Shown in pieces: positions 1 through 64,000 of a DNA stretch of 64,000 nt; position 1 is the stretch's first letter, and each line of letters starts with the position of its first letter. A program made the translations under genes and the position numbers. This stretch comes from Candidatus Brevefilum sp. (lineage in GTDB: Bacteria; Chloroflexota; Anaerolineae; Anaerolineales; Anaerolineaceae), in NCBI GenBank assembly GCA_029210815.1, contig JARGGB010000003.1, positions 1-64,000 of the forward strand, written 5' to 3'. Under the pieces are notes generated by a model. That model worked only from the letters and a program-made list of their open reading frames with translations, did no database searches and was not told the DNA's origin.

Positions 1-1
1 C

Positions 2-295
2 TCCAAAAACCTTGAATTTCAATATGAGCGCGTGATTTATCAAGTCCAATCGGATCGTCCAATATATGCTCTGATGAAACGAAAAGTGACGATCTGTGAA
101 AATGAGAAGGGAGAAATTACTGTTCTATTAAACCAGAAACCTTTACAATTCAAGCGTTTCTACAAACAGCCTAAACAAAATCCAGTCGCATCATCAAAGG
201 AGATTGAAAGACGATCTCATAAGCCAGCTAAAGATCACCCTTGGAGAACCTACGGCCAAAGGATCAATGGACAACCTGTTCATGTTGCTGATTAG
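2..295 (+). pseudogene. C-terminal part of an ISNCY/IS1202-like transposase, truncated by the window edge
   Basis: Frame open from base 2 (SKNLEFQYERVIYQVQSDRPIYALMKRKVTICENEKGEITVLLNQKPLQFKRF...KPAKDHPWR); resembles the C-terminus of ISNCY-type transposases. Whether the full gene is intact cannot be seen. Confidence 0.6.
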
Positions 296-340
296 GACAT
301 TTCTACTTTGCTGAACTATAGGACTCTTTAACTTTGCCTT
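295..340. repeat. Imperfect direct repeat GGACATTTCTACTTTGC / GGACTCTTTAACTTTGC, possible right end of the transposon
   Basis: Read directly, immediately after the transposase stop codon. Confidence 0.45.
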
Positions 341-354
341 GACAGAGGGAAGAT

Positions 355-441
355 AGCTGAAAGCTCAAAGCTCAAAGGTGAAAGCTGGTAGCTGGTAGTT
401 TGTAGTTGGTAGCTCAAAGCTGAAAGCCACAAGCTGAAAGT
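355..441. repeat. Low-complexity repeats of AAGCTGAAAGC / AGCTGGTAGCTGGTAG type
   Basis: Many near-copies of GCTCAAAG, GCTGAAAG and GGTAGCTGGTAG in about 85 bp. Confidence 0.7.
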
Positions 442-446
442 CTTTC

Positions 447-621
447 GTAGGGCGGGATGCGGTTGTCATCCCGCCGATTTATGCTTAATTCCAACAAATT
501 TGGTCAGATAGAGCTGAAATTGAACTTATGCCAATATCGGTGCGGTGAACGCACGTTTTTCATAAAACGTGCATGCGCATGATGCACCCTGAAGGTGCTT
601 CACGCCACCACCGCACCCTAC
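447..621 (-). repeat. REPIN-like long element, inverted orientation relative to the RAYT-flanking copies
   Basis: GTAG-GGCGGGATGCGGTTGTCATCCCGCC ... GGTGCGGTG...GCACGTTTTTCATAAAACGTGC...CACCACCGCACC-CTAC; near-match to the 9550-9727 and 10650-10827 elements. Confidence 0.85.
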
Positions 622-705
622 AAGAAAGAGTCATTTGTAGCATGCCAAATGGATTTCACCTAACCGGACGTGAAAGCAGACGCAAATTCGATTATACTGA
701 TAGAG

Positions 706-1701
706 ATGATGTCTGCGCGGAAAATTCAAGGTTTTGCACTTCTCATACTCTTGCTTATCCTGGGGTTTACGCTGCGGGTGAGCCCGGGGTCCGCACAGGT
801 TACCCCGACCCTGGCTGTTGACCCATCCAGGATCACCGTGCCCCTCGGCAACCGTGCCCAGTTTGAGCTGGAAGTCAGCGACGGCAAAGATGTCAATGCC
901 TTTGATATGATGATCAATTACGATCTTGATCGCCTGACCCTGCTGGATTGGGAGCACGGTGATTACCTTTCAAATCTTACCTGCACCCATCTCATCCAGC
1001 AGCCGGGTGTCCTGGAGCTAAAATGCAACCAGGTATCCCAACCGGAAGTGGACGGTGACGGCATCTTGCTGGTCATGACCTTTGAGACCACCGGCATTGG
1101 TTTCCCGGATGTGACCATCACTGAAGCAGCCTTCATTGATTCCCAGGGGGATATCACCTACCCCGTCCGTCAGCATGCGCTGGTGGAAGTGACATCGGAC
1201 CCAACCTATACGTCAACACCGACCAATACATTCACCCCAACTGTGACCTCCACGCCCACAGCGGGTTTTAGCCCGACACCCTCAAGCACAGGGACATCAA
1301 CGCCGATCTTCAACCCCACCCCGAGCCCAACAGCTGGGACGATTATCCCACCTACAGCCACCTTGGCGGAAACTGAGCCGCCTTACCCGGATCAAGCAAC
1401 AGCCGAGGTAACTGAAGCTGCCTACCCAAGTGGAGAAACGACGGCAGTTATTGATACCCCGATGCCTGATGGCACACCGCCGCCCGACCAAACCAGTGCG
1501 CCAACGGATGAGACTGATGACGAGAATTTTAGCCCCATTGAACCTGAAACACCTTCGCCTGCACAAACTCTGGTGAGAGGTCTTTGGAAAACCGTTTTAT
1601 GGGGAACTTTGATCCTGGGTGGATTGATCCTGCTGGGGATAGGGATGGTTTATATTCTCAGGCGCAAACCCAGCGGGGATGACGAAGACCTGCTCTTGTA
1701 A
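706..1701 (+). CDS. Secreted cohesin-like domain protein with Pro/Thr linker and C-terminal TM anchor
   Basis: Signal peptide, cohesin-like segment (LAVDPSRITVPLGNRAQFELEVSDGKDVNAFDMMINYDLDRLTLLDWE), TPT-rich linker, C-terminal TM and RRK. The 670 ORF start is probably too early; ATG at 706 or 709 precedes the signal peptide. Confidence 0.75.
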   Translation: MMSARKIQGFALLILLLILGFTLRVSPGSAQVTPTLAVDPSRITVPLGNRAQFELEVSDGKDVNAFDMMINYDLDRLTLLDWEHGDYLSNLTCTHLIQQPGVLELKCNQVSQPEVDGDGILLVMTFETTGIGFPDVTITEAAFIDSQGDITYPVRQHALVEVTSDPTYTSTPTNTFTPTVTSTPTAGFSPTPSSTGTSTPIFNPTPSPTAGTIIPPTATLAETEPPYPDQATAEVTEAAYPSGETTAVIDTPMPDGTPPPDQTSAPTDETDDENFSPIEPETPSPAQTLVRGLWKTVLWGTLILGGLILLGIGMVYILRRKPSGDDEDLLL

Positions 1702-2049
1702 GATGGGTTGAGGTGCCATTAATCCGATATTAAGAATCCTTGAAAGGAACTCAGGCTTGATTTATAATTCATTTGGAAATTCCAATCATAAATTGTTGAA
1801 TTTATGGGTTGCAGTTTGAAGTATGCAGACGCAAGGTTTTATTGTTAGATGGAAGCGGTTCTGATCTGAGTATGAATAAGGCTGGGGATATCCCCTTAAG
1901 AAGCGCTGGGGATTTAAGATCAATAACGAACGGATGCTTTCGGATTCAGCTTATGCTGGGTCAGTCTCGAATTGGGCTGGCTTTTTGTGTTTAATTGATT
2001 TCGGAAATTATTGCGTAAAGCTATAGGGTCACCACAGGAGGCAATTGTG

Positions 2050-5000
2050 ATGCAAAGCGAACTGATTTTAAAGAAATTTGGACGTTCAGGATTTTCCCGA
2101 TTTTTAGACAAAGCGATACGGATTTTTATCATCCTGGTGTATTTGCTGACCACCAGCGGGCTGTCGACTATGCGGGTACAGGCGCAGACCACTGATTTGG
2201 AATTAGTGCAGCAGAATACAACCATCACAGGAACACTAAATAACTTTACAGTTACTTTTCCTGTTGATATTCCGGATTCCGTATTGGGTGCTGGTTACTT
2301 TATCAATTCGCGAATCACCTTGAGCACTGAATTACCTGCGGGTGCCACGCTATCAGTGATTAAAGATGGAGTACCTGTCTATAATGACGCATTACCCGAA
2401 GGTGTAACAACCATATTCTGGTTTACAGATCTTGTAGATATGCCAGCATCACCCTTTGACATCCGTTATGAAGGATTAATTGAAAATTATGAAATCACGG
2501 TAAGCGGATTAACCACGGGTTTCGTTTCAAATGTAACCATAGAATCAATTATTTCGACAGACAACACATTTGTGACGGATTTGGTTGTCCTTGATTCTGT
2601 CACCTATATCCTCGATGAAGCACCCCCAGAATTTCAATCTGTTAATCCATTGGAAGGGGCGGTGGTGTTGAGTGCTGATGGCAGTTTTGTCTGGGAAGTG
2701 GATGCAGCGGATACAGGCGGGAATCTTTATGAGCTGGAAGTTGACCACAGCATGGAAGCGAATCTTGCGACACCTGAATTCAGTGTGTATGCTAGTGAAA
2801 CAGATCCATACGGCGGTGAGGGAGCCACATTTGCTTCAGCAGGTGTCTCAGTTTTATATAATGCAACCGAACAGAAGTGGACGATTGACTTCGGGACTGA
2901 TATTACGGATGCCTTAATAGCCAATGGTGGGATTACATTCTATATTGTTTTGAAAGACCAGGCTGGCAATACATGGGGATCGATGAGCCCAACAACAGAG
3001 GAGAATACTTTCCCCTATACCTTTACGCGAGATTTGACCTTGCCATCTTTGGATTCTGTTAATCCCATTGAAGGAGCAGTGGTGTTGAGTGCTGATGGCA
3101 GTTTTGTCTGGGAAGTTGATGCAGCGGATGCAGGTGATAACCTGTCCGAGCTGGAAATTGACCACAGCATGGAAGCAACCTTAACTGAATTCAGTGTGTA
3201 TGCAGATGCGGCCAATCCTTACGGGACACCTGAAGATCAAGCGCAATTTGAAGCAGCAGGTGTGACGGTGACCTACGATGCGGGTTTGCAGAAATGGACG
3301 ATCGATTTTGGATCTGCCGTTACGGATGCCTTAATAGCTAATGGCGGGATTACATTCTATATTGTTTTGAAAGACCAGGCTGGCAATACCTGGGGATCGA
3401 TGAGCCCGACGACAGAGGAGAATACCTTTGTATATAGTTTAACAGAGTTAGAGCCATTGACCTCGGTCTCAATTGACGGGACAGCAGAATTTGGTCAGAC
3501 GCTGACAGCGGTGGTGGTGCCGACTGGTGCCACAGCCAATTATCAATGGAAGATCTCCGGTACAGTGGATGGCACGTATACAAACATCACAGATGCGACG
3601 AACAGTACATACGCAATTGCAGCAGGTGATGTTGGCAAATACATCAAGGTTGAGGCAACGGGTACAGATGCTTATACGGACACGGTGACCAGTGCAGCAG
3701 TGGGACCTGTGGCAGAGAAGACAGTGACGATTGCAGCGATCCCTGGTGTGGTGGTACCGGTACAGGGTGCGGAGCCAGTGAGTGTGACTGGCGAAACTGC
3801 CGAATACACAGGGACGGTGACATGGTCACCCAATGATAACCCCTTTGAATACTACGAAATATATACAGCGACAATCACGCTGACGGCGAAGGACGGTTAT
3901 ACCTTTGATGGTGTAAGCGAAGACTTCTTCACAGTTGCTGGAGCGACATTGGTCAGCAATGCAGTTGATTCAGGTGTTGTGACAGCGGTGTTTCCGAGGA
4001 CGGAAGCGGAGCCATTGACCTCGGTCTCAATTGACGGAACTGCTCAATATGGCAATACCCTGACAGCATCTGTATTACCTGTAGATGCAACGGTGGATTA
4101 CCAGTGGCTGTCTTCATTTGATGGTATTGACTATCTACCAATTTCTGGCGCAACGACAAGTTCATTCATCATTCCTTCAGGCTACGTGGGCATGTACCTC
4201 ATGGTGGAAGCAGCCGGTACCGGTGCTTACGCCGGTACAGTCACCAGCGACCCGGTTATTGTGAGCGCCAGGCCGATAACAGTAACGGCAGATCCACAAA
4301 CCAAGGTTTATGGTTACACGGATCCAGCGCTGACTTACCAGGTCACCAGCGGCGACCTCGTGGGTGAGGACGACTTCACCGGCGCACTGACTCGTGTGGC
4401 AGGTGAGAATGTGGGCAGTTATGAGATAAAGCAGGGTGAGTTGGCACTGAATGCCGATTATGTACTGACATATGTTTCGGATGATCTGACCATCACAGCC
4501 CGACCCCTCACGGTGATGGCTGATGCAAAGAGCAAAATTTACGGCCAATTTGACCCGGCATTTACGTACACCCTTATCGGCGAATTGGTTGCAGGTGACA
4601 GTTTCAGCGGCGGGCTGGGGCGTGTTGGCGGTGAAGATGTAGGTACTTATGCGATCTTCCAGGCAACACTGACAGCTGGCGACAATTATGAAATTACCTA
4701 TAATGGTGCGTTGTTAACGATCAATCCCAGGCCAATTGAGGTAACGGCTGATGCGAAGAGCAAGGTTTATGGCGATATTGACCCTGGTTTAACCTATCAT
4801 ATCTCGGGCACACTGGTTGCCGGGGATGCATTCACTGGTATGCTGACGAGGGTTGCTGGGGAGAAAGTCGGCAGTTATACCATCGAGAAAGGCACACTGG
4901 CGCTCAGTACGAATTACACCCTGACTTATATACCAGCCAGCCTCACCATCACAGCCAAACCGATCACGGTCACGGCAGATCCAAAGACGAAGGTCTACGG

Positions 5001-8000
5001 TGATGCTGACCCCGTATTCACATACACCTATCCGCCGGACGGTCTTGAATTCGAAGACGCATTTGACGGTGCTTTAGGAAGAGCAGGAGGGGAGGATGTG
5101 GGTTCGTATGCAATTAACATCGGGAGCCTGGTGATCCTTGATGAAAATGATGGCGACAACTATAATCTGACATTTGTGCCGGCTAATTTGACAATCACTG
5201 CCAAGCCGATCACGGTGACAGCGACCCCACAGACCAAGGTCTATGGCGACCCGGACCCGGCTTTAACTTACACGTATACGACAGGCGGCCTTGAATTTGA
5301 TGATAAGTTCGACGGCCTTTTGGGAAGAGCACCCGGCGAGGGTGTGGGCGCATACGCAATTAACATCGGGAGCTTGGTGATCCTGGATGGAAATGATGGC
5401 GACAACTATAACCTGACCTTTGTGTCAGCGGATTTGGAAATCACGCCCAAGCCGATCACGGTAACGGCAGATCCCAAAACGAAGACTTATGGTTTACCGG
5501 ATCCGCCGCTGACCTATACCTATGCCCCCGAATTAGAAGCAGGAGACAGCTTTAGCGGCGGCCTGGCACGTATTGGCGGCGAGAACGTGGGCAGTTACAC
5601 GATCACGGACGGCAACTTAACTGCCGGCAGCAATTACACAATCACTTACAATTCCGCCGAATTAACAATTACTGTCCGCGCCATTGAGGTCACGGCGACA
5701 GCAAAGACCAAGATTTACGGCGATTCAGACCCTGTGCTGACCTATACGATTACCGATGGGTCGCTGGCATATATGGATACCTTTAGCGGTGACCTGGTAC
5801 GCGAAGCAGGTGAGATTGTTGGCATTTATGAAATTCAACAAGGGACCTTATCCCTCAGCACGAATTACCACCTGACTTATGTGCCCGCAAATTTCACAAT
5901 CACACAGAGGCCGATCACGGTAACAGCGGATAATCGCTCCAAGACCATTGGCGAAGATGATCCTGAATTGACATACACAGTAGAAGGTTCGCTGGCGTTT
6001 ATAGATACATTTGATGGCATTTTAGAAAGAGAGCCAGGAGAGGATGTGGGCACTTATCCAATCAATCAAGGGACCCTAGAAATAGTGGATGGTTATGAAG
6101 GTGCGAATTACAATCTAAGTTTTGTTCCGGGCACCTTTACGATATCGCCACTGCCAATCGTCACGGTGACGGCTGATCCCCAATCCAAGGTCTATGGGGA
6201 AGACGATCCTGCCTTTACCTATACTTATTCCCCGAATGATCCCCCCATCGTCTTCACAGGATCCCTCACCCGTGTTAATACCAGTGAAAATGTGGGAACT
6301 TACCAGATCACAAAGGGGACACTCGCCGCTGAAGGTTATGAAATTGATTTTGTTTCAGCAAACCTGACGATAACAAAAAGACCCATCGAGGTGACGGCAG
6401 ACACACAAACCAAGGTTTATGGGGATTCCGACCCTGTTTTGACTTATCAGATTACTGACGGCACCAAGCTCGAAACGGATGTTTTTTCCGGCATCCTTGA
6501 GAGAGCCGCAGGTGAGAATGTGGGTACCTATGCCATTAACCAGGGCACGCTGACCCTGGGAAGCAATTACGAGATCACCTTTGTGTCGGCAAACCTGGTA
6601 ATTACGCCCAGGTCCGTCACAGTTACGGCTCACCCACAAACAAAGACCTATGGGGATGCTGACCCTGACCTGACCTACCAGATGACGGCGGGTGAGCTGA
6701 TCGGCGAGGATGATTTCACTGGTGAACTTGAACGAGCTGCTGGCGAGGATGTTGGGACTTATCTTATCAACAAGGGCAGCCTGACATTGGGGAGTAATTA
6801 TGCCATTACTTTTGTTCCGGCGAACCTGACAATCACAGAAAGACCGATCACGGTGTCAGCGGACATAAAAACTAAAACCTATGGTGATGATGATCCTGCC
6901 CTGACCAAAAGCATCACCAGCGGATCCCTTGCCTTCGCCGATGTTCTTTCAGGTACCTTGACCCGTGACCCGGGTGAGGATGTGGGCGTTTACGACATCC
7001 TGAAGGGGAGCCTGGCAGTTGATGACGGCAATGATGGCGATAATTACAACCTCACATTTGTTCCATCGACCCTGACGATCAATGAAAGGCCGATTTCGGT
7101 GACGGCTGCCCTGCAGACCAAGATTTATGGCGAATCTGACCCGGAATTCACCTATGAGATCACCAGCGGTTCCCTTGTCTTCACGGATGACTTTACGGGC
7201 GAGTTATCCCGTGACCCGGGTGAGGATGTAGGCGATTACGCCATCACAATAGGGACTTTGACCCTGGGCACGAATTACAACCTGACTTTGGTGTCAGCAA
7301 ACCTGGAAATCGAGGCGCGGCCGATCACGATCACAGCCGATGATGCCTGGAAGGTGGTAGGCGATGCAGACCCGGCCTTAACCTATCAAATGACTAGCGG
7401 CAGCCTGGTTGAGCCGGATGTAATCACCGGTGCCCTTGACCGGGTGTCAGGTGAAGCCATTGGTATCTATGCAATCCAGCAGGGGACCCTGGCAGTCGAT
7501 GACGGGAACAACGGCGATAATTACGACCTCACATTTGTGGAAGGCGTCTTTGAAATCATAGCCGCGCTGGAAGAAGATTGTTTGACCATGGATGTAAATT
7601 ATCTGAAATATCACCTGGCATCGGGTGAAACGGGCAGCCTGAGCTTCTACCTGACCAATACCTGTGAGAATGGCGTGGGCTTTGAGATAATGGAACGTAA
7701 GACCCTCGTTCGCCAGGATTTTGAAGAAGGGCTCATGCCGCCCACAGACTGGATGACCAAAGTGGGTCTTGATGATGCCAATGACACTTTTGAATGGGAC
7801 ATCAGGGATGCTCTCAGCAATCCAGATCATGTTGATGAAGGTCGCTATGCCGCCTGGTCGAGCTATGATGAAAATAATATCAAAGATGAGTGGCTGCTGT
7901 CGCCGGCCTTTGACCCGGCTGATCTCAGCGATCTTAAACTGACTTTCAGGGCATTTTCATCCACGGTATATTACCGGGACGCGACCATAAAGGTTTGGGT

Positions 8001-8424
8001 GACAGATGCAGATGGCGATCCCATTACCGATTTTTCAGAGGAAGCCATTTGGGATATGATCCGTGATGAAACCTGGACTGGTTATCAGCACCGTACAGTT
8101 TTACTCGATTTGAGCGACTTTGCGGGCTACGCAGAGCCGATCCGGCTTGCCTGGCAGTATGTGGGTATTGATGGCAATTCATTTGGATTGGATATGATTG
8201 ATATCAGCGCTGCTTCTGAGGTGGATTGGCTTTCAAGCGACCCGACCTGGGGCACGGTACCGGCGGGTGAAACGATTAACATCGATGTAACCTTCGATTC
8301 ATCAGGCTTAGCTGTGGGTGAATATGAAGGAACCCTGGAAGCATCGCCTCTGGCACCAATCCCGGTAAAATTGTTTGTGATGGATGCCACCAATAAATTG
8401 TATCTGCCCCTGATTGTCAGGTAA
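2050..8424 (+). CDS. Giant MBG-repeat surface adhesin with C-terminal cleaved-adhesin/MAM-like domain
   Basis: AGGAGG at 2036-2041 supports ATG at 2050 rather than the TTG at 2011. About 14 repeats of [RK]PITVTADPQTKVYGDxDPxLTY...NYxLTFVxAxLTI, two N-terminal Ig-like duplications, C-terminus KLYLPLIVR. Confidence 0.85.
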   Translation: MQSELILKKFGRSGFSRFLDKAIRIFIILVYLLTTSGLSTMRVQAQTTDLELVQQNTTITGTLNNFTVTFPVDIPDSVLGAGYFINSRITLSTELPAGATLSVIKDGVPVYNDALPEGVTTIFWFTDLVDMPASPFDIRYEGLIENYEITVSGLTTGFVSNVTIESIISTDNTFVTDLVVLDSVTYILDEAPPEFQSVNPLEGAVVLSADGSFVWEVDAADTGGNLYELEVDHSMEANLATPEFSVYASETDPYGGEGATFASAGVSVLYNATEQKWTIDFGTDITDALIANGGITFYIVLKDQAGNTWGSMSPTTEENTFPYTFTRDLTLPSLDSVNPIEGAVVLSADGSFVWEVDAADAGDNLSELEIDHSMEATLTEFSVYADAANPYGTPEDQAQFEAAGVTVTYDAGLQKWTIDFGSAVTDALIANGGITFYIVLKDQAGNTWGSMSPTTEENTFVYSLTELEPLTSVSIDGTAEFGQTLTAVVVPTGATANYQWKISGTVDGTYTNITDATNSTYAIAAGDVGKYIKVEATGTDAYTDTVTSAAVGPVAEKTVTIAAIPGVVVPVQGAEPVSVTGETAEYTGTVTWSPNDNPFEYYEIYTATITLTAKDGYTFDGVSEDFFTVAGATLVSNAVDSGVVTAVFPRTEAEPLTSVSIDGTAQYGNTLTASVLPVDATVDYQWLSSFDGIDYLPISGATTSSFIIPSGYVGMYLMVEAAGTGAYAGTVTSDPVIVSARPITVTADPQTKVYGYTDPALTYQVTSGDLVGEDDFTGALTRVAGENVGSYEIKQGELALNADYVLTYVSDDLTITARPLTVMADAKSKIYGQFDPAFTYTLIGELVAGDSFSGGLGRVGGEDVGTYAIFQATLTAGDNYEITYNGALLTINPRPIEVTADAKSKVYGDIDPGLTYHISGTLVAGDAFTGMLTRVAGEKVGSYTIEKGTLALSTNYTLTYIPASLTITAKPITVTADPKTKVYGDADPVFTYTYPPDGLEFEDAFDGALGRAGGEDVGSYAINIGSLVILDENDGDNYNLTFVPANLTITAKPITVTATPQTKVYGDPDPALTYTYTTGGLEFDDKFDGLLGRAPGEGVGAYAINIGSLVILDGNDGDNYNLTFVSADLEITPKPITVTADPKTKTYGLPDPPLTYTYAPELEAGDSFSGGLARIGGENVGSYTITDGNLTAGSNYTITYNSAELTITVRAIEVTATAKTKIYGDSDPVLTYTITDGSLAYMDTFSGDLVREAGEIVGIYEIQQGTLSLSTNYHLTYVPANFTITQRPITVTADNRSKTIGEDDPELTYTVEGSLAFIDTFDGILEREPGEDVGTYPINQGTLEIVDGYEGANYNLSFVPGTFTISPLPIVTVTADPQSKVYGEDDPAFTYTYSPNDPPIVFTGSLTRVNTSENVGTYQITKGTLAAEGYEIDFVSANLTITKRPIEVTADTQTKVYGDSDPVLTYQITDGTKLETDVFSGILERAAGENVGTYAINQGTLTLGSNYEITFVSANLVITPRSVTVTAHPQTKTYGDADPDLTYQMTAGELIGEDDFTGELERAAGEDVGTYLINKGSLTLGSNYAITFVPANLTITERPITVSADIKTKTYGDDDPALTKSITSGSLAFADVLSGTLTRDPGEDVGVYDILKGSLAVDDGNDGDNYNLTFVPSTLTINERPISVTAALQTKIYGESDPEFTYEITSGSLVFTDDFTGELSRDPGEDVGDYAITIGTLTLGTNYNLTLVSANLEIEARPITITADDAWKVVGDADPALTYQMTSGSLVEPDVITGALDRVSGEAIGIYAIQQGTLAVDDGNNGDNYDLTFVEGVFEIIAALEEDCLTMDVNYLKYHLASGETGSLSFYLTNTCENGVGFEIMERKTLVRQDFEEGLMPPTDWMTKVGLDDANDTFEWDIRDALSNPDHVDEGRYAAWSSYDENNIKDEWLLSPAFDPADLSDLKLTFRAFSSTVYYRDATIKVWVTDADGDPITDFSEEAIWDMIRDETWTGYQHRTVLLDLSDFAGYAEPIRLAWQYVGIDGNSFGLDMIDISAASEVDWLSSDPTWGTVPAGETINIDVTFDSSGLAVGEYEGTLEASPLAPIPVKLFVMDATNKLYLPLIVR

Positions 8425-8467
8425 GGGCTTAAGAATATCTAAAAATCCAGCAAAAAGATAAACAAAA

Positions 8468-8500
8468 AAGAACCCCCGGATAAGTTTTCTGGGGGTTCTT
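8468..8500. terminator. Bidirectional Rho-independent terminator
   Basis: AAGAACCCCC-N13-GGGGGTTCTT between convergent genes. Confidence 0.8.
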
Positions 8501-8547
8501 ACTGTTAATGATCGCTTACGAAATGGTTAATAATACAGCTTACGGAC

Positions 8548-9315
8548 TTATTCAACCCTGGTCGGTGTCGGCACCGGCGTTGGTGGTATTGGCGTTGGTG
8601 GTACTGCCGTTGGCGGCGGTGAGGTTGGCCGCGGCGGGGATGTTGGCTGCGGCGGCACCGGCGTGTTGGACGGTTTCGGTTTCGGCTTGTCCGTCGGGGT
8701 GCGGGTGGGCGGGACGTAAGGCGGGACGTAGCGTGTGGCTGTGGCGGTCGGCGTTGGGGTCGCGGTTTCAGTGGGTGTGACCGTCGAGGTGCTGGTGACG
8801 GTGCTCGTCTCGGTGAATACGCTGGTGGGGGTGTAGGTCGCGGTAGGTGTGAAGGTCGGCGTGTTCGTTGCGGGAAGGGCAGTCCGTGTGGGGGTGTTTG
8901 TTGGGGGCAGGGTTGCGGTGGGGGTGGGCCTGGTGAACAGGTCGCCGACACCGGCAAACAAACCGCCCACGCCGTTAGAAATGTTCTTCCCGATACTGGA
9001 AATTTCACGGGGGAACAGGAAACCGACGGTTGAGAGGAGGGCGACCACGAGCACGACCCACAGCCACTTGCTTTGCAGAATTTTCGTATGGGTGGGCTGG
9101 GCAGCCCGAAGTTCTTTGGGGAAGCCGTTCACCCAGCCTTTGAGATAACCTGGGCAGTCGATATGAGAATCCGCCAGGCAGTGTGTGCGCTGGTGTTCCA
9201 GTGACACCGGCACCGGTCTTTTCGATCGATAGCACGAATTGCCTTCATAGGGGAAGGCGGTACTGGTATTGGGATCATCAATCAGGCCGAGATACGGGCA
9301 AATTTTAGGTTCCAT
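8548..9315 (-). CDS. Cys4 N-terminal module plus TM plus Thr/Pro-rich protein (paralog A)
   Basis: [61 protein letters not shown], then TM, then TPT-rich tail; three paralogs nearby. Confidence 0.75.
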
Positions 9316-9416
9316 AGATTCATCTTATTCAATAATAAAAGTATAAACTGGCATTTAATGACACAATAATTGAGACAGCTGTCTTAATTTTCAAACCCTT
9401 TATTAACAGGTAATAA

Positions 9417-9422
9417 ATTATA
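9417..9422 (-). promoter_or_regulatory. -10 box (TATAAT on minus strand) of paralog A
   Basis: GATAGTATAATTTATTA on the minus strand, about 102 bp upstream of the start; conserved upstream of paralogs B and C. Confidence 0.5.
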
Positions 9423-9549
9423 CTATCTTTTTTTTAGATGATTTTAAGACTTTTAGATATTCAAATCGAAATGTTTTGTAAACATTCCCCGTGCAATTTT
9501 TACACCAGAATGAATGGGGTTCCGTGCATACCTCTGCATAGAGTTTTCT

Positions 9550-9727
9550 GTAGGGTGCGGTGCTGGCATGAAGCACCTTCAGGGTGCATCATGCGCATGC
9601 AAGTTTTATGAAAAACATGCGTTCACCGCACCATTATCGGCAAAAGATCGATGCCAATCCTATCTGACCAAATTAATTGGGGATGCATGCGTTAAAGCGG
9701 CGGGATGAAAACCGCATCCCGCCCTAC
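9550..9727 (+). repeat. Long REPIN-like element (L copy, left of RAYT)
   Basis: GTAG-GGTGCGGTG...CACCGCACC...spacer...GGCGGGATGAAAACCGCATCCCGCC-CTAC. Confidence 0.9.
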
Positions 9728-9739
9728 AATGACTTTTTT

Positions 9740-9864
9740 GTAGGGTGCTGTGCGTTTTTCACCGCACCATTATCGAACTAAGTTTAATATCAACCCTATC
9801 TGACCAAATTTGTATTGGAATGGATGCATAAAAACGGCGGGATGTAAACCGCATCCCGCCCTAC
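9740..9864 (+). repeat. Short REPIN-like element (S copy, left of RAYT)
   Basis: GTAG-GGTGCTGTGCGTTTTTCACCGCACC ... GGCGGGATGTAAACCGCATCCCGCC-CTAC. Confidence 0.9.
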
Positions 9865-9927
9865 AACGTTTCCAATTTTAATTTTGTCTAACAATGTAAT
9901 GTGTTGCTGATTGTGATAAACTACAAA

Positions 9928-10479
9928 TCATTCCCCAAAATTAAATTTTTCTTGATCAACTTTATATCCCTCTCCCCAGCCAATTTCATAATTTTCTTCT
10001 TGAACATAATCAAAAAAACTCGAACATGGCCAATCTTTCACGCTTTCTACCAAACCATGTTTAACGGGATTGTAATGGATGTAATCGATATGTCTATTGA
10101 GGTCCAAATCATCACGGATGTAATGCTCCCAAAAGCGCCTTTGCCACAAACCACTTTCCCCGCGTTTGCCTTGTGAGAGGTTAGGCGATCGCAAATATCC
10201 AAAATCACTTAAATAATTTTTTGAAAATCTCTTCTTTACTTCAGCAATTCTTGTTGAATAATTGGCATCATCATCTGGCATTTGCCATAGCAAATGTACA
10301 TGATCTGGCAAAATACAAAATGCTTTCGTGATAAAAGGATGTATATTTTTTACATGATTGATTGAATCAAGGAGTAACTGCCTGGCTTCTGATTGAAGGA
10401 ATATTTTTTCCCTTTTGTACGTAACTAAAGTTAAAAAGTATGTTCCACCTTTAATTTTTACTCTTCGGTAATTAGGCAT
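9928..10479 (-). CDS. REP-associated tyrosine transposase (RAYT, Y1_Tnp/IS200-like)
   Basis: MPNYRRVKIKGGTYFLTLVTYKR...CILPDHVHLLWQMP (HUH motif)...LWQRRFWEHYIRDDLDLNRHIDYIHYNPVKHGLV. The track start at 10494 is 15 nt upstream of this ATG. Confidence 0.92.
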   Translation of the reverse strand: MPNYRRVKIKGGTYFLTLVTYKREKIFLQSEARQLLLDSINHVKNIHPFITKAFCILPDHVHLLWQMPDDDANYSTRIAEVKKRFSKNYLSDFGYLRSPNLSQGKRGESGLWQRRFWEHYIRDDLDLNRHIDYIHYNPVKHGLVESVKDWPCSSFFDYVQEENYEIGWGEGYKVDQEKFNFGE

Positions 10480-10512
10480 AAAAAGATTATACAATAGAAA
10501 ATTTCGTTTTTT

Positions 10513-10636
10513 GTAGGGTGCGCTGCGCTTTTCACCGCACCATTATCGGCAAAAGATCAATGCCAATCCTATCTGACCAAATTTATTGGGGATGCATACG
10601 TTAAAACGGCGGGATGAAAACCGCATCCCGCCCTAC
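10513..10636 (+). repeat. Short REPIN-like element (S copy, right of RAYT)
   Basis: GTAG-GGTGCGCTGCGCTTTTCACCGCACC ... GGCGGGATGAAAACCGCATCCCGCC-CTAC. Confidence 0.9.
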
Positions 10637-10649
10637 ATTGACTTTTTTT

Positions 10650-10827
10650 GTAGGGTGCGCTGCTGGCGTGAAGCACCTTCAGGGTGCATTATGCGCATGC
10701 ACGTTTTTCATAAAACGTGCGTTCACCGCACCGTTATCGGCATAAGATCAATGCCAATCCTATCTGACCAAATTTATTGGGGATGCATACGTTAAAACGG
10801 CGGGATGAAAACCGCATCCCGCCCTAC
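10650..10827 (+). repeat. Long REPIN-like element (L copy, right of RAYT)
   Basis: Same 178-bp architecture as 9550-9727. Confidence 0.9.
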
Positions 10828-10845
10828 ATTTTATAATTCGACGTG

Positions 10846-11586
10846 TTATTCGGATACTTTCCTCGTGTACGCCTTAAAAATCCAACCCCTCTCCGTCAAC
10901 AGCCATCCTTTTTGCTCATCTAATACCTCAACAATTTCCCCCTGGACCAATCTTTCGACAATATTAGCCCCGTTTGCCATGTAAATGGGCTCATTCCTGA
11001 TATTTAACGCGGTGGTAATGACTTCCACCATATACGGAAACTCACTGGATGCCTGGTTGGGGGTCTTTGTGATCGTCGGTGTGACGGTCGGTGAGGGCGT
11101 CTCGGTGAATGCGGGGGTGCTTGTTGCGGTCGCGCTTGGTGCGGGGCTTGCCGTCCGGGTAGGTGGGACGGAGGTGTTGGTGGGCGTGCTTGTAAAAAGG
11201 ATTGCTGCTGAGGATGTGGGTTGGGTGAAGCGGCTGTTCACAGCACTTCGCAAATTAGCCCCCATGGCGTTTATTTGCTGGGGGAAAACGAAATAAATTG
11301 AGACAAGGAGTACAACTGCAAGGGCTGCCCAAACCCATTTGTTTCGTAAATATCTTTTGTAAACGGGCGGAAGGGCTTTTAAGGCATCGGGAAAGCCGTT
11401 GACCCAACCGTTGATATACCCGGCGCAGGCGGTATGTTCATCGGCAAGGCAATAACCGCGCTGGTACCGCAATGCCACCGCGGTGGGTTTCTTGGCACGG
11501 TAGCAGTGATTCCCTTCGTAAGGGAAGACTTTGTGGTTATTAAGATCATCGATCAGACCGAGGTAGGGGCAAATTTTTGGATCCAT
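10846..11586 (-). CDS. Cys4 N-terminal module plus TM plus SH3b-like domain (paralog B)
   Basis: [62 protein letters not shown]-terminal VITTALNIRNEPIYMANGANIVERLVQGEIVEVLDEQKGWLLTERGWIF is SH3b-like. Confidence 0.8.
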   Translation of the reverse strand: MDPKICPYLGLIDDLNNHKVFPYEGNHCYRAKKPTAVALRYQRGYCLADEHTACAGYINGWVNGFPDALKALPPVYKRYLRNKWVWAALAVVLLVSIYFVFPQQINAMGANLRSAVNSRFTQPTSSAAILFTSTPTNTSVPPTRTASPAPSATATSTPAFTETPSPTVTPTITKTPNQASSEFPYMVEVITTALNIRNEPIYMANGANIVERLVQGEIVEVLDEQKGWLLTERGWIFKAYTRKVSE

Positions 11587-11689
11587 AGGTTTGACTCATT
11601 GAATATCGATAAAGTGTTAGTTGAGATTAAAGAGCAGTTATTACTGAGATGTCTGTTTTAATTTTCAATCCCTATATGACAGTTAATAA

Positions 11690-11695
11690 ATTATA
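11690..11695 (-). promoter_or_regulatory. -10 box of paralog B
   Basis: AATAGTATAATTTATTAACTG on the minus strand, about 104 bp upstream of the start. Confidence 0.5.
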
Positions 11696-11786
11696 CTATT
11701 ATTTTTAGACCATTTTAATGTTTTTAGAAAATAAAATCAAAAAGTATAGGGAAACACGCCTGATGAAATTATTGAATGAGATTTTT

Positions 11787-11872
11787 GTAGGCTGCGTGGT
11801 GGCAGCCTGAAGTGCCATCACGGCATATCATGTACATGCACGATTGATGACAATCGTGCTCGTCCACGCACC
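11787..11872 (+). repeat. Diverged structured half of a long REPIN element
   Basis: GTAGGCTGCGTGG...TGCCATCACGGCA...ATGTACAT-GCACGATTGATGACAATCGTGC...CCACGCACC keeps the hairpin series with different bases. Confidence 0.75.
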
Positions 11873-11906
11873 AGAAAAGGAATTAATAATGCTGTTGCTA
11901 CTATCA

Positions 11907-12203
11907 TTAAAAATAGAAAAACTCACCCACAAATTTTGAAATTTCTGGTAAAATAATTTTATCAATTGATGCCCGAAGCTTTTCTGGGCACCCTACACAA
12001 CATTTCTTAAAACCATGCCTGAACATCGCCGCTGCATCACCAAAGATGGCATAAGCTTCTTTCCCCTGATTGTTTTCAAACGGAAAAACAACTTCATCCT
12101 GCAAACACGCCAAACAATTCTGCGTGAAGTTAATGCTTACGGCGAAATAGCTCTCCCTTCTTCTTGTAGATCTTCTTGTATTCACCCAATATTGATCCAG
12201 CAT
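11907..12203 (-). CDS. Small hypothetical protein with CxxC and CCxxC motifs
   Basis: NCLACLQDEVVFPFENNQGKEAYAIFGDAAAMFRHGFKKCCVGCPEKLRA; metal-ribbon-like cysteine pairs. No clear homology. Confidence 0.35.
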   Translation of the reverse strand: MLDQYWVNTRRSTRRRESYFAVSINFTQNCLACLQDEVVFPFENNQGKEAYAIFGDAAAMFRHGFKKCCVGCPEKLRASIDKIILPEISKFVGEFFYF

Positions 12204-12270
12204 TCCTCAGGAATGACAAATACTGAGTTTTCCACTCAGCACCTCAAAAACCTGGAACAAATCCAGGTTT
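12201..12270. other. Three consecutive perfect hairpins
   Basis: CATTCCTCAGGAATG; CTGAGTTTTCCACTCAG; AAACCTGGAACAAATCCAGGTTT followed by CCCTTTT. Confidence 0.55.
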
Positions 12271-12452
12271 CCCTTTTAGCAACAATTGCAAGTTAACAAA
12301 ACTTATGATCTGATTTCCGATTTCATCGCACGTTCTGAATGCACCTGAAAGGCAGGAGGTGATTTTTATTCTGAAACTTCTTTTTCACAACCGTAAAAAA
12401 TTGAAAATGTGAAGAATTTTCCATCAGGATGACTTGTGAAAGGGCAGAATTG

Positions 12453-13550
12453 ATGAACAAAAAATTGTTGATTTCTTTGATGCTGGGGGTTTTGCTCTCA
12501 TTAACTGTAGTGCTTGTTGTTTTTGCCGGAATTACGAATGATATTGGAACCCTTGAATTTGACCCGCCTGTGGGAAAGGTCAATTACACTGCCTGGTTGA
12601 ATATTTACGGGTCTGATTTCCCATACCCTCTGACCCATCCCCCGGAGGAAATTCTCACAGAAGATGGGTTTAATCCCTCTGCTGGAGAAGATGGCGGTTT
12701 CACTGAGGATAACTGGCAGCTCAATGTTGGGGCTTTTTCCAGAGAAGAGGACAACTTACCGGTAAATATTCAATTTGGTGGGCTTGGCGATTACAGCGGG
12801 ACCCATTGGTATTACAAATTCAAATGGGATGGCCTTGATGAACTAACAACATATCACACTATTCCAGTCCCCATAAGTACAAGTGTTGGTGCTGCCTGCC
12901 CAAGGATTTTGCCTGTCGAAGTCCAGGACACAACAAATATCGTCTCATTTTTTGGCGAACCGACCAAAACTTACCAAATCTATCGAAGTACCATACCCGC
13001 CTGTGAGGGGTGCAGTAATAGTAATGGGCGATATCTGCACCTGGGTGAAGTGACGACGGATCCTAATGGGTCAGGAATCTATCAAGATATTGAACCCGGC
13101 ATCACGGAAATTCAATCCTGGTATGTTGTTATTTATTTTGATGATGATCCCTACGCTGCTCATGGCTGTCACAGTGAGCCTGTTGATCCTACCAATGTCG
13201 TCATGGGTGAATTTACAGTTATCTTTGACAATGAAAAGTCTGCTGTCGTGCTGGCGTGGGAAACGCTCAGCGAGATAAACATCGTAGGCTTTAATGTTTT
13301 TCGCGGCTCAAGCGAAATCCAGGGAGACAATGTCAAGATCAATGTGGATATCATTCCCACCAAACAACCTGGCTCACCGGTTGGGGATATCTACACCTTT
13401 GAAGATGCTGCGGTTGAGAACGGACAAACCTATTATTACTGGATCGAAATTCTGACCAATGATATGTCCGATCAAACCGTCGGCCCGGAATCGGTGACAA
13501 TTCCTGAAAGGGATTGGTTTTATTATTTTTTGCCGATGTTGTTCAATTAA
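12453..13550 (+). CDS. Secreted hypothetical protein with FnIII-like C-terminal domain and ...YYFLPMLFN tail
   Basis: Signal peptide MNKKLLISLMLGVLLSLTVVLVVFAG; C-terminal VVLAWETLSEINIVGFNVFRG segment. The 12429 start is upstream of the likely ATG at 12453. Confidence 0.7.
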   Translation: MNKKLLISLMLGVLLSLTVVLVVFAGITNDIGTLEFDPPVGKVNYTAWLNIYGSDFPYPLTHPPEEILTEDGFNPSAGEDGGFTEDNWQLNVGAFSREEDNLPVNIQFGGLGDYSGTHWYYKFKWDGLDELTTYHTIPVPISTSVGAACPRILPVEVQDTTNIVSFFGEPTKTYQIYRSTIPACEGCSNSNGRYLHLGEVTTDPNGSGIYQDIEPGITEIQSWYVVIYFDDDPYAAHGCHSEPVDPTNVVMGEFTVIFDNEKSAVVLAWETLSEINIVGFNVFRGSSEIQGDNVKINVDIIPTKQPGSPVGDIYTFEDAAVENGQTYYYWIEILTNDMSDQTVGPESVTIPERDWFYYFLPMLFN

Positions 13551-13626
13551 TATTATGTAGCACTAAAAACGAGCAAGAATATCATTTGTTTGGTAATAAC
13601 GTCGGATAAATTTGTGTATAAAAAAT

Positions 13627-13655
13627 GGTGCGCAGAAAACCACTGCGCACCCTAC
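13627..13655 (-). repeat. Solo REP hairpin with CTAC
   Basis: GGTGCGCAG-AAAACCA-CTGCGCACC-CTAC. Confidence 0.75.
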
Positions 13656-13671
13656 AAAAACCTGATCTTTC

Positions 13672-13728
13672 GTATGGTGCGTGGCGAGCTTGTCTTTGTA
13701 GGAACAATATGAGGGTTATCACGCACCA
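13672..13728. repeat. Diverged REP-like inverted repeat
   Basis: GTAT-GGTGCGTG...CACGCACC. Confidence 0.5.
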
Positions 13729-13788
13729 AGAATAAGCAAAAATTTTACCTGTTGGCAATGGTGTTGGGTAAATTAATGTGCAAAAAAT

Positions 13789-13843
13789 GGTGCGGTGAAC
13801 CCTCACGCCTTTGGCTCAGGGCAGGCAACGCACCGCACCCTAC
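13789..13843 (-). repeat. REP-like inverted repeat with CTAC
   Basis: GGTGCGGTG...CACCGCACC-CTAC. Confidence 0.75.
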
Positions 13844-13860
13844 GAAAGTTGTTATAAAAA

Positions 13861-13890
13861 GGTGTGCAGAAAACCACTGTGCACCCCTAC
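13861..13890 (-). repeat. Solo REP hairpin with CTAC
   Basis: GGTGTGCAG-AAAACCA-CTGTGCACCCCTAC. Confidence 0.65.
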
Positions 13891-13895
13891 GATAT

Positions 13896-14489
13896 TTATG
13901 GTGTTTTGGTGACGATAATAAACGGCTGTGGACCGTCTGAAAGGGTGGGTGTGCCCGTCGGTTGGCTTGTGGGTGTAAAGGTTTCAGTCGGCGCCTGGGT
14001 GGCTGTGTGTGTGCTCGTTGGCGTCTCGGTTGGCAAGGGAGTCGCCGAAGGAGCAGGCGTCTCTGTGGATGTTGGGGCTTCAAGGGTTTCTGTGAGGGTA
14101 GGGTATTCTGTCTCAGCAGAGGGATTGAGACCATCATTGTTCATCGATCCGATTTTATCCCCGATGTTTGTGATTTGTGGAATCAGGATAACCAGCAAGA
14201 ACAGGATGATGATCGATAGGCTCACCAACCAGACCTTTGTGTTAAATAATGCACGTTTCCAGTTTGGGTAATCTGCACGTAAAAATTTGGGGAAACTCCC
14301 TGTTTCCCATCCGGTAATATAGCCAGCGCACCGTGTATGTGATTCTGTAAGGCAGTGGCTTTTTTGGTAAGAAAGCTTTACCGGAACAGGTTTTTTTACC
14401 CGGTGGCAGGCGTTGGCTTCGTATGGGAAATCTTTGGATGAGGATGGGTCATCGACCAGACAAAGGTAAGGGCAGATTTTTGTTTCCAT
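13896..14489 (-). CDS. Cys4 N-terminal module plus TM plus Thr/Pro-rich protein (paralog C)
   Basis: METKICPYLCLVDDPSSSKDFPYEANACHRVKKPVPVKLSYQKSHCLTESHTRCAGYITGW; aligned start at 14489, not 14549. Confidence 0.75.
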   Translation of the reverse strand: METKICPYLCLVDDPSSSKDFPYEANACHRVKKPVPVKLSYQKSHCLTESHTRCAGYITGWETGSFPKFLRADYPNWKRALFNTKVWLVSLSIIILFLLVILIPQITNIGDKIGSMNNDGLNPSAETEYPTLTETLEAPTSTETPAPSATPLPTETPTSTHTATQAPTETFTPTSQPTGTPTLSDGPQPFIIVTKTP

Positions 14490-14592
14490 AAAGTTTTCTT
14501 TGAGTAGATGATGGTCAAGATGGGACGGCTTGATTTCTGATCCGTTCACCTTTTCCAGAGTCTATGCGCTGCGTTGTTCCTTCAGCCTAACA

Positions 14593-14598
14593 ATTATA
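14593..14598 (-). promoter_or_regulatory. -10 box of paralog C
   Basis: CTAGTATAATTGTTAG on the minus strand, about 104 bp upstream of the aligned start. Confidence 0.5.
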
Positions 14599-14759
14599 CT
14601 AGTAGATTTTTTTATTTAGATTATTTTCTAACAGGCTTACTCATAGCAAGAAGGATGCCAATATTGATTTTTCAGCAATCCAAGTGATCAGTTTATATAA
14701 CATAATGTGATATTTTGCGAATCACGTATAGCCTTTTGTGCCTCTATAATCTGTTCCAC

Positions 14760-16154
14760 TTAGGGTTCAGGTGTTTCGGTTTTTGTCAGGTAGATGAAGG
14801 GGGCGACCCCGGGCGTGCCGCTTCCCGGCGAGGTTGATGAGGGTACCGGTGTTTGCGTGCTCGTGGGTGTTAAGGATGGCCCGGCAATTTCTGAAGGCGA
14901 AAGGGTCAATGTGGGTGCACCCGGTGTGTTTGTGGCAAGAATGGCTTCAATGGTCTCCATGCCGGCGCTGATCCAGGTGTCTACTTTTACCCGTACATCC
15001 CGGCCAAAGGATAATACCTGCCCTGGGAATATCGCAAACAGGATGATGAGTATAATGAGCAGGCTGACCAACCTGAAGGCTTTGCTTTGAAAGACTTTCT
15101 TTAAACGCCATTTTCGCCGCACTTTCTTCTTGCGAGAAAAGATCCTTTGAAAGAAGTTCAACCCATCGGCTTTATTTTGTTTTACTTTTGTTCCTTTGCC
15201 AGCCAGCAGACCCTTCCGATCCTGCTTATCCTGTCGATCTTTTTGCCAGGGAAGCTCAATTTTCAGGGATTTTTTTTGACGCCGCTGGGATTTCAGCTCA
15301 TCTCGCAAGTTATATTCCTTGCGAAGATCGAGTTTTTCACGGGTTGCCCTTTCCGGTACAGGCTCCTGGTAGCTCTCTTTTCGTAACTCCTGTTCCCTTT
15401 CAACGTCAATCTGCTGCACGGACGATGGGGCAATATATTGTTGAATTATTTCAACACGATCCGGCATTGTTTGCTTTTCTTCTTCAGCAATAATCTTTGC
15501 CTTTTGGCGGGGGCTAACGGCTGATTTCTGCTCTTTTTTGGTAAGCCTTATTGCCACCAGCTTGCTTTGAAGTGATTTTATGAAGGATTGTTTCTTTTCC
15601 GTTTCTTTTTGAACTTTTAATTTGGCACCCAGGCTTTTAATTCGGTCATTTAACCGTATTTTCTCTTTGAAGAGCGCAAAGCTGGCTGCAAGCGCTTTGT
15701 ACCAGTCCCTTTTCTTGTGGACTTCTTTTATCGCCGTCGTTTTTTCTGTTTTAATAGAAATTGGTGCTTGTTCAGTTTTAGGTTTGATCTTTTCAACCTC
15801 TATGTGCGGCAATTTTTCTGTTTCAACCACAATCGGTGCTTGTTCGGTTGTGGGTCTGACCTTCTCAGACTCTTTTTGTGGGGTTTTTTCTTTCCATACC
15901 CGCAGTTTACTCAATACTTTGTTGAGCACCGGATTGTTGTCCTGTCGCAAAAATTTTGGAAAGCCGGATTCCCAACCATTAATATACCCGGCGCATTGGG
16001 TATATGACTCGTTGAGACAATGGCTTCTCTGGTAAGAAAGTTTGACAGGAACCGGTTTTATTACAAGGTGGCAGGCATGACCCTCGTAAGGGAAGTTTTT
16101 ACAGGTTTTTGTGTCGTCGAGGACGGCGAGGTAAGGGCAGTTTCTTTGTTCCAT
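14760..16154 (-). CDS. Cys4 N-terminal module plus long Lys/Glu-rich insert plus TM plus Thr/Pro tail (paralog D)
   Basis: MEQRNCPYLAVLDDTKTCKNFPYEGHACHLVIKPVPVKLSYQRSHCLNESYTQCAGYINGWESGFPKFLR. Confidence 0.75.
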   Translation of the reverse strand: MEQRNCPYLAVLDDTKTCKNFPYEGHACHLVIKPVPVKLSYQRSHCLNESYTQCAGYINGWESGFPKFLRQDNNPVLNKVLSKLRVWKEKTPQKESEKVRPTTEQAPIVVETEKLPHIEVEKIKPKTEQAPISIKTEKTTAIKEVHKKRDWYKALAASFALFKEKIRLNDRIKSLGAKLKVQKETEKKQSFIKSLQSKLVAIRLTKKEQKSAVSPRQKAKIIAEEEKQTMPDRVEIIQQYIAPSSVQQIDVEREQELRKESYQEPVPERATREKLDLRKEYNLRDELKSQRRQKKSLKIELPWQKDRQDKQDRKGLLAGKGTKVKQNKADGLNFFQRIFSRKKKVRRKWRLKKVFQSKAFRLVSLLIILIILFAIFPGQVLSFGRDVRVKVDTWISAGMETIEAILATNTPGAPTLTLSPSEIAGPSLTPTSTQTPVPSSTSPGSGTPGVAPFIYLTKTETPEP

Positions 16155-16637
16155 GCGGCTGCTTTAATCGTGATCGTGGGTGTCGGTTAGCTTCTGTTTC
16201 TCATTGGCTTTTATTTGAAACCAGTCGCAAAGGTGGACTGTGTTCTAATGACAGCTAACAATTAATGAAAAAACCTTTGTATAGATACTATAATCTATTT
16301 TCTAATATTTTAGTGGAAATATTCAAGCAAGAAAAGTGTCAAAGGCTGATTTTAGGGGTACAGGCGGAAAGTCTTAAGTAAAATTAACCCTTGCTGAGCT
16401 TGTTTTTCAATATAATTAATTTTTGCTTTTTCAGTCCAACACGCCAAGCAGTGAACGACACAAAATTTTTCTATAATCTATTCCCTTTTCTTACCCAATA
16501 TGCTATACTAATTCCGCTGTCAAAACGACTTGACAGACTTATTTCACACGTCTCCGGATTTGTCCTGCGTGCCCATATGATGGGTGAGGGGCAAGCCAGA
16601 AGGAGGCGGAGGCTAAAAACGCAAAGGAGTTTTTAAA

Positions 16638-17600
16638 ATGTCACCTGTAGTTACTATGAAAGCGCTCCTCGAGAGCGGCGTCCACTTTGGTCACCGGACC
16701 AATAAATGGAATCCCAAGATGCGCTCTTACATCTTTACGGAACGCAATGGTATCCATATTATCGACCTTCAGCAAACTGTAAAATTGCTGGATGATGCTT
16801 ACAATTTTGTGCGAGATCAAGTTGCCAATGGCGGAACCGTGTTGTTCGTCGGCACCAAACGCCAGGCACAGGATACGATCCGTGAAGAAGCAGAACGCTG
16901 TGGAATGCCCTATGTCAATGAACGCTGGTTGGGCGGCACCATCACCAACTGGTTCACAATCCAAAAACGAATTTTTGAACTGGAACGTCTCGAACGCATG
17001 CGCGACAGCGGTCAAATTGACCTGCTGACCAAAAAAGAGGGTCTGTTGATTGAGCGCGATATTGAACGATTGGATATGCGACTGCATGGTATCCGCACCA
17101 TGAAACGACTGCCAGACGTCTTGTTTGTGGTTGATGTTATGCGTGAGGACACTGCGGTGCATGAGGCGAATCTCAAGGACATTCCCGTGATCGCCATGAT
17201 CGATACCAATTGTGATCCCAAAAACGTGGATTACGTGATCCCCTCCAACGATGATGCCATCCGCGCGATCAAGCTGCTGGTTGGAAAAATCGCTGACGCA
17301 GTGATGGAAGGCAAAGCCATCCGCAGCAAGGATATTGAAGATGAGGAAATGTTGGCAGAATCCATGCCAGCAGAGGTTTCCATCTTTGTTGACGATGATG
17401 AAGACCTGGAAGATGAAGCGCTTCTGGGAGCATCGACCCTGAAACACCTGGGAACCACAAAGAAAGCTAAACCCAAACGAAGCGATCTTGAGGACGAGGA
17501 AGAAGAAATCGTCGCCGAGGATGTCGAAGAAGAAATTGTCGCCGAGGATGTCGAAGAAGAAATTGAAGCCGTTGTTGAAGACGACGACGAAGAAAATTAA
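16638..17600 (+). CDS. rpsB: 30S ribosomal protein S2 with long acidic C-terminal extension
   Basis: [45 protein letters not shown]...; followed by tsf. Confidence 0.97.
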
Positions 17601-17642
17601 AATTAGGATCCGCTAAAGGATTTGAGATAGGAATAATTTAAG

Positions 17643-18269
17643 ATGACAGAAATTACCACTGAAATGATTAAAGAGCTGCGAGATGCAACCGGCTGCGGTA
17701 TCCTTGACTGCCGCACTGCACTGCGTGAATCCAACGGTGATTTTGAAAAAGCCAGCGACTTCTTGCGTGAAAAAGGCCTGGCAAAGGCTGCTAAACGCGC
17801 TGAGCGCGTTGCCTCAGAGGGTGTGATTGAAGTTTATACCCACGGTGAAGGGCGGCTGGCGGTTATGGTTGAATTAAACTGCGAGACGGATTTTGTTGGT
17901 CGTTCGCCCGAGTTTCTCAACCTGGCGCATGAATTAGCGCTGCAGATTGCTGCTGCAAACCCGCTCTACCTGACAGAAGAGAACATCCCCGAGTCAGCAC
18001 TTGAGCGAGAAAAGAAAGTTGCTGTTGCTCGTGCTATGGAAGAAGGAAAACCGGAAAAGATCGTCCCAATGATCGTGGAAGGTTACCTCAAGAAATACAA
18101 AGAAGAAACTGTTTTACTCAACCAGGCTTATGTGCGTGACGGAAGCAAGACCGTCCAGGACCTGATCAACGAGCAGGTTGTTAAGATGGGAGAAAAAATT
18201 CTCGTCAGGCGCTTTGTCCGCTGGGAGCTCGGCGCTCAATCCGGTGAGGAAGACGTCAAAGAAGAATAA
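17643..18269 (+). CDS. tsf: Elongation factor Ts, short form
   Basis: MIKELRDATGCGILDCRTAL...; rpsB-tsf synteny. Confidence 0.97.
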   Translation: MTEITTEMIKELRDATGCGILDCRTALRESNGDFEKASDFLREKGLAKAAKRAERVASEGVIEVYTHGEGRLAVMVELNCETDFVGRSPEFLNLAHELALQIAAANPLYLTEENIPESALEREKKVAVARAMEEGKPEKIVPMIVEGYLKKYKEETVLLNQAYVRDGSKTVQDLINEQVVKMGEKILVRRFVRWELGAQSGEEDVKEE

Positions 18270-18282
18270 ATTTAGAAATCTG

Positions 18283-18306
18283 AGACCAGCCGAAAGGTTG
18301 GTCTTT
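18283..18306 (+). terminator. Hairpin plus T-run between tsf and pyrH
   Basis: AGACCAGCC-GAAA-GGTTGGTCTTTT. Confidence 0.6.
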
Positions 18307-18309
18307 TGA

Positions 18310-19089
<780 letters not shown>

Positions 19090-19130
19090 CCGTAAGGGAT
19101 AAATAGAATAGAATTTAACGCCTGAAAAAA

Positions 19131-19203
19131 GCCCTCGTAGCTTAATGGATAGAGCAACTGCTTGCGGAGTAGTAGGTTGTGCGTTCGAGTCGCACCGAGG
19201 GTA
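19131..19203 (+). tRNA. tRNA-Arg, anticodon GCG (19164-19166)
   Basis: Cloverleaf folds by hand: acceptor GCCCTCG/CGAGGGT, anticodon stem ACTGC/GTAGT with loop TTGCGGA, T-arm GTGCG-TTCGAGT-CGCAC; AATGGATAGAGC D-loop typical of tRNA-Arg. Confidence 0.9.
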
Positions 19204-19322
19204 TTTTTTTATTTAACAGGGTGGAATTAAAAAATTTTTTTGGAGGAACAATCAGTTAACCTCAATTTTGGGATTAATCTGCATATATAAACTGGGAGTT
19301 TTAGTTGTTGAAGAAATTGTCC

Positions 19323-19351
19323 TTGACATCCCTTTTTTTATTGTGTAAAAT
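19323..19351 (+). promoter_or_regulatory. Sigma70-like promoter (TTGACA-N17-TAAAAT)
   Basis: Read directly upstream of the 19396 gene. Confidence 0.65.
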
Positions 19352-19395
19352 GGATAAATACGGTCTAAAATATAATAATATAAAGGAGTGTTAAA

Positions 19396-19887
19396 ATGGT
19401 TGTAAAGAGAATTATGACTGGCCTTTTAGGCATTGTTGTCATTGGGGCGGTTGCCTTTATTATTTTTGGCGGCAATTCTGATTTGGACAGCGTGCGTGCA
19501 GCTACGGAAGGATTGCAGACCGTTGAGGCTGCGCAGGCAGCAGGGCACGTCAATGTCAATGTTGATGGGTGTGTCGCCAGCCCCGAAGGTACAATGGGAT
19601 ACCACTATGTCAATTTCGACCTGGTTGATCTTGAATTGGATCCTGAGAAACCAGAAATCATGGTTTTTGTTCCTGACGAGGAAGGTGGGATGCGGCTGGG
19701 TGCTGTAGAGTTTGCCGTGCCGATTGATGCATGGGATGCCAATAATGATGTGCTGCCAACAGTGTTGGGGCAAACCCTTCATCCGAATCCTGAATTGGGT
19801 TTGTATGTGCTGCATGCCTGGATTTTTGAAGAAAACCCATCCGGAGTTTTCGCTGATTGGAATCCTAATGTTGCATGCCTTGGATAG
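19396..19887 (+). CDS. Membrane-anchored or secreted protein of unknown function
   Basis: N-terminal TM; GLYVLHAWIFEENPSGVFADWNPNVAC conserved in the degraded paralog at 29.5-30.0 kb; AAGGAG RBS. Confidence 0.75.
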   Translation: MVVKRIMTGLLGIVVIGAVAFIIFGGNSDLDSVRAATEGLQTVEAAQAAGHVNVNVDGCVASPEGTMGYHYVNFDLVDLELDPEKPEIMVFVPDEEGGMRLGAVEFAVPIDAWDANNDVLPTVLGQTLHPNPELGLYVLHAWIFEENPSGVFADWNPNVACLG

Positions 19888-19909
19888 GTCATAAATTAAG
19901 GAAGTAAAA

Positions 19910-20011
19910 ATGAAGTTTCAGATCAGGAACCTTGAAAGCGCAGAAAATTCAATTGGCAAAGACTCTGTTTTTGAAGAAGTCACCAAACCTGGCTTTGGTC
20001 CACCCTTATAG
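19910..20011 (+). CDS. Putative 33-aa small protein or precursor peptide
   Basis: AAGGAAG RBS, then ATG; MKFQIRNLESAENSIGKDSVFEEVTKPGFGPPL, stop, then a terminator. Below the ORF-track size cutoff. Confidence 0.5.
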   Translation: MKFQIRNLESAENSIGKDSVFEEVTKPGFGPPL

Positions 20012-20044
20012 CCCCAAAAAATAACATCTTCGATGTAGAAAAAT

Positions 20045-20072
20045 TGCCCCGGTTTGATGGCCGGGGCATTTT
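20045..20072 (+). terminator. Rho-independent terminator
   Basis: TGCCCCGG-TTTGATGG-CCGGGGCATTTT. Confidence 0.75.
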
Positions 20073-20208
20073 GGGGATACGATCGGTAATCTTGATTTAT
20101 CCTTTTCCAGAAAAGTATTGTTTGACATATTCAACAAGTTGATCATGCGCTGATGGTGAAAAGCAAGCATCACCTGGAAAACAATCCCTTAATATTCAGG
20201 TCGATGCT

Positions 20209-22269
20209 TCAGGGTTGGTCCCTGACCCATATGGCATAGGCACCTGCGAGGTTTTCGGCAATGGGTTTGCCCTGTACACGGTCCATATCATAAAGCCCCA
20301 TGGTTTGTTCACGAGTGTGCGCAGTGTACCAGTCAAACATTGCCCACCATGTGATGCCGCCGATATAACCATTGGGATTAATCTGTTGGTCTGCACCCCA
20401 GGCAGCTGATTCCAAAAAGACAGGGAATAAAGCGTCGAATAGTTCCATCTGACGTTGTTTGCTGCTGTTCCCTCCTTTAGACCATATCCCGTATTCGGTG
20501 ACCAGGATGGGCTTTTCGGGGAATGCGGCATGTGCCTCCTGTAAAAAAGTCATTGAATCATCGGCGTAATCTTCACCGTAGAACACACCAAAATACAATG
20601 TCCAACCAGCGATGTCCAGCGCGGTCTGTGTTGGGTCGCTGGATCCGCCCCGGTCTGCAGCCGCGGATTGCATCAGCAGGCGACCATCTTGCAGATATTG
20701 CTCATAATCTTTGGTTAAGCGCTGTATGTATGCCTGCCGCTCCGGGACAGCCTGGGATTCGTTATGCATGCTCCATAGAATAATGGAGGGGCGGTTGCTG
20801 CCCATAAGAACCATTTCACGCCACATCTGGTCGGCGATCTGACGCTGCTCCTGAGCAGCAAATTCAGCAGGACCATATTGCCAGACGGGTATCTCCACTG
20901 CGGCGAGCAAGCCCAACCGGTCAGTGAGCAGATAGGTGTAGGGGTGGTTAGGATAATGGGCGGTGCGCACAAAATTCGCATTGTGCGCTTTGATCATTTC
21001 CAGGTCGACAAGGATTTTGTCCCATGTGGCAGTACGTCCGCTGTCAGGCCATTCTTCATGACGGGCAATACCAGCCATGAAATAAGGATCACCATTTAGC
21101 AACCATTGATGACCGTTGGATTGCACCGTCCTGATGCCAAATTGCGTCATAAAGGAATCGCTGGAATGGTTGGTCTTCAGGCTTGTTTCCAGTAGATAGA
21201 GGACAGGGCTTCCTGGGCTCCAAAGTTCGGGTTTGGGTATCGTGAGCTGAACATCGGGTATGACAAGCGCTTGACCAGGTTCAAGTTTTACCTCCATGCT
21301 GATTGGCTTGCCAGCGGCACTGGCTTTTATTGCGCTCGGCTGCGGGTTTGTCAGCCAGCCGGGTGCGTTTGGATCGGTAGAATGAACCTGCAAGGTGAGG
21401 GACCCTTTTTGGGATCGATCCCCGGAATTGTGTAGAACAACATCGACCAGGATATCCCCTGATGTGTCAGGAATGCGCACATCTGTGCGCACGATCCACA
21501 GCGGTGGGGCAGCTTCCAGGTAAAAATCCTGAATGATGCCGGTATAGTTCCACCAGTCTGGGGTGAGACCGGGTACGATGTCGTTACGGCTGCCCCAGGG
21601 TGGATTATCCACCCGGATAGCGATTTTGTTTTCCTCACCGTATATCAGCGATGGGGAGATATCCAAAGCAAAGGGTGTATAGCCGCCTTCGTGATACCCT
21701 ACCCATTGATCGTTGACCCAAATATCGGCAACATAATTGATGGCTAAGGCATTAAAAGTCACACGCTGCCCTTTCCATTCAACGGGCACAAACACACTGC
21801 GGCGGTACCATACCCCGCCCTGGTAGTCTTCCGGTCCGTATGCAGTCATGACGTTCTCAGGCTTGGGCAGTTGGATTTCATCCCAATCACTGTCGTCATA
21901 ATCAGCTTGGAAACGACCCATTGCTTCAGCTTCTAATGCAGTCAAACCATCACTACCGCGTCCGCTGAGGCTTAAAGAGCTGTCAGCTTCAAAGCGTTCC
22001 TTCAGCCAGGTTCCCGCAAGATCAATCCTTTGGCGCTCCTGTGGGTCGAAGCTTGCCAGGGGGTTACCCGCCTGCCAGGCGATTGGCACCGTTTCACCGT
22101 CAAGGGTTTCCGTCTCCTGGAAGCTCAGAGAGGGCAAAAGTGTATCGCTGTCCACACCTAGCGCAGCAGCACTTACTGATTCGGTTTGGGTGACCTGGTT
22201 TGGGGATTGACAACCTGAAAGTATCAACCCGAGACCAATAACTATCAGAAACAAGAATTTTGCTTTCAT
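20209..22269 (-). CDS. GH2-family glycoside hydrolase lipoprotein (beta-galactosidase/glucuronidase-like)
   Basis: Lipobox LILSGC; GVWYRRSVFVPVEWKGQRVTFNALAINYVADIWVNDQWVGYHEGGYTPFALDIS; NFVRTAHYPNHPYTYLLTDRLGLLAAVEIPVW; LVTEYG. Confidence 0.85.
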   Translation of the reverse strand: MKAKFLFLIVIGLGLILSGCQSPNQVTQTESVSAAALGVDSDTLLPSLSFQETETLDGETVPIAWQAGNPLASFDPQERQRIDLAGTWLKERFEADSSLSLSGRGSDGLTALEAEAMGRFQADYDDSDWDEIQLPKPENVMTAYGPEDYQGGVWYRRSVFVPVEWKGQRVTFNALAINYVADIWVNDQWVGYHEGGYTPFALDISPSLIYGEENKIAIRVDNPPWGSRNDIVPGLTPDWWNYTGIIQDFYLEAAPPLWIVRTDVRIPDTSGDILVDVVLHNSGDRSQKGSLTLQVHSTDPNAPGWLTNPQPSAIKASAAGKPISMEVKLEPGQALVIPDVQLTIPKPELWSPGSPVLYLLETSLKTNHSSDSFMTQFGIRTVQSNGHQWLLNGDPYFMAGIARHEEWPDSGRTATWDKILVDLEMIKAHNANFVRTAHYPNHPYTYLLTDRLGLLAAVEIPVWQYGPAEFAAQEQRQIADQMWREMVLMGSNRPSIILWSMHNESQAVPERQAYIQRLTKDYEQYLQDGRLLMQSAAADRGGSSDPTQTALDIAGWTLYFGVFYGEDYADDSMTFLQEAHAAFPEKPILVTEYGIWSKGGNSSKQRQMELFDALFPVFLESAAWGADQQINPNGYIGGITWWAMFDWYTAHTREQTMGLYDMDRVQGKPIAENLAGAYAIWVRDQP

Positions 22270-22602
22270 GATCGCCTTCTTTATGCAGTGATAATGGAAT
22301 TGTATTATATATTTGGTTATGAGTAGACGATTTCAGCAATGAGTACATAATAATTTTGATCTTCAAAATCAATGGCTTTGTTAGTTTCATTACCAATTTA
22401 GAGTCCCCAAGTTTTGGAAGTCGTCAAGGCGATTTTTATTCGTAGTCTGCTGTGCTGATTTTTTACATTAAAATGATGGTATCTATATTACAATTCATAT
22501 CATAGATTGACGCAAATAATTGATTGGATCAATCTGACCAATCCATGATCCTCCAACTAGTTCTCTCTACATTGGTTCAAAATTGAGGAAGGAGTAATTA
22601 TA

Positions 22603-25224
22603 ATGTTTCGTAAAATAATTATTTTGATCATATTTCTGAGTTTTACATTACCAATTTCTGCCTGTACGCCAACGGTTGAAGAAACGCCTACTCAGACTGC
22701 TGAGAGTGATACTCAAACTGAACCCACTTCAACAGCGACGATTTCACCTATCGAAGAAATGCAGCCCGTATACCTGGTCCCTGAAGGTGATCCCAATGAA
22801 ACTTATATCGCGCCCTTCCCGGTGACTGTCAGTTTGGATGGGGATTTGAGTGATTGGGAAGGTGTCCCACAGGTATCCATGGGTAATCCGGACAGCACGC
22901 AGATCAGCTTTGCTGTGGCTTCTGATGGGGATTTGATTTACTTCATGGCGGATGTCCTTGATTCAGCAATCATTTCTGGTGAGCATGGCGATCAATATTG
23001 GAATGAGGACTCTGTTGAGTTCTATATCAATGGTACAGGTGATCTGTCACTGGCTGGATATACTGATGGGGTGGCACAAATCACTGTGCCGCCGCTGAAT
23101 ATTGGGAAGAGCAGCGAGGAAATTATTCTTGCTGGTGTACGAGTAGAAACCACTGATGCTGAGGTGGTTGTTTCAGAGACTGAACAGGGATATGCTGTGG
23201 AGCTCTCTGTACCGGTCTCAAATGATGTTTGGGATATCCCAATCGTCCATAACCGAAGCATCGGGTTTAATGTCCATCTTAACGGTTCCAACAGTGGGAG
23301 TCGGGATATCAAATTGATCTGGTCGGCAGCCGATCAATCCGATCAGTCTTATTTTAACCCAGGTGTTTTTGGACAATTGATCTTTGCAGAAATTGGCAAT
23401 CAAAACCCCGTAGGACCACAGCCGACTGCCACGCCAGTCCCGACTTTAACGCCGTTGCCAGAGGACTCCGTTTATCTTGACCCGAACGCACCCATCGAGG
23501 ATCGAATTGATAACCTTATCGAGGAGATGAGCATTGAAGAGAAGATCGGTCAGATGACTTTGGTTGAAAAAGACAGCCTTCCTCTCAAGGATGTTGGCCC
23601 CTTTGGGATTGGTGGGGTTCTGAGCGGCGGTGGGGGTTATCCTGAAACTAACACATCACAGGCATGGGCTGATATGGTGAACGCCTTTCAGAGAGAAGCA
23701 TTGAACAGCCGTTTGGGAATCCCCATCATTTATGGCGTTGATGCTGTTCATGGGCATAACAATGTGAAGGGTGCCACCATCTTTCCACATAATATTGGGT
23801 TAGGTGCAGCCAATGACCAGGATTTGATGACCCGCATTGGACAGATCACAGCGCAAGAGATGATCGCTACCGGGATTTACTGGAATTATGCACCGGCAGT
23901 TTCGATCCCACAGGACATCCGCTGGGGACGAACATACGAGGGCTACAGCGAGGATGGCGAGATCGTGACCAAGCTTGCCACAGCTTACTTATTGGGTTTG
24001 CAGGGGGATGACCTCTCAGATCCATTGACTGTTTTAGCTACCCCCAAACACTTCTTGGGGGATGGCGGTACAGCCTGGGGCACCTCGAATGTTCCTGGTT
24101 ATCTCATCGATAGAGGTGATACCCAACTGACCGAAGCGCAAATGCGCGAACTGCATCTCTTACCTTATATCAAAGCGATTGAAAATGGCGCGCAATCCAT
24201 CATGGTTTCCTTTTCCAGCTGGAATGGTGAAAAAATGCACGGTCAGAAATACTGGATCACAGATGTTCTGAAGGGGGAACTTGGTTTCGACGGCTTCGTA
24301 GTCTCAGATTGGGGGGGCGTCGATGAGGTTGATTCGGATTATTACATCGCTGTGGTCAATGCAATTAATGCTGGCATTGATATGAATATGGTCCCTTATG
24401 ATCATGGACGCTTCATCAAAACGATGTTGGAGGCTGTTGTAGCAGGCGATATTCCCATGACGCGCATCGATGATGCTGTAAGCAGGATCCTGAGAGTAAA
24501 ATACGCGCTTAATCTGTTTGAACAACCTTATTCAGATCCCTCTTTACTCAGTTCATTTGGCTCAGATGAGCACCGTGCAATCGCACAGGAGGCTGTTGCG
24601 AAATCCCTGGTTCTCCTTAAAGATGAAGGATCGATATTTCCAATTTCAAAGGATGTTCCTTATCTTTATATTGGCGGCTCAGCGATGGATGATATCGGCA
24701 TCCAATCCGGCGGCTGGACCATCACCTGGCAGGGTGAAGCGGGTGATATCACGCCAGGAACAACGATCCTGGAAGCAATTGAAAACACAGTTTCGGAGGA
24801 AACACAATTAGTAATTAATCAAGCTGGCCAATTTCCTGAAACAGAGGAGGAGCGGCCCAGCCTGTGTCTGGCAGTTGTTGGTGAAACACCTTATGCGGAA
24901 GGTGTGGGCGATAATGAAAACCCGACGGTTTCTCTTGCTGATAAAAGAGCCTTAAACAACATGGAAGAGTCATGTGATAAGATGGCAGTCATCCTTATTA
25001 GCGGCCGCCCATTAATCATCAATGACAGAATTGACAACTGGGACGCCCTGGTTGCCGCCTGGCTGCCTGGAACTGAGGGACAGGGTGTAGCAGATGTCAT
25101 TTTTGGCGATGTGCCTTTCACAGGAAAATTATCCTTCACCTGGCCAGTGAGCACCGAGCAGTTGCCGATGGGGAGCGGCGATAGTGATCCTCTCTTCCCC
25201 ATTGGTTTTGGCTTGGTTGAGTGA
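22603..25224 (+). CDS. Lipoprotein with CBM9-like N-terminal domain fused to a GH3 beta-glucosidase
   Basis: Lipobox ISAC; VSLDGDLSDWEGVPQV CBM9-like start; IPIIYGVDAVHGHNNVKGATIFPHNIGLGA and GFVVSDWGGVDE GH3 motifs. Confidence 0.85.
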   Translation: MFRKIIILIIFLSFTLPISACTPTVEETPTQTAESDTQTEPTSTATISPIEEMQPVYLVPEGDPNETYIAPFPVTVSLDGDLSDWEGVPQVSMGNPDSTQISFAVASDGDLIYFMADVLDSAIISGEHGDQYWNEDSVEFYINGTGDLSLAGYTDGVAQITVPPLNIGKSSEEIILAGVRVETTDAEVVVSETEQGYAVELSVPVSNDVWDIPIVHNRSIGFNVHLNGSNSGSRDIKLIWSAADQSDQSYFNPGVFGQLIFAEIGNQNPVGPQPTATPVPTLTPLPEDSVYLDPNAPIEDRIDNLIEEMSIEEKIGQMTLVEKDSLPLKDVGPFGIGGVLSGGGGYPETNTSQAWADMVNAFQREALNSRLGIPIIYGVDAVHGHNNVKGATIFPHNIGLGAANDQDLMTRIGQITAQEMIATGIYWNYAPAVSIPQDIRWGRTYEGYSEDGEIVTKLATAYLLGLQGDDLSDPLTVLATPKHFLGDGGTAWGTSNVPGYLIDRGDTQLTEAQMRELHLLPYIKAIENGAQSIMVSFSSWNGEKMHGQKYWITDVLKGELGFDGFVVSDWGGVDEVDSDYYIAVVNAINAGIDMNMVPYDHGRFIKTMLEAVVAGDIPMTRIDDAVSRILRVKYALNLFEQPYSDPSLLSSFGSDEHRAIAQEAVAKSLVLLKDEGSIFPISKDVPYLYIGGSAMDDIGIQSGGWTITWQGEAGDITPGTTILEAIENTVSEETQLVINQAGQFPETEEERPSLCLAVVGETPYAEGVGDNENPTVSLADKRALNNMEESCDKMAVILISGRPLIINDRIDNWDALVAAWLPGTEGQGVADVIFGDVPFTGKLSFTWPVSTEQLPMGSGDSDPLFPIGFGLVE

Positions 25225-25391
25225 GTATCCCACAATAAGGGACTACGTACACTCACGGTCCCTTTTTCTTTTTTCCTTGAAAACCTGGCTGAACTTTTGA
25301 GTCACTCAAAGCCTGAATTTTGTTTATTTGTTCATTTCTTGTGGGTTTTAAATTACTGATTGGGACTTTTGATGTAACTGAAAATCCCTTT

Positions 25392-28300
25392 TTAGGCTTG
25401 CTTCAATTCAGCCAAAAGCAATTCAGCCATCTTCCATAGGGTATCTTTTGGCTGTCGTTCTTTTACAATAATGTCTTCTGTGTCGATTAATGATAGCAAT
25501 GGTTTTTTATAAACATCGGAAAACCAGACTGAATTTGAGACAAATTGCCAGCTGTTAATAAGGGAATAAACCTCCAAAGCTTTTTCGGTATTGCCGCGTA
25601 CCGCCAGGAACAAAGCCGCCGATGCCAGGATATACAGCATATTAAAAGGGAAGCCTGCAGTGATTGCTTCTTCCAGCCCTTCAATCAGTAATCTCTCAGC
25701 AACTTGATCGTTTCCATTGGCAATCTCTATCCGTGTCAATGCTGCCAGGCTTCCTGCAAGTTCGGGCTCTTCAGTTAATTCGCAAGTAATCTTCATAGCC
25801 TCAGACAATAAATGATTTGCTTGCTGATAGTCTTTTTTGGCAATTAAAGTTAAGCCTAAAAACCAACGAGACCGCACTTCAAAATCTTTGAGACCCCCTT
25901 TTCCCATAACCGCTTTCCAACCATTCTTTTCTGCGCTGGCATAATCGCCAATGTGATGATATGTTTCTCCAAGCTCCATATATACTACAGAAATACTGGC
26001 TGGGTCTCCTGATTTTTCCAGGAAGTGCAAACGTTTTTGCCTGAGTTCTAAAACTTCCTGGAAACGACCGTTGATATTGGCGATTTGTTCAAGGCAAATA
26101 TTATAACGAATATAGCTATAGCCATCATCCAACTCAAGAAAAATACGGCTGCTTTCTCGAAAGTAAGACTCAGCTTTTTCCAGGTCACCTTTACTATAGG
26201 CACAAAATACGCCTAACATCTCCAATGTCCTTGCCATCCCGTAGTGATCATTAAGTGTACGAGCGATCTTTAGGGCTTTTTGATAGTAAACATCGATTGT
26301 GTCAGATGCCATTTTTCCCGTCCAGGCAGCGTTGCCAAGAAATCGATAAATGAGCTCACACCACCAATTTTCACCCAATTCCTCGAATAGATTGATTGAT
26401 TGGAGGAAGAGTTTCTTAAAGACTGATAAATCTCCGTGAAAGCGATTGTAAATTCCTTTCAAAAATAAGTGAAAGGCTTGTGCATATTTTTCTTCACGCG
26501 TTTGGATTGGCTCTACGCGGTGCATTAAAGTAAGGCTTTCCCGGAACTTCTTTTCTCCCTGTTCATAATTTCCCAGGGAGAGATTGAGCCACACCAGATA
26601 ACCTGTGAGCAAGGATAGAATCCGGACGCCCTGACGGGTTTCATCTGAGATGTTTTTGGCTGCCATTTCAAACAGCGCAAGGCCTTCATCATCCCGAAAA
26701 CTGTAATCAAAATACAAAATCAAGCCCCCAAGAGAGGTCTCTATCAAATCCAGACGTTCAAAATGAAGGGCAACCTCCCAGGCATGACGGATGTTTTCAA
26801 AATCATCGCTGATTTTGATCATAGCCTGACGCAGTTTCCCGGTTTTTAAATCCTCTTGCCAACCCCCCATTTTTCTGGAATAATACTCAGCATAACGTGT
26901 TATTAAGTTTTGATAGCTTACCAGATTTGCTTGGAGCTTTTCAAACCCATACTGGCGAAGCAGTTCATGAATCTCAAACCTATCCTCTGGCGTGCGGTTG
27001 AGAATTGAGCGGTTAACAAATTTAACCAGTTGACGCAGAGATATTCCCACAATTCTTTCAGCTGCTTCGCGAGTAAATCCTCCTCGAAATATTGTGAGTT
27101 GGGAGAATTGTTCACGCTCTTTTTTATCAATTTTCTTCCATGAATAATCAAAAACTGCGTATAGGCTGCGCTGCCGTGCAGGTATATCGCAAAAATCCGT
27201 TTCAAAGAATGCAAGTCCACGGCGGATTTCCTTGACAATTTCTGATAGTGAAAGCATTTCCATCCATGAGGCTGCCATTTCAATGGCTAAAGGCATCCCT
27301 TCAACCAACCTGCATATTTCACCAATATATTGCCAGTCGTCCATGGCAGGTATGAATAAGGGTTTGACTCGCTGTGAGGATCGTAAGAACAGCTTCACTG
27401 CACTAAAAGTACTAAAATCTTCAGTTGTTCCTTCCTCCGGAAAATTCAGTCCCTTTAAGTGGAAACGAGCCTCAGCTTTGATATTTAACGGAATTCGGGA
27501 GGTTGCCAGAATTTTGAGGTTTGGTGAAATTGCTAATAAATCTCTAATCCAATCTGACATAGTTGTCAAATGTTCAAGATTATCCAAAACCAGGAGCATT
27601 GATTTCTCCTGGAAGTAATCCATGAGTTGTTGGTTTAGGGGTTGCCCCCCAACACGCAGATAACCAATTGCATTGGCAAAATAACTTATAAACATCTCTG
27701 AGGTTTCAAGTGGGGCAAGGGGCACAAAAAGAATGCCATCTGAGAAATGTGACATCAATTTTCGGGCGATTTCAATGGCCAGACGGCTTTTTCCCATCCC
27801 GCCAGGTGCAAGGATGGTGAGTAGACGAGTGTCTGCACCTAATAATAATTGTGAAAGCCTGGCAACTTCATCGATTCGCCCGACAAATGGGGTGACTTGA
27901 GCCGGTAATTTAGATCTTGTTAGTGGTTGGGATTCTTTAGGCTCGGTTTTTAGCTCAAGAGTACCACTTCGGATCATCTCATAAAGCTCCGTTGTAATAC
28001 CTTCGGGTGAAATCTTGAGCTGCTGTTCAAGCAAGCCAACACAACTGAGGTATTGTCGGATAGCAGCATTACGCTGCCCTTTGGCAGAATATAATCGCAT
28101 CAATGCCCTGTGGGCATTCTCATTGAGTTCGTCCAACTGTAGCCAACGTCGGGCAAAGTAGATTGCTTGATCAAAGTCTTGTTTTTCTGAATACCAATCA
28201 ACAAGTTGATTGTAAACACCACTAATTTCTCGGTTTAATTCTTCTTTTTGAAAATACTGCCAATTGTCAAATTCAGGGCTGTCTTTCAAGTTGAATCCAG

Positions 28301-28718
28301 CTAAAAAATCACCATTGAAGAGCAAAGACGCTTGTTTAAGATTATCGAGACATTGTTCACAAACATTCCCGCTGGGATGACCATGCTTTTTTACCTTCTC
28401 TAATAGGTCATGAATTTCTGAGACATCTATGGAGATATTATCTCCTGGTGTCAACTGCAAGGATTCGCGACTTACTTCCAGCCCATTTTCTCCCAGAGAG
28501 CATTGAATATCCCAGATCGCCTGTCGAAGGTTGGCCAATGCTCTGGTTTGGGTATTTTCCGGCCAAAACATCGTTGCCAGGAATTCTCGTGAAGAACGTT
28601 CACCAGAGACAGCAAGAAAAACCAGCAGAGCTAAGGCTTTATAGCGAGAAAAATTGATGGTTTCTCCTCCTAGCTCAACCCGGATACCCCCTAAGGTATT
28701 AATTCGCAATCTCTTCAT
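25392..28718 (-). CDS. SARP/BTAD-type transcriptional activator with NTPase and TPR domains
   Basis: MKRLRINTLGGIRVELGGETINFSRYKALALLVFLA..., BTAD-like region, P-loop APGGMGKSRLAIEIA, TPR tail. Confidence 0.85.
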   Translation of the reverse strand: MKRLRINTLGGIRVELGGETINFSRYKALALLVFLAVSGERSSREFLATMFWPENTQTRALANLRQAIWDIQCSLGENGLEVSRESLQLTPGDNISIDVSEIHDLLEKVKKHGHPSGNVCEQCLDNLKQASLLFNGDFLAGFNLKDSPEFDNWQYFQKEELNREISGVYNQLVDWYSEKQDFDQAIYFARRWLQLDELNENAHRALMRLYSAKGQRNAAIRQYLSCVGLLEQQLKISPEGITTELYEMIRSGTLELKTEPKESQPLTRSKLPAQVTPFVGRIDEVARLSQLLLGADTRLLTILAPGGMGKSRLAIEIARKLMSHFSDGILFVPLAPLETSEMFISYFANAIGYLRVGGQPLNQQLMDYFQEKSMLLVLDNLEHLTTMSDWIRDLLAISPNLKILATSRIPLNIKAEARFHLKGLNFPEEGTTEDFSTFSAVKLFLRSSQRVKPLFIPAMDDWQYIGEICRLVEGMPLAIEMAASWMEMLSLSEIVKEIRRGLAFFETDFCDIPARQRSLYAVFDYSWKKIDKKEREQFSQLTIFRGGFTREAAERIVGISLRQLVKFVNRSILNRTPEDRFEIHELLRQYGFEKLQANLVSYQNLITRYAEYYSRKMGGWQEDLKTGKLRQAMIKISDDFENIRHAWEVALHFERLDLIETSLGGLILYFDYSFRDDEGLALFEMAAKNISDETRQGVRILSLLTGYLVWLNLSLGNYEQGEKKFRESLTLMHRVEPIQTREEKYAQAFHLFLKGIYNRFHGDLSVFKKLFLQSINLFEELGENWWCELIYRFLGNAAWTGKMASDTIDVYYQKALKIARTLNDHYGMARTLEMLGVFCAYSKGDLEKAESYFRESSRIFLELDDGYSYIRYNICLEQIANINGRFQEVLELRQKRLHFLEKSGDPASISVVYMELGETYHHIGDYASAEKNGWKAVMGKGGLKDFEVRSRWFLGLTLIAKKDYQQANHLLSEAMKITCELTEEPELAGSLAALTRIEIANGNDQVAERLLIEGLEEAITAGFPFNMLYILASAALFLAVRGNTEKALEVYSLINSWQFVSNSVWFSDVYKKPLLSLIDTEDIIVKERQPKDTLWKMAELLLAELKQA

Positions 28719-28920
28719 GTGGAAATTATACCGCGCAGTTTAATATGAGACGTTCTTGAGACGATTTTTGAAACGAAAAAATTACGCACCATCCATATAC
28801 TGTAAGCAAATAAGAATATAAGGAGGTAGTGATGCTTACTCAATAAAGAACCATAATCCTTTGGTATCGCCTTGATCGAAATGGTAATAACTCAAATTAA
28901 TTAGAAATCGGAGCAAAATC

Positions 28921-29427
28921 ATGATTAAGAAAACTAGTAAATACCTAATATTTTCAGGAGCACTGCTAATGTTTTCACTCTTGCTGATTTCGAGCCAATC
29001 AATGATAGCCTCCGCTGAAGAATATAAGCAGGCGAGTGAATCTCTAGGAGAATTGAGAGTGGATGATCCAACTGAAGCAGAGGTGATGTTGGATGCCTAC
29101 TCACCTGGGATCGAAATGCGTCGAACATGGTTGGAATCAAGATCTTTTTTGACTGTTTATACAGTTAGAAGTGATCGGCCAGCCTGGGTTGTCTTCCGTG
29201 CAGATGAGGATGGTTTACCCGGTGCAATTCTCCACTACATCTTTGTTGGAAGTGGAACCCACACAATTGCCAGAGTTGAAGACGCTCCAGCAATTAGTTC
29301 AGAACAAATTCATGTTATGCTGCATGAAGACTTTGGCAGGTCAAGTGTGTTTGAGTTCCCCGGCCCGGATGGACCAGTATACGTAGATAATAAGGTCGTC
29401 GATTTGCTTTGTTGCGGTCCCTATTAA
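28921..29427 (+). CDS. Secreted DUF7282-like protein
   Basis: Signal peptide; LTVYTVRSDRPAWVVFRADEDGLPGAILHYIFVGSGTHTIARVE. Confidence 0.6.
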   Translation: MIKKTSKYLIFSGALLMFSLLLISSQSMIASAEEYKQASESLGELRVDDPTEAEVMLDAYSPGIEMRRTWLESRSFLTVYTVRSDRPAWVVFRADEDGLPGAILHYIFVGSGTHTIARVEDAPAISSEQIHVMLHEDFGRSSVFEFPGPDGPVYVDNKVVDLLCCGPY

Positions 29428-29456
29428 AATTTGGATAATTTAAACTAGCAGCATCA

Positions 29457-29483
29457 AGACCATCCGTTTTGCGGGTGGTCTTT
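29457..29483 (+). terminator. Terminator
   Basis: AAGACCATCCG-TTTT-GCGGGTGGTCTTT. Confidence 0.7.
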
Positions 29484-29507
29484 GCTAATACCTCAATATA
29501 ATGTAAT

Positions 29508-30026
29508 ATGGACAGAAAAAATGGATTTGCATTATCTGTACTGCGGTTGCAATAGCGTTTGCAGTATTTGCCTTGCTTTCAGTAATTGTGGTTGGCGTAG
29601 GATTCCTGGTAGGCTTTCATGACCTTGATAAGGTGCGAGTGACGACCAGGCAATTTAAGGACGCTGAGGCAGCAGAAACCGTCGGCTATTTTAATGTCAA
29701 TGTCGGCGAATGCGTGGAAAGTTCTGAAGGCGTGATGGTTTATCAAATTCTGAAGGAAGACCTGTCAGACCTGGAACTTGGCTGAAAACCTTGAGATCCT
29801 GGTTTACGCGCCCCAACAGGATGGGTGTCTAAAAATCGTGACGGTTGAATATGCTGTGCCAATCGAATCTAGGGAGGCATAAATGGAAGGCGTTCCCTCT
29901 GTCCTCGGGCAAGATCTGCATTCTAATCTGGTCCTGGGTCTCTATGTGCTGCACGGCTGGGTCTGGCAAGAGAACCCATCCGGTGTGTTTGCGGATTGGA
30001 ACCCAAGCCTTTCTTGTGTAAACTGA
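29508..30026 (+). pseudogene. Degraded paralog of the 19396-19887 gene
   Basis: Homology across reading frames: DLDKVRVTTRQFKDAEAAETVGYFNVNVGECVESSEG, then a frame change near 29780, then YAVPIESREA-stop(29880)-MEGVPSVLGQDLHSNLVLGLYVLHGWVWQENPSGVFADWNPSLSC. Confidence 0.8.
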
Positions 30027-30103
30027 GGGTTAGCACATCAGGCGTTGGAGATGCTTGCCAGGGGGTGTTCTCCGCCTGATAATAAACAAATTTGCTTTAT
30101 GAA

Positions 30104-30127
30104 TCACCCCGGATTCGGGGTGGTTTT
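30104..30127 (+). terminator. Terminator
   Basis: ATCACCCCGGATTCGGGGTGGTTTT. Confidence 0.7.
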
Positions 30128-30301
30128 CTATTGCCTGATTTACACCTTATGATCGAATTGGTTTTGCCGCGAATAAAGTCTATTTCAACTAATCAGGGTA
30201 AAATGACTGGGTGATTGGCTAGTCGTGGTTTTGTTAATGCAACACAAAAAATCCAGTAGAATCGCCCATTCAAATGACTATCAGAGGCTATGAGATAAAC
30301 G

Positions 30302-32353
30302 ATGCCCTCAAAACTTGAACGAAGAATCATTCAATCTTGTTTACCGGTTCCTCTGTTCCTGCTGATCTTGTGCGTTTTGGCTTACGGGCTGTTGATCCCC
30401 ACATTGGGCTTTTACTGGGATGACTGGCCTTATGCTTATATCAATCACCTGTTCGGTCCGAGTGGATATCCTGACTTTGTCGCTTTAGATCGACCCTACT
30501 CCGCCTGGATTTTTATGGGATTGACAGTAATTTTGGGCGAGCGTCACTTGGGATACCACATCAGTGCCCTTTTGCTTTTCTGGGCATGCGTTTTTTTGTT
30601 TTGGTATCTGCTTCGATTATTATGGCCTCAACATAAAAATGAGGCATTGTGGGCAAGCCTTCTTTTTGCTGTCTATCCCGGTTTTCTTGGTCATCCCCAG
30701 GCGATCATTTACAATCACCATTTTATTGGGATGGCACTTTACCTGTTTTCTTTCATTGGGATGGTGCGTGCCATCAAAGTACCGCTGAAAGGATGCCTGC
30801 TCTGGCGTAAGGTTGCCTGGCACCTGCCAGCTCTGGGTGCGCTTGTTCTCAGCCAGTTTTCGATCGAGTATTTTTTGGGTTGGGAAGCAATCCGACCTAT
30901 TGTTATATGGATTGCACTTAAACAAAGCGATATCGACCTGGAGCGGCGGATTGGGCGGGGCATAATGCATATGACACTCTACTGGTTGTCTGCCCTGGGT
31001 TTCCTGGTTTGGCGAATTTTTATCTTTGGTTTTCCAACCTACCAACCGCTCGGCGGTGAAGAAACTAAATTTGTGCTCCGAGACCGGTTGATGGATTTCT
31101 TGCTGCAGATACTGGAGACGGTTTTTGTCGCATGGGGGCGAGCATTTCCGCGTTTATCAAATCAGGAATTTAGTCAACTTTTTTGGCTGGCTTATATTGG
31201 ATTGATTGGATTGACAACCGGATTTGTTTTTATCGTGCTTTATTTTTATTCTCGAAAGAAATCTGAATATCAAGAGATTGAAACTAGTAGGGGTGTTTCA
31301 TTTGGAAGGTACGCATTGTTGATTGCCTTTGTTGGTATAGTTTTTGCTGGTTTGACTTTCTGGTTAACGGATCTAAAAATTGATATTTGGTCAACATTCT
31401 ACAGCAGGTTCACAATGCCTTTCATGCCCTGGGTAGCGCTGTTATTTACGGTTGTCCTGCATTATCTTTTTCGAGCTCGTCTAAAGTTGCCAACCTTAGC
31501 TATCATTGCCATGCTAATCGGTGGATCAACGGGCTTTCACTTTTGGAATGCCAATTTCTATCGAAATGAATGGGTAGTACTTCAACGTTATTTTCAGCAA
31601 ATGATAAGGCGAATTCCAGGCCTGGTTCCTGGAACTTCGTTGGTCATTAATGATTTGCGTTCACTCACACTTTACCAGGATGACTCCCTGACTGCTATTA
31701 TGAACTGGACCTATGCACCTGATAATGCTACCAATGAGCTTGATTACATGGTGCAATACCTGAGTGTGCGATTAGGTGACGAGATACCAGCCCTGAAACC
31801 CGGTCAGCAAATTGAACATCCTATCAGGTCGCTTCATTTTTCAGGGTCAACAGATCAGATACTGGTTGTTTACTACGAGCCACCGGGCTGTTTACGTGTA
31901 CTGGATGATGCATACCCTGAACGTCTTCCGGATGAATTTCCTGCTTTTATGCTGCCCGCCCTGCCCCTTTCTAACCTTTCCATTATCGAAACTTCTCCTG
32001 AAGAAGAGGCGAGACCACCAGCGAATCTCTTTGATGCGGTTCCCGGCGATACCTGGTGTTTCTATTTTGAAGAAGCTGAACTTGCCGCACAGATAGGGGA
32101 TTGGGCGCGTGCGGCTGAATTAGGCGATAAAGCCTTTTATTTGAAAGATCAGTCCAATGAAGTCACAGAGTTATTTGTATTCATTGAAGCTTTTTTACGG
32201 ACTGGGCAGCTAGAATCGGCTCTGTTTGCAAGTGAATATTTACATGAGCGCAGCGGCGGATCTTATGACGGGGTTATTTGTGATCTTTGGAAGCAGGTAG
32301 AGGGGGAGCAGCCTGAATTATTTGGTACGGATTATAAAAAATTTTGTCCGTAG
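30302..32353 (+). CDS. Polytopic membrane protein, glycosyltransferase-like, with C-terminal helical/TPR-like tail
   Basis: Multiple TM helices; GFYWDDWPYAYINHLFGPSGYPDFVALDRPYSAWIF. Confidence 0.55.
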   Translation: MPSKLERRIIQSCLPVPLFLLILCVLAYGLLIPTLGFYWDDWPYAYINHLFGPSGYPDFVALDRPYSAWIFMGLTVILGERHLGYHISALLLFWACVFLFWYLLRLLWPQHKNEALWASLLFAVYPGFLGHPQAIIYNHHFIGMALYLFSFIGMVRAIKVPLKGCLLWRKVAWHLPALGALVLSQFSIEYFLGWEAIRPIVIWIALKQSDIDLERRIGRGIMHMTLYWLSALGFLVWRIFIFGFPTYQPLGGEETKFVLRDRLMDFLLQILETVFVAWGRAFPRLSNQEFSQLFWLAYIGLIGLTTGFVFIVLYFYSRKKSEYQEIETSRGVSFGRYALLIAFVGIVFAGLTFWLTDLKIDIWSTFYSRFTMPFMPWVALLFTVVLHYLFRARLKLPTLAIIAMLIGGSTGFHFWNANFYRNEWVVLQRYFQQMIRRIPGLVPGTSLVINDLRSLTLYQDDSLTAIMNWTYAPDNATNELDYMVQYLSVRLGDEIPALKPGQQIEHPIRSLHFSGSTDQILVVYYEPPGCLRVLDDAYPERLPDEFPAFMLPALPLSNLSIIETSPEEEARPPANLFDAVPGDTWCFYFEEAELAAQIGDWARAAELGDKAFYLKDQSNEVTELFVFIEAFLRTGQLESALFASEYLHERSGGSYDGVICDLWKQVEGEQPELFGTDYKKFCP

Positions 32354-32437
32354 AAGATATGCTGGCTTCAATTAAGTGTTTTTTCAACCAGAATGGATAT
32401 GATTCGCTTAAAAATCTTGGGGTGTTACAATACTCCC

Positions 32438-33646
32438 ATGCATAAAAATATTCTGTTCCCGGTCCTATTGCTTGTTTTTTTTCTAGCGTCTTGTACGACA
32501 GTCGGCACTCCGGATTCCGTCGCTATTCTTGAATCACAGGAAAAAGAAGGTGCTGATTTTACAGAAGAATTAGCAAGTCCAACATTGGTTCAAACTGCAA
32601 CACAAATTCCCACAGCATTGCCAACAGCGACTGCCACGCCGGGGCCAAGCCCAACGCCGGCACCTGCGACGTACTTCTATTTTGAGCAGGGCGTGAATCC
32701 GCTGACGGGATTGCCCGTCAGTGACCCAAGCATTCTCAACAGACGCCCGGCGATGATCAAGGTTTCCAACTGGCCGCGCGAGGGGCGTCCCCATGCAGGG
32801 TTGACCAGCGCGGACCTTGTTTTTGAGTATTTCATTGGCTACCAGATGAATCGGTTCCTGGCGGTGTATTATGGTGCGGATGCGGAAGTCGTTGGACCAG
32901 TGCGGTCAGGACGTCTGGTCGATGCCCAGTTAGCCCAGCTTTACCAGGGAATGCTGGCATACGGCAATGCAGATCCGCAGGTGGATGAGGTTCTGGTTGA
33001 GGTTTTGGGCGAGCGATCCCTGACCTTCAATGCTTTGCCCTGCCCGCCGATGTGCGGGGAGTCAACCCATTCTGCAACCGGCGTGTTTGCTGATTCAGGT
33101 GCCTTGACAGCATACGCTCGCGAAAATGGGATTGATAACAGCCCGCCGGATTTACGCGGTATGTATTTTCAACCCGAGCCTCCGGTGGGGGATGCCAGCG
33201 GATTGAAACTGCGTGTGGAATACGCCAATTTCAGCATTATGGAATGGCGCTATGATCCCGAAATGGAGAATTATCAATTATGGGAGGAGTTCGATCGGGA
33301 GGGTGTGTTGGAAATGGGCTTGATAACCGATCGCAACAACGACAAAGCCGTGGCATTTGAAAATGTGATCGTGATGTATGCAGAATATTTGGAATATGCG
33401 CCAAGCTTGCATGATATTGTCCTTCAAGGCGCACAGGGGTATCAACCAGCCTTATTGTTCAGAGACGGCAGGGTGAATTATGCCACATGGCGCGCCCCGG
33501 AAGGTGAGCGCCCGATTATATTTGAAACACCAGATGGGCAGCCGTTACCCCTTAAACCGGGCAGAACCTGGGTTGTGATTTTGGGACAGTCCTCGCGCAC
33601 AACGCAACCGGCAGGTGGCGATTGGACGATCTATTTTGATTTGTGA
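32438..33646 (+). CDS. DUF3048-domain (YerB-like) lipoprotein
   Basis: Lipobox FLASC; NPLTGLPVSDPSILNRRPAMIKVSNWPREGRPHAGLTSADLVFEY. The 32393 start precedes the signal peptide; ATG at 32438 preferred. Confidence 0.85.
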   Translation: MHKNILFPVLLLVFFLASCTTVGTPDSVAILESQEKEGADFTEELASPTLVQTATQIPTALPTATATPGPSPTPAPATYFYFEQGVNPLTGLPVSDPSILNRRPAMIKVSNWPREGRPHAGLTSADLVFEYFIGYQMNRFLAVYYGADAEVVGPVRSGRLVDAQLAQLYQGMLAYGNADPQVDEVLVEVLGERSLTFNALPCPPMCGESTHSATGVFADSGALTAYARENGIDNSPPDLRGMYFQPEPPVGDASGLKLRVEYANFSIMEWRYDPEMENYQLWEEFDREGVLEMGLITDRNNDKAVAFENVIVMYAEYLEYAPSLHDIVLQGAQGYQPALLFRDGRVNYATWRAPEGERPIIFETPDGQPLPLKPGRTWVVILGQSSRTTQPAGGDWTIYFDL

Positions 33647-33768
33647 AAGATGGTGAGTGGGGAAAAATGTTATCAGGTAGCAGGAATCAGGTATTAGGCT
33701 TTCACGACCCGTCCTGAATAATGTCTGTAGATTTGTTTTGGGATAAGTGTTTATTATGCCTATAGGCT

Positions 33769-33793
33769 GGTGCGTGGAAACCCCCCACGCACC
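33769..33793. repeat. Solo REP-like hairpin
   Basis: GGTGCGTGG-AAACCCC-CCACGCACC, flanked by degenerate TTAC. Confidence 0.55.
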
Positions 33794-33829
33794 TTACAGG
33801 AAAGATTTGATGAAATAAATCTCCGGGTG

Positions 33830-34648
33830 TTACCGGTTGAATAATAATATGAGGTAATACCCCAGCATACCTGCCCAGATCCAGGTGTCGATTCGATCAA
33901 GGACGCCCCCATGGCCGGGTATCAAATTGCCGGTGTCTTTGACGTTTGCGGTGCGTTTAATCAAACTGATGAAAAGATCTCCCAGGGGTGAAAGACACGA
34001 GACCACAATACCTGCCACCAAACCCTGCCAGAGCGGTGTATCGACCGCTAAAAATCCCACAGACCGCCACAGCAATAACAAAAGTAAGCCGCTCAAGCTG
34101 CCGGTGATGATGCCGCCCAGCAAGCCTGCCCAGGTCTTGCCGGGGCTGAGTCGTGGCGTCATCTTTCTTTTACCCAGCCAACGACCTATGGTGTATGCAC
34201 CTGCATCTGCCAGCCAGGCTGCAGGGAGGGCGGTTAGCAGCCATCCCAGACCTTCTGGCATCGCCCTTAACAATATAAAAAAGCTGCCAACCCATCCCAG
34301 GTAAAAGCCAACAACCAGGTGAATGGCCATGTTGAAGGAGGGGTCCTTTTCGCCGCGTTCATATGCAATCAGCGCAACGATGATCACCATCGTTAATAAC
34401 AGTGTCAGGAATACGCCTGAATACTTTTCGCCAAAGAACCAGCGTTGAAAGACAATCAAGAGCATCCCGGCAGATGCAGTTAAAAAAGAAGGTCTGTAGC
34501 CGATGCGTTTAAACAATTGGATGAATTCATATGCAGCCAGGAGCAGCACAACAGCGATGAACAGGTTAAAGACCCACCCACCAATATAAATCAGGATTAA
34601 GACAAGCGGCACAAAAATCAGTGCCGCTTTTACTCGTTGGGATAACAT
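33830..34648 (-). CDS. cdsA: Phosphatidate cytidylyltransferase
   Basis: LSPGKTWAGLLGGIITG...SPLGDLFISLIKRTANVKDTGNLIPGHGGVLDRIDT. Confidence 0.95.
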   Translation of the reverse strand: MLSQRVKAALIFVPLVLILIYIGGWVFNLFIAVVLLLAAYEFIQLFKRIGYRPSFLTASAGMLLIVFQRWFFGEKYSGVFLTLLLTMVIIVALIAYERGEKDPSFNMAIHLVVGFYLGWVGSFFILLRAMPEGLGWLLTALPAAWLADAGAYTIGRWLGKRKMTPRLSPGKTWAGLLGGIITGSLSGLLLLLLWRSVGFLAVDTPLWQGLVAGIVVSCLSPLGDLFISLIKRTANVKDTGNLIPGHGGVLDRIDTWIWAGMLGYYLILLFNR

Positions 34649-34667
34649 TTGGTTTCGTCTGGAAGGC

Positions 34668-35396
34668 TCAGGATTCTTCTTTTAATCCGCCAAAACGTCG
34701 TTCTCGATCTGCGTAATTCTCAAGTGCCTTCCGTAACTCCTCCTCGTTGAAATCGGGCCAATAGACTTCCGGGAAGTACCATTCTGAATAAACAGTTTGC
34801 CAGGTCAGAAAATTGCTGGTGCGCTGTTCGCCTGAGGTGCGGATCACCAGGTCCGGGTCTGGCAGACCTTTTGTAAACATGTAATTACTGACCAATTCCT
34901 CATCCACATTTTCAGGCTTGACCTCATCACGAATCATGTTTTTGATGGCAATGATGATCTCATCCCGCCCGCCGTAGTTGAATGCGATAACAATGGTGAT
35001 GCGCTTGTTGTCTTTGGTCAGTTCAATAGCGTTTCTTACTTTTTTTTGAAGATTATTAGGAAGCCCATCCAGGTGACCAACATGCATCAGGCGAGCGCCT
35101 TCCTCATGTAATTCCTTGAGTTCTCGGTCAATGACGTCCGCTAAAATATGCATCAAGCCGGTAACCTCTGATTTAGGCCTTGCCCAGTTCTCCGTCGAAA
35201 AGGCGTAAAGTGTCAGGACCTCGATGCCAAATTTCGCACTGGCACGAATGATTGTGCGCAGGTTTTCAGTGCCTGCTCGGTGACCAGCCAGCCGGGGCAA
35301 GCCGCGAGCTTTTGCCCATCGGCCATTGCCGTCCATGATGATGGCAACGTGTTTGGGGACTTTATTAAGTTCTTGTGGATTTTCCTGGTTGGTCAT
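34668..35396 (-). CDS. uppS: Isoprenyl transferase (undecaprenyl diphosphate synthase)
   Basis: KHVAIIMDGNGRWAKARGLPRLAGHRAG...LYAFSTENWARP. Confidence 0.96.
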   Translation of the reverse strand: MTNQENPQELNKVPKHVAIIMDGNGRWAKARGLPRLAGHRAGTENLRTIIRASAKFGIEVLTLYAFSTENWARPKSEVTGLMHILADVIDRELKELHEEGARLMHVGHLDGLPNNLQKKVRNAIELTKDNKRITIVIAFNYGGRDEIIIAIKNMIRDEVKPENVDEELVSNYMFTKGLPDPDLVIRTSGEQRTSNFLTWQTVYSEWYFPEVYWPDFNEEELRKALENYADRERRFGGLKEES

Positions 35397-35402
35397 GAAG
35401 TT

Positions 35403-35960
35403 CTAAACTTCCATAATTTCTTTTTCTTTTTTATCACCGATCTCCTGGACTTTGTCATTTATCTTATCGGTCAATTCCTGGAGTTCCTTTTCGCCGCGTT
35501 CCTGGTCATCTTCTGAAATCAAACCTTCTTTTTCAAATTCACGTAAGTCGCGGATCAGGTCCCGGCGGATATTGCGAATCTTAACCCGTGTTTCTTCCAT
35601 CCGGTTGTGAACAACGCGGACAAGTTCGTGTCGCCGTTCTTCTGTCAGCTGGGGCATGGTCAAACGGATTGCTTTGCCGTCGTTATTCGGGGTCAAACCC
35701 AGGTCTGATGCCAGAATGGCACGGTCAATATCCTTGAGGGTTGAAGGATCGAAGGGGCGAATTAATAATTGCCGGGGTTCAGGTACGCTGATTGACGCCA
35801 GTTGAATCAGGGGCGTGTTGGTACCATAATATTCCACGGGCATCCGCTCGATTAAGGATGGTGATGCGCGTCCGGTTCGAATGGTGGATAAATCTTCTTC
35901 GAGCATATCTAAAGCTGCTTGCATGCGTTCTAGAGCTTCTCGTAATGTGTCTTTGATCAT
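35403..35960 (-). CDS. frr: Ribosome recycling factor
   Basis: LEEDLSTIRTGRASPSLIERMPVEYYGTNTPLIQLASISVPEPRQLLI. Confidence 0.97.
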   Translation of the reverse strand: MIKDTLREALERMQAALDMLEEDLSTIRTGRASPSLIERMPVEYYGTNTPLIQLASISVPEPRQLLIRPFDPSTLKDIDRAILASDLGLTPNNDGKAIRLTMPQLTEERRHELVRVVHNRMEETRVKIRNIRRDLIRDLREFEKEGLISEDDQERGEKELQELTDKINDKVQEIGDKKEKEIMEV

Positions 35961-36073
35961 GTCTTTAACCTCCTTGGTGCATAGCTTAGCTATGGGTATT
36001 CAGCATACGATAATAATTCTTACCAGTCAACAGTATTATATTTTCTTGCTTGCTAATACCCGGTGTACAATTT

Positions 36074-36370
36074 CTAATTTTGGGAAACCAGCCATTCAAT
36101 CATGATCGTTTTTTCTTCCGGGCTGACATCAGCGCCTTTTTCGATCTTTTCATCGAAAACTTCTGACCATTCTTCCTGTGTGTAATCTCCACTGAAGACC
36201 CGGTCAGCAGAGTGGCATTCGCTGCATTTTTCGACAATCAGCGCGCGCGTATCCGTCGTGGCAGGTTCTGGCGTTGTCGATTGTGCACAAGCAGCAATCA
36301 GGGTTAATAAAATTAATCCGGTGAGTGAAATAATCATCCATCTCTTAATCATTTTGAGCGCCTTTCTCAA
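36074..36370 (-). CDS. Small monoheme c-type cytochrome-like lipoprotein
   Basis: Lipobox LIAAC; single CSECH heme-binding motif. Confidence 0.7.
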   Translation of the reverse strand: MRKALKMIKRWMIISLTGLILLTLIAACAQSTTPEPATTDTRALIVEKCSECHSADRVFSGDYTQEEWSEVFDEKIEKGADVSPEEKTIMIEWLVSQN

Positions 36371-36442
36371 GAAAAAATCGTTAACATCTACAATTATAAT
36401 CTGAGATTTGTTCTCCTTGCAATTTTAATCAGAGATTTCCTG

Positions 36443-37258
36443 TTATTCCGGGCAGCGTTGGCAAAACCGGTGCAGTGCGAGTGCCCCCAGATAAAACGCA
36501 CCGGAAACCAGGATGATGGTAGCGCCAGAAGAAAGATTGAAATAATAAGAGATCAATAAGCCGCCAACGGTAAAGATCAGGCTCAGTCCCGTTGCAAGCC
36601 ACATGATGTGTTTCATATTTTTTAGATACATGGCACCGATGGCAGCCGGCACAGTCAATAACGCAATGATCATAATCAGTCCGACAACCCGCATCAACAT
36701 CACGACCGATAGTCCGATCATGGCAACCAGGATTACATACAGCAGGTCAACCGGCAAATTGCGCACCCGTGCAAAAGTTTCGTCAAAGGCAGTTGCCTGA
36801 AGTTCCTTATAAAAGAGAGCGACCAGGCTGATGACCAATATGTCAACTGCCAGCATCAACAATAAATCGGTGTTTGTCACAGCCAGGATGCTGCCGAAAA
36901 GATAACTCATCAGGTCTGCTTTGTAACCGGGGGTTAAATCGGCAAAGATGATACCGATTGCCATGCCAATAGCCCACATCACGCCGATCAAGGTGTCCTG
37001 TCGCTGTCGTGTTTTCCGCTGCACATAACCCATTAAAAAGGAAGCCGTCAGGCTGAAGGCGACTGCCCCAAATATTGGGTTGACACCTAAATAAAAGGCA
37101 AGCCCAACCCCACCATAAGCGGTGTGGGCAACCCCGCCCGAGATAAAAACCATGCGTTTTAAAACGACCAGGGTCCCGATGATACCGCTTGCCAGGCTGA
37201 CAAGAACAGCAGCCATAAGGGCATTTTGCATGAAGCCGTAACTAAGCAGTTCAGTCAT
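36443..37258 (-). CDS. znuB: Metal (zinc-type) ABC transporter permease
   Basis: ABC-3 family polytopic permease; operon with ATPase and His-rich binding protein. Confidence 0.88.
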   Translation of the reverse strand: MTELLSYGFMQNALMAAVLVSLASGIIGTLVVLKRMVFISGGVAHTAYGGVGLAFYLGVNPIFGAVAFSLTASFLMGYVQRKTRQRQDTLIGVMWAIGMAIGIIFADLTPGYKADLMSYLFGSILAVTNTDLLLMLAVDILVISLVALFYKELQATAFDETFARVRNLPVDLLYVILVAMIGLSVVMLMRVVGLIMIIALLTVPAAIGAMYLKNMKHIMWLATGLSLIFTVGGLLISYYFNLSSGATIILVSGAFYLGALALHRFCQRCPE

Positions 37259-38040
37259 TATCTTCCCTCCTGGTGTTCAGCTAAAACGCGGTGCGGCAAA
37301 CCGTGGGCGATCAATTCAACGGGGCAGTTGTAGCCCGATTTCAGCATTTCTTCAGTGATCTCTTTTTTGCCGTGGTAGTGCAGGTTGCGATTCAAGCAGC
37401 CGATGGTTTTCACATAACTCGAGATCACATTCAGATCATGAGACACCATCAGAATGGTCACACCTTGCCGGTTGATGTCGTGGAGTAGTTCATAGATCTT
37501 TGTCCTGGTTTCAAAATCGACGCTGACGGTTGGCTCGTCCAGCAAAAGTAATTCCGGCTCTGTCGCAAGTGCCCGGGCAATGTAAACCCGCTGGCGCTGC
37601 CCCCCGGAGAGCTCACGGATCCCCCGATTTTTAAAGTCGAGCATGTCCATCCAGGCTAATTTTTCTTCAACAATGGCGTCGTCCTCATTGGTCAAGCGCT
37701 GAAAGACCCTCTTTCCGCTCAGACGTCCCATCTTAACAACATCGAAAACGCTGATCGGAAAATCAGAATCAAAAATGGCAAACTGCGGCACATAACCAAT
37801 GTGCTGACGTCCCTTTTGTGGCGGGTGACCCATCACCAGTACACTGCCCTTTTTGTAGGGCAGGAGCCCAAGGATGATCTTTAGCAAGGTTGTCTTGCCC
37901 CCACCGTTGGGACCAATTAATCCAATAAAGTCATTTTCATGGATTGTCAGATTGATGTCTTCCAGGACGGTTTCATTGTCATAACCGCCAAATAAATTTT
38001 TGATTTCAACCTGTGTTGCAGATTTGATTTCTGTCATCAC
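37258..38040 (-). CDS. znuC: Metal ABC transporter ATP-binding protein
   Basis: GPNGGGKTTLLKIILGLL; ELSGGQRQRVYIARAL; LLLDEPTVSVD. Confidence 0.93.
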   Translation of the reverse strand: MMTEIKSATQVEIKNLFGGYDNETVLEDINLTIHENDFIGLIGPNGGGKTTLLKIILGLLPYKKGSVLVMGHPPQKGRQHIGYVPQFAIFDSDFPISVFDVVKMGRLSGKRVFQRLTNEDDAIVEEKLAWMDMLDFKNRGIRELSGGQRQRVYIARALATEPELLLLDEPTVSVDFETRTKIYELLHDINRQGVTILMVSHDLNVISSYVKTIGCLNRNLHYHGKKEITEEMLKSGYNCPVELIAHGLPHRVLAEHQEGR

Positions 38041-38081
38041 GTGCTCTCTTCTGTGTAAATGCGAATGGTGAATTACCTCTA

Positions 38082-39008
38082 TTAATCTTCAAGGGCAGCG
38101 GCAAACGCCTTTGCTGCTGCCTCAAGGTTCGCCAGCCAATCTTCAGCCAGGGGGTCGACAACGGCTACCTGTGCATTGATTTCCCTGGCAATTGCTTCTG
38201 CATTGGCGGTGCTGAATGTGGGTTGAACGAAGATTACCCTGATGTTTTCTTCCTCGGCGAGCTTAATCAACGCTGCTAATTCACTGGCGCTCGGCTCCTG
38301 ACCGCCGACCTGCACAGCGATCTCCTCGAGATCGTATTGCTTGGCAAAATATCCCCAGGCAGGGTGAAAGACCATGAATTTTTGTTCGGCAAGGTCGCTG
38401 AGAGCAGCGTTAATGCGGGTATCTAATTCTTCAATATCTTTAACCAGATTGTCAAAGTTTTCCTGAAATTCCTCGGCATGTTGAGGTGCAAGTTCACTTA
38501 ACGCATTGAGGGTGTTTTCAGCAATGATACGGCCGTTGTCGGGGGACAGCCACATATGTGGATCTAAGCCCTCCTCCAAATCTTCTTCATCGTGATCCTC
38601 ATCATCTTTGCGCGCATGGTCGGATGAAAGTGGGATTCGCTGGATTCCTTCAGCAGAGTCGATGATTTCTAAGCTCGGGTTGATATCTTCGAAACGCGGT
38701 ACCCAAACGTTCTCATATTCGAGTCCAATGGTGAATAGAATCTGCGATTGAGAGAGGGATTTCATCTGCTCTGGTTTTGGTTCATAAGTGTGGGCTTCCT
38801 CGCCCGGACCAACCATGACATTCACGTCAACGAGATCACCTGCGATGCGTTCCACAAAATAGGCTTGCGGGAGAATGCTGACAGTTACCTGAAAATTCTC
38901 CTCGTTTGTCGAAAGCTCTGTGTTTGAAGGTTGACAGGCTGATACGATAACCGCTATTAGAAAAAGGATGAAAATTCCAATAATTTTTTTGTAATTTAAA
39001 TTGGTCAT
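38082..39008 (-). CDS. znuA: Zinc-type metal-binding lipoprotein
   Basis: Lipobox IVSAC; HARKDDEDHDEEDLEEGLDPHMWLSPDN acidic/His loop; PEPKPEQMKSL. Confidence 0.92.
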   Translation of the reverse strand: MTNLNYKKIIGIFILFLIAVIVSACQPSNTELSTNEENFQVTVSILPQAYFVERIAGDLVDVNVMVGPGEEAHTYEPKPEQMKSLSQSQILFTIGLEYENVWVPRFEDINPSLEIIDSAEGIQRIPLSSDHARKDDEDHDEEDLEEGLDPHMWLSPDNGRIIAENTLNALSELAPQHAEEFQENFDNLVKDIEELDTRINAALSDLAEQKFMVFHPAWGYFAKQYDLEEIAVQVGGQEPSASELAALIKLAEEENIRVIFVQPTFSTANAEAIAREINAQVAVVDPLAEDWLANLEAAAKAFAAALED

Positions 39009-39431
39009 TTACTGCCTTTCTTCCTGGCATTTTGGACAGATGCCATAAAGCTGCAAAATGTGCTCGTTGATTTTGTAACCCGTTTCCTTCTGGATTTTAG
39101 TAATGAATTCCGATAAGTCAGCTGAGCCGGAGAACTCGACAGCTTTGCCGCACTTTCGGCAAACGAGGTGATGATGATGCCCCGGGGAGGCTAAAACATA
39201 ACCGTGACATCCATCACGGCCGTGAACTCGGCGAACCAGGTTGAGTTCAGACAGCAATTCAAGCGTGCGATAAACGGACACAAGCCCGATGTCGGATTTT
39301 CTTTCAACTGAGCGTTGATAGATGGATTGCGGCGTCAGAGGGCTGGCGGCTGCGTTAAGGATCGCGACCACTTCACGGCGTGGTTGTGTAAGGCGTAAGC
39401 CTTTGTTGTGTAATTTTTCTTGCAATTCCAT
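39009..39431 (-). CDS. Fur-family regulator, probably Zur
   Basis: LRLTQPRREVVAILNAAASPLTPQSIYQR...; HHHHLVCRKCGKAVEF; C-terminal CPKC; operon with znuABC. Confidence 0.92.
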   Translation of the reverse strand: MELQEKLHNKGLRLTQPRREVVAILNAAASPLTPQSIYQRSVERKSDIGLVSVYRTLELLSELNLVRRVHGRDGCHGYVLASPGHHHHLVCRKCGKAVEFSGSADLSEFITKIQKETGYKINEHILQLYGICPKCQEERQ

Positions 39432-39436
39432 TTAGT

Positions 39437-39467
39437 TTCCTTATTGAAAATGATTTTCAATAAGGAA
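39437..39467. promoter_or_regulatory. Perfect Fur/Zur-type operator palindrome
   Basis: TTCCTTATTGAAAAT-G-ATTTTCAATAAGGAA, 15-bp arms about one central base, just upstream of the Fur-family start. Confidence 0.85.
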
Positions 39468-39516
39468 TTTTATTGGGTATATGGTTGAAAGTCAAGAGGT
39501 GGTGAATGAGGTAGCA

Positions 39517-39581
39517 GGAATCAGGTACTAGGAATCAGGTACTAGGAATCAGGTACTAGGAATCAGGTACTAGGAATCAGG
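39517..39581. repeat. 14-bp tandem repeat GGAATCAGGTACTA, about 4.6 copies
   Basis: Copies start at 39517, 39531, 39545, 39559 and 39573 (partial); an inverted copy (TACCTGATTCC) follows near 39630. Confidence 0.9.
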
Positions 39582-39797
39582 ACGGGTCAGGTCAACACAG
39601 GGTCAATCAGGACGGGTCACCAATACCCAATACCTGATTCCCAATACCCAATCACTAATACCTTTAAAAAAATTACCCCCGGCCGGCGTAAACCAGGGGT
39701 GAGGAGAATTGCAAGTTTATGGATTGAACTTTCTTTGATTGCCGAAAAGATTATATCATAAAAATTTTCTTGTGGTGATTTTTCCTGCTAACAATTT

Positions 39798-40637
39798 TTA
39801 ATCCGGTGGATTCGTTTGCAAATCTTTGATCAATGGTATGAATTTTTCTTGCAAGTCATCACGGGTATCAGTACCCAGGATTTCTGCCACCTCGCTGGAC
39901 AACCGCGTAAAAAGCTTAATGGAATCTTCCAATGCGCGCCAGCTGTCCGCAGGATAAAACCGTCCAAACACGGTCATCAGGCTGGTGAAGGTTTCAGGCT
40001 CAATCCATGATTGTAAGCCTTTACCCTCATAGGCTGTGAAGGCTTGTTCTCTCCCCTTGAGCACGGCATGCCAGCCCATCATCTGAAGCAGGTCATCCTT
40101 AAGACGCCAATCGTGATGTTTTGCACGCCAAAGGTCTCTGCGCCATAAGTATTTTGCAACATGGTAGGCATCCAGCCAGAAACTTGCGAGGCTTTTCTGA
40201 AATATCTCAACCGAAGGGCTTTCAGGAGGTCGAGGGGTGCCTTCAGCCCGGGGTAGGGATTTTGCCCTTTTATCCTTATCAACCAGAACATCAAATCCCG
40301 GCTCAAAATGCTCTGGCAATTTATTCCGCAAGGTTTCCAAAGCCGTGATTGGATACATGAAAAATTCGACCAACAATCCGCCTTCATAGATGATGTTCCA
40401 TGTAATATGGTCACTTTCGTCGTTGATGACAGCAAGCCACACGGGGCCAAAGGTCTTGAACCAATCCTGGTTTTCCTTGAAATCATTAAGATTTTCGACA
40501 AACAGGTATAAATCAATATCAGAAAGGCGATCTGTCTGACCTTTATGAACGTGGGATCCCAGCAGGATCAAGGTTCGAATATTCGGCTGGTTTTTCGCCC
40601 ATTTTTCGATTTTTTTTAGTAGTTTCCTGGGATTATC
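39798..40637 (-). CDS. ANT(6)/AadE-like nucleotidyltransferase
   Basis: LILLGSHVHKGQTDRLSDIDLYLFVEN; streptomycin adenylyltransferase-like body (WLAVINDESDHITWNIIYEGGLLVEFF...). Confidence 0.8.
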   Translation of the reverse strand, partial: DNPRKLLKKIEKWAKNQPNIRTLILLGSHVHKGQTDRLSDIDLYLFVENLNDFKENQDWFKTFGPVWLAVINDESDHITWNIIYEGGLLVEFFMYPITALETLRNKLPEHFEPGFDVLVDKDKRAKSLPRAEGTPRPPESPSVEIFQKSLASFWLDAYHVAKYLWRRDLWRAKHHDWRLKDDLLQMMGWHAVLKGREQAFTAYEGKGLQSWIEPETFTSLMTVFGRFYPADSWRALEDSIKLFTRLSSEVAEILGTDTRDDLQEKFIPLIKDLQTNPPD

Positions 40638-40698
40638 CATCATAAATCTGCTTTTGATTTTCATGTATTGCGATAATCTTACCCTTAAAACAAAAAAG

Positions 40699-40771
40699 CT
40701 CCTCGACCTGGACTCGAACCAGGAACCTAGCGGTTAACAGCCGCTCGCTCTGCCAATTGAGCTATCGAGGA
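40699..40771 (-). tRNA. tRNA-Asn (GTT)
   Basis: Reverse complement TCCTCGATAGCTCAATTGGCAGAGCGAGCGGCTGTTAACCGCTAGGTTCCTGGTTCGAGTCCAGGTCGAGGAG folds as a cloverleaf with GTT anticodon. Confidence 0.96.
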
Positions 40772-40855
40772 AGGCGATAGATATTATACGAAAAAGCCCT
40801 CAAGGTGTCAAGCAAGTCATGGCAAAAATTGGCACCAATTCGTCACTTTTTTAGC

Positions 40856-42097
40856 TCAATCTCCGCTTCTGACATCGTCAATAATTGATCTTGCAAGCTG
40901 GTTCAGTTTTTCTTTTTTCTCCCTGTCCATGTCCTGACTGCTGGCATCCCAGTAGATGTCCAGAAGTTCCATCACGTCCAGGCTGCTGGCAGCGCGACCT
41001 TCTGGCAGTCGAACGCGCGCTTGCATTAACGGGCGTTTGACAAAATGAAATTCAAAAGTGGATGCTGTCAGTGTCCGTAAAGCTGCCTCGTCAATTAGCG
41101 ATTCCCAATCTCGCTGATATTCCACCACCATCCGAACGATCGCATCTTTTAGCTTACCCTCAGGAGGTAAGGCGTCTTGCAGTTTTTGATTGATCCCCTG
41201 ATCAGATTCGAGGTTAATGTGAATATCGATAAATGGGCGAATATTCTTTAATTCCCGCCATTCAACCTCGGTTTTCCCTTTGCTGACCTCTGCAATGATG
41301 TAATATTTTTTGTCGCCTGCTTCGCCGAAATCAACTCGTTCAATAGAACCGGGGTAAATGATCGGTGGGTGGCTGTGTTCGTTGAGGTTTTGCGGTTTGT
41401 GAATGTGCCCCAGGGCAACGTAATCCAGCCTTTTGTCTTTGACCAGGGCAGGCGGAAGGACCATATCATTCCCCAACATAACCATTCTCTCACTGCCGTA
41501 CTGTGCTCCCTCAACTGAGGCGTGCGCGGTGAAAATAACAGGCAGCGTCGGGTCGGCTTCTAACAGCCAGTTTTCGATAAGTTCGCTGATCTGTTCCCCG
41601 AGGATTTTGTAAGTTTCGGAAGGATCAGTGCTGTCTATTTCGAGGGCAGCCACCATCCCGGAGCGTGATATCCAGGGCAGCGCGATCACCTGGATGGGCA
41701 AACCGCCCAGGTCATCCGTGGATAAGAATTGGGGTTTGTCCAGGACTTTCACATAGGGGACATCCAGGGTCTCAAATTCCTGGATCGCGTGGGCACGCCC
41801 GGTCGCAGGTGATATATCGTGGTTGCCCGTCAATAAAAGCGTTTGAATGCCTGCTCGTGACAGCTGCATGATGCGTTTTCCCCATTCACGCTGATAAGTC
41901 GGCGCAGGTGAGCGATCTTTATAAGCATCGCCAGCAAATATTACCAGGTCAACTTGCGCATCAATCGCAGCCTGAACGATTTCGTCCAGAGACTTAAGAA
42001 AATCCATCACCCGCATGGGGAGACCTGATTCAGGGTCATGGCGGCCGTAATTAGCCATATCGATATGTGCATCTGCAAAGTGAAGTATTTTAACCAT
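40856..42097 (-). CDS. SbcD/Mre11-like DNA repair exonuclease
   Basis: ILHFADAHIDMA; VIFAGDAYKDRSP; LLTGNHD; VALGHIHKPQ metallophosphoesterase motifs. Confidence 0.85.
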   Translation of the reverse strand: MVKILHFADAHIDMANYGRHDPESGLPMRVMDFLKSLDEIVQAAIDAQVDLVIFAGDAYKDRSPAPTYQREWGKRIMQLSRAGIQTLLLTGNHDISPATGRAHAIQEFETLDVPYVKVLDKPQFLSTDDLGGLPIQVIALPWISRSGMVAALEIDSTDPSETYKILGEQISELIENWLLEADPTLPVIFTAHASVEGAQYGSERMVMLGNDMVLPPALVKDKRLDYVALGHIHKPQNLNEHSHPPIIYPGSIERVDFGEAGDKKYYIIAEVSKGKTEVEWRELKNIRPFIDIHINLESDQGINQKLQDALPPEGKLKDAIVRMVVEYQRDWESLIDEAALRTLTASTFEFHFVKRPLMQARVRLPEGRAASSLDVMELLDIYWDASSQDMDREKKEKLNQLARSIIDDVRSGD

Positions 42098-42165
42098 CTT
42101 TTATTTATTTCTTGTTGCGATGTTGTTTTTTATGTTGAAGCGTTAATCCCAAAACAAATTTTTGG

Positions 42166-42918
42166 CTAGTGGTTACTTTCTGCCGGTGCAATTGTTTCGT
42201 GATTTTCTGCAGCATTTTTTTGTTTTTCTTGTTTTCTTTCCAACCGCTTTTCATCCAAAAGCTGCAGCTTGCGCGCTTGAATGCTCGTATTGATTAAGAA
42301 GTACAGCGTCATTAACAAAGCGATAAACCCGACAAATAATGTATATAAGGTTGTAGGCCCAAAAATTGGCAGGTTGACCTTTGGATTCCCAATAATCAGC
42401 ATGACTGTGTTTGCAAGGATTGCCAATACGCGGATCTCGGTTGGCCCGATTTTTGCGCTGGTGATATTGAATACCCCGGTGACATAAGTGATCAGGTACA
42501 CCATGATCGAGACCAGCAAATAAGCGATCACGCCCATACTCGCAACAGTTATATCGACATAAGGTGAAATTCCTAAACCAATAAAAATGAGTACTGTACT
42601 GATAGCATCGACAAAATGGTCAATTAAGAATCCGAAACGCGGCCTTTCAATGTGTCTATAACGTGCCAGGGTCCCATCAAGACTGTCTCCGAACCAATTC
42701 AAAACAAAGCCAAAACTGGCCAGGATCAAGAAATATTCGCTGACATTTGTAAGCGCATAGCTGATAAAAATCAGGATTGATGCAAGAATGCCGATCCATG
42801 TCAGAACATCCGGCGTGACCCAGGCAGGCATATGCGCCGCAAGCCATTTCAAGGCTGGCCTTTCAAGAAATCCCAACAGGATATCATTTTCTCTCTTATG
42901 ATTTTCGACTTTTGACAT
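42166..42918 (-). CDS. CDP-alcohol phosphatidyltransferase
   Basis: DSLDGTLARYRHIERPRFGFLIDHFVD matches DGxxAR(x8)GxxxDxxxD. Confidence 0.9.
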   Translation of the reverse strand: MSKVENHKRENDILLGFLERPALKWLAAHMPAWVTPDVLTWIGILASILIFISYALTNVSEYFLILASFGFVLNWFGDSLDGTLARYRHIERPRFGFLIDHFVDAISTVLIFIGLGISPYVDITVASMGVIAYLLVSIMVYLITYVTGVFNITSAKIGPTEIRVLAILANTVMLIIGNPKVNLPIFGPTTLYTLFVGFIALLMTLYFLINTSIQARKLQLLDEKRLERKQEKQKNAAENHETIAPAESNH

Positions 42919-42945
42919 TTTTACCTTTCATTTTCTCTTGTAGGG

Positions 42946-43872
42946 CTACACACCCAAAAATTTTGGCCAAATTGGATAGAACATTGCCCATTGATTTGAA
43001 TATTCTAAGATTATTTCTTCTGCTTCTTTCATTACCCGGTTGGCATTATGAATGATTTCTGTTTCAAGTTCGTCCTGGGATTCCATCCAGATCGGATCGG
43101 TTGCTTCGAGCATATACCTTCCACCGGGTTGGGAAGTTGCTGCAACAACGATCACTGGCGCCTCAGCTTCAATCGCCATTCTTACGTAGGTCACAGGCAG
43201 GTTTGCCTCATGACCAAAAAAGGTTGGCTGGTATTTATTTTGCTGATCCTCAGGCAGCGGCCTGTCCAAGCCCGTCAGGATGCTGCCGCCATTTTGAAGT
43301 CGCTTCCTGGCTTGGCGAAATGCACTCAGGGTCATCGGGGTAACAATGATCCCCAGGCTCTCCCTCAACTGGTTCTGCATTTTATAGGAAGAAACCGGTT
43401 CAGGGTAAGAAAGCACCTGAACCTCAAAATTATTGAGCGCCAATGCATAGCCCATCAAATCAAAGTTGCTCAGATGTGGGCATACAAATACAGAGGGCTG
43501 GTTTTTCCTGATTCGCTCAAAAGCCATTTTTGCCCTGGGGCTGAAATCAACAACTTCCTGGAGTCGGTCTGGCCTTGACAGGAAGTAAAAGTAATCAAAA
43601 ATGCAGTTTGAAGCGGAGCGAAAAACAATTTTAGGTAGTTCTATAAGCTCTTCCTGGCTGAGTGATTTATCTTTGATCACAAATTGGTTAGCACGGATTG
43701 CCCTGACCATTGAACTTTTCTTCCTGCGACCTAAAATGGTGCCAATCCAGGAGGAAATTTTTAGACCCGTCTGGCGGGATAATACGCGTCCCAGAAGAAT
43801 TGCTATTTGTATAACAATTGATTGTTGAAGCAAATTTCTTAATGATATTGCGCGCTTTTTGTTCTTTTTCAC
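42946..43872 (-). CDS. LABLAT-type (lipid A / PIM) acyltransferase
   Basis: FVCPHLSNFDLMGYALALNNFEVQVLSYPEP...ILTGLDRPLPE; HTRB/PatA-like. Confidence 0.75.
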   Translation of the reverse strand: MKKNKKRAISLRNLLQQSIVIQIAILLGRVLSRQTGLKISSWIGTILGRRKKSSMVRAIRANQFVIKDKSLSQEELIELPKIVFRSASNCIFDYFYFLSRPDRLQEVVDFSPRAKMAFERIRKNQPSVFVCPHLSNFDLMGYALALNNFEVQVLSYPEPVSSYKMQNQLRESLGIIVTPMTLSAFRQARKRLQNGGSILTGLDRPLPEDQQNKYQPTFFGHEANLPVTYVRMAIEAEAPVIVVAATSQPGGRYMLEATDPIWMESQDELETEIIHNANRVMKEAEEIILEYSNQWAMFYPIWPKFLGV

Positions 43873-44170
43873 GTTTCAGATTCCGATGATTTTGATAATG
43901 TTGTTGATCCGCCATTTTATCTGAGACTATATTTTACTTCAAATATAAAAAAACATTAAAGCTGTGCGGATTATGTGACATGACGTGATTGAATTCTTAT
44001 CCATTGCGAACTTTTTTCTTTGGATTATTCCATCATATTCCCATCGCGGTCTTTAGAGAGTGCCCACGTTATGAGCTGAAAAAATTTGATTTATGGTATA
44101 AATGCAATTGAAAGTAATATAAGAACAAGCTTATTTCCTGACAATTTTATTTTATTGCCCGCATCAAGGT

Positions 44171-45298
44171 TTGATGATGAAAATTTTTTGTATCGCAGCC
44201 TCTTTTGTGCCTTCGAACACCGCTAACAGCATTCAGGTTGTTAAAGCTGCTCATGCCCTGGCAGAAGTTGGCCATGACGTGCGTTTATTCGTGCCCGGGG
44301 ACAACCCGGTATCCTGGGAGAATTTAAAAAATCATTATGGATTAAGGCAGCCCTTTGAAATCCAGTGGGTCCATGAAAACCTGGCTTTTAAGCGGTATGA
44401 TTTTGCCTTCAAGGCTGTTCAGGCTGGGCGCAGGATGGATGCGGATCTGATTTATACCTGGGCATTACAGGCGGCAGTATTGTCCTTATGGGGAGGCGTC
44501 CCAACGGTTTTAGAGCTGCATGACCGTGTCACCGGACGTATTGGACCCTGGCTTTTCCGTCAATTTTGGAAAAGCAAAACAAAAAAACGTTTACTGACCA
44601 ATTCAAAGGCTTTAAAGACGCGATTGATCTCAGATTTTGACCTTGCGGCACATCAGGAAGAAATTCTTGTAGCGCCAAACGGGGTCGAACTGGAACGTTA
44701 TGAAGACCTGCCTGCACCAGAAGAAGCCAGAAACCGTTTGGGTCTGGCGCCAGGGTTTACTGCCGGATACACCGGGCATTTTTATGCGGGTCGGGGAATG
44801 CAGTTAATGTTTGACCTGGCAAAAGCCTTGCCGGAGATCAATTTTTTATGGGTGGGTGGTCAGCCGGAGGATGTGTCACTTTGGGAGAATCGCGCCAAAT
44901 CTGCTGGACTGGCTAATTTATATTTGACGGGATTTGTCGATAATGCGGATTTGCCGCTGTTCCAGGCTGCGGCTGATGCGCTTTTGATGCCTTATGGGCA
45001 GAAAATTGAAGGCAGCGGTGGTGGCAATTCGGCAGAAATTGCAAGCCCAATGAAAATGTTTGAGTATATGGCTGCTGGGCGGGCGATCATATCAAGCGAC
45101 CTGCCAGTCATCCATGAAGTCCTGGACGCGGCAACCGCAGTTTTTTGTCCGCCGCAGGATCTTGCATCCTGGAAAGAGGCGCTGATTGACCTGAAAAATA
45201 ATGAAGAAATGCGTATTGAACTTGGCAAGGAAGCACGGTCTTATTCTCAAGCATTTACCTGGAAAAATCGCGCAATAAAGGCACTGGAACGTTTTTAA
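44171..45298 (+). CDS. GT4-type glycosyltransferase
   Basis: APNGVELERYEDLP; PMKMFEYMAAGRAIISSDLPVIHEVL. Confidence 0.85.
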   Translation: MMMKIFCIAASFVPSNTANSIQVVKAAHALAEVGHDVRLFVPGDNPVSWENLKNHYGLRQPFEIQWVHENLAFKRYDFAFKAVQAGRRMDADLIYTWALQAAVLSLWGGVPTVLELHDRVTGRIGPWLFRQFWKSKTKKRLLTNSKALKTRLISDFDLAAHQEEILVAPNGVELERYEDLPAPEEARNRLGLAPGFTAGYTGHFYAGRGMQLMFDLAKALPEINFLWVGGQPEDVSLWENRAKSAGLANLYLTGFVDNADLPLFQAAADALLMPYGQKIEGSGGGNSAEIASPMKMFEYMAAGRAIISSDLPVIHEVLDAATAVFCPPQDLASWKEALIDLKNNEEMRIELGKEARSYSQAFTWKNRAIKALERF

Positions 45299-45309
45299 TT
45301 CGTTGGCAT

Positions 45310-46653
45310 ATGAATAAATCGGGATCAAACAAAAAGCTGGGAATATGGTTGGGGCTGGTTTTGATTTTAAGCCTCGTTCTCAGGGTGATGTTATTTGCGA
45401 TCTATTCTCCGGTTTCCTTTAGTGATACCGGGGGCTATCAACGATCTGCGCAAGCGGTCCTGAACGGCTTTGCAAATTACGACGGCACTCGCACCCCGAT
45501 TTACCCAATTCTGATTGCCCTGACAGGTTCTGAAAAAATGCTTTATCTCAGCCAATTGTTTCTTGGGCTGGGCATGACGCATGCCTGGTTCATTATTGGA
45601 TGGAAAGCAAGTGAAAAGCCTTTTATTGGGGCGCTAATTGCCTTAGCGCACACCCTGAACCCGGGTCAAATTTTCTTTGAAGCCAACCTGTTGACAGAAA
45701 CACTGGCAGCTTTCTGGTTGATTTTATCTCTGCTTGGCGCTTATTTTTGGCTAGCGGACAGGAAATACCAAACGATCTGGCTGGCACTGGGGATTGGGAT
45801 TTCTGCATCCCTGGCAGCCCTGACCCGACCGCAGTTTATTTTTATGCCACTGTGGCTGGCGATTTTTCTGTCTTTTTCAAATCAGGTTCGAAACCCCCGA
45901 TTTAATTTCAAGCCATTTGTTGGGGTAATGTTACCCGCACTCGTGCTAATTGGCGGCTGGATGGGCTGGGTTTATTCGCGGTATAACATTCTCAGCGTGA
46001 CGACCATGTCCGGTTATCACCTTGTTCAGCATGCCGGTTATTACTTTGAAGACCTTCCAGATGAATATGCTGCAATTCGTGATACTTACATAGCCTTTCG
46101 TGACACGCGGCTTGATACCTTTGGCACCCAGAGCAACACCATCTGGGAAGCCATCCCCGCGATGCAGGAAGCCTCTGGATTGAACTTTTATGACCTTTCG
46201 AAAACCCTGCAAGATTTGTCATTAAAGCTGATCATTACTCACCCATGGCAATATTTGGCAAGAATCCTTAAAGGGTGGATGTGGTTCTGGCGGGCACCGG
46301 TTTACTGGCGTCAAAGTGCTTTTTCTTTGCCAGGTATTTCAAGCGTAATGGTGTTGTGGGTTTGGCTTGCAAGGGGTTTAATGGTATTGATGAACCTTGT
46401 TTTTGTGCTTTCCAGCATTGCAGCCTTGATCTCTAAATGCCTGCGACATTTTTTCAACCTGAGCTCATTTCACTGGCTTTTAGCTGGTACTGTTTGGATA
46501 ACGTCCATATTTACATCTTTGCTCGAGCATGGTGAAAATCAGCGTTTTCTCATTCCCCTGCAGACAGCAGTCATTTTTTGGACTTTGTGGATTATTTACT
46601 TCACATGGCAGGCACGGACGCTAAATCGTGACAAAGTAAGGTCTATCATTTAG
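45310..46653 (+). CDS. Polytopic membrane glycosyltransferase (GT39/ArnT-like)
   Basis: Multiple TM; FSDTGGYQRSAQAVLNGFANYDGTRTPIYPILIAL. Confidence 0.65.
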   Translation: MNKSGSNKKLGIWLGLVLILSLVLRVMLFAIYSPVSFSDTGGYQRSAQAVLNGFANYDGTRTPIYPILIALTGSEKMLYLSQLFLGLGMTHAWFIIGWKASEKPFIGALIALAHTLNPGQIFFEANLLTETLAAFWLILSLLGAYFWLADRKYQTIWLALGIGISASLAALTRPQFIFMPLWLAIFLSFSNQVRNPRFNFKPFVGVMLPALVLIGGWMGWVYSRYNILSVTTMSGYHLVQHAGYYFEDLPDEYAAIRDTYIAFRDTRLDTFGTQSNTIWEAIPAMQEASGLNFYDLSKTLQDLSLKLIITHPWQYLARILKGWMWFWRAPVYWRQSAFSLPGISSVMVLWVWLARGLMVLMNLVFVLSSIAALISKCLRHFFNLSSFHWLLAGTVWITSIFTSLLEHGENQRFLIPLQTAVIFWTLWIIYFTWQARTLNRDKVRSII

Positions 46654-46669
46654 TAAATGGAAAAAGAAA

Positions 46670-48217
46670 ATGAAGAAAATAGTAATTCACATCATTTTAG
46701 CAGCTGTGTTGAGCTTTGCTTTAGCTTTATTTATCCAAGTGCTCTTGCCATTTGGCGATTTCTGGAAAGGTACATTCGCTGCATTTTATTTATTGTTTTT
46801 TGTGAGCCTTTTCCTTTATCTGGCATGGTGCCTTTTTGGGAGTTCAAAAAATCTTGCAAGGTTGATGATCCTCGCTTTTATTCTTCGGCTGGGACCGGGA
46901 ATGTTCTTAACCTGGGGCTTGCCTCAATTCGGTTATGAGGAAGCGCCGCAGCAAGCCGGCTTTGTGTTTCAGGATGCTTATCTTCGGGAGGGAAGCGCCT
47001 GGAATTTAGCCCAATCGGGCGAGCCATTGACCAGGGCATTCAGTGATGATTACACTGCCGATCAATACGGGGGGCTTTTAGCACTGGATGCCTTTGTTTA
47101 CCGCTATATCAGTCCGGATGCTTATCGACCTGTTTTAATTTTAATTCTCACTGCTGGGGCTATGGCATTAAGTCTGCCATTTTTGATGGCAGTGGTAAGG
47201 CGCAGCATTGGCGAGACCGCCGCTTTATGGGCAGGATGGATTTTTGCCCTGTATCCTGAAGGCATCTTACTGGGCGCCGCCCAGATGCGGGAACCATATT
47301 TGATTTTGTGTTTTAGTTTATTAACATGGTCCGTGGCACAATTTTTAGATCGTCGACGTTTGAAAATTGCTGTTCCTGTGATGATTGCAGGCACACTGGG
47401 CTTGTTCCTGTTTTCGTACCGGGTAGCCCTGCCCCTTGTGGGGATCATTTCCGCCTGGATTTGGCTGATGGAATCGGCTAAAGTGAAACAAAACTGGGTG
47501 AAAGGTGTGATCTGGTTTCTTGCATTCGCAGCCCTGGGGGGGATTGCCTGGTTTTACAGGGATTGGGTTCAGGAGGTAATGTCCTGGGATGCAAAATTAA
47601 CATTACTTGCCTCTGGCAGGATTCAGTTTGAGCTTGAATCCCTGCCAACATGGCTTCATTTTCCCTTTATTGTGGCTTACGGCGTATTTCAGCCGGTATT
47701 GCCTGCCGCAATTGCTGCGCCAGCACCGTGGATATGGCGGGGTTTAGGGATTTTTAGAGCTGCGGGTTGGTACGCACTCCTGTCGCTTTTGGCTTATGCT
47801 TTTGTGCGAATCCTGCGTTTGCCGTCTTCGCGCAAAAAACGCTGGTTAGCAGTGATGATTTTTTTTGTCTGGGTATGGGTGTTCGTCGCGTCCGCTCGAG
47901 CGGGGGGTGATCAATGGGATAACCCTCGTTACCGAACGATCCTTCTCCCCTGGATGGCAATCACGGCTGCATGGGTGATCAATTTTGTCAAGGAAACAAA
48001 GGATCGCTGGTTGGGCAGAGCTTTATTGATAGAAGGGATCTTTCTCGCCTTTTTCACGGAATGGTACATCAGCCGATATTATCCAGTCATTCCGCGTTTG
48101 GATTTCTGGTTGATGATCGTGTTGATAATCCTGTTGAGCTTGTTGGTCATCATTGGGGGATGGCTGCGGGAAAAAAAGCAAAAGAAACAAGAACGAGAGT
48201 CTTTGATTAAGCGTTGA
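46670..48217 (+). CDS. Polytopic membrane protein, probable glycosyltransferase
   Basis: About a dozen hydrophobic segments; same cluster and layout as the preceding gene. Confidence 0.55.
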   Translation: MKKIVIHIILAAVLSFALALFIQVLLPFGDFWKGTFAAFYLLFFVSLFLYLAWCLFGSSKNLARLMILAFILRLGPGMFLTWGLPQFGYEEAPQQAGFVFQDAYLREGSAWNLAQSGEPLTRAFSDDYTADQYGGLLALDAFVYRYISPDAYRPVLILILTAGAMALSLPFLMAVVRRSIGETAALWAGWIFALYPEGILLGAAQMREPYLILCFSLLTWSVAQFLDRRRLKIAVPVMIAGTLGLFLFSYRVALPLVGIISAWIWLMESAKVKQNWVKGVIWFLAFAALGGIAWFYRDWVQEVMSWDAKLTLLASGRIQFELESLPTWLHFPFIVAYGVFQPVLPAAIAAPAPWIWRGLGIFRAAGWYALLSLLAYAFVRILRLPSSRKKRWLAVMIFFVWVWVFVASARAGGDQWDNPRYRTILLPWMAITAAWVINFVKETKDRWLGRALLIEGIFLAFFTEWYISRYYPVIPRLDFWLMIVLIILLSLLVIIGGWLREKKQKKQERESLIKR

Positions 48218-48345
48218 GTTCCTGATCATTCTACGTAAATGATGATGAAAACAACTTTACCTGGAAGCTCAGTAATCGGACTTCTAAAGCCGATAATGTT
48301 CCTATTTCCAAGGCGGATATATTATTGAACAACAGGTTTGCTTGA

Positions 48346-49434
<1,089 letters not shown>

Positions 49435-49443
49435 TTTATCGTT

Positions 49444-50292
49444 ATGGAAAACAGCCACCAGCAGGGTAAACAAAGTCCCATCATCTATTTGCGACCGTCC
49501 AAAGGATGGTTGTCGATTGATTTTAAGGAATTGTGGCGTTATCGGGAATTGATTTTTTTCCTGACATGGCGAGATATCAAGGTGCGCTACAAACAGGCTG
49601 TCCTTGGGATTTCCTGGGCAGTATTGCAGCCTTTACTGACCACCTTGATTTTCACAGTGATTTTTGGAATTTTACTCAAAACCCCATCACAGGATTTACC
49701 CTACCCTTTGTTTTCGATGTCAGCTTTGCTGCCCTGGCAGTTATTTTCAACGGCATTACAACGGTCGAGCGTCAGCCTGGTTGGCAACGCCAACTTGCTT
49801 ACAAAAATTTATTTTCCACGGCTTGCAATACCGCTCTCATCGGTTTTTGCTGCCCTCGTGGATTTTGCCGTATCTTTCGTGGTCTTACTGCTTGTGATGG
49901 CTTATTACCAGTATTGGCCGGGATGGAACATTCTCTGGCTTATTCCCATTGTGCTGCTGGCATTGCTGACAGCGCTGGCGGTTGGACTGTGGCTGTCTGC
50001 CCTCAACGTGCAGTACCGGGATATTCAACACATGGTGCCATTCCTTATCCAGGTCTGGATGTATGCGTCCCCCATTGTTTATCCCATTGAGACCATCCCG
50101 GAAGGTATTTGGCGCTCATTATACGGCCTTAATCCCATGGTGGGTGTGATCCAGGGTTTCCGCTGGGCTTTATTAGGCGGCACACCCCCTGATATCACCA
50201 TGCTGATCTCGATTATTGTGGTCGTGGTGCTTTTAATCAGCGGTTTGTATTATTTCCGGCGGATGGAAAAGACCTTCGCCGATGTTGTTTAG
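49444..50292 (+). CDS. Polysaccharide ABC exporter permease (Wzm-like)
   Basis: FFLTWRDIKVRYKQAVLGISWAVLQPLLTTLIFTVIFG. Confidence 0.92.
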   Translation: MENSHQQGKQSPIIYLRPSKGWLSIDFKELWRYRELIFFLTWRDIKVRYKQAVLGISWAVLQPLLTTLIFTVIFGILLKTPSQDLPYPLFSMSALLPWQLFSTALQRSSVSLVGNANLLTKIYFPRLAIPLSSVFAALVDFAVSFVVLLLVMAYYQYWPGWNILWLIPIVLLALLTALAVGLWLSALNVQYRDIQHMVPFLIQVWMYASPIVYPIETIPEGIWRSLYGLNPMVGVIQGFRWALLGGTPPDITMLISIIVVVVLLISGLYYFRRMEKTFADVV

Positions 50293-50298
50293 GAACTT

Positions 50299-51582
50299 AT
50301 GTCAGAATTAGCAATACGTGTTGAAAACATATCAAAACAGTATCGCATTGGTTTAGCCCAGGAACGCCCAGACACCTTGCGAGACTTGTTAACGATGGGT
50401 TTTCGACGTTTCAAACATAAACTAAGCCGAAAAGGGAGCGGAAGATACGATGACCCCGGGCATATCTGGGCATTGAAAGATGTCTCCTTTGAGGTTGAAC
50501 GCGGCCAGGTTTTGGGGATTGTCGGTCGGAATGGCGCAGGGAAAAGCACGCTTCTAAAGATCCTTTCCCGTGTTACGGACCCGACGGAAGGCTATGGGGA
50601 AATTCATGGTCGTGTTGGCTCCTTGTTGGAAGTAGGCACGGGTTTTCATCCTGAACTTTCAGGAAGGGAAAACATCTACTTAAATGGCGCAATACTGGGC
50701 ATGCGCCGTGAAGAAATTAACCGGAAGTTTGACGAAATCGTTGAATTTTCCGAAGTTGGTAAATTTATTGACACCCCGGTCAAACGTTTTTCGAGCGGCA
50801 TGTATTTAAGGCTGGCTTTTGCCGTTGCTGCCCATCTGGAACCGGAGATCCTGGTTGTGGATGAGGTTCTGGCGGTCGGTGATGCTGAATTCCAGCGCAA
50901 ATGCCTGGGGAAGATGAACGATGTCGCCCAGGAAGGCAGGACGGTTTTATTCGTCAGCCATAATATGTCCGCCATACTGCGCCTGACGCAAGAAACCATT
51001 GTTCTTGACCAGGGCAAGATTGTATTACGGGCGCCAACGCCAGAAGCTGTGGACCATTACCTGAACATGGGCTTGACCAAGCAGGGGGAACGTTTTTGGA
51101 CGGAGGAAGAATTGGGCGGCAAATCGGACGCCTTCAAGCCAGCGGCATTGCGGGTTTTGAACACGGGTGGCAAAGTCGTTGACACCGTCAACGCTGCTGA
51201 AGGTTTTTCTGTCGAATTTGAGTATCAGCTAACAGAAGCAATCAGCGGTTTAAGAGTTGGTTTGTATATGATGACCACCCGTGGGGAGTATGTTTTCACC
51301 ACCTTTGATACCGATGATCCTGAGCTTTACCAGGAATACAGCCTTCGACCCGCCGGGTATTATATGAGTAAATGCCATATTCCGCCGAATTTGATGAATG
51401 AGGGACGTTTCATATTGGGCTTGAACGCCAGTGTCTATCGCATTCGAAGATATTTTCAAGAAGATAAAGCATTAACCTTCACCGTGGATGCAACAGGTGC
51501 CCCGGGGACCCATTGGCCAGAACAGCGATTGGGACCTGTGCGTCCTCAATTTGACTGGTACATTGAGCACAAAGAAAAATAA
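50299..51582 (+). CDS. Polysaccharide ABC exporter ATPase with C-terminal Wzt-like domain
   Basis: GIVGRNGAGKSTLLKILSRVTDPTEGYGEIHGRVGSLLEVGTGFHPELSGRENIYLNGAILGM plus ~170-aa C-terminal extension. Confidence 0.92.
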   Translation: MSELAIRVENISKQYRIGLAQERPDTLRDLLTMGFRRFKHKLSRKGSGRYDDPGHIWALKDVSFEVERGQVLGIVGRNGAGKSTLLKILSRVTDPTEGYGEIHGRVGSLLEVGTGFHPELSGRENIYLNGAILGMRREEINRKFDEIVEFSEVGKFIDTPVKRFSSGMYLRLAFAVAAHLEPEILVVDEVLAVGDAEFQRKCLGKMNDVAQEGRTVLFVSHNMSAILRLTQETIVLDQGKIVLRAPTPEAVDHYLNMGLTKQGERFWTEEELGGKSDAFKPAALRVLNTGGKVVDTVNAAEGFSVEFEYQLTEAISGLRVGLYMMTTRGEYVFTTFDTDDPELYQEYSLRPAGYYMSKCHIPPNLMNEGRFILGLNASVYRIRRYFQEDKALTFTVDATGAPGTHWPEQRLGPVRPQFDWYIEHKEK

Positions 51583-51584
51583 TT

Positions 51585-53168
51585 ATGGAAAAACGTGCGA
51601 TCAAAAAAGTTCTAGGCGAACTGCCTTATACCGTTGAACTCTACTGGCAGCTCATCCAGCGGCACAAGCCCTGGCAGGCGCATTTCAATCTTGACTTCCT
51701 TGAAGCAGAATTAGCCGAGGCTGTTGCACAGGTGCAGCCCTTTGTTGAAAAAGCCCCGCGAGGCAAACGGATTTTTATTTTTGCGTCCCTTCATTATTGG
51801 ATCGAGTATTCAACTTTCCTGGCGCTTGCACTGGCAGGAAAGGGGCACCAGGTGACATTTTCTTACATGCCCTATGGCAGCTGGGATAAACCGATCGAGA
51901 AGTTTGACCTTCGAGGGCAAAATTTATATGCTCGCCAGGTATTAAGCCGGGCAGCTTCAGCAATAAAAATACAATCTTTGCTGGATATTCAGCCTTTATC
52001 AAGAAATTTACCGGTCGAATTAGAAGCTGCTGTAGAGGAAGTGAGCACTTTTGATACCCAGTACACCTTGCAAGTTGAGGATATTGACACCAGCAATCCC
52101 CTCTACCAGCTCCGATATGAACGCAACAATGAAGCCGCATTGAATGGGCGGGCATGGCTGTCGGCGCATAAACCGGATGTGGTCATATTGCCCAACGGTA
52201 CCATTCAGGAGATGGGCGTCCTGTTCAGGGTGGCGAAATATTTAAAGATTCCAACAGTCACCTTTGAATTTGGCGATAAGCGTGAACATATCTGGCTGGC
52301 GCAAGACTCAGAGATTATGCGCCATGAGACGGACAGCCTGTGGAATGCACGTGGTGATCAAGCCCTTGATGAAGCTCAGCTTGAGCAATTGCATGCCTTG
52401 TTCTCTGCACGTGTGGATGCAAAAACATGGAAAAATTTCACACGGAAATGGCAGGACACACCAACAAAAGGCGGCGCGTTTATCAGGAAAAAACTGAATC
52501 TGGATGATCGCCCTGTTGTTCTTTTAGCAACCAATGTCCTTGGGGACAGCTTAACCCTTGATCGCCAGGTCTTCAGTAAAACGATGGCGGATTGGATTGA
52601 GAAAAGTGTGCGTTTTTTTGTTGATCGCAAAGATGTCCAGCTTTTAATCCGCGTGCATCCCGGTGAAATGCTGACACACGGCACATCCATGGTCGATGTT
52701 GTTAAGGCTGAACTCGAGGAAATCCCTGAGCATATTCACCTGATTGAGCCAGATGAAAAAATTAACACCTATGACATCATGGATATTGCTGACTTAGGGA
52801 TGGTTTATACGACAACCGTTGGTTTAGAAATGGCAATGCGCGGCATCCCTGTGATTGTTGCAGGACAAACGCATTACAGAAATCGCGGATTTACCCATGA
52901 TCCCGTTACCTGGGAAAGCTATTTTGACACTCTAAATGGACTATTAGGAGATTTGGCTACTGCGCCTTTATCCCAGGATCAAATTGAACTTGCATGGCGC
53001 TATGCTTATTTATTCTTTTTTGAATTTCCCAAGCCTTTCCCGTGGCATTTGGTTGACCTCAAGAAGGATATTAAATCAAGACCCCTGGGCTTTGTCCTGG
53101 GTGAAGAAGGACAGCAGCGTTACGACCAAACCTTTGAGTATCTCACCGGAACCCCGCTTAAGTGGTAA
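51585..53168 (+). CDS. Surface polysaccharide biosynthesis protein (GT-B/capsule-like)
   Basis: VQLLIRVHPGEM...HLIEPDEKINTYDIMDIADLGMVYTTTVGLEMAMRGIPVIVAG. Confidence 0.6.
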   Translation: MEKRAIKKVLGELPYTVELYWQLIQRHKPWQAHFNLDFLEAELAEAVAQVQPFVEKAPRGKRIFIFASLHYWIEYSTFLALALAGKGHQVTFSYMPYGSWDKPIEKFDLRGQNLYARQVLSRAASAIKIQSLLDIQPLSRNLPVELEAAVEEVSTFDTQYTLQVEDIDTSNPLYQLRYERNNEAALNGRAWLSAHKPDVVILPNGTIQEMGVLFRVAKYLKIPTVTFEFGDKREHIWLAQDSEIMRHETDSLWNARGDQALDEAQLEQLHALFSARVDAKTWKNFTRKWQDTPTKGGAFIRKKLNLDDRPVVLLATNVLGDSLTLDRQVFSKTMADWIEKSVRFFVDRKDVQLLIRVHPGEMLTHGTSMVDVVKAELEEIPEHIHLIEPDEKINTYDIMDIADLGMVYTTTVGLEMAMRGIPVIVAGQTHYRNRGFTHDPVTWESYFDTLNGLLGDLATAPLSQDQIELAWRYAYLFFFEFPKPFPWHLVDLKKDIKSRPLGFVLGEEGQQRYDQTFEYLTGTPLKW

Positions 53169-53408
53169 GTGCATTTATATTTTTTTTATTGATCTTTTTC
53201 CCTAAAAAATCCCACTTGTTGTTTGAAATGCTTGCCCAATAGGTCATTGGCTGGGATAATAAAAGCTTGTCTGGGAAAGGATTATTTGTTCTCCCTGAAA
53301 CGATTTTGTGGATTTTGAGAAATTGACGTTTTTCCAGAAGACCCTAAGTGAATAGAACCGCCTATGCTAATTTGACGCGGACCAATTATAATGACTGCAG
53401 GTAAATAA

Positions 53409-54317
53409 ATGATGACTAAAGAAGACTCGAAAAAGGATGTTAAAGAATTTTTCAACCAGGTCGGCTGGAAACTCATAGACCAATCCCTGTATCAAAACGC
53501 TCAATTTGAGGATTTGCGACCCGTATCAAAAGAATACATCCATCGCTGCCATATGAGGGTCAATAAACATCTCTCGCCAAAGGGGCGTTTCTTCCTGGAT
53601 GCAGGGTCAGGGCCGGTACAATATCCAGAATACCTGACGTACTCTGAAGATTATGATGCCCGTGTATGTATGGACATTTCTATTGTAGCATTGCAGGAAG
53701 CAAGGAAGCGGTTAGGGGATCACGGCAGGTATATTGTTGGAGATATTGCTCGTCTACCTTTCAAAAAGGATGCTTTTGACGGGATCGTTTCCTTGCACAC
53801 GATTCATCACGTCTCAATGGAAGACAAATTGCCTGCCTACGAGGAGCTTTATCGAACACTGACCCCTGGTCACTCGATGGTGGTTGTTAATGGCTGGACG
53901 AAAGCGCCCCTGATGACCCGGCTTTCACCTTTTATGGACTTTATGAAACGCTTTAGGGGTTGGTGGCTGCGAAAAGTTAAAAAACAGCCATTAAAAGGTG
54001 CTGAGGCTATGGATAAGGCGGCGGATTTGAGCGAAGCCGCAGAAGCAGAGACGACAAAGCCGCCAGAAGGGACATATGTGCAAAAACTGACTGCAGCCTG
54101 GCTGACACAGGCTTTAGAGGGAAGAATGGATTACGAAATTCTTGTCTGGCGCAGCGTCAGTGTTCGGTTCTTACGCTCTGTAATTTACCCGGATTGGGGT
54201 GGACGTTTTTGGCTCAAGGTCTTGTTCTTGCTCGAGGAGATATTCCCCCGTCTTTTGGGACGCATTGGGCAGTATCCCCTGGTCGTTGTCAATAAACCTC
54301 CAGAAGAAAAGAAATAA
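53409..54317 (+). CDS. SAM-dependent methyltransferase
   Basis: FFLDAGSGPVQYPEYL; VGDIARLPFKKDAFDGIVSLHTIHHV. Confidence 0.82.
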   Translation: MMTKEDSKKDVKEFFNQVGWKLIDQSLYQNAQFEDLRPVSKEYIHRCHMRVNKHLSPKGRFFLDAGSGPVQYPEYLTYSEDYDARVCMDISIVALQEARKRLGDHGRYIVGDIARLPFKKDAFDGIVSLHTIHHVSMEDKLPAYEELYRTLTPGHSMVVVNGWTKAPLMTRLSPFMDFMKRFRGWWLRKVKKQPLKGAEAMDKAADLSEAAEAETTKPPEGTYVQKLTAAWLTQALEGRMDYEILVWRSVSVRFLRSVIYPDWGGRFWLKVLFLLEEIFPRLLGRIGQYPLVVVNKPPEEKK

Positions 54318-54365
54318 GAAATCGCAAGTAAAGTATAATTTTGTCAAAACCCCAGGAGTGATACT

Positions 54366-55373
54366 ATGGATTGGAAAGATAAAAGCGTATTGGTAACCGG
54401 TGGGACGGGTTCTTTTGGCCGAAAATTTGTTGAGGTCATGATGAAATCCTACCATCCCCACCGCTTGATCGTTTACAGCCGTGACGAACTCAAGCAGCAT
54501 GAAATGCGCACGTCCGGTTTAGACTATCCAAACTTACGCTATTTTATTGGCGATGTGCGCGACTTGCCAAGGTTAACGCGCGCTTTTAATGGTGTTGATA
54601 TTGTTGTCCACGCAGCCGCACTCAAACAGGTACCGGCTTGTGAATATAATCCGATGGAAGCAGTTAAGACCAACATTTTGGGCAGCAGCAATGTTGTTGA
54701 CGCTGCGCTGGATGCAGGCGTCGAAAAGGTTCTTGCATTGAGCACGGATAAGGCGGTCAACCCGGTGAATTTGTACGGTGCAACAAAACTGGCTGCAGAA
54801 AAATTAATGGTTCAGAGCAACGCTTATGCCGGCGGGATGACAACCCGATTTAGCTGTGTTCGCTATGGCAATGTGGTTGGTTCACGCGGCAGCGTTGTTC
54901 CATTGTTCATTCAGCAGCGATCCAAAGGCGAAATCACCCTGACGGATGAGCGCATGACACGATTCTGGATTTCACTGGACCAGGGTGTTCAATTTGTGAT
55001 TCGATGTATTGAAGAAATGCAGGGCGGTGAGGTCTTTGTCCCAAAGATCCCCAGCATGAAGATGGTCGACCTGGCGCATGCCCTTGCCCCGAGTGCTGAG
55101 ATTAAAATTATTGGCATTCGTCCCGGCGAAAAGCTTCATGAAGTCTTGATCTCAGAGGATGAAGCGCGTTCAACCATTGAGCTGGAAGATATGTATGTTG
55201 TACAGCCGGCAGCGGCATTATGGTTTGGTCACGCATGGTCAGAAGCTGGCAAACCACTGCCTGACGGCTACCACTACGCCAGCGATAATAATGAAGATTG
55301 GCTAACCGTTGATGAGATCCACAAAATGGTCGCGCCAATTGAGATAAAAATGGAGAAAGGCATGCGCGCATAA
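54366..55373 (+). CDS. UDP-GlcNAc 4,6-dehydratase-like SDR (PseB/CapE/WbjB group)
   Basis: KSVLVTGGTGSFGRKFVEVMM; YSRDELKQHEM; DIVVHAAALKQVPACEYNPMEAVKTNILGS. Confidence 0.92.
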   Translation: MDWKDKSVLVTGGTGSFGRKFVEVMMKSYHPHRLIVYSRDELKQHEMRTSGLDYPNLRYFIGDVRDLPRLTRAFNGVDIVVHAAALKQVPACEYNPMEAVKTNILGSSNVVDAALDAGVEKVLALSTDKAVNPVNLYGATKLAAEKLMVQSNAYAGGMTTRFSCVRYGNVVGSRGSVVPLFIQQRSKGEITLTDERMTRFWISLDQGVQFVIRCIEEMQGGEVFVPKIPSMKMVDLAHALAPSAEIKIIGIRPGEKLHEVLISEDEARSTIELEDMYVVQPAAALWFGHAWSEAGKPLPDGYHYASDNNEDWLTVDEIHKMVAPIEIKMEKGMRA

Positions 55374-56290
55374 TGCGTTTGCTGGTTACCGGTGTCAGCG
55401 GTCTTTTGGGCTTGAATTTGGGTCTTCTGGCGCATCATTTGGGGTACGAGGTTATTGGGCTGGTACATTCGCATCAACTGCAAGGCGTCCCATTTAAAAT
55501 TGAAGCAGTTGACCTTTTAGAAACACCAAAAGCGCTTGACACTATAAAGGGCTTGCAGCCTGATGCGATTATCCACTGCGCTGCAATTGCCAATTTGCAT
55601 CAAGCCGAGAAGTTCCCGGATCTTGCACTAACATTAAATGCCGACGTACCGGGGGAACTTGCCGAAGCCGCTTTTGAATGGGGTTTCCCTTTTTTGCATA
55701 TTTCGACTGACGCAATTTTCGACGGAGAAAAAGGTGCATACGTTGAAACCGATCCCCCAAATCCATTGAGCGTCTATGCCCGCAGCAAACTGGCTGGTGA
55801 GCACCGTGTTCAAGAAGTAAATCCAAACGCCCTGATTGCCAGGGTGGTTTTTTATGGTTGGAGTCTTTCAGGGAATCGCAGTTTATCTGAATTTTTTTAT
55901 AATAACTTAAAGAACCAGGTGCCGCATAAGGGATTCATTGACACCTTTTTCAGCCCGCTCTACGTGGAGGATTTGGTTGAAGTCTTGCTTGAAATGCTTG
56001 AGAAAAATCTAAAGGGTGTGTATCATGTGGTTAGCCCGGAGCATTTGAGCAAGTATGAATTTGGTGTCAGGATTGCAGAAAAATTTGGTTTTGATCCAAA
56101 CCTGGTCCAGCCCATTAAAATGAGCGAGATGAAGCGTGAAGCCCCACGTTCGCTAAAACTCATATTGGATCCTGGAAAAGTACAAAAAGACCTTGGTCAT
56201 CCGCTGCCCTCTGTGGAGGGCGGTATTGATCGATTATATCAACGATGGCAGGAAGGCTATCATCTAAAACTTCAGCGTTTTTCATGTTGA
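55373..56290 (+). CDS. RmlD-like sugar-nucleotide reductase (SDR)
   Basis: RLLVTGVSGLLGLNLGLLA; DAIIHCAAIANLHQAEKFPDLALTLNADVPGELA; STDAIFDGEKG. Confidence 0.85.
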   Translation: MRLLVTGVSGLLGLNLGLLAHHLGYEVIGLVHSHQLQGVPFKIEAVDLLETPKALDTIKGLQPDAIIHCAAIANLHQAEKFPDLALTLNADVPGELAEAAFEWGFPFLHISTDAIFDGEKGAYVETDPPNPLSVYARSKLAGEHRVQEVNPNALIARVVFYGWSLSGNRSLSEFFYNNLKNQVPHKGFIDTFFSPLYVEDLVEVLLEMLEKNLKGVYHVVSPEHLSKYEFGVRIAEKFGFDPNLVQPIKMSEMKREAPRSLKLILDPGKVQKDLGHPLPSVEGGIDRLYQRWQEGYHLKLQRFSC

Positions 56291-56320
56291 ATCATTTTCT
56301 TTTGAATTGAGAGGCGAGAT

Positions 56321-57391
56321 ATGACTTTAATAATTGGAAAAAATCTGATTGGGAAAGATCATCCAACGTATTTCATTGCAGATATTGCAGCAAATCACGA
56401 CGGGAGTTTAGAGCGTGCCAAGCTCTTGATACGTTTGGCAAAAGAAGCAGGGGCGGATGCGGCGAAATTCCAAAATTTCCAGGCACCAAAGATTGTTTCT
56501 GATTACGGATTCACACATATGAATGCCCAGGTTTCTCACCAGGCAAAATGGGAGAAATCAGTTACCGAGGTATACGCCTCAGCTTCGATCCCATTTGAAT
56601 GGACACCGATCCTCAAAGAAACCTGTGATGAGGTTGGCATTGACTATTTCTCGTCACCCTACGATTTTGAGGCGATTGATATGCTGGATTCCTATGTGCC
56701 GGCGTACAAAATCGGATCCGGTGATATCACCTGGATTGAAGCCTGTGAGAGGATCGCAAGCAAAGGCAAGCCCGTTCTGCTTGCCACGGGAGCGTCTGAT
56801 ATTAGCGATGTTCAGCGAGCAGTGCATGCCATCGTAAACATAAACCCTCAACTGGTTTTGATGCAGTGTAATACAAACTACACCGCAGCAGATGGCAATT
56901 TTGACAATATCCATTTGCTTGTCCTCAAAACCTACCAAAATATGTTCCCGCAACTGGTTCTGGGATTATCAGACCACACCCACGGGCATGCCACCGTTCT
57001 GGGCGCCGTTGCTTTAGGCGCAAGGGTGATTGAGAAGCATTTTACTGATGACAATAATCGTGTCGGGCCCGATCATCCCTTTGCTATGAACCCTCAAACC
57101 TGGGCGGAAATGGTTACAGCCACCCGCCAGCTGGAGCGTGCACTGGGCTCAGGGGATAAATTTGTCGCAGATAACGAGCAGGAGACGGTGATCATCCAGA
57201 GGCGCTGCCTCCGGGCTGCCCGGGCAATTCAACGCGGCGAAACGATGATGCGCGATATGATCGAAGTTCTCAGGCCGGCAACACAGGGTGCGATCATGCC
57301 CTATGAAATTGAAGATCTGCTTGGGTTGAGAGCTATAGAACAAATTCCTGCCGGGCAGGAATTGCGCTGGACCCAGTTTGGTAATCCCTAA
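56321..57391 (+). CDS. NeuB-like N-acylneuraminate/pseudaminate/legionaminate synthase with SAF domain
   Basis: YFIADIAANHDGSLERAKLLIRLAKEAGADAAKFQNF; DYFSSPYDFEAIDML; GLSDHTHGHATVLGAVALGARVIEKHFT; RRCLRAARAIQRGE. Confidence 0.93.
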   Translation: MTLIIGKNLIGKDHPTYFIADIAANHDGSLERAKLLIRLAKEAGADAAKFQNFQAPKIVSDYGFTHMNAQVSHQAKWEKSVTEVYASASIPFEWTPILKETCDEVGIDYFSSPYDFEAIDMLDSYVPAYKIGSGDITWIEACERIASKGKPVLLATGASDISDVQRAVHAIVNINPQLVLMQCNTNYTAADGNFDNIHLLVLKTYQNMFPQLVLGLSDHTHGHATVLGAVALGARVIEKHFTDDNNRVGPDHPFAMNPQTWAEMVTATRQLERALGSGDKFVADNEQETVIIQRRCLRAARAIQRGETMMRDMIEVLRPATQGAIMPYEIEDLLGLRAIEQIPAGQELRWTQFGNP

Positions 57392-57420
57392 AATCACACC
57401 CCTGTCATAAGGATAATAAA

Positions 57421-58512
57421 ATGCGTGTGCTTTATTTCACGGAAGGGGACAGCCCACATGATCAGCGCTTTTTACGCGCCCTTTCTGGAACGGCTCATAA
57501 TGTTTATGCCTTAAGGCAAAAAGAATGCACTCCAACCACACCAGATGGAATTGTTGAATTAGATTGGCCTGGCGGTCAACCCAATTGGCGCTATTGGGGT
57601 GGATGGGAAAAGGCTTTAATCCAATTTCAAAAGATCCTGGATGAAATTCAACCAGATGTCGTTCATGCAGGACCCATACAGGGACCTGCCTTGTTGACTG
57701 CGCTTTCAGGTTTTCAGAACCTGGTGACCATGTCCTGGGGGTCAGACATATTAGCACGGGCACAGCGCAGCCCCTGGACACGGTGTGCAACAAAATATGC
57801 TCTTGATCACACAAAAGTGTTTTTAGGCGACTGCCAAACTGTGATTGACGCGGCAAAAACTTACGGCTTTCCCGAAGAAAGAAGCCTTCGTTTTCCATGG
57901 GGCGTTGACCTTCAACATTTTTCACCCCAAAATGGAAAAGCTGAAGGAGAGGCATTGCGGAGAAGCCTGGGATGGGACGATAAATTTATCATTCTGTGCA
58001 ATAGAAGCTGGTATCCAATTTACGGTGTGGATGTTCTTGCAAAAGCTTTTGTGGCAAGCGCAGAGGAGAATAACGAATTACGATTGCTGCTTGTGGGCGA
58101 TGGACCCCAATCCGATTATATCCACAGTATTCTAGTCCCTGTTGAGGATAAGGCGCATTTTCCCGGCTGGGAGGATCAAACGGATTTGCCAGGCGTCTAT
58201 TGTGGGGCAGACCTTTTTGTTAGCCCCTCGCATTGTGATGGCTCATCCATCTCATTACTTGAAGCCCTGGCATGCGGACGTCCCGTGCTGGTTTCGGATA
58301 TACCCTCGAATAAGGAATGGATCAAGCCGGGAGAGACAGGTGAACTTTTCACCGATGGAGATCCGGCAGCATTAATAGAAAAAATCTTATTGATGGCAGG
58401 TCATTTTGATCTGGCGCATTACGGCGAGAATGCGAGGTTTTTGGCCGAGGCGCAAGCAGATTGGGATCAAAACTTCGAAAAATTATTGCAGGCTTATCAT
58501 ATGGCTTTGTGA
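57421..58512 (+). CDS. GT4-type glycosyltransferase
   Basis: FVSPSHCDGSSISLLEALACGRPVLVSDIPSNKEWI. Confidence 0.88.
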   Translation: MRVLYFTEGDSPHDQRFLRALSGTAHNVYALRQKECTPTTPDGIVELDWPGGQPNWRYWGGWEKALIQFQKILDEIQPDVVHAGPIQGPALLTALSGFQNLVTMSWGSDILARAQRSPWTRCATKYALDHTKVFLGDCQTVIDAAKTYGFPEERSLRFPWGVDLQHFSPQNGKAEGEALRRSLGWDDKFIILCNRSWYPIYGVDVLAKAFVASAEENNELRLLLVGDGPQSDYIHSILVPVEDKAHFPGWEDQTDLPGVYCGADLFVSPSHCDGSSISLLEALACGRPVLVSDIPSNKEWIKPGETGELFTDGDPAALIEKILLMAGHFDLAHYGENARFLAEAQADWDQNFEKLLQAYHMAL

Positions 58513-58574
58513 ATTTTGTTTCTGGTGATGATTGCATTAGAATTTAAATCACAGATCAATAGAAAAGAAAAAGA

Positions 58575-59300
58575 ATGCAGGTTAACCTAATGAATAAAAA
58601 GAAAAAAGCTTTATTTGCTTCCATTTGTTTGGTATTAATGCTGACAATCATGGCCTGTCACATCCCATTGATCAGCCGTGCAACTAGCCCTGAAACTAAG
58701 GCGGTTGGAAATACCCCCACAGAAACAGTTGAACAACAGCCAACGGAAGAAGCAGAAACCGCAGCTCTGCTGCAAGAAAAGGTATATCAGGATAATGGGG
58801 TTGAGATGACATTGCCAGCGACCTTTGTTTTGAGTGACGTTGAAAATGATTTCGAATCTCTCATGAATCAAGGTCAGTCACTTGGGGAGGAACAGGCTCA
58901 AACAATAAAGGGAATCTTTGAACATTATAAAGAAGATATCCTTATGTGGGCTTATGATCCTGTGGGTGATGGTCAATACGGCACTGGTTTGCTGGTGATG
59001 AAAAATGACCAATTCGCCGGAATGTCATTGATGCTCATTTCTACATTTGCCAAATCGATCATTGGTGATCAGCTAGATCTTGTGGATCAAGAACGCATAA
59101 AGATGGACGACCGGGATGTCCTGAGATTTGAGACATCGACCGGGGACCTGGGCGTAAAGAGTTCCCAGGCGTTTTACATCTTCAATGAATCGGGCAAGTT
59201 GTGGATCATTGCATTTTTCACAGATTCTGACCAAATCCAGGAATCTTTGCTGGAATTTGATCGGGCTGTGGAATCCTTTGAATTTGTTGGGGATGAGTGA
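58575..59300 (+). CDS. Predicted lipoprotein of unknown function
   Basis: LMLTIMAC lipobox-like signal; no recognised domain. Confidence 0.6.
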   Translation: MQVNLMNKKKKALFASICLVLMLTIMACHIPLISRATSPETKAVGNTPTETVEQQPTEEAETAALLQEKVYQDNGVEMTLPATFVLSDVENDFESLMNQGQSLGEEQAQTIKGIFEHYKEDILMWAYDPVGDGQYGTGLLVMKNDQFAGMSLMLISTFAKSIIGDQLDLVDQERIKMDDRDVLRFETSTGDLGVKSSQAFYIFNESGKLWIIAFFTDSDQIQESLLEFDRAVESFEFVGDE

Positions 59301-59309
59301 GATAAGCAA

Positions 59310-60083
59310 ATGTTAAGAACCAGAGATCCCGGGGTGATAGCAATTATCCAGGCACGGATGGGGTCCAGCCGTCTGCCGGGAAAAGTCTTGCTGGATATTG
59401 GCGGTGAAACCATGCTTTATCGGGTTATTGTCCGCGCCAGGCGAGCTCAATTTGTAGGGCAGGTTGTGGTGGCGACAACAACAGACCCGAGCGATGACCC
59501 TGTCGAAGCTTTTTGCAAATCAAAGGGTTTTCCCTGCTTTCGGGGTGATCCCTTTGATGTGCTGGATCGCTATTACCAGGCTGCGCGCCTGTATGGCGGC
59601 AGCACGATTGTGCGCCTTACCGCAGACTGTCCATTGATCGATCCGGCGGAGATTGATCGGACCGTGCAAGCTTTTTTCCAGGCAGACGTAGATTTTGCAG
59701 CCAACCGCCTTCCACCTCCCATGAAGCGCACCACGCCGATCGGGATGGACACGGAGGTCGTTAGCAGTAAGGCACTTAATATTGCATGGCAAGAAGCTGA
59801 GGAAAAATATGCCCGGGAGCATGTGATGCCCTATCTATACGAGACCCCTGGGCGATTTAAAATCTTGCTTGTGAATCACGATCCTGATTTGAGCCATTTA
59901 CGATTGACGGTTGATACGCCGGAGGATTTAGCCTTAGTGAGAAAAATTTACCATCATTTTGATAACAGCGATGATTTTTCGTTGACTGAAATAATTGATT
60001 TTCTATATGATTCACCAGAATTGTTAGATATTAATGCAAATGTGACGCATAAAGGTTACCAGGACATTGACCAACGCGCGTAA
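59310..60083 (+). CDS. SpsF-like cytidylyltransferase family protein
   Basis: VIAIIQARMGSSRLPGKVLLDIGGETMLYRVI; STIVRLTADCPLIDP. Confidence 0.9.
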   Translation: MLRTRDPGVIAIIQARMGSSRLPGKVLLDIGGETMLYRVIVRARRAQFVGQVVVATTTDPSDDPVEAFCKSKGFPCFRGDPFDVLDRYYQAARLYGGSTIVRLTADCPLIDPAEIDRTVQAFFQADVDFAANRLPPPMKRTTPIGMDTEVVSSKALNIAWQEAEEKYAREHVMPYLYETPGRFKILLVNHDPDLSHLRLTVDTPEDLALVRKIYHHFDNSDDFSLTEIIDFLYDSPELLDINANVTHKGYQDIDQRA

Positions 60084-60091
60084 ACCGCCGG

Positions 60092-60100
60092 TGGTATAAT
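60092..60100 (+). promoter_or_regulatory. Extended -10 promoter element TGGTATAAT
   Basis: TGGTATAAT directly upstream of the methyltransferase gene. Confidence 0.5.
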
Positions 60101-60130
60101 GTGAAACCTTTTAAAAATAAAGAAGTGCAT

Positions 60131-61012
60131 ATGGATTGCTTGTTGTGTGGATCAGATCAAAAAAAAATCTTTACCCGCGTGGAATCATTTGGGTTTCCAT
60201 TGGTTTATTATCAGTGTAAAAATTGTGGTTTGATTTATCAGTCACGAAAAGAGAGTCAGGCTGCGAACCCGGAATTTTATCGGAGGACATATCGCAGAAT
60301 CTACCAGGCATGTGAGGAACCAACCCCAAAGGACCTTTGGGTTCAGGAGCAGCGCGCCCAGCACTTAAATGATATTCTCAGGTCTCATTTGGAAATCTTT
60401 CCTGAGAAAGTTTTGGATATCGGTGCGTCTGCAGGTATTTTACTGCAGCAATTTCGAAACTCATTTGGCAGTGAGGTGGTTGGTGTGGAGCCGGGAGATG
60501 CTTACCGTGCTTACGCAGAAGAGTCTGACATTGAAATGAAGGAGTCGATAGGGGCTTTGTTAGCATCTGAGCATGGGAAATTTGACCTGGTCAGCATGAG
60601 CCATGTTTTGGAGCACCTGACAGAGCCTGTGGAAGACCTCAAAAGAATAAAATTGGAATTATTGAAAGACGGGGGAATCTTGCTGCTGGAAGTTCCTAAT
60701 TTTTATGCCCACGACAGTTACGAGCTGGCTCATTTAGCCTGTTATACGCCCCATACACTGCGTGAAGTTCTGAAAAAAGCTGGTTTCAGATTGGTTTTTT
60801 TGAAAAGACATGGGGTGCCGCGATCAAAATTATTAAACTTGTATTTGACGGGTGTTGCAAAAGTATCGCCAGAAGCGCATGGGACAGTCGAAATTAAAAA
60901 TGATCGATTTGTTGGATTAAAACGAAATGTCAGCATGCTTTATCGTCGATTGATGCAGAAAATTTCCCCACATAAAGCCTGGCTGCCGATACCCGTTATT
61001 GATCAAGAGTGA
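60131..61012 (+). CDS. SAM-dependent methyltransferase with N-terminal zinc-binding motif
   Basis: MDCLLCGSDQ...YQCKNCGLIYQ; VLDIGASAGILLQQF; SMSHVLEHL. ATG at 60131 fits better than GTG at 60101, which abuts a -10 element. Confidence 0.85.
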   Translation: MDCLLCGSDQKKIFTRVESFGFPLVYYQCKNCGLIYQSRKESQAANPEFYRRTYRRIYQACEEPTPKDLWVQEQRAQHLNDILRSHLEIFPEKVLDIGASAGILLQQFRNSFGSEVVGVEPGDAYRAYAEESDIEMKESIGALLASEHGKFDLVSMSHVLEHLTEPVEDLKRIKLELLKDGGILLLEVPNFYAHDSYELAHLACYTPHTLREVLKKAGFRLVFLKRHGVPRSKLLNLYLTGVAKVSPEAHGTVEIKNDRFVGLKRNVSMLYRRLMQKISPHKAWLPIPVIDQE

Positions 61013-61016
61013 AATT

Positions 61017-61943
61017 ATGCCGCTGATAACCTTATTTACTGCACCCAAACCCTTTCTTGATCCCCATATAAAGATCATTCAGGAGAACACCCTGGACAAC
61101 TGGCTTGCCCTGGGTGAGGCTGTTCAGGTTGTAGTAATTGGCGATGAGCCAGGCATTGCAGAGGCTTGTACCGAACGCGGTATTTTGCATTTGCCAAATG
61201 TATGCTGCAATAAGATGGGAACCCCATTAATCAGTTCAATTTTCCAGCTTGCCAGGGATGTCAATGTTTCGCCATTTCTGATGTACAGCAATGCGGACAT
61301 CTTGTTTTTTCCTGAGCTTTCATCCGTGGTCGAGATATTGTCATCCAAAGCGGATCGGTTTCTTGGTGTGGGCGAACGATGGGATCTCGATATTGACCAT
61401 CCTGTGGATTTCTCGGGGGATTGGGAGAAGTCATTAAGGACAGAATTGCAAGCAAACGGGAAACGGCATAAACGAACAGGCAGTGATTATTTCATTTATC
61501 CGCGCTCTTGTTTTACAGAAATCCCCGACTTTGCTGTTGGCAGGGCTGGCTGGGATAATTGGATGATCTTTAACGCCCGTTGGCAGGATTGCCCCCTGGT
61601 TGATCTTTCAAAAGGTTTAACCATTGTCCATCAAAACCACGGTTATGGGCATTTGCCAGACGGCATCATTCATTATTATCAGCCTGAAACAGAAGAAAAT
61701 GTTAAGCTTGCTGGGGGTCGACGGACGATATTCACCTTAAGTGATCATACGCACACATTTGATGGTGAAGAACTTACCAGGAAAAAATTAGACTGGCAAG
61801 CATTTTGGCGGGAGGTAGAAATCTTTCCGCTGGTGAAACTGCATTCGCACACTCTGGGATTCTTATTCTTTGCAATTTTCCATCCTCTAAAAGCCTATAA
61901 AGAGCTCAGGGGACGCTTGAAATATAAACTTGGGAAAAAATAA
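61017..61943 (+). CDS. Putative GT-A-fold glycosyltransferase-like protein
   Basis: MPLITLFTAPKPFLDPHIKIIQENTLDNWLAL...FLMYSNADILFF; cluster context. Confidence 0.55.
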   Translation: MPLITLFTAPKPFLDPHIKIIQENTLDNWLALGEAVQVVVIGDEPGIAEACTERGILHLPNVCCNKMGTPLISSIFQLARDVNVSPFLMYSNADILFFPELSSVVEILSSKADRFLGVGERWDLDIDHPVDFSGDWEKSLRTELQANGKRHKRTGSDYFIYPRSCFTEIPDFAVGRAGWDNWMIFNARWQDCPLVDLSKGLTIVHQNHGYGHLPDGIIHYYQPETEENVKLAGGRRTIFTLSDHTHTFDGEELTRKKLDWQAFWREVEIFPLVKLHSHTLGFLFFAIFHPLKAYKELRGRLKYKLGKK

Positions 61944-61971
61944 ACTCATTTTGAATTATTAGGATGACCTT

Positions 61972-62970
61972 ATGCCACGTATTGGAATGAACCCTTCAAG
62001 AGGGGTAAGCCTTGATTTTGAACCGGCGCGTACAACGGTTGCCGTTCTTGTATATGCGCCGCACCAAGCGGGATATTTTGAGAATCGGATGGACGTCACG
62101 AAGATGACCCTCCAGAGCATCCTCACAAATACAGAAGAGCCCTTTGACTTGCTTGTGTTTGATAACGGCAGCAGTCCTGAAATGGTTGAATATCTTCAAG
62201 GACTTTATAAAAATGGTTCGATTGATTACTTGCACCTTTCAAAAAGCAATATTGGCAAACTGAATGCGCTTAACATAATCTATAATATAGCACCCGGTGA
62301 AATTGTTGCCTATTGCGATGACGATGTTTTTCATCTTCCTGGTTGGTTGGGCAAGCACCTGGAAATCATTGACACCTTCCCGAATGTCGGGGCGGTGACA
62401 GGCTTTTACATTCGGGAACGGGTGGCACTCAGCTCGGAAAGCACGCTGGCTTTTGCGAATCAGCCTGATGTAGAAGCTGTGCGAGGTTTGTTGATGCCCC
62501 GAAAGTGGGAAGAGGAATATCTCATCAATACGGGGCGCACCTGGGAACGCTATGAATCCGAGGTGGCAGGGATTGAAGATGTGATCGTCAAATATCGGGG
62601 ATTGGAAGCCTGGGTTTCTGCGCATCATTTCCAGATGGTCACGCCAAAAAAAGTGATGCAAGAAATTCTGTCGGAGATGCTGCCTGAGGGCTGGACCGAC
62701 AGGGTCATGGGGCGGATGATTGAGATGGATGATCTCATGGATGCAAAAGGTTACTTGCGGTTTTGTACCCGGGAGCAGACGATGCGCTTGATGGGAAATG
62801 CCATTTCCGATGAGGTTGCCCAAATCGCTCAAAAATCTGGTCTGACGGTCAATCCCGCCAACACAGGGAAGAAATCCCGTGGATTGATGAATCGCCTGGC
62901 ACAGGTAAAGTGGATTCGGTACATCCTGCAAGGCACAGTCAACCGCATCTACCGGTGGTTGAATAATTGA
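61972..62970 (+). CDS. GT2-type glycosyltransferase
   Basis: TVAVLVYAPHQAGYF...LLVFDNGSSPEMVEYL...NIGKLNALNIIYNIAPGEIVAYCDDDVF. Confidence 0.85.
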   Translation: MPRIGMNPSRGVSLDFEPARTTVAVLVYAPHQAGYFENRMDVTKMTLQSILTNTEEPFDLLVFDNGSSPEMVEYLQGLYKNGSIDYLHLSKSNIGKLNALNIIYNIAPGEIVAYCDDDVFHLPGWLGKHLEIIDTFPNVGAVTGFYIRERVALSSESTLAFANQPDVEAVRGLLMPRKWEEEYLINTGRTWERYESEVAGIEDVIVKYRGLEAWVSAHHFQMVTPKKVMQEILSEMLPEGWTDRVMGRMIEMDDLMDAKGYLRFCTREQTMRLMGNAISDEVAQIAQKSGLTVNPANTGKKSRGLMNRLAQVKWIRYILQGTVNRIYRWLNN

Positions 62971-63062
62971 ATTTTTTAAAGACTTCAATCTAAATCATCC
63001 AGATAATGATGCCGCATATAAACATCATTCATTCTTAATGCCGTTATAACCGGGCATCCCAC

Positions 63063-63071
63063 TGGTATAAT
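63063..63071 (+). promoter_or_regulatory. Extended -10 promoter element TGGTATAAT
   Basis: Read directly, upstream of the NeuA-like gene. Confidence 0.5.
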
Positions 63072-63233
63072 ATCAGTCTGATAAAGATGCTTTTGAAGGA
63101 TTGTTATTGTTGAATAAAAATGAATTTTCGTTGGAAAATATTACACCTGAAGAATGCCTTTTCACGATCTACTGCAGAGTAGAAAGAAACCATTCTTTTT
63201 ATCAACTGTCTTTACAGAACGGAGGGATATCCT

Positions 63234-64000
63234 ATGGCAACTAAACCAGAGGTTCTTGGAATTATCCCAGCCAGGGGTGGATCAAAAGGGATTCCACGCA
63301 AGAATATCCGAGATTTTGCCGGCTATCCCTTGATTGCGTATAGTATTGCGGCAGGACTGCAGTCCGAACACATCACCCGTTTAATTGTTACAACGGATGA
63401 CCCTGAAATTGCTGAAATCGCACGATCCTTTGGTGCAGAAGTGCCATTTATACGCCCAAAATCCCTGGCACAGGATGACACCCTGGATTTGCCTGTTTTT
63501 CAACACGCCCTGAATTGGCTTGCAGAAGCGGAAGGATATCGACCAGAGCTGGTTGTTCACCTTCGGCCGACTTCTCCCGTGCGGCCGGTTGGACTGGTTG
63601 ACGAATCAATTGAGATCTTATTGGCGCATCCAGAAGCGGACTCAGTGCGGGGGATTGTCCCTGCAGGGCAGAACCCATATAAGATGTGGAAAATTAACGG
63701 CAATGGTCAGATGACCCCACTGCTTACGGTTGAGGGCATGGATGAGCCTTATAATTCACCCCGCCAGTCTTTGCCAAAAGTTTACTGGCATACAGGAATT
63801 ATTGATGTAATCCACCCCCGGGTAATTCTGGAAAAATCCTCAATGAGCGGCGATCTGATTTTACCGGTCCATGTTGACCCGGTTTTTTCAGTGGATATTG
63901 ATACACCCCTGGATTGGGCGCATTGTGAAAGCCTTATACGAGAACGAGATTTAGAGATGGTCTATCCCGGGAAACCTTTGCGGAAGTGGCCAGAGAAAGT
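63234..64000 (+). CDS. Acylneuraminate cytidylyltransferase (NeuA/PseF-like), truncated by the window end
   Basis: Frame open to the last base: MATKPEVLGIIPARGGSKGIPRKNIRDFAGYPLIAYSIAAGL...LVVHLRPTSPVRP...VYWHTGIIDVIHP; GGAGGG RBS. Absent from the ORF track because it lacks a stop in the window. Confidence 0.95.
   Translation, partial: MATKPEVLGIIPARGGSKGIPRKNIRDFAGYPLIAYSIAAGLQSEHITRLIVTTDDPEIAEIARSFGAEVPFIRPKSLAQDDTLDLPVFQHALNWLAEAEGYRPELVVHLRPTSPVRPVGLVDESIEILLAHPEADSVRGIVPAGQNPYKMWKINGNGQMTPLLTVEGMDEPYNSPRQSLPKVYWHTGIIDVIHPRVILEKSSMSGDLILPVHVDPVFSVDIDTPLDWAHCESLIRERDLEMVYPGKPLRKWPEK

Follow-up and report, generated by a model that had tools for sequence, protein, structure and literature searches.

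Organization of the RAYT Locus

The window analyzed here is the whole stretch of 64,000 nt from a Candidatus Brevefilum genome. On its minus strand (9928–10479), it carries a gene of 183 aa that, judged by sequence and predicted fold, is a REP-associated tyrosine transposase (RAYT, TnpA-REP). The reading frame is open from a TTG at 10494 and closes with the stop codon at 9928–9930; the ATG at 10479, the likely start, aligns with the start of E. coli TnpA-REP (PDB 4er8). Four elements surround the gene, and their order on the plus strand is Long, linker, Short, RAYT, Short, linker, Long. The left Long doublet (L1, 9550–9727, plus strand) consists of a REP-a with a 61-nt loop (9550–9632), a spacer (9633–9698), and an inverted REP-b (9699–9727), and the linker AATGACTTTTTT (9728–9739) joins it to the Short doublet S1 (9740–9864, plus), which comprises a REP-a with a 7-nt loop (9740–9768) and an inverted REP-b (9836–9864). 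On the other side, the Short doublet S2 (10513–10636, plus; REP-a 10513–10541, inverted REP-b 10608–10636) starts 33 bp upstream of the RAYT start codon and is followed by the linker ATTGACTTTTTTT (10637–10649), whose counterpart at the sister locus is AATGATTCTTTTTT, and by the Long doublet L2 (10650–10827, plus; REP-a with a 61-nt loop 10650–10732, inverted REP-b 10799–10827).

All four elements are co-oriented, with REP-a (GTAG) first and the inverted REP-b (CTAC) last. Each is a head-to-head REP doublet, in which either hairpin, read on its own strand, is a GTAG-footed REP. REP-a is of the GTAG-GGTGCGGTG type and has a 9-bp stem with GTAG at its 5′ foot; REP-b is of the GTAG-GGCGGGATG type, is inverted within the element, and ends in CTAC. 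The spacers measure 66–67 nt in all four elements, and the Long and Short forms are distinguished by a REP-a loop of 61 versus 7 nt (+54). Relative to CACCGCACC, a single mismatch is present in the REP-a stems of S1 (GGTGCTGTG), S2, and L2 (both GGTGCGCTG). The positions of the elements, their order, shared orientation, and linkers are exactly those given in the initial annotation, which had also described, correctly, two different hairpins around a spacer of 60–70 bp and an optional insert of ~54 bp in one of them.

An additional long doublet lies 9 kb away on the minus strand (447–621; REP-a with a 61-nt loop 539–621, REP-b 447–475), and two additional GTAG REPs of other stem types occupy 13627–13843 on the same strand, i.e., GGTGCGCAG at 13627–13655 and GGTGCGGTG with a 33-nt loop at 13789–13843. 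The RAYT block is placed between the first two of four tandem paralogous genes, all on the minus strand (8548–9315, 10846–11586, 13896–14549, and 14760–16154), whose products start with M(E/D)xKxCPYLxxxDD and have Thr/Pro-rich tails; the upstream regions of those two are also similar. Elsewhere in the window, a 2137-aa protein with 14 MBG (YGX type) repeats is encoded at 2011–8424, and a 14-bp tandem repeat (GAATCAGGTACTAG) is found at 39504–39581; GGTATCAGG-like strings recur beside other REP loci in the genome. The Rfam matches in the window are tRNAs only.

Identity of the RAYT Protein

The protein scores 184.3 bits against the NCBIfam model REP_Tyr_transpos (NF047646; cut-off 80), and the closest solved structure is E. 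coli TnpA-REP, both by sequence (4er8, 4.9e-33) and by the predicted fold obtained from an alignment-based prediction (1.7e-17, TM 0.74/0.82). The HUH motif (HVH), the Y motif YIHYNPVKHG, and WQRRFWEHYIR are intact, which upholds the identity that had been proposed from the HUH and catalytic tyrosine motifs. Residues W94, Q95, E100, H101, and R104 of E. coli TnpA-REP are reported to take part in GTAG recognition (PMC6006769), and the residues aligned to them are present in the window protein and in most of its relatives. Motifs alone, read against Table 1 of PMC6006769, suggest group 2, subclass 2.2. The long cognate REPs with a stem mismatch or bulge that characterize this subclass are a majority trait and not a strict one; here, most stems are nine perfect pairs, and a bulge-like break beneath an upper stem occurs only in the long-loop REP forms.

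An IS200/IS605 insertion sequence was ruled out, as the gene is the single such copy, is syntenic with the sister genome, and scores 22 bits against transpos_IS200 (NCBIfam), below the cut-off of 55. A second, distant RAYT-like gene (L046; contig C15, 8216–8731) reaches 92 bits against NF047646, and no GTAG hairpin lies near it within the examined stretch.

Enrichment of GTAG Hairpins in the Genome and Genus

The note that first drew attention to the locus had named a lack of enrichment elsewhere in the genome or in RAYT-bearing relatives as grounds for refutation; enrichment is evident in both, and the interpretation withstood this check. In the 2.66-Mb genome, the pattern GTAGGGYG-N17-CRCC occurs 41 times versus 0 for the control, the REP-b pattern 17 times versus 0 for its reversed control, and blastn with one short element returns 28 matches. 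These numbers derive from pattern, blast, and model searches; the covariance model yielded 24 matches in this genome, which is also the number of candidates scored and hence gives no copy count. The REP copy number is probably underestimated because several contigs end in or near the repeats. Summed across 16 genomes of the genus, GTAGGGYG-N17-CRCC occurs 307 times versus 42 for the control. REP counts range from 12 to 96 in congeners with a close RAYT homologue (E < 1e-60) versus 0 to 20 in those without (Mann–Whitney p = 0.002, an indicative value, as the genomes are related and some are incomplete). One genome, G015, which is 71% complete, has many REPs without a RAYT match.

The association extends across many phyla, where a GTAG hairpin lies within 500 bp in 64 of 80 RAYT relatives. 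The density of GTAG hairpins is 2.66/kb near these 80 relatives (≤500 bp) versus 0.091/kb farther off, whereas seven control tetranucleotides reach at most 0.25/kb near the same genes; the elements are GTAG-footed hairpins of the kind associated with TnpA-REP, as had been supposed. The stem sequences are specific to each RAYT lineage, and the REPs at the loci read are extragenic. Across the stretches from this genome and its sister, 17 of 32 neighboring REP pairs are head to head. The elements thus display the features of GTAG-REP families and BIMEs, i.e., a 5′ GTAG palindrome, many copies, and head-to-head doublets, and these 17 doublets constitute over-represented inverted REP pairs with a spacer, which is one part of the strict definition of a REPIN.

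Another RAYT lineage of the genus (L225, G026:C1; L232, G023:C61) is flanked by larger GTAGGGTGGGTTG-type palindromes with loops of ~50–70 nt, close to a "double foot" form. Perfect "double foot" palindromes of a different hairpin family, GTAGGGGC...GCCCCTAC, were observed at L047 (contig C41 of this genome, 1779–1806) and L229 (G026:C9, 246203–246230).

Stem Covariation, Loops, and Flanks

Of 108 distinct GTAGGGYG 29-mers picked irrespective of pairing, 63 pair at ≥8/9 positions in a fixed 9-7-9 geometry; when the 3′ arms were shuffled among the 29-mers, a mean of 11 and a maximum of 20 did so (200 shuffles). Both-sided changes are found at stem pairs 3, 5, 6, 7, 8, and 9. In an alignment of 12 doublet sequences, the covariation score of REP-a was reached by one shuffle among 500; the same alignment is uninformative for REP-b, which hardly varies in it.

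REP loops measure 7, 22, 33, and 61 nt in this genome and its sister and are longer in G028. Within the 61-nt loop, folding gives two inner hairpins (computed whole-REP z of −3.6 to −7.9). S2 and L2 are 98% identical outside the loop; therefore, the loops change quickly. The L2 inner hairpin (10699–10720) is inverted relative to that of L1 (9599–9620), and inverted hairpin tips were also seen in otherwise matching copies, as if flipped (C88:24072–24100 of this genome versus L261 of G026).

The hexanucleotide 5′ of GTAG is rich in T, with 21–35 T among 50 sequences at each position (background 27%), and 45 of the 50 have a pyrimidine directly before GTAG, giving a flank of TTTT-Y-GTAG. Since this flank is present on both REP types, and hence at both outer ends of the doublet, it is more likely a part of the recognized sequence than a one-sided target. 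A CT cleavage dinucleotide 5′ of GTAG is reported for E. coli; here, CT occurs within 15 nt in 25 of 50 cases at variable positions, with none at a fixed distance.

Comparison with Sister and Congener Genomes

The orthologous RAYT in the sister genome G026 is 88–89% identical and has the same neighboring genes. Its right side holds a Short and a medium-loop doublet in place of the Short and Long of the window, and its left side holds one Short doublet plus two tandem units with identical doublets, spaced ~221 bp; L1 is absent. The order at the syntenic locus is therefore S-M-M-RAYT-S-M, and the Long-Short-RAYT-Short-Long symmetry, real in the window, is not conserved. On this ground, the mirrored order was rejected as a functional design. 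Outside the loops, L1, S2, and L2 are 94–98% identical to one another versus 76–83% to the copies at the sister locus, while the left flank and the gene are ~90% identical between the two species; hence, L1, S2, and L2 were duplicated or homogenized after the split from the sister. The doublet at 447–621 has an ortholog in G026, and the 61-nt loop is kept in both.

Thirteen other loci were compared, and most are occupied in G026 or G015. Neither sister has the C77 pair, and G026 lacks the C24:2090 element as it lacks L1, but no clean empty target site was recovered among these comparisons, and at two differing sites unrelated sequence replaces the element. This pattern fits a slow REP spread together with local duplication; given the occupancy of most loci in both species and the lack of a clean empty target, any present activity is conjectural. 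In a congener, a 56% identical RAYT (L220, G020:C71) is likewise located upstream of rpsB-tsf-pyrH, an arrangement shared with the window (rpsB at 16638); the congener gene is nearer to rpsB-tsf-pyrH and in the opposite relative orientation.

Predicted Fold of the Doublets

All 17 head-to-head doublets in the stretches from this genome and its sister are heterodimers, and each of the nine RAYT loci inspected in the genus, which extend to ~50% protein identity, combines two different arms; when arms of 7 nt are considered, heterodimers seem less universal in the genus, with some lineages differing only at positions 8–9. Under DNA folding parameters, pairing across the spacer brings the natural doublets a mean gain of 1.2 kcal/mol versus 21–40 kcal/mol for computed homodimers. 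The strict notion of a REPIN, in which the whole doublet is one long hairpin, does not describe such a fold in silico, and "heterodimeric REP doublet" is therefore the safer name.

The predicted probability that GTAG is unpaired has a median by locus of 0.80 in the genus versus 0.05 in other phyla, and it is 0.47–0.89 in the doublets of the window locus. It exceeds 0.5 at 8/9 loci of the genus versus 4/25 loci of other phyla (p = 6e-5, which is nominal since the loci are related), and 2 of these 4 are doubtful REP calls. The genus doublets should accordingly form two separate hairpins with a free GTAG (probability of about 0.8), as opposed to one long hairpin, which is the prediction for the majority of relatives in other phyla; inside cells, where proteins bind and DNA is replicated, folding may deviate from the model. 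Elsewhere in the family the picture is mixed (2/4 loci), with no difference from the genus by test, and the predicted separate-hairpin fold is thus not exclusive to the genus. One y/z doublet of E. coli gains 1.9 kcal/mol across its spacer, yet its GTAG is predicted to be paired (unpaired probability of 0.09); y/z doublets are borderline as single long hairpins.

For the frequent heterodimery of REP doublets, "no obvious explanation" has been seen (PMC3733652). In the 2011 proposal of Bertels and Rainey, the RAYT is unlikely to recognize the long hairpin, which would conceal the doublet, whereas the clover form would expose it (PMC3116915, Fig. S11 legend). We tentatively suggest, as a possibility that we hold to be somewhat less probable than its converse, that heterodimers in the genus are held by compensatory stem divergence in each RAYT lineage, which would keep the hairpins separate with a free GTAG (the presumed transposition-competent "clover"), and that loop cassettes, which reach 61 nt and contain inner hairpins, are transferred between copies independently of the remaining sequence. 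If the clover idea is true, the genus carries doublets held in the form recognized by the RAYT. With related RAYTs and 8/9 loci predicted as clover versus 4/25 in other phyla, the genus offers a natural contrast for "clover versus hairpin", and its separately folding doublets make that idea testable.

Proposed Mechanism and Alternative Explanations

We consider the following reading of the locus, as a REPtron, highly probable. In the proposed mechanism, a group-2-like RAYT, acting as an HUH single-strand endonuclease/ligase, would recognize GTAG-footed hairpins as folded single-stranded DNA and would excise, copy, or rejoin head-to-head doublets over evolutionary time. The analysis demonstrates the gene identity, the anatomy and enrichment of the elements, their association with RAYTs, stem covariation, and both presence/absence differences and recent duplication relative to sister genomes; we infer single-strand binding and cleavage, mobilization in trans, and what the separate fold signifies. 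The doublet (REP-a, ~66-nt spacer, inverted REP-b) would be a non-autonomous element that spreads in trans and has multiplied locally beside the gene, with the RAYT gene itself inherited vertically between the closest species. The loop varies (7, 22, 33, or 61 nt, in many cases containing inner hairpins) and would be gained, lost, or exchanged faster than the remainder, and the differing stems are each kept paired by compensatory changes, so that two separate hairpins whose GTAG feet are exposed are the predicted fold of the doublet. The recent copies could also have arisen by tandem duplication and gene conversion without a transposase.

Most compared elements occupy the same site in both sister species, both sisters carry an ordinary terminator-like hairpin where the C77 pair is missing, and two REP-b hairpins at the window locus score as terminator-like, all of which would suit host-functional hairpins (terminators, mRNA stabilizers, or protein-binding sites) under selection at the RNA or chromosome level, with the RAYT as a relic whose mobility is now unimportant. 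We regard this explanation as improbable, since the REP count tracks RAYT presence in the genus, the stem sequences vary between RAYT lineages, duplication at the RAYT locus is recent, and the GTAG foot, which terminators do not need, is conserved and specific relative to control tetranucleotides. Nevertheless, host-function and mobile-element roles can coexist. A composite transposon, in which the entire Long-Short-RAYT-Short-Long block moves as one unit, would account for the symmetric order around the gene and for RAYT homologues at different places in other congeners; however, the RAYT has the same neighbors in G026, the genome has a single such copy, the four doublets are direct rather than inverted repeats of one another, and the left side differs between species. 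This model was rejected on the synteny with G026 and is, in our view, extremely unlikely.

Relationship to Known REP Systems

Analogous to the REPtron of E. coli (TnpA-REP/rayT, y/z REPs, and BIMEs), the REPtron proposed here combines the same protein fold and motifs with a GTAG foot, two REP types joined head to head, and REP clusters around the gene. Contrary to E. coli, it has fully paired 9-bp stems that lack the conserved mismatch bulge, a spacer of ~66 nt (~13 in one E. coli doublet examined), GTAG feet predicted to be unpaired rather than paired, and an Anaerolineaceae host. The REPINs of Pseudomonas fluorescens (PMC3116915) are likewise inverted REP doublets with a conserved spacer (a 71-bp class there), RAYT linkage, and tandem clusters, but are mostly pairs of one REP type with a predicted single long hairpin, whereas the REPs here differ and are predicted to fold separately.

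The initial annotation had called a doublet of two non-identical hairpins an unusual architecture, which is overstated, as precedents exist in the y/z BIMEs of E. coli (PMC8266576), in the two REP types per RAYT listed in Table 1 of Nunvar 2010 (PMC2817692), and in the heterodimers and long loops of Di Nocera 2013 (PMC3733652), where GTAG repeats in Chloroflexi were also reported. RAYTs with flanking REPs, as well as REP clusters, have been published too. Literature linking "repetitive extragenic palindromic" with Anaerolineae was not found within a partial literature coverage; apart from the fold contrast, the finding extends the known REPtron system to Anaerolineaceae. The GTAG repeat families of Di Nocera 2013 share the GTAG tag, stems of 6–9 bp, head-to-head dimers, heterodimers, and variable loops with the elements described here; their loops measure 2–20 bp (inner paired region ≤27 bp), whereas those in the present genome reach 61 nt and contain two inner hairpins.
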